IMG/VR virus record: IMGVR_UViG_3300032287_003852
Span: 1-37,978 of that record
Source of the DNA: a virus
Direction: 5' to 3' (one strand)
Length of the DNA stretch: 37,978 nucleotides
In this document: positions 1 to 37,978 of the stretch, piece by piece
Position numbering within the stretch: position 1 is the first letter of the stretch
Layout: every line of letters starts with the position of its first letter
Notes under the pieces: model-generated
What the model was told of the DNA's origin: nothing
The model's input: only the letters and a program-made list of their open reading frames with translations
Database searches by the model: none
Translations under genes and position numbers: made by a program

Positions 1-270
1 ATAAAAACCCCAAACAAAGTTAGGTCAAAGGCTGAAACTTCCTACAAGTACTTCTTATTGTCTGATGAAATTCCAGCAATGGTTGCTGGAATGCACGCAG
101 CGGCAGTCAGAAAGAGAATTCCAATTGATCAAGAATTTGAAATCTATCTAAATCCATTTCTTAGATCAGGATTAATAAATGACACAGAATTCAACAAAGT
201 CATTAAAACTTGGATACAATTTGCAAAACAAGTTTACCCAGAAGCTAAATTTTCCAACAAAGTTTATTGA
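1..270 (+). CDS. C-terminal end of a gene cut by the window edge; possible gp59-like helicase loader
   Basis: The reading frame is open from base 1 and ends at TGA 268-270, so about 89 C-terminal residues are visible and the true start lies outside the window. The TTG at 58 need not be a start. The last part (YLNPFLRSGLINDTEF...) is a helical stretch that loosely resembles the C-terminal region of T4 gp59, which loads the gp41 helicase onto gp32-coated DNA. In T4, gene 59 lies just upstream of gene 32, and here gp32 is two genes downstream, which supports the idea by position. The similarity is weak and judged by eye, so the function is a guess; that this is coding is fairly safe. Confidence 0.5.
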   Translation: MKTPNKVRSKAETSYKYFLLSDEIPAMVAGMHAAAVRKRIPIDQEFEIYLNPFLRSGLINDTEFNKVIKTWIQFAKQVYPEAKFSNKVY

Positions 271-324
271 TATTTAAAACCGGGTGAAATTTTACTATAT
301 AAGATACAAAAAATCTTTGAAATT

Positions 325-516
325 ATGACACCACAATGGTTAACTGAATTAAAAGAAGCAGTTTCTCAACTTGAAAACGAAACTGTGAAGTTCTACGAAA
401 AAGGTAACAAGTCTGCTGGAACTAGAACTCGTAAACTTTTACAAGACATCAAAGCAGTTTGTCAAGCCGGCAGAACTCACGTTCAAGAAGCAAAGACGAG
501 CGAGCCTAAAGCTTAA
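325..516 (+). CDS. Histone H1-like (Hc1-type) small DNA-binding protein
   Basis: A 63-residue basic protein. The core FYEKGNKSAGTRTRKLLQDI (residues 23-42) closely resembles the conserved stretch of the Hc1-like proteins common in Bacteroidetes (pattern FYEKGNKxAGTRxRKxxQDxK) and related to chlamydial Hc1. Those proteins are small nucleoid-associated proteins thought to coat or bridge DNA. The ATG at 325 follows an AT-rich leader with no Shine-Dalgarno sequence. A strong terminator lies 25 bases after the stop, so the gene ends a transcription unit just before gp32. It was probably taken from a Bacteroidetes host and may compact phage DNA, alter host chromatin or compete with the host protein; which of these cannot be told here. 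Confidence 0.82.
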   Translation: MTPQWLTELKEAVSQLENETVKFYEKGNKSAGTRTRKLLQDIKAVCQAGRTHVQEAKTSEPKA

Positions 517-540
517 TCTCTTAATAAAAAGTTCACATTT

Positions 541-574
541 AAGGGCGGGTCTAAAAAACTCGCCCTTATTTTTT
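541..574 (+). terminator. Rho-independent terminator after the Hc1-like gene
   Basis: A ten-base stem (AAGGGCGGGT at 541-550 with ACTCGCCCTT at 558-567, one G-T wobble) closes a short A-rich loop and is followed by a T run to 574. It separates the Hc1-like gene from gp32. Confidence 0.88.
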
Positions 575-627
575 GAAACTACTTACGGTTTTTTAGTACA
601 ATTTTATAAATTAAAATCATTTTGAAC

Positions 628-1680
628 ATGGAAGATCTATTCAATCTCAATCTCGATGATTTCTCAGGAAAATCATCATCCGCTGCTCGTAAAGTCGACG
701 AGAACATGTACAATCCCGGTCCAGACCAAGGTCAGAACGGTATTTACAAATCGGTAATTCGTTTTATCCCATGGGTAACGGATCCGTCTAAAAGCCGCTA
801 CAAAAAGTATGCTGCTAAACTTATCAACCCTCTAACCAATGAGAAGTTGTATGTAGATTGCCCTTCAACTACGGGAGCTTCATCAATTCTTTGGACTTTG
901 GACCTAGAGTTAAAACGTTTGAAAAATGAGGAGCCTCAAATCGTTGAGGAAATCCAAAAGTACTTCAATCGCTATTACAACTATTATTCTTGTGTTTACA
1001 TCAAGAAAGATCCTCAGTTCCCTAACTTAGAAGGACAAATCAAGGTGTACTCTTACGGTTACACAATTGACAACTTGATTCAGCAAGAAATCAATCCAGA
1101 ATCAGAATTGGTAACAACTCAAAAAATCAATCCGTTCTCACTTACTCAAGGTAAGGATTTCGTATTGGTTATCAAGCGTAAAACCAAAGCATGGAGAGAT
1201 TTCAGTTCAAGTAAATTCATGAATGAAGTTAGCCCATTGATCATTACTCACGGAGGTAAAGAAATCCCAGTTTCTACTGATCCTAAAGTAATGCAGTTCA
1301 CTAGCGAGTACTTCAAAAAGAATTCACCGGACATGAGTCAGTATTTCTTAAAAGAATGGACTGACAATGAGTACGAAAAGGTTGCAGAATACATTAAAGC
1401 AATCGTTCCTTACAAACAAATCATTGAGAATCTTGTTGCGAACACAAAGGATGAGAGAATGAAGAAGCACTTCACCAACTCAAAACCAGTAAATCGTTCT
1501 CAAGCCCCAATGGGAGAAGATATTGAATTCGGTTCTACTCCAGCTTCAAAATCAAGCGCAATGTCAATTGATCTTGATGATGATTTTGCAAGTGACCCAG
1601 CTCCATCAGCAAAGGTTGAACCAGTTAAATCTGCTCCAGCTAAGTCTGATGATCTAGACGATTTGTTCGCAGACCTATAA
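628..1680 (+). CDS. 32: Single-stranded DNA-binding protein (T4 gp32-like)
   Basis: Coats single-stranded DNA during replication and recombination and organises the replisome. The ATG at 628 (350 residues) is preferred over the TTG two codons upstream. Family marks: the central WRDFSSSKFMNE matches the T4 segment around DESKFLNQ, and the acidic tail ends in DLDDLFADL, very like the DLDDLLNDL end of T4 gp32, the part that contacts partner proteins. T4 gp32 is 301 residues. Unlike T4, the core keeps only two cysteines (about residues 78 and 122) and lacks the clustered Cys/His zinc ligands. The leader is AT-rich without a Shine-Dalgarno sequence. RNase H lies downstream. Confidence 0.93.
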   Translation: MEDLFNLNLDDFSGKSSSAARKVDENMYNPGPDQGQNGIYKSVIRFIPWVTDPSKSRYKKYAAKLINPLTNEKLYVDCPSTTGASSILWTLDLELKRLKNEEPQIVEEIQKYFNRYYNYYSCVYIKKDPQFPNLEGQIKVYSYGYTIDNLIQQEINPESELVTTQKINPFSLTQGKDFVLVIKRKTKAWRDFSSSKFMNEVSPLIITHGGKEIPVSTDPKVMQFTSEYFKKNSPDMSQYFLKEWTDNEYEKVAEYIKAIVPYKQIIENLVANTKDERMKKHFTNSKPVNRSQAPMGEDIEFGSTPASKSSAMSIDLDDDFASDPAPSAKVEPVKSAPAKSDDLDDLFADL

Positions 1681-1695
1681 AAATATCCAAATACC

Positions 1696-1998
1696 ATGGC
1701 AAATAAGAAAAACGCTAATCAAGCAGAAGTTAATAAAGGCGAAGTTGAGGCTCCTCAAGCGGAGGCACAGCAACCCATCGCAACTTTACTATCTTCAATC
1801 AGCTACACTAACCAAGAAGACTACGAAAAGTTCTTGGCAAATTTAACTCCAGAGCATGCAGTTCTTGTGCTAGTTTCATCAGCTAACCACTGTCAAGCTA
1901 AAGGAGTATTTAATTTGGACGAAGCTGAATTGATTGCAAAAGCTATTAAAACGTTGAGTAAACCTCAACCTAATGTAGAACAACCTAAACAAAACTAA
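1696..1998 (+). CDS. Unknown 100-residue protein between gp32 and RNase H
   Basis: Starts at ATG 1696, 15 bases after gp32, and ends one base before the RNase H start, so it is almost certainly co-transcribed with both. The N-terminus (residues 1-28) is rich in Ala, Glu, Gln and Lys and looks disordered. A central helical segment (about 38-88) is followed by a Pro/Gln-rich tail. There is no signal peptide or membrane segment and no motif I recognise. A replication-associated accessory role is only an inference from position. Confidence 0.75.
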   Translation: MANKKNANQAEVNKGEVEAPQAEAQQPIATLLSSISYTNQEDYEKFLANLTPEHAVLVLVSSANHCQAKGVFNLDEAELIAKAIKTLSKPQPNVEQPKQN

Positions 1999-1999
1999 C

Positions 2000-3109
2000 A
2001 TGAATTTAATCATTGATGGAAATGCCTTTCTTAATGTCGCAGTTAGCATAGCAAAGAACATCTTGGCTAATGATAAACGCGTGGGCGAAAAGTATTACGT
2101 CTCTGATCTGTTGAATGACGATAAATTCATGCTTAAACAGGCAAGCAAGGATACTTTCAGAGCGTTTTCAGTAAACTATCTTGGAAGTATTCTTGCTCCG
2201 TTTAAGGAAAATATCAGTTCAGTGTTTTTCGTATTCGACTCTAAGAGTTGGAGAAAGAAGTACATTAAAGAACATTTTGAAACTCACGGTGAGGGAGATT
2301 TCTCTTACAAGGGCCAGCGTAAGTACGACGATAAGATCTATCTCTTTTTTGAGTACTTTCAAACCGAAATTCTAAACACAATCTCCGATGAATACGGAAT
2401 CGTTGTTAATAGAGTTCCAGGAGCGGAAGGTGATGACTTAATTGCCTACATTTGCGAAAATCTAAAGGAGGACATCTGTATTTGGTCGGTAGACAAGGAT
2501 TTAACACAATTACTTGAAAGTAACAAACGTAAAGTAATTCTAATTATGCCTAAACAAATGACTAAATACAAAAAGATCTACACAACTGAAGATTTTGGTC
2601 AAGTCCAAGAAACTGAAGTAGACTTATTCAATTTTGACATTGAATCTATTGACAATTCAGCAATCATTAATATAATTAATGATTTAACGCAAAAGGACTA
2701 CAAGCACTTAACCGTTGATCCAACCCTAGACATTCTAACTAAGTGTTTATCTGGTGATGCTTCGGATAATATCCCAAGAGTTCATCCAAAAATGACTCCA
2801 GCCAAAGTAAGCAAGATAATCGATTACTTACGTGAATCTTATGATTGGAAAGACATCACCTCTTTAATTGATTCAGGTGATCAGGGTTTCATTGATATTT
2901 TACGTGAAGTTACATGTGACGTTCTAAAGATAAAGGAACCTGGTGAATGGCAGACGATCGAGAATAATCTTAATCGTAATAAGACACTAATTCGTTTAAG
3001 CACGGCAGTTTTTCCAACTGATGTGCTAGAATCGATCAAACAAAGCGTTGACTTAACAGCTAGACGTAAGTTTAACTATTACAAATTCAAAAAAAATTAC
3101 AAGAACTAA
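2000..3109 (+). CDS. rnh: RNase H / 5'-3' exonuclease of the FEN family (T4 Rnh-like)
   Basis: Removes RNA primers and flaps from lagging-strand fragments. The acidic metal-binding residues of the flap nuclease family appear in order: D6 (LIIDGNAF), D80 (VFFVFDSK), E143/D145/D146 (GAEGDDLIAY), D165/D167 (WSVDKDLTQLL) and D253/D256 (SGDASDNIPR), the last beginning the helix-hairpin-helix part. At 369 residues it is longer than T4 RNase H (305), partly through a segment around 185-240 between the nuclease core and the SGDxxDN motif. It overlaps the next gene by one base (TAATG), indicating translational coupling. Confidence 0.92.
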   Translation: MNLIIDGNAFLNVAVSIAKNILANDKRVGEKYYVSDLLNDDKFMLKQASKDTFRAFSVNYLGSILAPFKENISSVFFVFDSKSWRKKYIKEHFETHGEGDFSYKGQRKYDDKIYLFFEYFQTEILNTISDEYGIVVNRVPGAEGDDLIAYICENLKEDICIWSVDKDLTQLLESNKRKVILIMPKQMTKYKKIYTTEDFGQVQETEVDLFNFDIESIDNSAIINIINDLTQKDYKHLTVDPTLDILTKCLSGDASDNIPRVHPKMTPAKVSKIIDYLRESYDWKDITSLIDSGDQGFIDILREVTCDVLKIKEPGEWQTIENNLNRNKTLIRLSTAVFPTDVLESIKQSVDLTARRKFNYYKFKKNYKN

Positions 3110-3441
3110 TGAGCATAGAAGTTCAACAAGGATTCATTCCATTATTTGAAAGACTCCTGATTCTACCTGATAGCGTAGAGGTAAAAACTGAGACGGGGAT
3201 CCTACTTTCAGTAGATGCTAGAAAGCGTCCTAATACGGGTAAAGTTATTGGACTGGGCCACCTAGTCGCAGATAATTCAAAATGCCCAGTCAAAGTTGGA
3301 GACAGAGTTCTATATCAAAGATATTCGGGACTAGACGTAAAATGGGATGGTCAAAACTACCATCTGGTAATGGCAAACGATCTCTTAGCCATAATCAATA
3401 AGGATCAAGAAACCCAATTTGAATTAAATGAGCAATCTTAA
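3109..3441 (+). CDS. GroES-like co-chaperonin (functional counterpart of T4 gp31)
   Basis: Caps the host GroEL chamber; T4 gp31 does this so that the large capsid protein can fold. The 110-residue length and sequence fit a Cpn10 subunit: an N-terminal strand (PLFERLLILPDSVEVK), a mobile loop carrying the hydrophobic tripeptide in GILLSV, then GKVIGLG, VKVGDRVLYQRYSG and a C-terminal strand (MANDLLAII). It is closer to ordinary GroES than T4 gp31 is. The start overlaps the RNase H stop, and the end overlaps the next gene by 14 bases, so three genes form a coupled cluster. It probably serves major capsid protein folding. Confidence 0.88.
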   Translation: MSIEVQQGFIPLFERLLILPDSVEVKTETGILLSVDARKRPNTGKVIGLGHLVADNSKCPVKVGDRVLYQRYSGLDVKWDGQNYHLVMANDLLAIINKDQETQFELNEQS

Positions 3442-4027
3442 AAGTTTCGCGCAATTCGTGAACGAGGAAAAATCAAACGATTTCAGGATCTTTTGTGATC
3501 TTGACGGAGTTCTGGTTGATTTCGACAGAGGATTTATTGAGCTTCCGAGCAATACTGAAAAACTTTCTCCTAAAGCCTATGAAACGGCTCACGGTAAGGA
3601 TTCGTTATGGCCGTTAATCGATGAATTAGGCGAGGCCTTCTGGGAAAATCTACAATGGATGAAAGACGGTCGAGAGCTATGGGACTATCTTAAAAGATAC
3701 GATCCGATAATTCTGTCCTCTCCGAGTAAACACCCTGGCTGTTTTACAGGAAAAGCTAAATGGGTAAAGCGCCATTTGGGAATTGACCAAGATCCAGTAA
3801 AGGATCCTGCGAATTTCACAAAGGATACACGGTTCATCTTAGCTAATCACAAGCATGATTACGTTGAGCCTGCAAAAACCCTATTAGATAAAGAACCTAT
3901 TCTAATCGATGATTTCGATAGAAAATTAGAAAAATGGACTAAGGCTGGAGGAATTGGAATTTTACACAACGATTCGACCGACACGATTCGAGTAGTTGAG
4001 GAAATTTTAGGTCCAGTTGAAGACTAA
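3428..4027 (+). CDS. HAD-superfamily 5'-nucleotidase-like phosphatase with a capsid-targeting-like N-terminus
   Basis: HAD motif I is FCDLDGVLVDFD (nucleophile D24, acid/base D26), motif II is in IILSSPS, and motif IV is LIDDFDRKLEKW followed by AGGIGILH. The order and length (199 residues) fit the NT5C-type 5'(3')-deoxyribonucleotidases, which dephosphorylate nucleoside monophosphates. The first 13 residues, MSNLKSFAQFVNE, are not part of the HAD fold and match the pattern of the T4 internal-protein capsid-targeting sequence MKTYQEFIAE. The ATG overlaps the co-chaperonin gene by 14 bases. The family call is solid. The exact substrate is unknown, and packaging in the head is an inference. Confidence 0.85.
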   Translation: MSNLKSFAQFVNEEKSNDFRIFCDLDGVLVDFDRGFIELPSNTEKLSPKAYETAHGKDSLWPLIDELGEAFWENLQWMKDGRELWDYLKRYDPIILSSPSKHPGCFTGKAKWVKRHLGIDQDPVKDPANFTKDTRFILANHKHDYVEPAKTLLDKEPILIDDFDRKLEKWTKAGGIGILHNDSTDTIRVVEEILGPVED

Positions 4028-4075
4028 AGTTCTCGGACTCAAACCGAGTGGTGGAACTCTGACCAATCCGGTCGG
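4028..4075 (+). other. Potentially structured intergenic RNA, two small hairpins
   Basis: After the nucleotidase stop, AGTTC (4028-4032) can pair with GAACT (4054-4058) around an inner stem CTCGG (4032-4036) / CCGAG (4044-4048). A second small hairpin pairs GACC (4061-4064) with GGTC (4070-4073). A terminator follows directly. It does not fit a tRNA. It may be a 3'-UTR stabilising element or nothing. Confidence 0.3.
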
Positions 4076-4083
4076 CTCTAAAT

Positions 4084-4112
4084 AAAAAAGGACTCTAATG
4101 AGTCCTTTTTTT
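4084..4112. terminator. Bidirectional terminator between the nucleotidase and tail sheath genes
   Basis: The stem AAAAAGGACTC / GAGTCCTTTTT closes a TAAT loop and is flanked by A and T runs, so it can terminate on either strand. It sits between the convergent ends at 4027 (+) and 4130 (-). Confidence 0.9.
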
Positions 4113-4129
4113 GTGAAATTATTATTAGA

Positions 4130-7100
4130 TTAGAACGATGGTGTAAATCCAGTAGATTGAGAAGCCAATTGACCTCCAGCTCTTGTGATTGTGATACGGT
4201 TGATGAACTTGTGAATACCTCTTGGGAAGTCAACGATAATATCGATGATACCTGCATTATTTTCAAGAACTTCAGTTCCGTTATTTGAATCATCAAAGAC
4301 TACGTCAAATGTTGAGATACCTCTAGCGTCTTGAACCGCAGTTAAGTAGTTCTTAACGAGAGTCTTAACTCTTAATCTAGTCGTAGTATCGTTGAAATCA
4401 AATAGGAAGTTCAATAAGATACGTTCAATGTCTCTTTCAATCGTTACTAAGGCTTCTCTTACGTGAACGTTGTTCAGCGCTGATTTAACTCTTTGGTATC
4501 CGGTGTTGTTTGAGAAAATCATAACACCGAAACCTCTACGTCTAACGATCAAGTTGAAACCTGCTGGTTCCAAGAAGTCTCTGTCGTCATTAGTTAAGTC
4601 GTACTCAACTCCTGTAATTTCAGGTTCAGTAATGATACCTCTTTTACCTGCTACGATTGAGAAAGTATTACCGCTACTGTATTTCTTCATGTACGTGTTT
4701 GCAACGTATGATGCTGGTGGAATTGATTTATTTCTACCGCCTTCAAAGATTACTAAGTTAGGCATGAAGTATGCAGCATAAGATGCAATCGAAATACCGT
4801 TTTTCTCTCCTGTTGCAAATCCAAATGTGTAAGATGGATTAGATGATAAATTACCACCAGTTGAAATGTATTCAGCCGATACTAGGTTTGTGTTAACATC
4901 AATGAAGCTTGGATCAATTGATTTCTCATATTGTGCAAAGGATGGAGCATTTAGGATAGCTAAGGCTTTTCCGTGATTTGCTGCAAGCTGAGCAAGTTGC
5001 TGCTTAGACGCGCTCCAAATTTGACCTTCATAAGAATCGATGATGTAACGATAGTCTAATGTTTCATTATCGGCTAGTGTAGAAGCAATGTTAGTATCGT
5101 TGAACATGTAGTCCAAGATAGTATTTTGACGCTCAGCTGTTCCGTTAGGATACAATCCGCTTTCATCAACTTGCATTGCAGGTACGTAGAAACCTCTAAG
5201 ATCAGTTACGTAGTTTTTGATTCCTTTGTAAACGCTAAGGCCTGCATTTCCAGCTAATGAAGCTGGCGTAATGTCAATGCCTGTAATGTTTGAATCAGCA
5301 GCCGTATCGACTGTGATTGTGTATTTTAGAGTCTTAACCGGTAAGCTAGAAGGTCCGTAGTTTACAGTAACTAGTTGAGAGTAAACTGACTTAATTCTTA
5401 GTGCACGATTACGAATTACTTGGTCGCCATTTGCATCTTTGACTATTCCAGCTTTAACCCATTGACCGACTTTAAAGAATGAATCTACTAGAGTTCTCTT
5501 AGCTGAATCGTATGTGTATCCAGTATTTGCAGTTTCTTTCTTAGCTACGTTTCCGTAAAGTGAAGGATTTAACGTAAATACCACTTGATTTGGAGAGAAG
5601 AACTTGTAGTTGCTGGCTCCAGTAGTGATGAAGTAGTTAGAATCAGTCAAATCGAAATCTGCTTTGAATTGAGTAGTGTTAGTTGATTTGATGTGCAAGT
5701 ATGCCGGTGCCGGGCTAACAGCTCCGTCGGTTATGTACTCAACGTCAACTTGATTTTGGAATGCTGCATCTTGGTAAGCGTAAAACTCGATGTACTTGAT
5801 TTGTCCGGTGCTTTGAGTTTTGACTAAGCCATCGGTTGATAAGTAAAGAGTAGTAGGCGTGCTAGATGGAGCAGCTAAGTAGTGTAGAGTATCTCCAGTT
5901 TTGATGAATCCATTTGCCCATGCGTTATACAATTTACTTCCGATAGTTGCAACAATGTACTTGTCGCCAGTTGGTAAATTTGATGGACCTGAAAGCTTTT
6001 GAACTGTGTATGTTTCGCCAGCGGCATAAGTTGAATTGTAATCAACGTTATCCAATGCGAAATAATACTCGTAGCCAGCCGATTTTCTGTAACTTAATAC
6101 GTCGATCAGAGCAACTGGATCAACTGTACTGATTCCGTTATCTACTGTGTAAAGTTGTTTAGTATTGTCAGTCGTGTTAAGTTCGTCAAAACCGTAACCT
6201 ACTAAGTCAATTCGTTGTTCTGCGATCGGCTCGGTTGAGCTACCGCTATCAAAAGTAGAATTAGTTAAGTCGATCATGTCAACTTTCTTGTAGTCGATTG
6301 CACAAAATACTCCGCACTGGCTGAATTTTCTGTTGAATAATGTGTCAATTGAAGAGACTGCTCCAGTTAAATCTCTGAAATCTGGGATCATTGCTCCAAT
6401 TGTACGGTTTATTACTGAAATTTCTCTAAGTGAAAGGAAATCGTTCATCTTAGCGAGTTCAATACCTGATGGATTAAAGAACTGCCCGTAAATTGGGTCT
6501 TTAGAAAGTCTGATGTAATCGGTCCAATCGCCTTCAACTACTGCGATTTCGACAAAGTAGTCAGAAACGTAGTCGTCTGGGTGTAAAAATTCAGGAATTT
6601 CTACTTTTTCTCCTAGAAGCTTGTAGTATTCCTTAACTTTAATATCATATCCGGTAGTATCGGCTACTCTAACCCATGCAGTCACTGCTTTCTTAGAAAG
6701 GTTTACTAAGCTTAATAGCTTATTAGCATCACGATCCGCTGTACCAGTAGCTGGGAAAGAATCTCCTAACTGAATGTTTTTGTATTTGTTAACCGCATCA
6801 ACATCAGCAAACCATAGTTTCTGAGTATTGTAGAAATGTGAAAGACTATCTTGATAAAGATTAGCCGCCCAATTTGAATTATTTGATGCCGATTCAGTAT
6901 TAAATGTTGTAAAGTATGCAACATCAGTATCTGCAACCGGTAAAAGATTCAAAGCGTAAACTGGGCCTTGTCTCAATGCTACTTCTATCGTTCTATGAAA
7001 GAAGCTTCCGTTCTTTTCTAGTTTAGAATCATTTTCTCCGTATACTGCGGTTAATGAACGTAAGTCGTTAATTAGTACTACTGAGTTGATAGGTCCTTTT

Positions 7101-7222
7101 TTGCTGGATCCTATTACGAGTCTGCCTGTCGATAAAGGTAAGCTGAGATTAGTGCTTTCGTCGATTTCGACCGTGTAAACACCGCTTGACTTGAATCGGT
7201 TCAGATTTAATTTTTCTGCCAT
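4130..7222 (-). CDS. 18: Contractile tail sheath protein (T4 gp18-like), unusually large
   Basis: Forms the contractile outer tail tube. The N-terminus (SSGVYTVEIDESTNLSLPLS, then GRLVIGSSKKGP and ALRQGPVYALNLLP) and the C-terminus (REALVTIERDIERILLNFLF, FDVVFDDSNN, VDFPRGIHKFINRITITRAG) are typical of sheath proteins that interlock through terminal arms. At 1030 residues it is far longer than T4 gp18 (659). The extra length is in the middle, roughly residues 330-640, rich in Tyr, Thr, Ser and Asn, probably additional surface domains. It is transcribed alone and away from the tube gene, behind two late-promoter-like motifs, and ends at a bidirectional terminator. Confidence 0.93.
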   Translation of the reverse strand: MAEKLNLNRFKSSGVYTVEIDESTNLSLPLSTGRLVIGSSKKGPINSVVLINDLRSLTAVYGENDSKLEKNGSFFHRTIEVALRQGPVYALNLLPVADTDVAYFTTFNTESASNNSNWAANLYQDSLSHFYNTQKLWFADVDAVNKYKNIQLGDSFPATGTADRDANKLLSLVNLSKKAVTAWVRVADTTGYDIKVKEYYKLLGEKVEIPEFLHPDDYVSDYFVEIAVVEGDWTDYIRLSKDPIYGQFFNPSGIELAKMNDFLSLREISVINRTIGAMIPDFRDLTGAVSSIDTLFNRKFSQCGVFCAIDYKKVDMIDLTNSTFDSGSSTEPIAEQRIDLVGYGFDELNTTDNTKQLYTVDNGISTVDPVALIDVLSYRKSAGYEYYFALDNVDYNSTYAAGETYTVQKLSGPSNLPTGDKYIVATIGSKLYNAWANGFIKTGDTLHYLAAPSSTPTTLYLSTDGLVKTQSTGQIKYIEFYAYQDAAFQNQVDVEYITDGAVSPAPAYLHIKSTNTTQFKADFDLTDSNYFITTGASNYKFFSPNQVVFTLNPSLYGNVAKKETANTGYTYDSAKRTLVDSFFKVGQWVKAGIVKDANGDQVIRNRALRIKSVYSQLVTVNYGPSSLPVKTLKYTITVDTAADSNITGIDITPASLAGNAGLSVYKGIKNYVTDLRGFYVPAMQVDESGLYPNGTAERQNTILDYMFNDTNIASTLADNETLDYRYIIDSYEGQIWSASKQQLAQLAANHGKALAILNAPSFAQYEKSIDPSFIDVNTNLVSAEYISTGGNLSSNPSYTFGFATGEKNGISIASYAAYFMPNLVIFEGGRNKSIPPASYVANTYMKKYSSGNTFSIVAGKRGIITEPEITGVEYDLTNDDRDFLEPAGFNLIVRRRGFGVMIFSNNTGYQRVKSALNNVHVREALVTIERDIERILLNFLFDFNDTTTRLRVKTLVKNYLTAVQDARGISTFDVVFDDSNNGTEVLENNAGIIDIIVDFPRGIHKFINRITITRAGGQLASQSTGFTPSF

Positions 7223-7245
7223 CGCTTTTGCGTATTATTTTGAAG

Positions 7246-7254
7246 TTATTTATT
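7246..7254 (-). promoter_or_regulatory. Late-promoter-like motif, proximal, for tail sheath
   Basis: On the minus strand this reads AATAAATAA, 24 bases upstream of the sheath start; an overlapping GATAAATAA occupies 7250-7258. T4 late promoters are TATAAATA. Spacing matches the other late units in the window. Confidence 0.6.
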
Positions 7255-7267
7255 TATCGCATTAAGT

Positions 7268-7292
7268 CCAAATTCATACTTTTTGAACTTGG
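7268..7292 (-). other. Inverted repeat in the sheath leader
   Basis: On the minus strand CCAAGTTC (7292-7285) can pair with GAATTTGG (7275-7268) over eight positions with one G-U wobble and a nine-base loop. It lies between the two late-promoter motifs, so only transcripts from the distal promoter would carry it. Confidence 0.35.
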
Positions 7293-7309
7293 GCTAGTCG
7301 CGTCTGTAG

Positions 7310-7318
7310 TTATTTATC
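7310..7318 (-). promoter_or_regulatory. Late-promoter-like motif, distal, for tail sheath
   Basis: The minus strand reads GATAAATAA, about 88 bases upstream of the sheath start: a second, tandem late promoter candidate in the same divergent intergenic region. GCTAGT (7293-7298) and ACTAGC (7323-7328) flank it as an inverted repeat. Confidence 0.45.
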
Positions 7319-7387
7319 AGCAACTAGCACAATAAACTTAAACTTTTTTCACTTTTGGGGTAAAAGATCTTGTAAAACTAACTAAAT

Positions 7388-7867
7388 ATGGCAAATACAG
7401 ACAACTCCTGCGCAAAATTAGAAATTAAGGATCTTTGGTCAGACCGTACCGAACCTAACAAGGACACTCTCGGCGACATTATGAACTTACAAGCCGATAC
7501 ACAGAAAAATGTCTACGGATATGACTTCAAAAACATGACTTTGCGTGACCTAATGACATTCTGGCACATGAACAATCATGCAATGATCGATGAGATTCAC
7601 GAAGCAACCGATGCTCTAGGCGGAATCAAGGACGGGAACGGCAATGCCATCTGGAAACGATGGAAAAAGGCTCACGAGAGCTATTCTGATAAGAAATTCT
7701 CGGATTTATCAGACGAAGATCAACTTGAGTGCAAATTTGAGGTGATTGACATGCTACACTTCTTTATGAACTATGCCATTTCAATCGGAATGACTCCTCA
7801 GGAGATGTACAACATGTACATGTCTAAGAATGAGGAGAATCGAGCTCGTCAACAGAACGGTTATTAA
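7388..7867 (+). CDS. 56: dCTP/dUTP pyrophosphatase, dimeric all-alpha family (T4 gp56-like)
   Basis: Hydrolyses dUTP, and in T4 also dCTP, to monophosphates plus pyrophosphate. Motifs of the dimeric dUTPase family: EIHEATDALGG (E69, E72), WKRWKKAHE, then FEVIDMLHFFMN (E118, D121), and the closing KNEENRARQQNGY (147-159). The second half closely follows my memory of T4 gp56 (SPEDQLEIKFELIDQFHFFMN and KNKENFDRQDRGY), so dCTPase activity is plausible. The 159-residue length fits gp56 (171). It opens the replication block 18 bases before the polymerase gene. Together with the dCMP-type TS-family enzyme it suggests that dCTP is excluded from phage DNA. Confidence 0.9.
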   Translation: MANTDNSCAKLEIKDLWSDRTEPNKDTLGDIMNLQADTQKNVYGYDFKNMTLRDLMTFWHMNNHAMIDEIHEATDALGGIKDGNGNAIWKRWKKAHESYSDKKFSDLSDEDQLECKFEVIDMLHFFMNYAISIGMTPQEMYNMYMSKNEENRARQQNGY

Positions 7868-7885
7868 TTGGTAAAATATTAAAAC

Positions 7886-9259
7886 ATGATTGTAAGTACT
7901 GAATTTCACACGGAAGACTCAACGTTAGTCATTTCGTATTATAAGCCAGATGGAACAATTGGATTCATGAAGAAGCCGATTCTACCGCATGATCTTTATA
8001 ACTGGAACTTAACTCCAACCCCAACCGAGAATCGTAACTGGGATGGAAAGTTTCTAAAAAAAGTCCAAGGTAAGTGGTTAAGTCGTTTTAGACTTGAAGA
8101 GTTAACCCAAACTCGATTAGACCAAACCGAGTTAGATTCCATCTACTCTGATGATAGTCCAAAAAAGTACTATCTCGATATTGAGATCCAGTTGTTATCA
8201 ACTGACTTCCCGGATCCAAATAAAGCAGCGATGCCAGTTAATTTAATAACGTTCGTGAATGAGGATAATATCTGTTTCGTAATGTCAACCATGAAGAACT
8301 TAGAGAATCCAGTAATTTCGCAAATGCAAGATGAGGTTAACGATTACTTTAAGGCTCACGGCCAAGATTTCACTCTTAAGTATCTGTTTTTTGAGACAGA
8401 GGAAGAGATGATGACTACCTTTTTTCACAAAGTGCTTCCAAAGATTCCATTCTTGACAGGCTGGAACGTAATCGGATTTGACTGGTTGTATTTGATCAAT
8501 CGCTGTAAGAATTTAGGAATTGATCCAATGGCGCAAATGCCATCTAAGACATTGATCGGTAAAGCTAAAATGCCAGTTCACATGGGACTTCTGGATTACA
8601 TGGAAGTTTTTATGAACACAAAGCCGTATAAGGTTGTTGAAAATTACAAGTTAGATTATATTGCAAATCTTGTGCTTGGAACCACCAAACTACACAGTGA
8701 ATACGCAACGATGCTAGAAGCTCAACAGGATGTTGAGAATTTTATCAAGTACAACATCATTGATACTATTCTTATCAAATTGATAGAAGATAAGCTTGGC
8801 CTACTTGATGTCGCTTTTGCAATCTCTAAGTTTGCAAGAGTCGATGTTTCAAAGGTGTTCTCGGCAGTATTCATTACAGAGACGTTAATGTGCCGAGAAT
8901 TCTTAGAGCGTGGCCTGTACATGGCAAACGATCGAAGAGATCTTGAAGAGGATGCAACCTATGATGGCGCGTACGTTGCAAAACCTGAACCTGGATATTA
9001 CAAATACGTGTCATGTTTTGACTTTGCCTCAATGTATCCGAACATTCAAATTCAGTTTAATATTTCACCGGACGCTTACTTGGGAAAAATTAAACCTGAG
9101 CAGCAACCAACTGATGGTCAAATTCTGACAAAAAACAACACACTATTTACTAAAAAGTTTGATTCTGCTGCTCGCACAATCTTAACCCGTTTGTACAACG
9201 GTCGCGTTGACACCAAGAATGAAATGAAAAAACTAGAAGAGCAATTAAATGCTAACTAA
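7886..9259 (+). CDS. 43A: Family B DNA polymerase, N-terminal part (T4 gp43 split gene)
   Basis: Contains the proofreading 3'-5' exonuclease and the start of the palm. Exo I is YYLDIEIQ (D98, E100), Exo II is NVIGFD (194-199), Exo III is YNIID (289-293), and polymerase motif A is DFASMYPNI (379-387) followed by QFNISPD as in T4. The frame then ends at residue 457, at the point that corresponds to the start of the fingers. Motif B (KxxxNSxYG) and motif C (YGDTDS), both needed for synthesis, are missing and are not encoded elsewhere in the window. T4 gp43 is 898 residues. Split polymerases are known in some T4-like phages, so a second subunit gene outside the window is the likely explanation. 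Confidence 0.92.
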   Translation: MIVSTEFHTEDSTLVISYYKPDGTIGFMKKPILPHDLYNWNLTPTPTENRNWDGKFLKKVQGKWLSRFRLEELTQTRLDQTELDSIYSDDSPKKYYLDIEIQLLSTDFPDPNKAAMPVNLITFVNEDNICFVMSTMKNLENPVISQMQDEVNDYFKAHGQDFTLKYLFFETEEEMMTTFFHKVLPKIPFLTGWNVIGFDWLYLINRCKNLGIDPMAQMPSKTLIGKAKMPVHMGLLDYMEVFMNTKPYKVVENYKLDYIANLVLGTTKLHSEYATMLEAQQDVENFIKYNIIDTILIKLIEDKLGLLDVAFAISKFARVDVSKVFSAVFITETLMCREFLERGLYMANDRRDLEEDATYDGAYVAKPEPGYYKYVSCFDFASMYPNIQIQFNISPDAYLGKIKPEQQPTDGQILTKNNTLFTKKFDSAARTILTRLYNGRVDTKNEMKKLEEQLNAN

Positions 9260-9938
9260 ACTCAAAAAAATACTACGTAAAATTATGAACGGATATGATA
9301 TAGACACACTGATTGCCGTAAAATCAAGTTTTCAGGCTAATAAGTTTCAGTGGATAAAAACAAACGATCCAAACAAAATGGGTAAGATCGTTGAAGTTAG
9401 GGACGTTGTTCCAGGTCGAAATGGCAGATTGATCGCAATGCTGTCAGATGGTTCTCAGATCGATACTGACCTAGTTTCATCTAATTTAATGATGATAACT
9501 GATGGGCAAGACCCATTATCGTTTGATGAAATTAGATCAATTAACTACATTCCTTCTTTGTCAGAAGATGTACAAGTTTCAAAAGATATTCCTACTGAAT
9601 TTGTAGATGAAATTAAGGCACAAGCTCCTCAACCTATTCTTAGTGGTCAGCCCGCTCAAATTGTACAAGCTCCATCAAAATTTCAGTTAGATGTCGATCC
9701 TGGAGATCTATTTGGAATGTTTTCACTCGAGGACACCGATTTAAACTTATCAGTTCGAATTAAGCTGCCGAGTAAAACTCTACTAAAGATGATGTATCAG
9801 AATTCAAAGAACAAGGAAGAGTTTTTGACCAAACTATCAAACTATATAAATAATAACGTAACAGTCGATGCTATCAAGAAAACCATGAAGAAGGCATTAG
9901 CTGGTGACGCTAAAAAGAAGACAACTCCAAATGAATAA
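9249..9938 (+). CDS. Unknown 229-residue protein downstream of the split polymerase
   Basis: The ATG at 9249 overlaps the polymerase stop by 11 bases; the ATG at 9285 (MNGYDIDTLI) is an equally reasonable start. Three parts can be seen: an N-terminal beta-rich domain (about 20-95, with GKIVEVRDVVPGRNGRLIAM suggesting an SH3-like barrel), a Pro/Gln-rich linker (125-155), and a C-terminal helical segment (170-229) with a Lys-rich end. No polymerase motif is present, so it is not the missing half. Position between polymerase and recombinase suggests a DNA-metabolism role, but I do not recognise the family. Confidence 0.72.
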   Translation: MLTKLKKILRKIMNGYDIDTLIAVKSSFQANKFQWIKTNDPNKMGKIVEVRDVVPGRNGRLIAMLSDGSQIDTDLVSSNLMMITDGQDPLSFDEIRSINYIPSLSEDVQVSKDIPTEFVDEIKAQAPQPILSGQPAQIVQAPSKFQLDVDPGDLFGMFSLEDTDLNLSVRIKLPSKTLLKMMYQNSKNKEEFLTKLSNYINNNVTVDAIKKTMKKALAGDAKKKTTPNE

Positions 9939-10494
9939 GCCGCTAATCTCAAAAGAAACCAGCAAATTAGGTAGATTCAATGTACTGACCTTGACCAAGG
10001 ATCAGCACTCTAATCAATACTTGGCTGACGATCTTGACTACATTTGCCTAATTCCATTTGAAAAGTCCTCAGAAAACTCAATTAAGTCAATTTATGTACT
10101 AGATTATCTAAATCCAGTATCGGATTCTCAAACCGAATCCTTGATCATTGACACCGTCAATCCTGATCTTGATAAAACTCCATACGATAGCGTATGTCGT
10201 GCTCTAATTGAAGAAGCCGGCTTGAACATTGACGAATTAGGGCTCACCGAAAATAGCATTTATTATTTGGGAGACATTCAAACTAGCTCACCAATGTCAT
10301 GCAAGATGCACTGTTACGGAGTCGATATTACAAGCAAATCAGTTCTTGAATTCACAAGAAATTTATCAAAAGAACATTTCACAAAGGAAAGCTCATCTAT
10401 CAAAAAGGTAGGCTTTCACCAAGTAGTAAATGGAGACTTTCCGGACTCTACTATTTTAGCGGGTTCATTTTTATTAGTTTCATATTTCAACTAA
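9931..10494 (+). CDS. Nudix-fold-like protein with a degenerate Nudix box
   Basis: The ATG at 9931 overlaps the previous stop and is preferred over a GTG at 9904. The segment TPYDSVCRALIEEAGLNI resembles the helix of the Nudix box (GX5EX7REUXEEXGU): RALIEEAGL keeps the R and the EE pair, but the first Glu of REU is Ala and the upstream Gly/Glu are absent. Flanking strands (YICLIPFEK, KSIYVLDYLNP, IYYLGDIQTS, MHCYGVDIT, and VGFHQVVNGD) suit the fold. Nudix enzymes cleave nucleoside diphosphates linked to another group; loss of metal ligands suggests a changed or lost activity. Moderately sure of the fold, not of any reaction. It lies 51 bases before uvsX. Confidence 0.55.
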   Translation: MNKPLISKETSKLGRFNVLTLTKDQHSNQYLADDLDYICLIPFEKSSENSIKSIYVLDYLNPVSDSQTESLIIDTVNPDLDKTPYDSVCRALIEEAGLNIDELGLTENSIYYLGDIQTSSPMSCKMHCYGVDITSKSVLEFTRNLSKEHFTKESSSIKKVGFHQVVNGDFPDSTILAGSFLLVSYFN

Positions 10495-10503
10495 ATCCAA
10501 TTC

Positions 10504-10527
10504 AGTATCCTTTGTAAAAGATACTAA
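10504..10527 (+). other. Short inverted repeat upstream of uvsX
   Basis: AGTATC and GATACT form a six-base inverted repeat with a ten-base centre, 19-42 bases before the uvsX ATG. It may be an operator or leader hairpin; no T run follows, so it is not an obvious terminator. Confidence 0.3.
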
Positions 10528-10545
10528 AGATTAATTTTTATACAC

Positions 10546-11736
10546 ATGGCAAAATCAACAATGGACGCATTCGCCAAGTTTAACGACTTGCTCGAAAAGA
10601 AAGTCAAATCTAAAATTGAGATTCGTGGATTCTCAGACATCGAAGAGTATATTCCAACTGGAAACTACTTGCTAAACGCTCAAATGTCAGGCTCAGTGTT
10701 CGGAGGTTATCCCAACACCAGAAGCATCGGTATTGCTGGAGATTCTGGAGCAGGTAAAACATTTCTTTGCCTAAACGCGGTTCGCGAGCTTCAAAAGAAA
10801 GACTATATGGTAATCTACATTGATACCGAAGGTGCAATCGATTCTAGTGACTACTTGAAATTTGGAGTAGATTTATCTAAATTAAAATACCTTCGTATGG
10901 GTATGATCAGTGAGGTTAAGTTTTTTGTGAATGATCTAATCGAAACGATCAAAGAAAACCCAGGCCTTAAGATTGCACTATTTGTCGATTCAGTCGGCAT
11001 GTTAGATACTGATAAGAGCAAACGTGATATGGATGCGGGTAAAAATGCGGCAGACATGGGTCTTCGTGCAAAAGAAATGAGATCACTGTTTAAGTCATTG
11101 ACCTTGGATCTTTCAAATTACAAGATTCCTTTCATCTTCACTAATCACACCTATGCCTCAATGGATCAATATACTCCAAAGGGTATGTCAGGCGGTGGAG
11201 GTCCAGAATTCTCTGCCTCAATTATCTTGATGTTGAGTAAAGGAACTCTGAGAGATGAGGCTAAGACAACTACTGGAATTATCGTTCGTTCTAAAACTAA
11301 AAAGAACCGTTTGGCTAGACCTATCGATATCGAGTTCCATATCTCTTTTCATAAGGGTATGAATCCGTTCGTTGGCTTAGAACAATACGTTAGTTGGGAA
11401 AATTGCGGAGTCGGTAGAGGTAATAAATTAACGGAGAAAGAATTCGCTAAGCTTAAATCTGACGAAGCTGAACTATGTTCTAAGTTTGAAGTAGATGGAG
11501 AGACTTTTTACTTCTTACCCAAAAAATTGGGTAAAACTTATATTGTTAGACATAACGGTGACGCTGTTCCAGTCAAGGAATTTTTCTCAGCAAGACTTTT
11601 CACCAACGAGGTTTTGACTGAACTCGATGAAAAGGTAATCAAGCCAACCTTTAAGTTTCCGGAAACTCAGGATGGAATCGATAACATGGAAACAGAAGAA
11701 TTAGAAGACTTAACAGATTCGGATAATGACCTTTAA
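10546..11736 (+). CDS. uvsX: RecA-like recombinase UvsX
   Basis: Forms filaments on single-stranded DNA and catalyses strand exchange, driving recombination-dependent replication in T4-like phages. Walker A is GDSGAGKT (65-72), Walker B is LFVDSVGML (D148), YIDTEGAID lies between them, and FIFTNHTYASMDQYTPKGMS followed by GGGGPEF matches the UvsX DNA-binding loop region. Length 396 against 391 in T4. The C-terminal 25 residues are strongly acidic (ETEELEDLTDSDNDL). The stop overlaps the next ATG by 11 bases. UvsY was not seen in the window. Confidence 0.95.
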   Translation: MAKSTMDAFAKFNDLLEKKVKSKIEIRGFSDIEEYIPTGNYLLNAQMSGSVFGGYPNTRSIGIAGDSGAGKTFLCLNAVRELQKKDYMVIYIDTEGAIDSSDYLKFGVDLSKLKYLRMGMISEVKFFVNDLIETIKENPGLKIALFVDSVGMLDTDKSKRDMDAGKNAADMGLRAKEMRSLFKSLTLDLSNYKIPFIFTNHTYASMDQYTPKGMSGGGGPEFSASIILMLSKGTLRDEAKTTTGIIVRSKTKKNRLARPIDIEFHISFHKGMNPFVGLEQYVSWENCGVGRGNKLTEKEFAKLKSDEAELCSKFEVDGETFYFLPKKLGKTYIVRHNGDAVPVKEFFSARLFTNEVLTELDEKVIKPTFKFPETQDGIDNMETEELEDLTDSDNDL

Positions 11737-12070
11737 ACTGAGCGCGCTAGCTCCTCTTAAATATTCTCTTGAAGCTCACATTGCCCTGCCAGCATATCCA
11801 ACTAGGCAGGACTTTGTGTTCGATATAGCTTCATACCTAATTAGAGTTTCTGAAAGTAAGTCCAGAAAACTAGACCCAGAGGATCTAAAGTTTTCAACAA
11901 AAACTCTAAAATACGTTTTTAACGATAAGATGAACGATGATGAATTTCGTGATAGGATAAAACTTATTATGAAAGACATGATAGAAGATGGTAGTTTGGT
12001 CAAATCTGGAGAAAATCTAGTAATTAGCCAACTCGAATTTTTAAAACTTTACACAATTTCGAATAATTAA
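11726..12070 (+). CDS. Unknown 114-residue protein between uvsX and helicase
   Basis: Translationally coupled to uvsX (11-base overlap) and ending three bases before the helicase ATG. The C-terminal half (FRDRIKLIMKDMIEDGSLVK followed by SGENLVIS) reads like a helix followed by a beta hairpin, as in winged-helix domains; that is an inference from pattern only. T4 also has a small gene (40) between uvsX and 41, but I see no convincing sequence match, so the symbol is withheld. It may be an accessory or loading factor for the helicase. Confidence 0.75.
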   Translation: MTFKLSALAPLKYSLEAHIALPAYPTRQDFVFDIASYLIRVSESKSRKLDPEDLKFSTKTLKYVFNDKMNDDEFRDRIKLIMKDMIEDGSLVKSGENLVISQLEFLKLYTISNN

Positions 12071-12073
12071 AAT

Positions 12074-13597
12074 ATGACGATAGACTTCAAAGAGAACATT
12101 GAGCTTCTCGAAAAAATAATCTTTAACTTTGTTTTAACCGAAGACGATGGAGATGTCGTGATAAAGCCAAAGAACTATGATTCAATGGACAAACGTGAAA
12201 TCTTGCCTTTAGTTAAAGCCCATTATTTCAATGATGATACGTTACAGAGAGTCTATCGAGTTGCTAAAAAGTTTTTTGTTGAATACTCAAAAGTTCCAAC
12301 TAGAAATGAACTTAGAGAACTTTGCAATCTTTCAAACTTAGACATCCCTGAAGCAAAATTTAATGCATTGTTCGCAGTTGATTTGTCCAGCTATAACTAC
12401 GATTTTCTATTTAAGTACACAAAAGCATTCATATTTTATAAGAATCTAAATGCGTCAGTAATTGACGTTCTCTCTTATTTAAAAACAACTGAGATTAATC
12501 CAGAAAATGTTGAATTGATCACCAATGAAGTTAGAGAAAAATTCAATGAAAAATTAAACGTCTCTTTCACGAATGCCGAATCAGGACTAAACTTTTTCAA
12601 TCCAATAGATCACGTTCAACTATCAAAAATCGGTAACCCAAGTGGATTCAAGTTTTTTGATAAGACATTAGGCGGAGGTTGGAATCCAAAAACTTTGGTA
12701 GTTTTCCAAGGCCGACCTAAGGTAGGTAAATCAATGGTGCTTTCTAATATTGCAGGTAGAGCGTTTGTTTCAGGATGTAATGTCGGAATCGCAACTCTTG
12801 AGCTATCTGATAGAAAGTATATGAAACGCCTTGGATCAATGATTTTGGATATTCCATTCAAAGACTATGATTCAATGCTAGATAATACTCAAACTGCAGA
12901 AGTTGCCGGTAAAATGGCCAACTTAAAGAGCACAGTTCCTACTCTTGGAGAATTAATAGTAAAAGAATTTCCAACTGGAACTGCTTCAGCTATTGATGTT
13001 GAAAATTACTTTCTAAAAGTTCAGCAAAATACCGGCAAAAAATTCACAGTAATAGTTGTGGATTACATCAACTTGATGAGGCCAATGAGAGAACAAGGAA
13101 ACGTTTATGAAAAAATCAAGGTCATTTCAGAAGAGCTACGAGCTGTTGCAATCAGAAATGAATGGTGTATTATCACTGCAACTCAAATCAAAAGAGATGC
13201 AGTAGATGATCAGGATCTAAGCATGTCAGACATTGCTGAATCTTTCGGTTTGGTACACACAGTTGACTCCCTGTTCGGTTTGATTAGAGGACCGATGGAA
13301 AAGCGCATGAAAATCAAATTGATTGCGAACCGCGATGGTGGATACACTGAAAGCTTTAAAATGTTTAGAATGAGTTACGAATTCGCGAAATTGACCGAAG
13401 AAACTGATCCAGCTTCTGAATTTTATTCAGATGACGATGATACGCAGTCTCTTGAAAATCAAATGAGAACTCAGTACCATACTGTTCAAACAACGACCTT
13501 ACCTCCAAACTTAATTACAATGGAAGAGGCCATGAATCGACCAGCTCCTCAATACAAATCGCCAAGCGATTACGATGATCTGCTCAATTCAATTTAA
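12074..13597 (+). CDS. 41: Replicative DNA helicase, DnaB-like (T4 gp41-like)
   Basis: Hexameric 5'-3' helicase that unwinds the fork ahead of the polymerase. The N-terminal helical domain covers about 1-160. The RecA-like core has Walker A GRPKVGKS (213-220), GIATLELSDR, Walker B FTVIVVDYINL (D330), an ITATQIKRD segment, and a final IKLIANRDGGYTESFKMF with the usual arginine-finger region. The acidic, Pro-containing C-terminal tail (about 440-507) is longer than needed for the fold. Length 507 against 475 in T4. It follows uvsX as in T4-type replication clusters. Confidence 0.94.
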   Translation: MTIDFKENIELLEKIIFNFVLTEDDGDVVIKPKNYDSMDKREILPLVKAHYFNDDTLQRVYRVAKKFFVEYSKVPTRNELRELCNLSNLDIPEAKFNALFAVDLSSYNYDFLFKYTKAFIFYKNLNASVIDVLSYLKTTEINPENVELITNEVREKFNEKLNVSFTNAESGLNFFNPIDHVQLSKIGNPSGFKFFDKTLGGGWNPKTLVVFQGRPKVGKSMVLSNIAGRAFVSGCNVGIATLELSDRKYMKRLGSMILDIPFKDYDSMLDNTQTAEVAGKMANLKSTVPTLGELIVKEFPTGTASAIDVENYFLKVQQNTGKKFTVIVVDYINLMRPMREQGNVYEKIKVISEELRAVAIRNEWCIITATQIKRDAVDDQDLSMSDIAESFGLVHTVDSLFGLIRGPMEKRMKIKLIANRDGGYTESFKMFRMSYEFAKLTEETDPASEFYSDDDDTQSLENQMRTQYHTVQTTTLPPNLITMEEAMNRPAPQYKSPSDYDDLLNSI

Positions 13598-13612
13598 AAA
13601 AACACAAATAAT

Positions 13613-14287
13613 GTGATACCTAGACAAAACGATGCCCGCCTAGAAGATGACGATTTTAATTCGTTGAATTCTCATGATGATGATTTTTTATTTGAAGGCG
13701 ACGATGAAGATCTACTAGATGACCATCTTCTAACTGAAGATTACGATGATGATGAGCTAGAAAGACGTAGAGCCGCTTATGCAGATCTAAAGAAAAACGA
13801 CAAAATATTTAATAATACATATAACTTTGGATTAGACACCTCTGATGATGAGGATGAAGGTTCTCCAAGGCCAAGTAATTCTGAGATAAAGCTCGACAGT
13901 GGATCTCCAGATTATCACATGTACGATCCGGAAAAGTTCTCAGAAAGCCTCGATCTTAAGATAGTTCAACGAGACATATATGAATTCATCCAATCCAATT
14001 CGAGGGTGAAGGCTATACTCGGAAATGAACCTGATAAAAAGAAATTCACTAAGCCAGAGATCAACGAACTTTTTGAGATTTTAAATTTGGGATTATCAAA
14101 CGGTGCAACCGGCAACGTCTTCATAAATCCAATCCATGTACTTGATTCAATCTCTTCATTGATAAACATGGAGTACAAAAAAATATTCGACCAATTAAGC
14201 TATGACAATAAGGAGATTTTATTGGTAGAATTAAACAACAAGTACGGTTTTCTAGATAATACCGGCAAGAACTATAAAATATTCTAA
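13613..14287 (+). CDS. Unknown protein with a very acidic N-terminus
   Basis: GTG 13613 is taken as the start because the ATG two bases earlier runs straight into TGA. Residues 1-60 are dominated by Asp and Glu (LEDDDF, EGDDEDLLDD, DYDDDE), probably disordered and possibly DNA-mimicking or protein-binding. Residues 120-224 look folded and helical (DIYEFIQSNSRVKAILGN, KPEINELFEILNLGLSNGA). It ends directly before the gp47 ATG, so it is co-expressed with the recombination nuclease. I recognise no family; it matches neither T4 gp33 nor gp55. Confidence 0.72.
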   Translation: MIPRQNDARLEDDDFNSLNSHDDDFLFEGDDEDLLDDHLLTEDYDDDELERRRAAYADLKKNDKIFNNTYNFGLDTSDDEDEGSPRPSNSEIKLDSGSPDYHMYDPEKFSESLDLKIVQRDIYEFIQSNSRVKAILGNEPDKKKFTKPEINELFEILNLGLSNGATGNVFINPIHVLDSISSLINMEYKKIFDQLSYDNKEILLVELNNKYGFLDNTGKNYKIF

Positions 14288-15400
14288 ATGAAACTAACTA
14301 ATATCCGAAAAATAACTTTAGTTGGAGATCTTCACCTTGGAATAAAAAACAATTCAATAGAATGGCTCCAGATTCAAAAGGACTTTCTACTGGACTTTTT
14401 ATTGAAAAAGGTCGATGAAGACTTTGATGAAGATCGAGACATCCTCTTTTTAGAAGGGGATATTTTTCATTCTAGAGAATCAATCAATGTTAGAATCCAT
14501 GACGAAGCCTTGACAATATTCAAGAAGCTTGCTCAAAAGTTCAAAAGGGGAATCTACATCATTATTGGCAATCACGATGTTTACTACAAAGACCGAAATG
14601 TAGTTCATTCACTCAAGTCAATTTCTCATATTGCTGACAACATTCACGTTTTTGAAAATCCTGAAATTCTAACAATCAACGGAACTCATAACTTCTTGAT
14701 GTTACCTTGGGTTGAGGATGTCAATCGAATTAATCAGATCATAACCGATCATAAAGATTTGTGCGAATATATTGTTTGTCATGCTGACATCAAGGGGCTC
14801 CGCTTCAACAAATGGACAAAGGTTGAGCATGGAATCGAAGTTGATATGTTGTCCTCTTATAAGAGAGTTTATGCTGGACACATTCATCATCGGCAAGAAT
14901 TTAAAAACGTTCTCTATACTGGAACCCCATATCAAATGGACCGTGGAGATAGAGATAACGTTAAAGGCTTTTATGAATTATCCTTAGCCAAGGATTCAAT
15001 CGTCGAAAGGTTCGTTGAAAATACCCAGTCTCCAGTTTACAAGAAGTTTGATATTTACGAGCTTTTAGAGATGCCAGTAGAGCAAGTCATTTCAAATTTA
15101 AGCAATGCTTTCGTTGATGTGATGATAAGCGTGAATTTCGTCAATAAGTTCCCAGTTACTCGATTCATTGAAGCTGTCTCTAAATCAACACACCGTAAGA
15201 TTGAATTTTTTACGTATGTTGACCAAGTTAAAGAGGAAACGGCTGGAGTTGATTTTAATCCAGAAGATCAATTCAACATAATTGATATTTTCAAGAGTTT
15301 TCTTAAGTCAAAGGAATATTCTCAAACATTCAAAACGGATCTTGCTAGAAAGTTTGTAGAAATTCATAATATTGTAAAACAAGAAGGATCACATGAGTAG
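14288..15400 (+). CDS. 47: Recombination endonuclease subunit, Mre11/SbcD-like (T4 gp47-like)
   Basis: Metal-dependent nuclease of the gp46-gp47 complex that processes DNA ends for recombination and helps degrade host DNA. Calcineurin-type phosphoesterase motifs in order: GDLHLG (D14, H16), EGDIFHS (D58), GNHDVYY (94-100), VCHADIKG (H165) and AGHIHHRQ (H198, H200). Length 370 against 339 in T4. The C-terminal 100 residues (from about 270) probably include the segment that binds the coiled coil of gp46. Its stop overlaps the following SET-like gene by eight bases. Confidence 0.94.
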   Translation: MKLTNIRKITLVGDLHLGIKNNSIEWLQIQKDFLLDFLLKKVDEDFDEDRDILFLEGDIFHSRESINVRIHDEALTIFKKLAQKFKRGIYIIIGNHDVYYKDRNVVHSLKSISHIADNIHVFENPEILTINGTHNFLMLPWVEDVNRINQIITDHKDLCEYIVCHADIKGLRFNKWTKVEHGIEVDMLSSYKRVYAGHIHHRQEFKNVLYTGTPYQMDRGDRDNVKGFYELSLAKDSIVERFVENTQSPVYKKFDIYELLEMPVEQVISNLSNAFVDVMISVNFVNKFPVTRFIEAVSKSTHRKIEFFTYVDQVKEETAGVDFNPEDQFNIIDIFKSFLKSKEYSQTFKTDLARKFVEIHNIVKQEGSHE

Positions 15401-15884
15401 AACACCCAAGATTTTATCTAACCTCTATGTAAAACCGATTAATGATAAAGAGTTCGGCGTGTTTACGTCTGCTCCTCTTTATAGAGATTCAGTCATTGAG
15501 TTTTGTGCGTGGTTACCAGTTAGTCAAAAGCTTCAGATCCTGATTGATAAAAACGATGCCAATTTGGGCCAGAAATTATTCGTTAATCCTGACGGCCTTG
15601 AAAAGGAACGCCAATTTGCGGCTAAGATTGCTGAACTTGATCTACAAGAGAGATTGGATCGAGGACTAATATCGTCAGAACAATTCAAAGCCATTTTAAT
15701 TGAGGTGGCGAATCCAACTAAACTATTAAGTGTCTCATCTCATGCAATACTATTGGGATTTGGCTCATTGTATCGCCGAAGCGAATTACCTAATATCACT
15801 TGGGAATACGATAGCGAGTCTAAACTCTATAAGTTTTATACAACTCAAGATGTTGGCGCAAATAGCGAACTTACTTATTTTTAA
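15393..15884 (+). CDS. SET-domain-like protein inserted between gp47 and gp46
   Basis: A 163-residue protein whose layout follows SET-domain lysine methyltransferases: GVFTSAPLYRDSVIEFC (22-38) resembles the opening strands (GVFA..I..G..I.E), LLGFGSLYRRSELPN (120-134) resembles the core LGxxxxxNHSxxPN, and FYTTQDVGANSELTYF (148-163) resembles A.RDI..GEELT..Y. In canonical enzymes NHS contacts S-adenosylmethionine; here RRS replaces it, so activity is uncertain. No pre- or post-SET Cys clusters occur. It overlaps the gp47 stop and ends two bases before gp46, hence is co-expressed with the nuclease. The fold call is by eye. Confidence 0.6.
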   Translation: MSRTPKILSNLYVKPINDKEFGVFTSAPLYRDSVIEFCAWLPVSQKLQILIDKNDANLGQKLFVNPDGLEKERQFAAKIAELDLQERLDRGLISSEQFKAILIEVANPTKLLSVSSHAILLGFGSLYRRSELPNITWEYDSESKLYKFYTTQDVGANSELTYF

Positions 15885-15886
15885 TC

Positions 15887-17548
15887 ATGAAGATACAAGA
15901 ATTTTCTTTTAGAAACATCTGCTCGTACGGCAATAAATTGCAGACCTTTAAATTCACAGACGATCCGCGATTAATCCTTGTACAGGGTAAAAACGGTAGC
16001 GGTAAATCTTCGATTTCCGATGCATTGACCGTTTCAATATACGGTAAATCAGCGATTCGTAAGACAAAGGAAATTCCAAATCGTATCAATAAGAATGCCT
16101 ATACTCAAATTAAGTTCGTTACCGGAAACGGCCAATTAATAGACATCGAGAGAGGAATTGAACCTAACTTTTCTAAACTTTCAATAGACGGAGTTGAGTA
16201 CAACTTGCCGGACAAACGAAGAGTTGATGAATTCATTGAAGACGAATTGACCAAGATACCGTTTAACGTTTTCTCAAACACGATCAGCCTGTCGGTTAAC
16301 GATTTCAAGAGCTTTGTCAAACTGAGCCCAGCAGATAAGCGTCAAATCATTGATAAAATATTCGGGCTAGACATAGTCAATGACATGTCAAAGGTCGCAA
16401 AAGAAGAGTCTAAAAAGATTAAGGGAGAAATTCTGCCGCTTGAATCTTCAATTGCCAGCAATCAAAGACTATTAGAATCTTCAATTTCTCAACTTGAAGC
16501 CCTGAAATCTGAGATAAAGACGAGCAATGATGCAAAGATCACGGAGTTAAACTCAGCACTTGACCAACTATTGAACGATAAAAAGTCCGCTCATGCTGAA
16601 GCTAGCAGCTTTTCAGGTAAGATTTCTGAAATTAGGCAAAACATTCGAACCGAACAGGAAAAATTAAGCACAGTTAGAGCAAACATTTCTGAAATTCAAA
16701 AGAAGCTTGACATTTACAATAAGAATAAATGCCCTCATTGCCTTTCTGACTTAACTGATGAAGTTCATTCTCAAATCAAGGACAAACTTGTTGCAAAAAA
16801 GATTGAACAGGAATCAACATTTCCTGAAATATCGGAAAAAATCAAAGCTCACGAAAAGACCTTATCTTCGGTAGAGAATGAATCTAGCGAAGCGAAAGGA
16901 AAGTATTATCAAATTGAGGCTCAAATCACAGCCGCTAAACGTGAAATATCTGAGCTGAGTAGACAGGGTACTCAAACGTCGGATAAGCATTTGACCGAGG
17001 TCATCAATAGCATCAAAGCAGAGATTCAAACCTCGAGTTCTAGCCTATTGGACCGCCAAGAAAAGTTGAAAGTTTCACAAGAAATGGAAATGATTCTATC
17101 AGACAATGGCATGAAGAAGATGCTAATGAGTCAAATCATTCCATTACTAAATAAGAAGATACTAAAGACTGCTAAAGTTCTAGAGTTTAAATTCGCCTTT
17201 GAATTCGATCTGGAATTCAATCCAATAATAACTCATTTAGGGATGCAGGTTTCTCCAGACTCTCTATCAGCTGGTGAACAAAAGAAGATGAATCTAATTG
17301 TTTTACTCTGCATACTCGAATTAATTAAACTAAAACATAATAAAGTAAATCTACTCTTCTTGGACGAAGTGTTTTCTTCGCTAGACGTTGATTCAATATT
17401 CAGAGTAGTCGACCTTTTGAAAACTTTTGCTAAAAAGTACGGAATGACAGTTTTTGTTATTTCTCATGATCCTTTACCTGAAGAGTATTTTGATACCAAG
17501 ATACAGGTTGAAAATACTGATCATTTTTCTGACCTAAAGATCGTTTAG
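15887..17548 (+). CDS. 46: Recombination endonuclease subunit, Rad50/SbcC-like (T4 gp46-like)
   Basis: ATPase that controls the gp47 nuclease. Walker A GKNGSGKS (34-41); a long coiled coil from about 165 to 400 interrupted by the zinc hook CPHC (282-285), where two molecules join; ABC signature LSAGEQ (460-465); Walker B LLFLDE (489-494); D-loop SSLD (497-500); and switch His in SHD (526-528). All key elements are intact. Length 553 against 560 in T4. It ends the gp47-SET-gp46 cluster, after which a promoter-like sequence precedes the next gene. Confidence 0.95.
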   Translation: MKIQEFSFRNICSYGNKLQTFKFTDDPRLILVQGKNGSGKSSISDALTVSIYGKSAIRKTKEIPNRINKNAYTQIKFVTGNGQLIDIERGIEPNFSKLSIDGVEYNLPDKRRVDEFIEDELTKIPFNVFSNTISLSVNDFKSFVKLSPADKRQIIDKIFGLDIVNDMSKVAKEESKKIKGEILPLESSIASNQRLLESSISQLEALKSEIKTSNDAKITELNSALDQLLNDKKSAHAEASSFSGKISEIRQNIRTEQEKLSTVRANISEIQKKLDIYNKNKCPHCLSDLTDEVHSQIKDKLVAKKIEQESTFPEISEKIKAHEKTLSSVENESSEAKGKYYQIEAQITAAKREISELSRQGTQTSDKHLTEVINSIKAEIQTSSSSLLDRQEKLKVSQEMEMILSDNGMKKMLMSQIIPLLNKKILKTAKVLEFKFAFEFDLEFNPIITHLGMQVSPDSLSAGEQKKMNLIVLLCILELIKLKHNKVNLLFLDEVFSSLDVDSIFRVVDLLKTFAKKYGMTVFVISHDPLPEEYFDTKIQVENTDHFSDLKIV

Positions 17549-17575
17549 GCTAACCTTTTCTCATTTTCTTAGTAT

Positions 17576-17583
17576 TATATTTG
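17576..17583 (+). promoter_or_regulatory. Bacteroidetes-type -7 element before the TS-family gene
   Basis: TATATTTG fits the TAnnTTTG consensus of the Bacteroidetes primary sigma factor and lies about 20 bases before the ATG at 17604, in the 55-base gap after gp46. No good TTTG -33 element is seen at the usual distance, so confidence is modest. Confidence 0.4.
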
Positions 17584-17603
17584 AATAGTATTATTTCCAA
17601 ATT

Positions 17604-18497
17604 ATGATTACATTTAAGGGGCACACTTTTGCCCAAGCATACAAAGAGTCAATTGAGTACCTATTGCAGAACGGGATGATCAATAATGCCAGGGGCACTA
17701 CTAGTAAAGAATTGCTTGATGTTGCCATTGTTGTTGAAGATCCAGCCCAATGTCTTTACGAAAATGAAGTTAGAGGCTCCCAGCAAAAGTACATCGCTGC
17801 TGAATTTCTATGGTATTATGCTGGTAGAAATGACGTAGCATTCATTTCAAAATGGGCAAAGTTTTGGGAAACCATTCAGAACCCAGACGGAACTGCTAAT
17901 TCTGCCTACGGAAATTTAATTTTTAACGAAAAGAATAATCACGGGCTTACTCAATATCAATGGGCAATTCAAAGCTTAATGAATGATTCGAATACTCGTC
18001 AAGCAATTCTTCACTTTAACAAACCGACTCATCAATACTTGACAAATAAGGACTTTGTATGCACAATGTACGCAAATCTTCACATTCGTCAAAATAAGCT
18101 ATACATGAGCGTCTATATGAGAAGTAATGATGCGATTTGGGGTACTCCGACCGACGTTGCTTTCTTTTGTTCTTTGCAAATGCAAATTCACGCTCATCTA
18201 AAGGAAATCTATCCGGATCTTGAACTTGGCACATATACTCATGTTGCAAATTCTTATCATGTTTACGATAGACACTATGATTTAGCTCAAAGGATGATTA
18301 GCTCAGACTTTGTGCCAGCCTCGCTGCCGTCAGTAAATACAGATCTAATAGAAATAGACGGATCTCCAAGTCAAGATTTTAGTATTGTATTCGCAGCTTC
18401 TACTGGTCAAACTAATGAACTTGTACTTTTCCAACAGGACAATGATCTTTTGAAATGGATTTTTGAAAAACTAAAAGACGATACGAATGTCAATTAA
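17604..18497 (+). CDS. Thymidylate synthase family enzyme, probably dCMP-specific (dCMP hydroxymethylase-like)
   Basis: Uses methylene-tetrahydrofolate to add a one-carbon group to C5 of a pyrimidine monophosphate. Catalytic Cys is C153 in DFVCTMYANLHIR, followed by YMRSNDAIWGTPTDVA and NSYHVYDRHYDL. Exactly 31 residues after the Cys, where thymidylate synthase has Asn (E. coli C146/N177), there is Asp (D184), as in T4 dCMP hydroxymethylase (C148/D179). FVC in place of PPC and the MRSND segment also resemble T4 gp42. The length (297) exceeds both families, and the usual TS C-terminal API/PVAI end is absent. dCMP hydroxymethylase or methylase is favoured over plain thymidylate synthase. Confidence 0.85.
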   Translation: MITFKGHTFAQAYKESIEYLLQNGMINNARGTTSKELLDVAIVVEDPAQCLYENEVRGSQQKYIAAEFLWYYAGRNDVAFISKWAKFWETIQNPDGTANSAYGNLIFNEKNNHGLTQYQWAIQSLMNDSNTRQAILHFNKPTHQYLTNKDFVCTMYANLHIRQNKLYMSVYMRSNDAIWGTPTDVAFFCSLQMQIHAHLKEIYPDLELGTYTHVANSYHVYDRHYDLAQRMISSDFVPASLPSVNTDLIEIDGSPSQDFSIVFAASTGQTNELVLFQQDNDLLKWIFEKLKDDTNVN

Positions 18498-18960
18498 CTC
18501 AACTAGCATACAGCGGCAGCATCTAATTGATGTTACCTACATCAAAATGGCCCAAACTTGGTCAGGCCTTTCTCATGCAATTCGTAAAAAGGTTGGAGCT
18601 CTAATCGTGAAGAACAATACGATCATCGCGGATGGTTACAATGGCACGCCTTCCGGTTTTGAAAATGAATGTGAGATTGCAATAAACCATGAGGACGGTT
18701 CATTCAAAGAGTACCAAACTAAATGGTACGTTTTGCACGCTGAATCCAATGCACTGGCTAAAGTTGCTAAATCGACTCAAAGTAGTGAAGGCGCTACTCT
18801 TTATATTACTTACTCTCCATGCACAGATTGTAGCAAATTAATTTTACAGGCGGGAATCAAAAGAGTCGTATATTTGGAAGAATACCGAGATATTGCCGGC
18901 CTTGAGTTCTTAAGAAGAGCTGGCGTTGAAGTCAAAAAAATCGACCCAGAAACCCTATGA
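18487..18960 (+). CDS. cd: Deoxycytidylate (dCMP) deaminase
   Basis: Converts dCMP to dUMP, the precursor of dTMP. The zinc site is complete: HAES (H84 ligand, E86 proton shuttle) and PCTDC (C112, C115). The N-terminal helix (DVTYIKMAQTWSGLSHAIRK) and GYNGTPSGF are typical of the phage/eukaryotic dCMP deaminase group, which is allosterically controlled by dCTP and dTTP. The 157-residue length is slightly shorter than T4 Cd. The gene overlaps the TS-family gene by 11 bases and the next gene by four (ATGA), so the three are coupled and act on the same nucleotide pool. Confidence 0.93.
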   Translation: MSINSTSIQRQHLIDVTYIKMAQTWSGLSHAIRKKVGALIVKNNTIIADGYNGTPSGFENECEIAINHEDGSFKEYQTKWYVLHAESNALAKVAKSTQSSEGATLYITYSPCTDCSKLILQAGIKRVVYLEEYRDIAGLEFLRRAGVEVKKIDPETL

Positions 18961-19358
18961 TCGATTCATTAGAAAGAAAGCTAGAGATAGTTTTCGTACG
19001 AGATCAAAAGCAGTTCATTCAAGCTTTTAATAAAAAGCAGAAATGCGATTATTTACTAAATGTGAATAAAATAATAAAGGAGAAATTCGATCACGAAATA
19101 CTTGTGCCGAATAAAATCCAAGCATTCCTAATAAATTATGAGATTAAGAAATTAATTGATAAAGCGATCAATGTTAGGAATCGTAAGTACAACCGAATAA
19201 TTTACGTTAATGCTGGACTCAGCGTTAGCAATATCAACAACACGATCAAGTTTCTAAATACCGCGTATGGAACAATCGAATTTGTTCCCAAATTAATAGA
19301 CGGAGATTTTGAAATTGGAGAACTTTCAGGAGTAGAAACAATAAAAAAGGGGCATTAA
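18957..19358 (+). CDS. Unknown 133-residue protein at the end of the nucleotide operon
   Basis: Coupled to dCMP deaminase by ATGA. The N-terminal half is helical and basic (IIKEKFDHEILVPNKIQAF), then RKYNRIIYVNAGLSVSNINN could be a beta strand and turn of an alpha/beta fold. I recognise no motif. The stop codon lies inside the loop of the terminator hairpin, so the last codons form half of its stem. Function unknown; the operon suggests nucleotide metabolism. Confidence 0.7.
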   Translation: MIDSLERKLEIVFVRDQKQFIQAFNKKQKCDYLLNVNKIIKEKFDHEILVPNKIQAFLINYEIKKLIDKAINVRNRKYNRIIYVNAGLSVSNINNTIKFLNTAYGTIEFVPKLIDGDFEIGELSGVETIKKGH

Positions 19359-19366
19359 GCCCCTTT
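19343..19366. terminator. Bidirectional terminator overlapping the end of the preceding gene
   Basis: AAAGGGGC (19346-19353) pairs with GCCCCTTT (19359-19366) around ATTAA. An A run on the 5' side becomes a T run on the minus strand, so termination on minus is strongest; on plus only a short T-rich stretch follows. It divides the convergent genes ending at 19358 (+) and 19388 (-). Confidence 0.85.
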
Positions 19367-19387
19367 CGTATTTTATTAATTCAGATT

Positions 19388-19738
19388 TTATGCTTTAACT
19401 TTCTCAACCTTTCCTGAATAAATCAATGCATCTTCCGGTTTATTCTTGTCATTAACTGCAACAATATCGAAATCTCCATCTTTATCCGCTTTTGGCGAAA
19501 TTGCAATGGTTGCACCGCCTTTAATGCTAGGATTCGTTGAGTTTATCACGTTAAACGAGATCATTTCTTTTGTCGTGAATTCGCTATCGCTAGTTCCTTC
19601 AACTTCAAATGATTTTCCGTCTGCTGTGATTGTAAGCTTATAAGAACCAGGTTTCGCAGAATTAGCCGGCTCCTCCTTTTTTGGAGAAGTTGCCATATCT
19701 TCCTCAGCTAACCATTGTTCAAATAATTTGAGCATCAT
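19388..19738 (-). CDS. Small virion-type protein with a capsid-targeting-like N-terminus
   Basis: A 116-residue protein (or 115 from the second ATG). The start, MMLKLFEQWLAEED, fits the T4 capsid-targeting pattern (MKTYQEFIAE, cut by the prohead protease after the Glu): K-L-F-E-Q-W-L-A-E. After a Pro/Lys/Glu-rich linker (14-30) comes a beta-rich domain (YKLTITADGKSFEVEG, ISFNVINST, GGATIAISPKA, DFDIVAVND). It is the last gene of the head block, four bases after the previous stop, and ends at the bidirectional terminator. I suggest an internal head protein; no family is recognised. Confidence 0.7.
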   Translation of the reverse strand: MMLKLFEQWLAEEDMATSPKKEEPANSAKPGSYKLTITADGKSFEVEGTSDSEFTTKEMISFNVINSTNPSIKGGATIAISPKADKDGDFDIVAVNDKNKPEDALIYSGKVEKVKA

Positions 19739-19742
19739 CTAA

Positions 19743-20399
19743 TTATGCGTTTTCGTCCTGGTTTTCGTCGTCTCCGATAGCGTTATCGTCATCGTCCTGG
19801 TTTTCGTCCTCATCGCTTTCTTCTGTGCAAAGTTTCTTAACTGCTGCACATAATAGATCGCAAATGTCTTCTTTTGCCATTTCCATCTTTTCAGCGATGT
19901 CTTCGATGATGTCTTTAAGATCATCTCCGAACTCTTCCATCAAAGTGGCTAATTGTTCTTCATCGATTACTGGCTCGTCAGACGGCATATCGTCATCAGT
20001 TGGCATGTCATCGTTTGCTGGCATTTCTTCTTCTGCTTCAGCGAACATGTTGAAGTCTTCGTTAACGAATTGTTCAAAGCGAAGGATTTTTCCTTCTTCA
20101 ACAGCGTCAACTGTTGCGATTGTTGGTTTTGCGTACATTGGGTCAAATGGTTTTTTCTTTGCCGTTCTTGAAATTAGGTCACGAGTTACTGCCTTCCAAG
20201 TTGGGTCATAATTATGATTGAATTTTCCACCTTCAAAATCGGCATTTCTGTCGATTACTCGCTGGTAGCCTTTCAATGTTTCTCTTTTTGATGTATCAAA
20301 GTCTTTCTTTGAATTTGGGCCTCCGAAACTAGGTTTCTTAGGATTCATGTAATCATCCATTGAAGGATTACGTCTGTCTTTAGTGTTGAACATGTCCAT
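19743..20399 (-). CDS. Acidic-tailed structural-region protein with an internal capsid-targeting-like motif
   Basis: 218 residues downstream of tail tube. Residues 1-90 are basic and polar; ILRFEQFVNED (105-115) again matches the K/R-x-F/Y-x-E/Q-F-hydrophobic-x-E pattern; residues 120-145 are Asp/Glu/Met/Pro repeats (MPANDDMPTDDDMPSDEP); 145-190 are helical (EEQLATLMEEFGDDLKDIIE) and the tail is almost all Asp, Glu and Asn. Acidic small proteins are typical of T4 prohead cores (gp67, gp68), so a core or internal protein is possible. An internal ATG at residue 88 could yield a shorter form beginning close to the motif. Identity unproven. Confidence 0.7.
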   Translation of the reverse strand: MDMFNTKDRRNPSMDDYMNPKKPSFGGPNSKKDFDTSKRETLKGYQRVIDRNADFEGGKFNHNYDPTWKAVTRDLISRTAKKKPFDPMYAKPTIATVDAVEEGKILRFEQFVNEDFNMFAEAEEEMPANDDMPTDDDMPSDEPVIDEEQLATLMEEFGDDLKDIIEDIAEKMEMAKEDICDLLCAAVKKLCTEESDEDENQDDDDNAIGDDENQDENA

Positions 20400-20417
20400 A
20401 CCTTTAGATGATTATTT

Positions 20418-21002
20418 TTATTGTCCAATTCGTGATTCTGTATAAGAATCAGCTGTGAATTGTACAGTTAATTTATAGATACCTTCACTTGTGTAATCAA
20501 GAACGGTTTCTGTCATTTTGTTTGGTCCAATGAATACTGGCGAGAACATAAAATCTCTAAAGATTAGACCTGCTCGGTTGAACTGAGTTACTTGAATGCT
20601 AGCATCAGCGTAATCAGTTTTTAGACCTTGACGACCAGTTAGTGGGTTGTAAATTAGATCAGCCCATGCTCTTAATGCATTGTAAATGTACATATCGTTA
20701 GAATTATTCAAGTTGACTTCAAAATCAATTGTGAATTGGTGATATGTTTGAGCTGGTTTTGCTGGTGCGTAAGTTCTTTGTGAGAATTTATAGTTTTGGA
20801 TAACTACCGCTGATCCTGAACCTGCGTATTCTGGTAAGCTAGTCACTTTCAATACGTGTTCAAGCATTAGATTATTACCGAAACCAATTTTTCCAGACAC
20901 GGCAGGTGGCGGGGTAATGATAACCTCGAACTGGTTAAGGTAAATAGGTTCGTACTTACCGGGACCTGCTGTTGAATTTTTAAAATGTGGTAGACCTGCC
21001 AT
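20418..21002 (-). CDS. 19: Tail tube protein (T4 gp19-like)
   Basis: Builds the inner rigid tube of the contractile tail. The ordering YEPIYLNQFEVIITPP, VLKVTSLPEY, YKFSQRTYAPAKPAQTYHQF, FTIDFEVNLNNSNDMYIYNA, LRAWADLIYNPLTGRQGLKT, and RAGLIFRDFMFSPVFIGPNK is typical of T4-type tubes, with the N-terminal LxxNxFEVxITPP strand, the YNPLTGRxG loop and a closing IYKLTVQFTADSY strand. Length 194 against 163 in T4. A late-promoter-like motif overlaps the stop of the upstream gene, 22 bases before the start. The sheath gene is far away, unlike in T4. Confidence 0.92.
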   Translation of the reverse strand: MAGLPHFKNSTAGPGKYEPIYLNQFEVIITPPPAVSGKIGFGNNLMLEHVLKVTSLPEYAGSGSAVVIQNYKFSQRTYAPAKPAQTYHQFTIDFEVNLNNSNDMYIYNALRAWADLIYNPLTGRQGLKTDYADASIQVTQFNRAGLIFRDFMFSPVFIGPNKMTETVLDYTSEGIYKLTVQFTADSYTESRIGQ

Positions 21003-21023
21003 CTTATGTCTTTTATTTTTTAG

Positions 21024-21032
21024 TTATTTATT
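21024..21032 (-). promoter_or_regulatory. Late-promoter-like motif before tail tube
   Basis: The minus strand reads AATAAATAA, 22 bases before the tail tube start. Its last three bases are the TAA stop of the upstream 348-residue gene. Confidence 0.55.
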
Positions 21033-22070
21033 CTGATCCTGATCCACTTGTTTATCAGGAGCCTTTTCTTTTTGATCAGGTTCTCTAGCGGCCAGTTCTT
21101 TCTGTATTTGCTTTTGAATCGACTTGATTTCAGAAGTAGACTTGTTTCCAAGAGTTATGTTTGTTGCTTTGATAACGTCAGCTAAGTCGAGTTCAGGTTT
21201 TTCCTTTGAGTACACTGTATTAATTTCAGGGGTAAAGCTTAATTCAATCGATGGAAGTATTTGAGCAAGTAAATTTCCGCCAAACTTAAACTCCTTTTCG
21301 TTGAATTCATCAAATGCCATTTTAAATTTGCTACCGAAAGCCCCGCTCATTGAAATTTCTGCCCAAATCTTTGGCTTATTGTCAACCTGTTCGCCTGACA
21401 CCTTCTTTGTTAGATTATTCGATATTTTATACAGGAACTTAACTCCAGCCGAGTAAGCTCCGCGTTCTTGTTGACCTTCAATGAATCTTAATTTGTCTCC
21501 ACGAACGATTACTGTGTATGCATAGTCTCCAGGCTCAGCAGGCTTAGATTCCTCAGGCTTCACCTCAGGTTCATCATTTGCTTTTGGCTTATTGTCTATC
21601 ACAGCAGGCGGTTGGGGTTGCTCGTACTTAACTAGGGCACCTCCAGAAGAGCCTTGACCTAATTGCTTAGGAGCATCGGGTCCGGCAGGTAGAGCTTTCT
21701 GATCAGAATCATCGTCTTCATCTTCTTTTCCTGAGCCTAATGCCTTTGGTGCGTCTGGTCCAGCTGGAAGCTCTGCCTCGTTCTTAGCAGGTTCTTCCTT
21801 TTTCTGATCCTTCTTCATCATTGCTATTTTTGCATCAATTATCTTATTGATTTCAACAATTAGTTCGTTTAGAAGAGACCCTGATGTGTACTTTACGTAC
21901 TGTGGAGCGCCGTATGCTGAACTGTACTTTAAGTCAGGATACACGTCAGTTTCATGAATCTCAATCGATTGCTTAGTTTGATCCCATATAGGTTGTTGAC
22001 CTTTTCCTGGGTTCTTCCAAGTGATTGCGAAACTGATTATTGATTCTGCTATTACGCCTTGCTCTGCCAA
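21024..22070 (-). CDS. Unknown structural-region protein with a Pro/Glu-rich linker and a duplicated motif
   Basis: 348 residues from a TTG start. An N-terminal domain (1-85) and a C-terminal domain (about 180-320: DYAYTVIVRGDKLRFIEGQQ, FGGNLLAQILPSIELSFTPE) flank a charged, Pro-rich linker. In the linker LPAGPDAPKALGSG (101-114) is repeated as LPAGPDAPKQLGQG (127-140). The last 30 residues are Lys/Gln/Asp-rich. Position between the head genes and tail tube suggests a virion component or assembly protein. I do not recognise it. Confidence 0.72.
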   Translation of the reverse strand: MAEQGVIAESIISFAITWKNPGKGQQPIWDQTKQSIEIHETDVYPDLKYSSAYGAPQYVKYTSGSLLNELIVEINKIIDAKIAMMKKDQKKEEPAKNEAELPAGPDAPKALGSGKEDEDDDSDQKALPAGPDAPKQLGQGSSGGALVKYEQPQPPAVIDNKPKANDEPEVKPEESKPAEPGDYAYTVIVRGDKLRFIEGQQERGAYSAGVKFLYKISNNLTKKVSGEQVDNKPKIWAEISMSGAFGSKFKMAFDEFNEKEFKFGGNLLAQILPSIELSFTPEINTVYSKEKPELDLADVIKATNITLGNKSTSEIKSIQKQIQKELAAREPDQKEKAPDKQVDQDQNK

Positions 22071-22073
22071 TTA

Positions 22074-22379
22074 TTATCCAATTTCTTTTTCTCCCTGGAA
22101 TTCTTTTCCACGGTTAGATTTCTTTCTAGTTGGGTCAACTGGCTTGTAGTTAGCCCAAATTTCATTGTAAATTCTGCAAGAAGCTCCCATGAAATTAACG
22201 ATTCCAACGTACTTCTTACGGTCTTCTCCCTTCATTTTAGAGATTTTCTTTCCAATGCTTCTCGCATCGTCCAAATCCAATTCCTCATCATCGGTCTTTC
22301 CGACCAAATCTTTAAGAGAATTTTCCTGGACCACATAAGCTTGAAAGGACTGAGCCCTATGCTTGTTTTGATCTTTCAT
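22074..22379 (-). CDS. Small unknown protein in the head gene block
   Basis: 101 residues, starting at ATG 18 bases after the Lys-rich repeat gene and ending three bases before the next start. SFQAYVVQENS (11-21) near the N-terminus is a weak relative of the capsid-targeting pattern. The rest is charged and probably helical (EELDLDDARSIGKKISKMKG, KKYVGIVNFMGASCRIYNEI). No family recognised; a small virion or assembly protein is plausible from context only. Confidence 0.68.
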   Translation of the reverse strand: MKDQNKHRAQSFQAYVVQENSLKDLVGKTDDEELDLDDARSIGKKISKMKGEDRKKYVGIVNFMGASCRIYNEIWANYKPVDPTRKKSNRGKEFQGEKEIG

Positions 22380-22397
22380 TTCAGGATCGCTTTTTTA

Positions 22398-22763
22398 TTA
22401 CTTAGGCATTTTAGCCATGCCAGGCTCAACATTCTTGTTGATAGTCTTTCCTTTGATAACTAATTTAGCCATCTTAGGTTCAACTTCTTTCTTGATTGCG
22501 CTACCTTTAGTTGTAGGTAATTTAGAAGTTTTTTCGTCAACCGTTTTGTTAATAGCTTTACCTTTACCTTTAGGAAGGTCAGACATTTCAGGCTTAACTG
22601 ATTTGCTGATCGCTTTACCATTTCCTTTAGGAAGATCTGAAGTGTTAGTGTCTACTGACTTGTTAGACTTAGAACCTTTACCTTTAGGAAGGTCAGCCAT
22701 TTGTTGATCAATTGCCTTCTTTTCAAGAAGAAACTCGCCGTAGCTTAGAACTGATTTGCTCAT
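22398..22763 (-). CDS. Lys-rich tandem-repeat protein with a capsid-targeting-like N-terminus
   Basis: 121 residues. The start, MSKSVLSYGEFLLEKK, fits the T4 capsid-targeting pattern (S-Y-G-E-F-L-L-E against T-Y-Q-E-F-I-A-E). From residue 22 the protein is a run of 19-residue repeats (22-40, 41-59, 60-78, 79-97, then 18 residues 98-115 and a partial end) of the form (M/T)(A/S)DLPKGKGKAINKxVxxx. It is strongly basic, low in hydrophobics and likely unfolded. A basic repeat protein with a head-targeting signal, next to the capsid gene, suggests a packaged DNA-binding internal protein, comparable in idea to T4 internal proteins or protamines. That is inference. Confidence 0.75.
   Translation of the reverse strand: MSKSVLSYGEFLLEKKAIDQQMADLPKGKGSKSNKSVDTNTSDLPKGNGKAISKSVKPEMSDLPKGKGKAINKTVDEKTSKLPTTKGSAIKKEVEPKMAKLVIKGKTINKNVEPGMAKMPK
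22401..22700 (-). repeat. 57-base tandem coding repeat
   Basis: Four full copies of a 19-codon unit, a fifth of 18 codons and a six-codon remnant. The DLPKGKGKAINK core is best kept in copies 2 and 3, while later copies diverge (KLPTTKGSAIKK, KLVIKGKTINK). Confidence 0.85.
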
Positions 22764-22797
22764 TTTGTTTTATTATTTTATGTTGTCTTTAGGAATA

Positions 22798-22806
22798 TTA
22801 TTTATT
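22798..22806 (-). promoter_or_regulatory. Late-promoter-like motif before the Lys-rich repeat gene
   Basis: The minus strand reads AATAAATAA, 35 bases before the start at 22763. It lies downstream of the major capsid terminator, so it restarts transcription for the following genes. Confidence 0.58.
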
Positions 22807-22826
22807 TGAGCTCGAATCATAAAAAC

Positions 22827-22854
22827 AAAAAAAGGCTCTCCAATGGAGAGCCTT
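22827..22854 (-). terminator. Terminator after the major capsid gene
   Basis: AAGGCTCTCC (22832-22841) pairs perfectly with GGAGAGCCTT (22845-22854) around a three-base loop. On the minus strand the stem is followed by a run of seven Ts. It lies 29 bases past the capsid gene stop. Confidence 0.93.
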
Positions 22855-22882
22855 CTGTTATTGTCCTGTTTCGTTATTACGA

Positions 22883-24619
22883 TTAGTAAGAAGCAGAAGG
22901 ACGAGTTGAACCAGTCAATACGCCTAGGCCAGTTACTTCCATAGTGATGTATTGAGTTTCAGGATGCCATCCAGCCTCAGTGATTGCATAACGAGACTTC
23001 ATACCGATCTTAGGAGAGAAAGTTCCCTCTGCGATAGTTTGAAGAGACTCAGCCATGATGTAAGGTAAGAATTTAACACCTGGTTCTTCGTCAGCACCTT
23101 TACGTCCGATGTGGATACGGTTATCGCTGAAAGACAAGTTAGGATCTACGTAGATGGTTAAACCATGTACTTTACCTGCAGGATACAATTGACCTGGAGT
23201 AGAAGGTAGATCGTTGTTGAATGGAGCGAAAGAGTAACCAGCAACATCAGCAAGAGCAGATGCAACACGACCGTTAGTTACGATGTAAGTACCAGCACCG
23301 AAACGACCTCTGTGATAGATCAAGTTAGCCATTTCAAGGATTTTGGTTACAACGCGACGTTGTAGTGTTGAGATGTTCTCGAAACCAGTTGAACCTACAG
23401 TTAGGTCAAGGTTACAGATGTTAGAACCTTCAACCGCTTCAAGAGCAGTTTTGTGAGTAGCACCTAAAGTTAATACTCTGTCAACCAATTTCTTGTTGAT
23501 AGATTGAGCAAGTTCGTTAACTGCTACGTTTTCCAACATAGAGATTACGTCGAAATTCCAAACTCTGTTAAGATCTTGGATTTGCTCAACTGTTGCAGAG
23601 ATAGCAACTTGGTCGCCTTTAGCTTCGATGAACTTAGTGAACATACGAAGACCCATTTGACGGAATTTAGAAACCTCAGCGTTAGCACGAGTCATTCCAC
23701 CGAAATTAGCTTGAGAACCAGTAGATCCTAAGAAAGGACCGTCTACGTCTGTAGCTTCAGTTGAACCTGTACCAGTCCACTCGTTATCACTTAGAGAAGT
23801 GAAACCAGAGATATGGTTTTCAAGAGCTGAAACTAATTCGAATTTCTCAGAACCTGAGAAAGTGAATAGAGCAGAACCAGTTACTGAGTAAGCACCAGAG
23901 CTAATCGCACCAACTGCTTTAAGAACTGGAGAACCAGTAGTTAAGTAGTCTTGGATAGAATTAGAAGATGAATCAGTAGCAGAGATTACTTTGAAGATAG
24001 GAGTACCATCAACACGAGATCTTCCAACGTATTGGATGATCAAGTCATCAGTTAGAGCTCCATCGATACCGTAGATAGTACCCGCAGTGATTGATGCGAT
24101 CAAACCTGTACCAGCAGCACCTGCTAATACCGCGCCAGTAAGCTTCACTAGGAATGGCTCGTATTGTTTGTCGACGTTACCACCTTGGTATACGTAATCT
24201 AGGTAAGGTAGGAAACCTACAGGAGAATCCATAGGAACTACACCAACTAGGTCGAAACCGATAGTTTTAGCAGCAACTTGGATAGCTACTGGTAAAAGGC
24301 TTGGGAATTTATCACCAGAACCTGATACAGTTGAACCGTAACCTGCTTTAGTAGCACCACCACCTGAGAATGGAGTCATTGTAGATGTTGGAGCTGAAAT
24401 AGCGCCCATTGCGCTAATTGAACCTGGTTGTTGTAGGAATAATCCTGGAGCAACCGAAGACTCGTTGATAGCACCTGCGTTATCGAAGATAGCATGGTTG
24501 TGAGCTAAGTCAACTAACCAAGGACGAGCGTTGATGTCTGCGCCATAACCTTCTAAAACTGGAGCCCATGTTTCTTTGATTGAAGAGTCATTCAATCTTT
24601 TGAAAATTTTTGTTGCCAT
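22883..24619 (-). CDS. 23: Major capsid protein (T4 gp23-like)
   Basis: Forms the head lattice (HK97 fold). ETWAPVLEGYG near the start matches the T4 N-terminus (KWKPLLEGEG); VGVVPMDSPVGFLPYLDYVY matches the segment around PMNSPTGQ in gp23; ASALADVAGYSFAPF and the C-terminal EGTFSPKIGMKSRYAITEAG match the T4 end. Length 578 against 521 in T4. A likely prohead protease site is GAINE/SSVAPG (after E53), fitting the hydrophobic-x-Glu rule. A, G and T dominate the wobble-rich codon use, as in a highly expressed gene. A late-promoter-like motif lies 142 bases upstream inside the scaffold gene, and a strong terminator follows. Confidence 0.95.
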   Translation of the reverse strand: MATKIFKRLNDSSIKETWAPVLEGYGADINARPWLVDLAHNHAIFDNAGAINESSVAPGLFLQQPGSISAMGAISAPTSTMTPFSGGGATKAGYGSTVSGSGDKFPSLLPVAIQVAAKTIGFDLVGVVPMDSPVGFLPYLDYVYQGGNVDKQYEPFLVKLTGAVLAGAAGTGLIASITAGTIYGIDGALTDDLIIQYVGRSRVDGTPIFKVISATDSSSNSIQDYLTTGSPVLKAVGAISSGAYSVTGSALFTFSGSEKFELVSALENHISGFTSLSDNEWTGTGSTEATDVDGPFLGSTGSQANFGGMTRANAEVSKFRQMGLRMFTKFIEAKGDQVAISATVEQIQDLNRVWNFDVISMLENVAVNELAQSINKKLVDRVLTLGATHKTALEAVEGSNICNLDLTVGSTGFENISTLQRRVVTKILEMANLIYHRGRFGAGTYIVTNGRVASALADVAGYSFAPFNNDLPSTPGQLYPAGKVHGLTIYVDPNLSFSDNRIHIGRKGADEEPGVKFLPYIMAESLQTIAEGTFSPKIGMKSRYAITEAGWHPETQYITMEVTGLGVLTGSTRPSASY

Positions 24620-24638
24620 TTTGTTTTAAAATGTTTTT

Positions 24639-25922
24639 TTAGTTTTGTGCTCTTCTTTGGAGCATTTCAATGTAAGAATTAGAGTAGCCTCTTAGACTTT
24701 CATTGACTTGTTTTAACGAGACATAACCTTCTTTACCTTGGTTTTCGTTAATTGTTTGATTATTTATATTTGCTTGGGTAGCAATTCTTTCACTAATTCC
24801 TCTAAGATTACGTGAATCCCAGAAAGCTTTAACTTGGTATGGAGTGTTCAACGACATGTTGTTAGCTTGTGCTGAAATCCAATTTTTTTCACCATCTGTC
24901 ATGCTTTCGTATAGCTCTTTGTATTGAGCAGGCATGAATTTAACGTAGTTAGGAGTGTTTTCAACTTGTTTGTTAAGAACAGCTTCCATGATGTTAACTA
25001 CTTCGTCTTCTGTGAAGAAGATAGCGCCTTTCATAGTCTCAACGATTGCGGTTTTAGACTCTTGATCCAAGTTGTAGAAAGCTTGTTTTCTAGCTTCGTT
25101 TAACAATTTCAAGAAAGGGTATTTACCTTCCAATACGGCGTTTGCTGTGTTAGATTTAATATGAGTTAAAATACCGTCAACTGCATTAACTAGATCATCA
25201 ACTGATGAATTTTCAGAGATTTCAAAATCAGCACTTTCGTTTAATTTTTTAACCTCTCCCAATAGAGAACGGGTTTTAGCTGTTGCTCCAGGAATCATTT
25301 TTTCATTCAAAGATTCAACGATGTAGTTAGAATACTTGATACCTTTATCTAAATTTTCTCCTAAGTAGTTAGAGTATTTGATCGCTGTATCAAGATTCTC
25401 AGCTAAGTAGTTAGAGAATTTGATACCGTTTTCAGCATGTTCTGCAACGTGCTCAGCATATTGAATGCTTAGATCAACGTTTTCAGCTAAGTAGTTTGCG
25501 TATTCAACTGTCTTTTCAACGTTTTCTGCAACGTATTCAGCATAATTAGCTGTTTCGTTTACTTTTTGTCCTAAGTAGTCGGAGTAAGCAATGTTCTTTT
25601 GAACTTTTTCTCCCAAATAGTCAGAGTAATCAATTACGTTGTTTACTTTTTCTGCAACGTGTTCAGTGTAGTTAACGCTCTGATTCAACATTGTTGAAAG
25701 ATAGTTAGTATATTCAACTAGGCTTTCCATTTCGCCAGCTAAGTAGTTTACGTACTCAACCATTTTCGAAACTACTGGAGATTCGCCAGTTGAAGCGTTT
25801 TCAGAGATCTTTTGAAGACCTTTATTGTTTTTAGAGATGCTCTCTTGTAAAGCTGAGAATTTCTTTTTAACCAATTCAGAGTATTGGTTCATCTCGTCTT
25901 TTGTTACAAACTCATTAGCCAT
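24639..25922 (-). CDS. 22: Scaffold protein from an internal start (candidate nested product)
   Basis: From the internal ATG at 25922 the same frame gives 427 residues, MANEFVTKDEMNQY..., the Met-Ala start used by several virion genes here. The leader (CAGCAAATGG) is A-rich like other starts. The product would be all helix and coiled coil: residues 1-50, then eleven 14-residue repeats, then a 200-residue C-terminal domain. That resembles a stand-alone prohead core protein. Scaffold is needed in far larger amounts than protease, so separate expression makes sense. Whether both forms exist is not shown by sequence alone. Confidence 0.55.
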   Translation of the reverse strand: MANEFVTKDEMNQYSELVKKKFSALQESISKNNKGLQKISENASTGESPVVSKMVEYVNYLAGEMESLVEYTNYLSTMLNQSVNYTEHVAEKVNNVIDYSDYLGEKVQKNIAYSDYLGQKVNETANYAEYVAENVEKTVEYANYLAENVDLSIQYAEHVAEHAENGIKFSNYLAENLDTAIKYSNYLGENLDKGIKYSNYIVESLNEKMIPGATAKTRSLLGEVKKLNESADFEISENSSVDDLVNAVDGILTHIKSNTANAVLEGKYPFLKLLNEARKQAFYNLDQESKTAIVETMKGAIFFTEDEVVNIMEAVLNKQVENTPNYVKFMPAQYKELYESMTDGEKNWISAQANNMSLNTPYQVKAFWDSRNLRGISERIATQANINNQTINENQGKEGYVSLKQVNESLRGYSNSYIEMLQRRAQN

Positions 25923-26630
25923 TTGCTGTGTATTATTTTGTTTAGGTGTTGTTTCAGAATTATTTATTTTATAGATTCTCACAGAATCTTCAAAATTGAA
26001 GTTTTCAGAAATATCAGTTAATTTGTTGGTAATCGCAGTAGTCTTTAGATTATCTAAAGATTCAAAAATCGCTGAGAAGCTGCCTTGTAAGCTTTCAGAT
26101 ACTTGAGATAGTGAAGCTTGTGAGAAACCAGGTTCAGCCACTAGATCGTAAGTAAAAATCTTATGTAGCTTAACTTTACCGTTTTGGTCAACATTACCTG
26201 CCGCTCTAGACGATACTGAGGTTGTGCAGCCTGATTCAACTAGAGTCTTTGCGATCTTTCCACATGGAGTGTCAAGAAGACGTAGTCTAATCTTTACGCT
26301 ATTAGAACCTTCATCGTAACTAAGACCTTCGATTACGTGAGATACGTTAGCTAGAGAAATATCAAATTTTTGTGGATGATCAAGTTCACCAAAGAGTCTG
26401 CGCTCTTCAATCTTCTTGTTTAGATACTGTAAGTGAGGTAAGTATTCGTTCTTTTCGTATACGCGATTGTTTTCGTTTACGACGCCAAAAACGGCAGCAG
26501 TACCTTCAAGAATAACGTCACCGTTAGTTTCTTTAGTTACAGTAACGGCCTCGTTAATTCTTTCAATGATGAACACTGAATTTTCAGGAACGACCGTTTG
26601 GTTTAGGTTAGCGATTTTAGTATTACTCAA
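24639..26630 (-). CDS. 21/22: Prohead protease fused to scaffold (T4 gp21 + gp22 in one frame)
   Basis: Residues 1-200 are the prohead protease: NENNRVYEKNEYLPHLQYL and FGELDHP (H85) match the T4 gp21 RLYPKRIL and GELNHP segments, SVSSRAAG supplies S140, and YDLVAEPGFSQA completes the domain; H85 and S140 have the same numbers as in T4. Residues 237-663 are a helical scaffold-like protein with eleven 14-residue repeats (291-444). An Asn/Gln/Thr linker (220-236) joins them. In T4 these are two genes. An internal ATG (M237, MANEFVTKDEMNQY) with a late-promoter-like motif 38 bases before it suggests that the scaffold is also made alone. The start is TTG 26630, the only initiator close to the upstream late promoter. 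Confidence 0.88.
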   Translation of the reverse strand: MSNTKIANLNQTVVPENSVFIIERINEAVTVTKETNGDVILEGTAAVFGVVNENNRVYEKNEYLPHLQYLNKKIEERRLFGELDHPQKFDISLANVSHVIEGLSYDEGSNSVKIRLRLLDTPCGKIAKTLVESGCTTSVSSRAAGNVDQNGKVKLHKIFTYDLVAEPGFSQASLSQVSESLQGSFSAIFESLDNLKTTAITNKLTDISENFNFEDSVRIYKINNSETTPKQNNTQQMANEFVTKDEMNQYSELVKKKFSALQESISKNNKGLQKISENASTGESPVVSKMVEYVNYLAGEMESLVEYTNYLSTMLNQSVNYTEHVAEKVNNVIDYSDYLGEKVQKNIAYSDYLGQKVNETANYAEYVAENVEKTVEYANYLAENVDLSIQYAEHVAEHAENGIKFSNYLAENLDTAIKYSNYLGENLDKGIKYSNYIVESLNEKMIPGATAKTRSLLGEVKKLNESADFEISENSSVDDLVNAVDGILTHIKSNTANAVLEGKYPFLKLLNEARKQAFYNLDQESKTAIVETMKGAIFFTEDEVVNIMEAVLNKQVENTPNYVKFMPAQYKELYESMTDGEKNWISAQANNMSLNTPYQVKAFWDSRNLRGISERIATQANINNQTINENQGKEGYVSLKQVNESLRGYSNSYIEMLQRRAQN
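24760..24768 (-). promoter_or_regulatory. Late-promoter-like motif inside the scaffold gene, for the capsid gene
   Basis: The minus strand reads TATAAATAA, containing the exact T4 late consensus, followed by TCAAA as in the motif at 26650-26658. It lies 142 bases upstream of the major capsid start. Confidence 0.6.
25299..25760 (-). repeat. Eleven tandem 42-base coding repeats in the scaffold
   Basis: Encodes residues 291-444 as eleven units of exactly 14 residues, with the pattern (V/I)xY(S/A/T)(N/E/D)(Y/H)(L/V)(A/G)E(N/K)(V/L)xxx. Examples are VEYANYLAENVDLS, IKYSNYLGENLDKG and IDYSDYLGEKVQKN. Fourteen residues equal two heptads, so an extended coiled coil is likely. Confidence 0.93.
25960..25968 (-). 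promoter_or_regulatory. Late-promoter-like motif inside the protease-scaffold gene
   Basis: The minus strand reads AATAAATAA, 38 bases before the internal ATG at 25922; it encodes part of the linker between the protease and scaffold parts. Confidence 0.5.
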
Positions 26631-26649
26631 CGTAATTCGACTTTTTTGA

Positions 26650-26658
26650 TTATTTATA
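26650..26658 (-). promoter_or_regulatory. Late promoter before the protease-scaffold gene
   Basis: The minus strand reads TATAAATAA, an exact T4 late consensus, about 20 bases before the TTG start. It is the best-placed example in the window. Confidence 0.72.
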
Positions 26659-26694
26659 CGTGCCCCCTTTCATATAAGGTGAGCAGTACTATCA

Positions 26695-26703
26695 TTATTT
26701 ATT
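26695..26703 (-). promoter_or_regulatory. Late-promoter-like motif overlapping the DnaJ stop
   Basis: The minus strand reads AATAAATAA, ending in the stop codon of the DnaJ-like gene, 65 bases before the protease-scaffold start. It may be a secondary promoter or only the stop-codon context. Confidence 0.35.
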
Positions 26704-27588
26704 AAAGTCGAGTAGCAAGTCTTTTAAAATCTGTAGTTTTTCTTCACTAATTTTTGAAAAATCCGGCTTGGTCACAATTATCTTGAATATGTAATTGCCT
26801 CTATTGCCAAAGGCAGAGACCAACCCCTGATTGGGTATTCTGACAGTAATATCATTAAGGGTGTCCCGGTTGAAAGATTTTATACGATATTTCTTACCAA
26901 GTTGACTCTCCAATAGGGTCTCTTCATTGAATAAAACGTCATGCAGTGAGAGCTCAATTTTTTGAACAAGATCGCTTTGATCAATCTCAAGGCCTAGCGT
27001 GTCAATGTTTACTCTGACTACCAAGTCACCGGTCACTAGCATTTTTTTGGTTCTGCCGAAAAAATCCGTCTCGTTGGCCTCTTGCACGGAACCTCCACCT
27101 CTAATCTTTAACAGAATGCAGTATCGACCATTTTCAAATGCGATAGGATAGCCGTTTTCTGACAAGTTGACTATCACCTTTACGTTCTTCAACTCGGAAC
27201 TGGTCGAGCCTCCAACGTTTTTGCTTATTGAGTACTGTACTTCAAACGAACAACCTTCCATCAGATCCTTGATTGATGCCCACTTATCAACCGTATGAGT
27301 CAAGTTCTTGAAATCCGCACGCCTTCCACTGAATGAAAAGTCTTGGAAGCTATCGTAAAAATTATTGTGAGGTCCTCTAGGTCTACGAGAATCATCATAG
27401 GCTTTGCGTTTGGTCTCATTACCTAGAGTCTCGTATGCCTCTGCGATCTCTTTGAATTTATCCTCTGATTCCTTGCTTCCGCCGTTTTTATCAGGGTGGT
27501 GTTCGGTCACAAGCTTTCGATAAACCTTTTTTATTTCTGCCTGAGACGCATTTTCCGCAACCCCTAACGTTTGATAATAATTTTTCAA
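26695..27588 (-). CDS. DnaJ-like (J-domain) co-chaperone, class II type
   Basis: Residues 1-67 form a J domain: [20 protein letters not shown], the invariant HPD (31-33) in EHHPDKNGG, and [20 protein letters not shown]. This part stimulates ATP hydrolysis by DnaK. A short Gly/Phe-containing linker (68-90) leads to a C-terminal domain (100-297: [59 protein letters not shown]) typical of DnaJ substrate-binding domains. No CxxCxGxG zinc repeats occur, so it is the CbpA/class II type. It starts at TTG and leads the head assembly block, suggesting a role in virion protein folding. Confidence 0.92.
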
Positions 27589-27651
27589 TGACTAAATCTA
27601 GTATGCTATTTACAGTATAATACTAAATACCTCAGACAAGTTTACGGTGTC

Positions 27652-27660
27652 AATAAATAA
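27652..27660 (+). promoter_or_regulatory. Late-promoter-like motif driving the glycosyltransferase island
   Basis: The plus strand reads AATAAATAA, 20 bases before the GTG start at 27680. Spacing equals that of the virion genes, so the island is probably expressed late even though it lies on the opposite strand. Confidence 0.55.
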
Positions 27661-27679
27661 GAAAAAGTAAAATTCTCAA

Positions 27680-29716
27680 GTGAAATCAGTATTATTCACC
27701 TACTATTCAAATCCAGTACAGGATATTTTCTTGGAAAACGTCGAATCACTACTTAAAAATAGCGCATGTGTGTATGACGAAATTGTCGTTTGCTCACAAA
27801 TCGACGTCCCAGTCAAAATAGTAAAAGCTCTATCAAGGCATGCAATAGTGAGTAGAGTTTTTCCTGATCATAACTCTCAGCAAGTTAAACGAGCATCTAA
27901 TCCGACCAGGTCATATAAGGTCAATCCATTCATGTTAACTGCCCTCTCCTATAAAGAGTCAGTTGTTACCGTTTTTGATTCTCACCTGTTCGTAATTAAC
28001 CCCATTCTTAACTATTCCGGCAACAATATTTTTTATAAGAATCATAGGGGGGTACTAAGCACTCAACTTTTTACAATTGTCAATACTGAAGCAACATCCA
28101 ATCTGCTAGTAAAGGGTTTGATTGATTGCGATTTCACAGATGATTCAACTAATCATAAGTTTACATTCATTGTTGCAAATGCAGTACCTTTCACGACAGC
28201 CATCATCTATGACAAATCATTCATATTTAGCAATCCGTCCGATCAGGATTCGATCGCAGAAGACAAGTTAATCGCATTTGACCTTTCCGAAACAATGACG
28301 TCTTCCGCTATCCACAAACAGATGTGGGCAATTCGAAAAACTTACATTCCAAAAGTATCGACTTTGACAAAAATAGCAAATCATGCAAATTCAATAGTTT
28401 CAACCGCCGTTGCGGTAATCCAAGAAGTAGAAACTGCATTTACCAAGACTGGAAGTCAAGATCCAACCATCCTGTTCAAGTACACATCTAGAAGTAGACC
28501 CGATCAATTTTATCGAGGCTTAGTTAGCATCATAAATAAGTGCTCAAGTCCAAACTACTTAATACTATGCAGCTTCGATCACAACGATCCGACTTTGCCA
28601 ACCTACTTAGAATACATCAACGATCTGAATAACGATCGGATAACTGTCTTCTTGGGAGATAGTAAAAGCAAAATAGACGCGATAAACCGTGACATTAACT
28701 CTTATGACAAACACTGGGATATAGTCGTTAATATGTCAGATGACATGATTTTTACAAAAGAAGGATTCGATCTAATAATAAAAAGCGATTTCATTCAATA
28801 CTTTCCGAAGTTCGATGGAGTGATGCACTATCCTGATCAGGACGCTGGTCAAAAATTAATGACCTTATCAATATTGGGTAGAAATTATTATCTTCGATTC
28901 AATTACATATACCACCCAGATTATTCTTCTCTGTGGTGTGATAACGAAGCTATGGAAGTATCAATGCTGCTTGGAAAATATCGATACTCTCCAGTTAGAA
29001 TGTTCGATCACATTCACCCAGCGTACGGTCACTGTCAAACTGACGAGCAATATAAACACACAGAATCATTTTATCACTCAGATAATGCTGTGTACTTGCA
29101 GAGAAAAGCAAAAGGCTTTAAGTTGAAGTTTGCAATATTGATCGCAACGATTGAGACCAGAAAGCCGCAATTTGAAAAATTAAGAAGCTTCATACAGTCT
29201 CAAATCATTAAGAATTCTCTGATAGGTCAATGTGAGATCGTTCACATTAGTGACAATAAGGAAATTTCAGTAGGGTTAAAAAGGCAAAGGCTATTAGAAT
29301 TAGCTAACAGCAATTACGTTGCATTCATTGATGATGACGATTGGGTAAGCGATGATTATTTGCAAGTGATCATTAATTCAATAGACTCAAACTCGCCAGA
29401 CTCAATTGGATTTTTAGTTAGGTGCACGTTTGACGGTTCTGCACCAATCATGGCAAAGGCTTCAAACAAATACGCTGACTGGGCAGAAGACGTTGACGGT
29501 TATAAGTACGTTAGAACACCATATCATAAAACACCAATCAGAAGAGACCTTGCTGTTCAAATAGGCTTTAAGGATATTCGATACGCAGAGGATCATGATT
29601 ACAGTCGCAGGTTAAAGGCAGCGGGTCTCATAAGAAAGGAAGATTTCATTGATTCTCCACTTTACTATTATAGTTATGTACACGAAAATCCAAATACAAA
29701 ATACGGTTTAAAATAA
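27680..29716 (+). CDS. Large glycosyltransferase with two GT-A-like modules
   Basis: 678 residues from GTG. Three regions can be seen: an N-terminal part (1-220) beginning like a sugar- or nucleotide-binding fold (VLFTYYSNPVQDIF, EIVVCSQI); a middle module (about 265-480) with KYTSRSRPDQFYRGLVSIIN and a DxD-like NMSDDMIF near 350; and a C-terminal module (about 485-678) with FAILIATIETRKPQFEKLRS and AFIDDDDWVSDDYLQVI near 550, a clear GT2-type nucleotide-sugar and metal site. It transfers sugars from an activated donor; donor and acceptor are unknown. First gene of a five-gene island, four bases before the next. Confidence 0.82.
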   Translation: MKSVLFTYYSNPVQDIFLENVESLLKNSACVYDEIVVCSQIDVPVKIVKALSRHAIVSRVFPDHNSQQVKRASNPTRSYKVNPFMLTALSYKESVVTVFDSHLFVINPILNYSGNNIFYKNHRGVLSTQLFTIVNTEATSNLLVKGLIDCDFTDDSTNHKFTFIVANAVPFTTAIIYDKSFIFSNPSDQDSIAEDKLIAFDLSETMTSSAIHKQMWAIRKTYIPKVSTLTKIANHANSIVSTAVAVIQEVETAFTKTGSQDPTILFKYTSRSRPDQFYRGLVSIINKCSSPNYLILCSFDHNDPTLPTYLEYINDLNNDRITVFLGDSKSKIDAINRDINSYDKHWDIVVNMSDDMIFTKEGFDLIIKSDFIQYFPKFDGVMHYPDQDAGQKLMTLSILGRNYYLRFNYIYHPDYSSLWCDNEAMEVSMLLGKYRYSPVRMFDHIHPAYGHCQTDEQYKHTESFYHSDNAVYLQRKAKGFKLKFAILIATIETRKPQFEKLRSFIQSQIIKNSLIGQCEIVHISDNKEISVGLKRQRLLELANSNYVAFIDDDDWVSDDYLQVIINSIDSNSPDSIGFLVRCTFDGSAPIMAKASNKYADWAEDVDGYKYVRTPYHKTPIRRDLAVQIGFKDIRYAEDHDYSRRLKAAGLIRKEDFIDSPLYYYSYVHENPNTKYGLK

Positions 29717-29719
29717 AAA

Positions 29720-30397
29720 ATGGAAGCGTCAAAAGTTAAAGTTTGCATATTGAATGCATCGAATGGAACCGGCTGGTATCCAGTAGGTTCTCAAAGGCTC
29801 AAACGATCATTAATACATCATGGATACGCTCATGATCTTTTATTTTTTAGTAACTGGCCGAACAACGAATTTGATAAAATGTGTCCGTATAACATAAAAG
29901 CGGCAGCATTCGCTGAGGCTCTAAAAAAGGACTACGATATTATATTATGGGCAGATTGTTCGGTATGGGCAATTAACTATCCATATCCAGTACTTGACAT
30001 AATAAACCATGACGGTTATTATTTTTGGAGATCTGGTTACAATTGTGCCCAGACCTGCTCTGATGCATGTTTAGATTACTTTGGAGTTGATCGAGATATG
30101 GCAGAAACCTATCAAGATGTTTCAACTTCGCTATTTGGAATTCACACAAAGAACGAGCTTGGCGCAAGATTCATCAATGAATGGCTAAAATCAGCAAGGG
30201 ACGGACAATTCAAAGGTTCTAGAGAACATGAAGGTCAATCCGCTGATCCCAGATTTCTATTTCACCGCCAGGATCAATCATGTGCGAGTCTCATTGCTAA
30301 TAAACTTGGATTAAAGATTCACGAGGAAGGGAATCACATACAATATTACAAGAAAAAACAACCTGATCATCTCATATTCACAATGAGAGGTCTTTAA
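29720..30397 (+). CDS. Probable glycosyltransferase
   Basis: 225 residues. KKDYDIILWADCSVW (about 70-85) looks like the strand and DxD-type metal site of a GT-A enzyme, and FLFHRQDQSCASLIANKLGL (about 180-200) matches the DQS...L..K block near the end of GT8-like and related galactosyl/mannosyl-transferases. The N-terminus (VKVCILNASNGTGWYPVGSQ) is consistent with a nucleotide-sugar fold. It is flanked by other sugar-transfer genes. Family assignment is only to the general class; donor and acceptor are unknown. Confidence 0.65.
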   Translation: MEASKVKVCILNASNGTGWYPVGSQRLKRSLIHHGYAHDLLFFSNWPNNEFDKMCPYNIKAAAFAEALKKDYDIILWADCSVWAINYPYPVLDIINHDGYYFWRSGYNCAQTCSDACLDYFGVDRDMAETYQDVSTSLFGIHTKNELGARFINEWLKSARDGQFKGSREHEGQSADPRFLFHRQDQSCASLIANKLGLKIHEEGNHIQYYKKKQPDHLIFTMRGL

Positions 30398-30410
30398 AAA
30401 ACACTACTTT

Positions 30411-31034
30411 ATGTATTCACAAAACGACGAAGAAGCGATTCTTCTACAGCATCTAAATTCATTCACTGGCACTTTGCTTGATATTGGAGCAAATGACGGA
30501 AAGACTCTTTCAAATTCACTGGCCCTAATTGAAAGAGGCTGGTCGGCGGTTTTAGCCGAACCTGCAAAAACCCCATTTTCAAAATTGTCAGATTTGCATA
30601 AAGACAATGAGCGAATTCAGTGCGTCAATTTAGCAATCGGTACTCAAAACGGGGAACTTAAATTTTATTCGAGCGGAACTCACCTAAATGAAGGTGATAC
30701 TGATCTTCTTTCAACTTTATGTGAATCTGAATTATCTAGATGGGCAGGTACTGACAATGAGTTCACTGAAGAAACCGTATCGGTTGTGGATTTTAAAACC
30801 TTCTTGGAAAATTGCACCTTCAAACAATTCGATCTAATACTAATTGATGCAGAGGGTTTAGATTACGACATATTGACTCAAATTAATCTAGAGGCAGTCG
30901 GCTGCTCGACCCTTGTCGTTGAGACGAATAGTAAGGACGATGAAAAGTACATAGAGTACTGTGCCTCTTTTAATCTAGTGCCTATTCATAAGACCCATGA
31001 AAACCTAATCTTTTCAAAAATTCAAATAGCTTAA
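30411..31034 (+). CDS. FkbM-family methyltransferase
   Basis: SAM-dependent methyltransferase, 207 residues. Motif I is TLLDIGANDGKTLSNSLAL (DxGANxG, about 25-43), followed by WSAVLAEPAKTPFSKL (motif II acidic residue), IQCVNLAIGTQNGELKFY (motif III) and FDLILIDAEGLDYDIL (the D-x-EG-x-D typical of FkbM proteins). The FkbM family O-methylates sugars or polyketides, so in a glycosyltransferase cluster it most likely caps or modifies a glycan. It ends directly before the next gene start (TAAATG). Confidence 0.88.
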   Translation: MYSQNDEEAILLQHLNSFTGTLLDIGANDGKTLSNSLALIERGWSAVLAEPAKTPFSKLSDLHKDNERIQCVNLAIGTQNGELKFYSSGTHLNEGDTDLLSTLCESELSRWAGTDNEFTEETVSVVDFKTFLENCTFKQFDLILIDAEGLDYDILTQINLEAVGCSTLVVETNSKDDEKYIEYCASFNLVPIHKTHENLIFSKIQIA

Positions 31035-31817
31035 ATGACCCATTTAGACATAACTTCCGGTACTGGATTTTTTTCATGTTCGACTGAGGCTCTTCTTCAA
31101 TTGGTGATTTACTCATCAATAAACGGAAATCTACCAGATTCGATTGATCGTAGTAAACAATACGAGTATCATAAAAACGACTCAGTTACGAATCTAATTC
31201 CCTATTATTTCAAGGAATCCGCTGAGGGTTTTGAAGTTCCCAATGGTGTTCAAATAAATTCAGACGGAGTCTATTCGCAATTCTGTGATTATCGGACAAT
31301 CCAATTTGATATGATGAACTCTTACCTATCAAAGTACTTTCAACCCAGCGAAAGAGTTAAATCTCGAGAATCTGAGTTCATTAAAAAGTATCAAATTTCT
31401 CCGGAAAATACTTGCGCGATTTTCTATAGGGGAAATGACAAGGCCAGAGAAACCGTGATCGCTAGCTATTCTGAATTCATTTCACAGGCTGAGGCGGTCA
31501 GAGCTGAAAATCCAAATATTGAATTCCTGGTTCAAACTGATGAAGCTGAATTTCTTGAACTATTTTTAGGTAAATTCCCTGATGCTAAATACATATCAGA
31601 AATTCCAAGAATTTCCAAACAGGACAATTGGGTTACTCAAGTAATCGATAGGAATTCTCGTCCAGACTTTGGAGTAGACTTCTTTAGCGCAGTTTTGATA
31701 CTTGCAAAATGCAAATCTCTCATAACTCATTCAGGCAATTGTGGATTTTGGAGCGTTCTCTATCGTGGAACATTTGATGGAGTCCGCCAATGGCAAAATG
31801 ATCATTGGATAGTTTAA
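31035..31817 (+). CDS. Probable fucosyltransferase-like glycosyltransferase
   Basis: 260 residues. TCAIFYRGNDKARET (about 131-145), NIEFLVQTDEAEFLELFLGK (about 160-180) and FFSAVLILAKCKSLITHSGN followed by CGFWSVLYRG (about 215-244) resemble the HxR/YRGxDK donor-binding and TxxSN/GFW segments of the GT-B-fold alpha-fucosyltransferase and O-FucT-like group (GT11/GT23/GT65). The resemblance is general and by eye. Sugar specificity cannot be stated. Second to last gene of the island. Confidence 0.6.
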   Translation: MTHLDITSGTGFFSCSTEALLQLVIYSSINGNLPDSIDRSKQYEYHKNDSVTNLIPYYFKESAEGFEVPNGVQINSDGVYSQFCDYRTIQFDMMNSYLSKYFQPSERVKSRESEFIKKYQISPENTCAIFYRGNDKARETVIASYSEFISQAEAVRAENPNIEFLVQTDEAEFLELFLGKFPDAKYISEIPRISKQDNWVTQVIDRNSRPDFGVDFFSAVLILAKCKSLITHSGNCGFWSVLYRGTFDGVRQWQNDHWIV

Positions 31818-31830
31818 AAATTTTATTTGT

Positions 31831-32682
31831 ATGAAATTAGCTGCAGGTTACGTAGTTTTCGATGGGCTTGAAACATTAGAAGCCTCAATCAGATCGGTCA
31901 GAGAATGCGTCGATATCGTGATCGTTTCTTATCAGACCGTTTCATGGGGAAATACTCAATGCTCTCCATTACTTTTGCCCACACTAGAGAGGCTCAAGGA
32001 GAATGGTCTAATTGATGTAATAATGGAATTCACAAACTTTGTTCCATCATCCCTAGCTAAACCGGACGATGTGATTCGAGCTAAAAAATACGAATGTGAT
32101 AAGCGACAAACTTGTTTGGAGAAAGCTCTTGAACTTGGAGCAACCCACTACATGTCAATGGACGCTGACGAATTCTACATAAAGGAACAATTCGAGGAGG
32201 CAAAGCGCCAAATCGTAAATGATAAGTTACAGGCAACAGCAGTTCGTTACATAAACTACTTGACTCCAACTCTGCATCAAGGCTATTCTAGGTTTAAAGT
32301 ACCATTCATTTATGAAATTGGGCCAAAGAGTCGACACCATTCTGTCCAGTTCATGTTTTCGGATATCGATCCAACTCGCGGACTCACTGATGATTCATAC
32401 ACCAGATCTAGGGTTTTTGAACGTGACTTGATAACGATGCACCACATGGAGATGGTTAGGGAAGATTTGCTTGGAAAGTACCAAGCCTCAAGCCGATATT
32501 TCAGGAAACGAGAGGATCTTCCAACCCTGGCTGAGGACATCGCTCATGCAAAGAAAACCAAGGAGCTTAGGTTTAGAGCAATCCATTTTGGTGATTCACT
32601 AAGCGGTTTAAATAAGGAGTTGGTATTGACTGAATGCGAAGACCGTTTCGATTTACATTCCTACCGTTACGGTACCAGATAG
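31831..32682 (+). CDS. GT-A glycosyltransferase
   Basis: 283 residues. LAAGYVVFDGLETLEASIRS opens like a GT2-type nucleotide-sugar domain, VDIVIVSYQTVSWG continues it, and HYMSMDADEFYIKEQF (about 108-123) holds a DxDE metal site. HHMEMVREDLLGKYQASSRY later on is typical of bacterial GTs that act on surface polysaccharides. The last 30 bases overlap the end of the spike gene on the opposite strand, with no room for a terminator between them. Donor and acceptor unknown. Confidence 0.78.
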   Translation: MKLAAGYVVFDGLETLEASIRSVRECVDIVIVSYQTVSWGNTQCSPLLLPTLERLKENGLIDVIMEFTNFVPSSLAKPDDVIRAKKYECDKRQTCLEKALELGATHYMSMDADEFYIKEQFEEAKRQIVNDKLQATAVRYINYLTPTLHQGYSRFKVPFIYEIGPKSRHHSVQFMFSDIDPTRGLTDDSYTRSRVFERDLITMHHMEMVREDLLGKYQASSRYFRKREDLPTLAEDIAHAKKTKELRFRAIHFGDSLSGLNKELVLTECEDRFDLHSYRYGTR

Positions 32683-33456
32683 TAATTTAGGCAGCATCGA
32701 TGTAACGTATGCTGAGTTTGCACCAGGCGTGCTTGGCATTTTAGCATCGATTGCTGAGGCCAGAGTCACCAACACTTCAAATAGAGTATTTCCCATCACA
32801 GCATGCTCAGCTTTTGCATTCGCGCCAATGTTGGTTAATTGCCCGTTAACGTTTATCGTTTGGCCCTCTAGAGTTATCACGTTAGACGTGACGTTTACCT
32901 GAGACGAGCTTTGAACGTTAATGACATTTCCATCAAATTCCATTGAGGACAGTCCGTCCTTATGATAAATTTCAATCTTTGAATTTTGGTCAATCGTTAA
33001 GTACGAATCCTTCATTTCAAAAGTTAGTCCCCTACCCTTAGTGAAGTATATTTTAATATGCTCATCTCCGTCAAATAGAATGTAATGAGCTCCCTCATAT
33101 TCGTAATCCGTGCTGGATTGTAGGGCCTCCTTGATATCGTCTCCTATTTCTTGGATCTGACCGTACTCTGGTGAGTAGAGATTTCCATTATTAAAAACAA
33201 CTTCAACAATTGAACCTTTCTTTGGAATTGAAATTGATCCAGCTTTGGCATATTGGCCAAAGAACGTCGGCTTTTTCATCTGTATTGCCCATGGAATGTC
33301 TTCGACTGCCAAATTATCGAATATGCTAAATACTCTGACTCTACAACGGCCTTCTCTCAATGGATCTTTTACGTCAACCACCTCACCTAAGTATCGAGTA
33401 ACGATTAGTTCTGCGCCAGTCGAGTCTTTTACAATTTCATTATTTGAAGTTATCAT
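32653..33456 (-). CDS. 5: Baseplate spike protein (T4 gp5-like) without a lysozyme domain
   Basis: Forms the central membrane-piercing spike. Residues 20-105 are the OB-fold domain (VTRYLGEVVDVKDPLREGRC, VRVFSIFDNLAVEDIPWAIQ, KAGSISIPKKGSIVEVVFNN, LYSPEYGQI), as in gp5 and gpV/VgrG. Residues 115-215 are a run of short beta strands (EHIKIYFTKGRGLTFEMKDS, KIEIYHKDGLSSMEF, NVINVQSSSQVNVTSNVITL), a beta-helix. T4 gp5 (575 residues) carries a lysozyme between these parts, which is absent here, so cell-wall digestion must be done by another protein. Its end overlaps the glycosyltransferase gene by 30 bases. Confidence 0.85.
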   Translation of the reverse strand: MITSNNEIVKDSTGAELIVTRYLGEVVDVKDPLREGRCRVRVFSIFDNLAVEDIPWAIQMKKPTFFGQYAKAGSISIPKKGSIVEVVFNNGNLYSPEYGQIQEIGDDIKEALQSSTDYEYEGAHYILFDGDEHIKIYFTKGRGLTFEMKDSYLTIDQNSKIEIYHKDGLSSMEFDGNVINVQSSSQVNVTSNVITLEGQTINVNGQLTNIGANAKAEHAVMGNTLFEVLVTLASAIDAKMPSTPGANSAYVTSMLPKLLSGTVTVGM

Positions 33457-33463
33457 ATCTTAA

Positions 33464-34579
33464 TTATGGATAAACGTCTCCCAGTTCTCCGTCCCTAATT
33501 ATTTTGTTTATGTCAGCTCCTGGATAAACATCATCATTGACGCCTTGACCTCCGGTCGGTCCAACCGGTGCACGTCTTCCGAATACCTCATTTGTTCCAA
33601 GAACTTCTGTACTTCTATTATACACGTTTTGTGATAAAGAGGTTTCAAGTCTGGTTTGCAATTGATTGGTTAAGTCTCCAATGATTCTAGCGGGAAGTCT
33701 TGCTGCACTAGATAAGAACCTTTGAGCTCTACCCTCGAGTGAACTGGCGAGTCCCGCAAAAATACCCAGTGAATGATAGTCTGAATCCGTTGAAGATTCG
33801 GATTCCTCTATGACCCAACCTGCCCTGATCTTGAACGATGTGCTAAACGGTTTATCCTCAGTGTAGGCTTTAATTTCACTACCGCTTGTTGGACCACCTA
33901 GCGTCTCCGAAAAATCAAATTCGCATCTTTGTAGTCTGTACTTTATTTGGTGTAGCCCGCTCGCTAAATTAGCAGAACGATCGTCAATGTCTCTAATTTC
34001 AAATAGGGTGATCGTCATGTCGAAAGTTCTTAAATTATCGGGTAGGGTGTAGCATAGTTTATCCGCATCGTAAATTGCTTTACGGTAGTACCCCGCGAAC
34101 TTAAGCAAAGGCTGTTCGATTGAATCTAGACAATTTATGGTAATCTCTACCTTTTTGTCTCCTTCCTTAACTCTAGATGCGGCTTTCCACAGTTGATCAA
34201 CTCCTTGAATCGATTGGAAATACCATGGAGATTCTTGAAGTTTTCTTAACTGTGCAATCGCAGCAGTTAAGAACCCGGAAGTTCGTTTTGTCCATGCCGA
34301 TCCGTACTCTAATAGCCAATCTTGAGCGGACCATTCTACGTTCACGTACTTAGAATTTGTTGCCAAAGACTCCTTATCTCTAGCTGGACGCAATAAGTTA
34401 TCCCAATACAAGTCATCGCCTGTAGTAGAGGTTACCGTTGGAATCCAGGCAGATTTTTCATCAGCTTGATTTGGAAAAAAGTCAAGATCAAAGGTTAGAA
34501 ATACTGGGTCCTGTACATCGGCTAGCGCGCTCTTTACGAATTGTTTATAACGCTTAGGTCCGTTTATTAATTGAGCCAT
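33464..34579 (-). CDS. Baseplate or tail-tube-cap protein (gp48/gp54-like fold suspected)
   Basis: 371 residues between the hub and spike genes. The central segment YRKAIYDADKLCYTLPDNLR followed by TFDMTITLFEIRD and then IKYRLQRCEFDF resembles the tube-fold core in tail tube and tube-terminating baseplate proteins (gp19, gp48, gp54). The C-terminal 80 residues are Ser/Gly/Pro-rich, likely an extended arm. In T4, gp48 and gp54 join tube and baseplate. Spacing of five to seven bases to both neighbours shows a single operon. Fold assigned by pattern; exact counterpart uncertain. Confidence 0.6.
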   Translation of the reverse strand: MAQLINGPKRYKQFVKSALADVQDPVFLTFDLDFFPNQADEKSAWIPTVTSTTGDDLYWDNLLRPARDKESLATNSKYVNVEWSAQDWLLEYGSAWTKRTSGFLTAAIAQLRKLQESPWYFQSIQGVDQLWKAASRVKEGDKKVEITINCLDSIEQPLLKFAGYYRKAIYDADKLCYTLPDNLRTFDMTITLFEIRDIDDRSANLASGLHQIKYRLQRCEFDFSETLGGPTSGSEIKAYTEDKPFSTSFKIRAGWVIEESESSTDSDYHSLGIFAGLASSLEGRAQRFLSSAARLPARIIGDLTNQLQTRLETSLSQNVYNRSTEVLGTNEVFGRRAPVGPTGGQGVNDDVYPGADINKIIRDGELGDVYP

Positions 34580-34584
34580 TATTA

Positions 34585-36084
34585 TTAAATTTTATTTTCC
34601 ATTTTAGGTTCAGGTAACCAACTACGTCTACTTAGCATCATTACTGTTGAAAACTTTTGTCTAGGTTCAGCCATTGCATTGTAGTGATACTCTATACTTT
34701 TAACGTAATAAGCTCCGCTTAAGTACTCATCCTTAATTTGAGCAGAAGCCGTATCTCTACCGGTCTTGTCTCTGTCCTGTTGACTGTCTTGTACTATTAA
34801 TTCGTCCTTGGTCGAATCATCGCTAGCTCTCTTTAATCTATCTCCATATATGTCAACCGCTACTCTGGCTCCTCTGCTAATGTTATGATTAATGCCGTCA
34901 AGTTTGACTCTCATTAGATGCTTTTCAGTTTCTTCACGATTATGATGATTCACTAATTTTGCGTACTTGTAACTTAGGTGAGAATTTCCATAATCTGTTC
35001 CCATCCATTTGACTACTTCATTGCCTTCGTCCGTGTAATCGGTGAGATCTGGAGTTTGATGCACCTGTTCTCCGTCTGGTGAGACAGTTGATAGCGGTTC
35101 AACGAACCAATCTTTAAGAGCTTCTTCCTCTCCGTGTTGATACATTTGTAGTCGCTTTCTGAAACCTGATCTTTTTAGAATACTTCCATTTTCACTCATC
35201 ATTGAGTATTCAACAATCGTAAAATCTGATCCTGCTCCAAGACTTGATCCGTTTGTCAAGATTATTGGAACTTGTTCGTCAATGCTAAGACTTTCAGATG
35301 CATCTTTTGCCAAACTTAGGTCAATATATTCAGTTGAGGTCGCAGCATATCCCATTGGAATGTCTTTATCACTGTCAAACGGTTTCAACTGATTTTCAAC
35401 GTTCACTAAACACAGTGTGTAATATCGGTCAATGAAACACTCAAAAAAGGAGTCTTTATTTTTGAATGAGTGATCCGCAATCGTCTTGATGAAGGACTTA
35501 TAGTTCAGATTTGGGTTGATCCATGTCATCTTATCATCAAATGTTTCTTCATTTGATGCGTATCCGATTTCAAGCTCTCTAGCTATTTGCTGTAGTGCCT
35601 CTTGTGAAGTCATGTTTGAATATGACTTTATGAAATTTCCATTCAATTTTGGGATGTATAGTTCGCCATAGAAATCGTATCTAATGATCGATTGACTCAT
35701 TGGGATCGATTGAATGTCTGTTATTAAAAATGTCTGACATAGCTCATTTAGCTTAGCATGACTTTTTGCAATGTAAATTGTTAATAGCGGATTCTTTTTG
35801 GGAAAAGTAACGGACGTGAACGTTCCAATTGAATCAAAAATGCTTACATGTATTTTCGGAATAAAATCATCATAATAAATTGAGGCTGCTATAATATCAG
35901 TAGATGCAATTCTAGCATTTCCTATCTTGATCAGCGGAGATTTCTTTCCAAGCTGATCTGCGTATCCAGTACGATCAGGCGTTCTCTGAACATCACCATC
36001 CGGTTTTTCTAGATCAAGAATGTCAAGACTCGGTGGAGTCAATTTAGGATCAATCTTAGTAAGAATTATGCTTTCTAATCCCAT
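34585..36084 (-). CDS. 27: Baseplate hub protein (T4 gp27-like)
   Basis: Forms the ring that joins the tail tube to the spike. DIIAASIYYDDFIPKIHVSI and FDSIGTF near residues 63-90 form the first tube-like domain; ALQQIARELEIGYASNEE and MTWINPNLNYKSFIKTIADH followed by FECFIDRYYTLCLVNVENQL (about 165-235) are typical of gp27/VgrG-type hubs; HLMRVKLDGINHNISRGARV (about 390-410) belongs to a second domain; and the end (YYVKSIEYHYN, FSTVMMLSRRSWLP) matches hub C-termini. Length 499 against 391 in T4. Its ATG overlaps the stop of the gp53-like gene by one base. The spike gene follows after one gene. Confidence 0.78.
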   Translation of the reverse strand: MGLESIILTKIDPKLTPPSLDILDLEKPDGDVQRTPDRTGYADQLGKKSPLIKIGNARIASTDIIAASIYYDDFIPKIHVSIFDSIGTFTSVTFPKKNPLLTIYIAKSHAKLNELCQTFLITDIQSIPMSQSIIRYDFYGELYIPKLNGNFIKSYSNMTSQEALQQIARELEIGYASNEETFDDKMTWINPNLNYKSFIKTIADHSFKNKDSFFECFIDRYYTLCLVNVENQLKPFDSDKDIPMGYAATSTEYIDLSLAKDASESLSIDEQVPIILTNGSSLGAGSDFTIVEYSMMSENGSILKRSGFRKRLQMYQHGEEEALKDWFVEPLSTVSPDGEQVHQTPDLTDYTDEGNEVVKWMGTDYGNSHLSYKYAKLVNHHNREETEKHLMRVKLDGINHNISRGARVAVDIYGDRLKRASDDSTKDELIVQDSQQDRDKTGRDTASAQIKDEYLSGAYYVKSIEYHYNAMAEPRQKFSTVMMLSRRSWLPEPKMENKI

Positions 36085-36683
36085 TAACCGTTAATTTTAT
36101 TTTTTAACAAAGTTGAAAGAAGCTTAGTTCTTGAAATTGGATCAGGGCAATCTTCTTTTTTAATCGATGTAACTCCTGAACCAAATACGACCTTTCCATT
36201 TGCTATCTTGACCGATGTGTCCTTGGCTGCAGTAGTCGGAGCGACCGCCGTTCCGTATTTAGTTGCTAAATAGTCAAGACGCTTTTGATCCTGCTTAGTA
36301 GCAGGTTTAATGAATTGAGGTTTCTTCTTCTTTCTGGTTGAGGTTGTCCAATTATTATCTGATCCATTTAATCTATCTGGATTAGATAGCATTGCTGATA
36401 GTACTGAACCGTCGGGTAATTTAAGGATGTCATTCACATCAATTGCAAATGGATTTGAAATTCCATTGTATTTCAGTAAAAGACATAGGAAGCTTGAAGT
36501 CTGGTAAAATATTTTAGAAATTAAATCACCTCTCATCTGTAATCCATCTTCAACTATATACGTTTTACCTTGATTCACAGTTACTCCCCTAAACGAAACG
36601 CTTCGCCTAGTTAGGTCAACCACCGAATCCCCGTTGGTTTTGGTAAAACTTATCTTTTTTCCAAGTATTGCAAGTTCTATCAT
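36084..36683 (-). CDS. Baseplate wedge protein with a LysM-like module (gp53-like)
   Basis: 199 residues. IVEDGLQMRGDLISKIFYQT and SFLCLLLKYNGISNPFAIDV followed by NDILKLP (about 44-91) have the LysM order (GDxxxxI...W/L..L...NGI.NP..I..G..L.LP), a fold known in T4 gp53 (196 residues), which ties wedge to hub. The C-terminal half is Lys/Thr/Ala-rich and less ordered (RKKKKPQFIKPATKQDQKRL). Position in a baseplate operon and length support gp53. The identification rests on the LysM-like segment only. Confidence 0.55.
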   Translation of the reverse strand: MIELAILGKKISFTKTNGDSVVDLTRRSVSFRGVTVNQGKTYIVEDGLQMRGDLISKIFYQTSSFLCLLLKYNGISNPFAIDVNDILKLPDGSVLSAMLSNPDRLNGSDNNWTTSTRKKKKPQFIKPATKQDQKRLDYLATKYGTAVAPTTAAKDTSVKIANGKVVFGSGVTSIKKEDCPDPISRTKLLSTLLKNKING

Positions 36684-36689
36684 GTTTAA

Positions 36690-37978
36690 TTAGTTATTTC
36701 CGTATTGACGCTGATAGTACAATAGTAACAAGCTATCGTCCAGTTTACTCTTATCTGAGGCAGCCGTGAAATTATCACCAACCTTGTCAAATCCATAGCC
36801 GGTCAAGAATCTATCCCTAAACGATTGATATGCCTTTTTCTTTCCGGCATCAAGTTGAGAGTATACTTTGCCTAGCTTATCTGGAGTAGTTTCAGAGTTA
36901 GTCAAAGAATTCCAAGCAGTATTATTCTGTTCTCCGAACGTATCATCGGCTGATGAAGTTCTAAGAGCGCCAGCTGTTAATTTAGTTTGACCGTGGTTCA
37001 GCATTCTTTCAATTGCAGTTTTATCTCTAGGCTTTCCTTGTCTTAATGTGACTGTGAACATTACACCGGTCGGAAAATCGTCAGGTCCAAGCTCATCATC
37101 CCATACCATTTTAACGTCTGAACAGAGTAGATCCCCCATTACAAATATGGGGTTCATTGGATTTCCAACAACTATATGCCACTCACCGACTGGTCTATCA
37201 GATAAGGCCGACTTGATTGAAATTAGCTCCGGAATTGTTCCGCCCAGCAAATCAGGTCTCATTAATCCAGTCTGTAAAACTTTTTGTCCAACTCCAAGCG
37301 GATCTGACACTATTTTACTTCCGGCCAATTTTACTGCGCCCACTAGATTTGCCCAAATTGTACCGAATTCTTGTGAGTTATTACCAGCATGAGTTGAACC
37401 CCAGCTGGTCAAAATATTACCGATTGCCTCAGTTGTGGTAGGATCGAATTTTATTCCAAGCTTAGGAAAGTATCTTGCAAGCTGACCCAAGAATTGAGCA
37501 TCTTGATATGTTAAGTTCATGAAGTTTGAAATAATATCAAGCGCAGCGATTTTAGGACTCATTCCATTGAATGATCTAAACGTGTAATGAAATTTCAAAA
37601 CAATAGGATTTGTCTCCCAGCCAGTTTGAATTCCTCGCTCTCTTCTAGTCGACTTGGTTATCACGTTTACTGGTCCATATATTCTATTCCAATAAGGCCC
37701 GCTAGTTTGATCGTATAAATTTCTTTGATACTTCTGGATTTTTTCCTCGTATCCTGAAGCTTGCTGCATTTGTGCATCTGTTCCAACTGTTCCAACATAC
37801 GCAGCTGTGATCGCTGACGCAATTTGATCTCCACCGGTTCCAACCTTTTTGACTAGATTCAATAATTCGTTCAATGTAATCTCATTACCTTCAATCGTTT
37901 GACCAGTTGATCCGTCTACTGCATTAATTGTAGTCCATGGAATGTCCCAGTTGAAGACTCCAAGACTATTTAAAGTAT
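36690..37978 (-). CDS. Baseplate protein, N-terminal part beyond the window (partial)
   Basis: The frame remains open to the last base (at least 428 residues visible). The TTG at 37874 is not a convincing start, because the upstream codons (LGVFNWDIPWTTINAVDGS, TGQTIEGNEI) read as normal protein. The recognisable segment GEWHIVVGNPMNPIFVMGD followed by DELGPDDFPTGVMFTVTLRQ and GKPRDKTAIERMLNHG (about 230-300 from that TTG) resembles the conserved end of baseplate or tail-tube-initiator proteins. The C-terminal 90 residues are polar and probably extended. Likely a virion protein linking wedge and hub; gp48/gp54 or a longer fusion are alternatives. Confidence 0.65.
   Translation of the reverse strand, partial: TLNSLGVFNWDIPWTTINAVDGSTGQTIEGNEITLNELLNLVKKVGTGGDQIASAITAAYVGTVGTDAQMQQASGYEEKIQKYQRNLYDQTSGPYWNRIYGPVNVITKSTRRERGIQTGWETNPIVLKFHYTFRSFNGMSPKIAALDIISNFMNLTYQDAQFLGQLARYFPKLGIKFDPTTTEAIGNILTSWGSTHAGNNSQEFGTIWANLVGAVKLAGSKIVSDPLGVGQKVLQTGLMRPDLLGGTIPELISIKSALSDRPVGEWHIVVGNPMNPIFVMGDLLCSDVKMVWDDELGPDDFPTGVMFTVTLRQGKPRDKTAIERMLNHGQTKLTAGALRTSSADDTFGEQNNTAWNSLTNSETTPDKLGKVYSQLDAGKKKAYQSFRDRFLTGYGFDKVGDNFTAASDKSKLDDSLLLLYYQRQYGNN

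Follow-up and report, generated by a model that had tools for sequence, protein, structure and literature searches.

In phage lambda the scaffold Nu3 is nested in-frame within C, and to our knowledge its internal start works without an embedded phage-specific promoter. Lambda (C/Nu3), P2 (O) and Mu (I/Z) all obtain protease and scaffold from a single gene (PMC8508860). In herpes simplex virus (UL26/UL26.5), cleavage takes place between protease and scaffold, free scaffold forms the majority and fusion-derived scaffold accounts for about 10% (PMC12474303). The T4 ratio is about 100 copies of the protease gp21 to 576 of the scaffold gp22 (PMC5694885). The T4 protease cuts after L/I-x-E and is itself processed near its C-terminus; its targeting to the core and the role of its autocleavage are stated gaps (PMC9026906). 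For giant phages of the SPN3US/phiKZ type, the gp22 counterpart had stayed unconfirmed (PMC5694885).

We analysed a 37,978-nucleotide stretch of viral DNA (IMG/VR record IMGVR_UViG_3300032287_003852; hereafter the window) in which a protease and a scaffold-like region occupy one frame directly ahead of a capsid gene (Table 1). An earlier sequence-only reading had proposed an internal promoter and start within this frame, giving a little fusion and much free scaffold. We consider it likely that the locus is a nested gene supplying a scarce protease-scaffold fusion and abundant free scaffold, with a tethered protease that would release itself in the prohead core. Nested genes of this design exist in lambda (C/Nu3) and herpesviruses (UL26/UL26.5), and appear to be undescribed for T4-type S77 proteases; our searches, which covered the open literature, turned up no account of an S77 phage with a nested scaffold.

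The locus shares with T4 the protease family and fold, the catalytic His/Ser, the order protease-scaffold-gp23, sites of the L/I-x-E type in scaffold and capsid protein, and a promoter word of the type TATAAATA, which is the T4 late promoter consensus; this last likeness is one of sequence. It differs in that genes 21 and 22 are separate in T4 and joined here with the scaffold apparently nested, and in that the scaffold has 14-residue repeats and no recognisable similarity to gp22. The lambda C protein is not an S77 protease. As in herpes simplex virus, the locus encodes a protease-scaffold fusion whose C-terminal part corresponds to a nested gene, here a predicted one, whereas UL26 belongs to another protease sequence family and uses eukaryotic virus expression signals. 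ORF-300 (564 aa; prohead core scaffolding protein and protease) of the isolated jumbo phage PTm1 likewise fuses an S77-type protease to a scaffold-like C-terminus directly before the capsid gene, but has neither the junction ATG nor the YxxYLAE repeats.

Table 1. Features of the protease-scaffold locus, in window coordinates.
Feature	Position	Strand	Basis or remark
Late-promoter-like site TATAAATA of the full-length gene	26651..26658	-	About 28 nt before TTG, the modal motif spacing
Full-length protease-scaffold fusion	24639..26630	-	663 aa, TTG start; single open frame; S77 and S80 Pfam matches
Protease domain (residues ~19-178)	26097..26576	-	PF03420 match; Foldseek to T4 gp21; His85/Ser140 invariant
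Predicted autocleavage site VSE179|S180, end of protease domain	26091..26102	-	[VILM]-x-E in 26/26 sequences
Asn/Gln/Thr linker, putatively doubling as embedded promoter and leader of the nested gene	25923..25993	-	Suppressed synonymous change; A-rich start context
Embedded late-promoter-like site AATAAATAA	25960..25968	-	Codons AAA ATA AAT AAT; ends 37 bases before ATG 25922
Predicted nested free scaffold, 427 aa	24639..25922	-	ATG start M237 (Met-Ala); Met kept in 91/92 homologues; start-context score
14-residue helical repeats (Y-x-x-Y-[LVI]-[AG]-E-[NKHS]...) with L/I-x-E motifs	25296..25769	-	42-nt DNA repeats; L/I-x-E excess
Second synonymously frozen stretch, residues 620-634	24729..24773	-	TATAAATA at 24761-24768, upstream of the gp23 gene
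gp23-type major capsid protein	22883..24619	-	PF07068, E 2.5e-41; INE53|S cleavage-type motif in N-terminal region

A T4 gp21-type protease and a scaffold-like region in one frame

That protease and scaffold are encoded as a single frame was confirmed: none of its 663 codons is a stop, and the frame is still open 13 codons 5' of the TTG. An S77 protease of the T4 gp21 type comes first, followed by a variable linker of Asn, Gln and Thr and then by a helical region resembling a scaffold. The protease passes the Pfam family cut-off for Peptidase_S77 (E 9e-10; 38.8 bits against a cut-off of 27), it also matches the PHROG head maturation protease phrog_207 (E 9e-37), and H85 and S140 are invariant in 20 of 20 aligned homologues. 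A PDB sequence search with the whole protein gave zero matches. An AlphaFold model of the full-length fusion (pLDDT 51 overall, about 80 across most of the protease) matched T4 gp21 (5jbl; Foldseek E 3e-8, probability 1.00), whose chains were the only PDB matches with E of at most 0.001; their TM-scores (target) of 0.67-0.71 identify the gp21 fold. By profile and by fold, the protease belongs to the T4 gp21 (S77) family.

The scaffold-like region expected after the linker was also found. It is predicted to be mostly helical from residue 244 on, and its repeats are modelled as helices at low confidence. Residues 237-663 matched no annotated gp22-type scaffold family and are not placed in the gp22 family; their sole match, a weak one, is to phrog_2782, of unknown function. 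The gp23 capsid gene begins 19 bases past the fusion stop codon, with no other scaffold-like gene between the two. In all inspected members of the window's subclade the full-length frame starts with TTG or GTG, 20-30 nt past TATAAATAA, a kind of start that would tend to keep fusion levels low.

Cleavage-type motifs

A self-cleavage site near the linker, which the sequence-only reading had anticipated as the means of release, is matched at the level of motif by E179, which lies between protease and linker and is invariant in the subgroup A1 alignment. In residues 237-663 the L/I-x-E motif occurs 18 times, against 5.9 expected by shuffling (z 5.7). A test of 24 window proteins found [LIV]NE[SA] in the fusion protein and, once, in gp23 (INE53|S), and in none of the others; close relatives that span the gp23 site keep [IL]NE[SA] there, except for one with ILES. 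These motifs support the prediction that one specificity would serve autorelease, scaffold destruction and capsid trimming.

A putative internal start and a promoter-like word in the linker

The proposed internal start, M237, is conserved in a region that otherwise varies. Of 92 distinct fused homologues, some with identity as low as about 30%, 91 have an ATG at the linker/scaffold junction; the exception is the isolated phage PTm1, and the junction alignment of the Lak phages is uncertain. We profiled gene starts in G001, a 180-kb contig (locus L005) that is 95% identical in the fusion protein and is a relative rather than the window's own genome, with starts approximated as the first ATG of long frames. 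Starts in G001 are A-rich over 25 nt and have no purine-rich ribosome site. Ranked in this way, M237 exceeds 98.8% of internal Met codons, and no other internal Met of the fusion gene falls well within the range of real starts.

The linker motif that had been noted ahead of this ATG belongs to a word used across the genome. When all 8-mers were counted, ATAAATAA ranked top 20-80 nt before gene starts in G001, where 28 of its 60 copies lie in that interval (0-17 for permuted words) at a modal spacing of 28 nt. Promoters of the sigma-70 style were not enriched (39 found, 52.8 expected). On this evidence AATAAATAA is the putative promoter word proper to the window's phage group. In G007, a 343-kb contig of another subclade (locus L105), the top upstream word is GATATATA rather than ATAAATAA, with 38 of 70 copies near starts. 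Raw counts had shown no enrichment of ATATATAAA in G007; position-aware k-mer counting placed the overlapping GATATATA at the top. That two subclades among related large phages carry different genome-wide upstream words suggests a switch in promoter specificity.

The linkers follow the same division: those of the window's subclade have ATAAATA, and those of the G007 and L092 subclades have GATATATA, so that the proposal of an internal promoter holds at the level of sequence. In motif windows picked by hand, 71 of 91 linkers have either word within 78 nt. Recoding these peptides with codons taken from the gene itself gives an expectation of 9.0, a comparison that is not to be read as a probability because the linker sequences are phylogenetically related. 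Of 16 invariant Ile columns, I222 is the only one with ATA in all eight representatives. In most subclades the embedded word lies 45-76 nt from the internal ATG, farther than the modal 28 nt, and no clear linker word was seen in two small distant subclades (L037-L040 and L047-L049/L064).

Other copies of AATAAATAA occur in the window. One at 27652 (+) lies 28 nt before the GTG start of a divergent glycosyltransferase-like gene cluster (27680-29716, +), so the word is not restricted to head genes. Another lies about 32 nt upstream of a tail sheath protein gene (4130-7222, -; phrog_34521), whose 1030-aa product is far larger than T4 gp18. A small ORF past the capsid gene (22398-22763, -) has its own copy at 22806; it encodes repeats of the LPKGKGKAI[SN]K type (57-nt DNA repeat) and gave no family match. 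The window also holds a family B DNA polymerase ORF (7886-9259, +; 457 aa) that stops soon after the polymerase domain begins (it covers 16-143 of the 453 profile positions), which suggests a split polymerase.

Synonymous constraint across the linker

Synonymous-codon change was compared with its expectation for each pair and amino acid in codon alignments of seven subclades. In the block from -28 to +6 codons around the internal Met, the observed/expected ratios were 0.62, 0.37, 0.71, 0.57 and 0.31 in five subclades, where just 0-7 of 5000 column permutations were as low; the block was not significant in the two small distant subclades named above (0.88 and 0.75). Finer windows place the minima at the promoter word and at the codons flanking the ATG.

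These data bear on whether the internal ATG needs a promoter of its own. It could instead be reached by re-initiation on one long mRNA, as in lambda C/Nu3, with ATAAATAA incidental or driven by the protein sequence; the start context is good by itself, and two distant subclades retain the ATG in linkers that have no clear promoter word. We hold this to be unlikely, since phage-type words occur in the linkers far above the recoded expectation, the linker word switches between subclades together with the genome-wide word, and the promoter codons are themselves under synonymous constraint.

Less likely still is that the internal Met goes unused and all scaffold is made as the 663-residue polyprotein, 1:1 with protease, free scaffold then arising by self-cleavage near the linker. 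The single continuous frame, the conserved cleavage-type E179 just ahead of the linker and the PTm1 gene, which does without the junction ATG, would all fit. Such a scheme does not account for a Met kept almost throughout inside an otherwise variable linker, for its A-rich, start-like context and the suppressed synonymous change around it, or for linker promoter words that shift in step with the genome's own. It would, moreover, require hundreds of proteases per head, against the T4 ratio given above.

The most frozen stretch of the gene lies elsewhere, at residues 620-634, where eight representatives show 0 of 72-81 expected synonymous differences. The TATAAATA word within it is present in most close relatives and absent in some. 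The stretch is possibly the promoter or leader of the capsid gene; the members that do not have the word weaken its reading as simply that promoter, and the element may be more than a promoter. As the word accounts for this stretch only in part, one could suppose that synonymous constraint reflects some other element in general, for instance a structured RNA or a site of recombination or homing, rather than a promoter and start. We give this very little weight for the linker, where the constraint falls on the promoter word and around the ATG and follows each subclade's own word.

Distribution of the fusion

We examined 44 loci from a first IMG/VR scan, the best 80 of at least 584 relatives from a second, and 13 loci in bacterial genome contigs. 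The comparison of gene structure that had been suggested as a check showed the fusion recurring in more than 100 loci. Among the matches listed, proteases of at least about 41% identity are fused, with complete frames of 572-811 aa and one exception of 416 aa (L145). Fused homologues include 462-735 kb phage records, Lak phages and the isolated Tenacibaculum phage PTm1, whereas the proteases of classical T4-like phages are separate genes of 195-237 aa. A tree built from 52 proteases parts the fused forms from the separate ones at one branch (support 100/96); judged by this tree, the fused arrangement is ancient and widespread on its side of that branch. The Lak copies (L050/L051) join an S77-type protease to an acidic C-terminus, in proteins of about 590 aa overall, and have no YxxYLAE repeats; the Lak-B copy of the fusion requires TAG decoded as an amino acid.

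An assembly or sequencing error masking a stop between two ordinary genes, which the sequence-only reading had named as its own possible undoing and for which the separate genes of classical T4-like phages might speak, is already refuted, because deep relatives are likewise fused and the same open frame recurs, at 30-99% identity, across numerous metagenomes as well as in phage records that are finished.

Discussion

Each prediction of the nested-gene reading that could be put to the sequences held, and the reading is supported at that level. The promoter upstream of the gene would give a long mRNA on which the weak TTG start limits the amount of fusion. Another such promoter, embedded in the linker codons, would with its A-rich leader and the internal ATG yield much more of the 427-residue scaffold; we infer that this internal site is both transcribed and translated. 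A small share of fusion and a large share of free scaffold would agree with the conserved TTG/GTG start and, by analogy, with the stoichiometry of T4 and herpesviruses, and two promoters combined with a weak start could reproduce a T4-like ratio of gp21 to gp22.

Fusion and free scaffold would co-assemble through their common helical repeats, which would make the protease a fixed minority within the prohead core. Once shell assembly has finished, it would free itself at E179|S, shred the scaffold at its numerous L/I-x-E sites and trim gp23, the capsid protein, at INE53|S. This reading predicts definite product sizes and cut sites.

We lean slightly towards a broader proposition: that a lineage among the huge T4-related phages sets its protease:scaffold ratio by two promoters for the phage late machinery, the one in the linker being rewritten along with promoter specificity, and builds its core from cleavable scaffold repeats. 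If true, one gene would provide a self-dosing, self-destructing core.

The nested protease-scaffold plan would make a further appearance, beside the lambda type and the herpesviruses, here with a promoter that lies within codons and changes along with the specificity of the phage's promoters. Automated annotation would list one protein here and overlook an abundant free scaffold. With the scaffold physically part of the protease gene in another giant-phage lineage, tethering may offer an answer to the gap in how the protease is targeted to the core.
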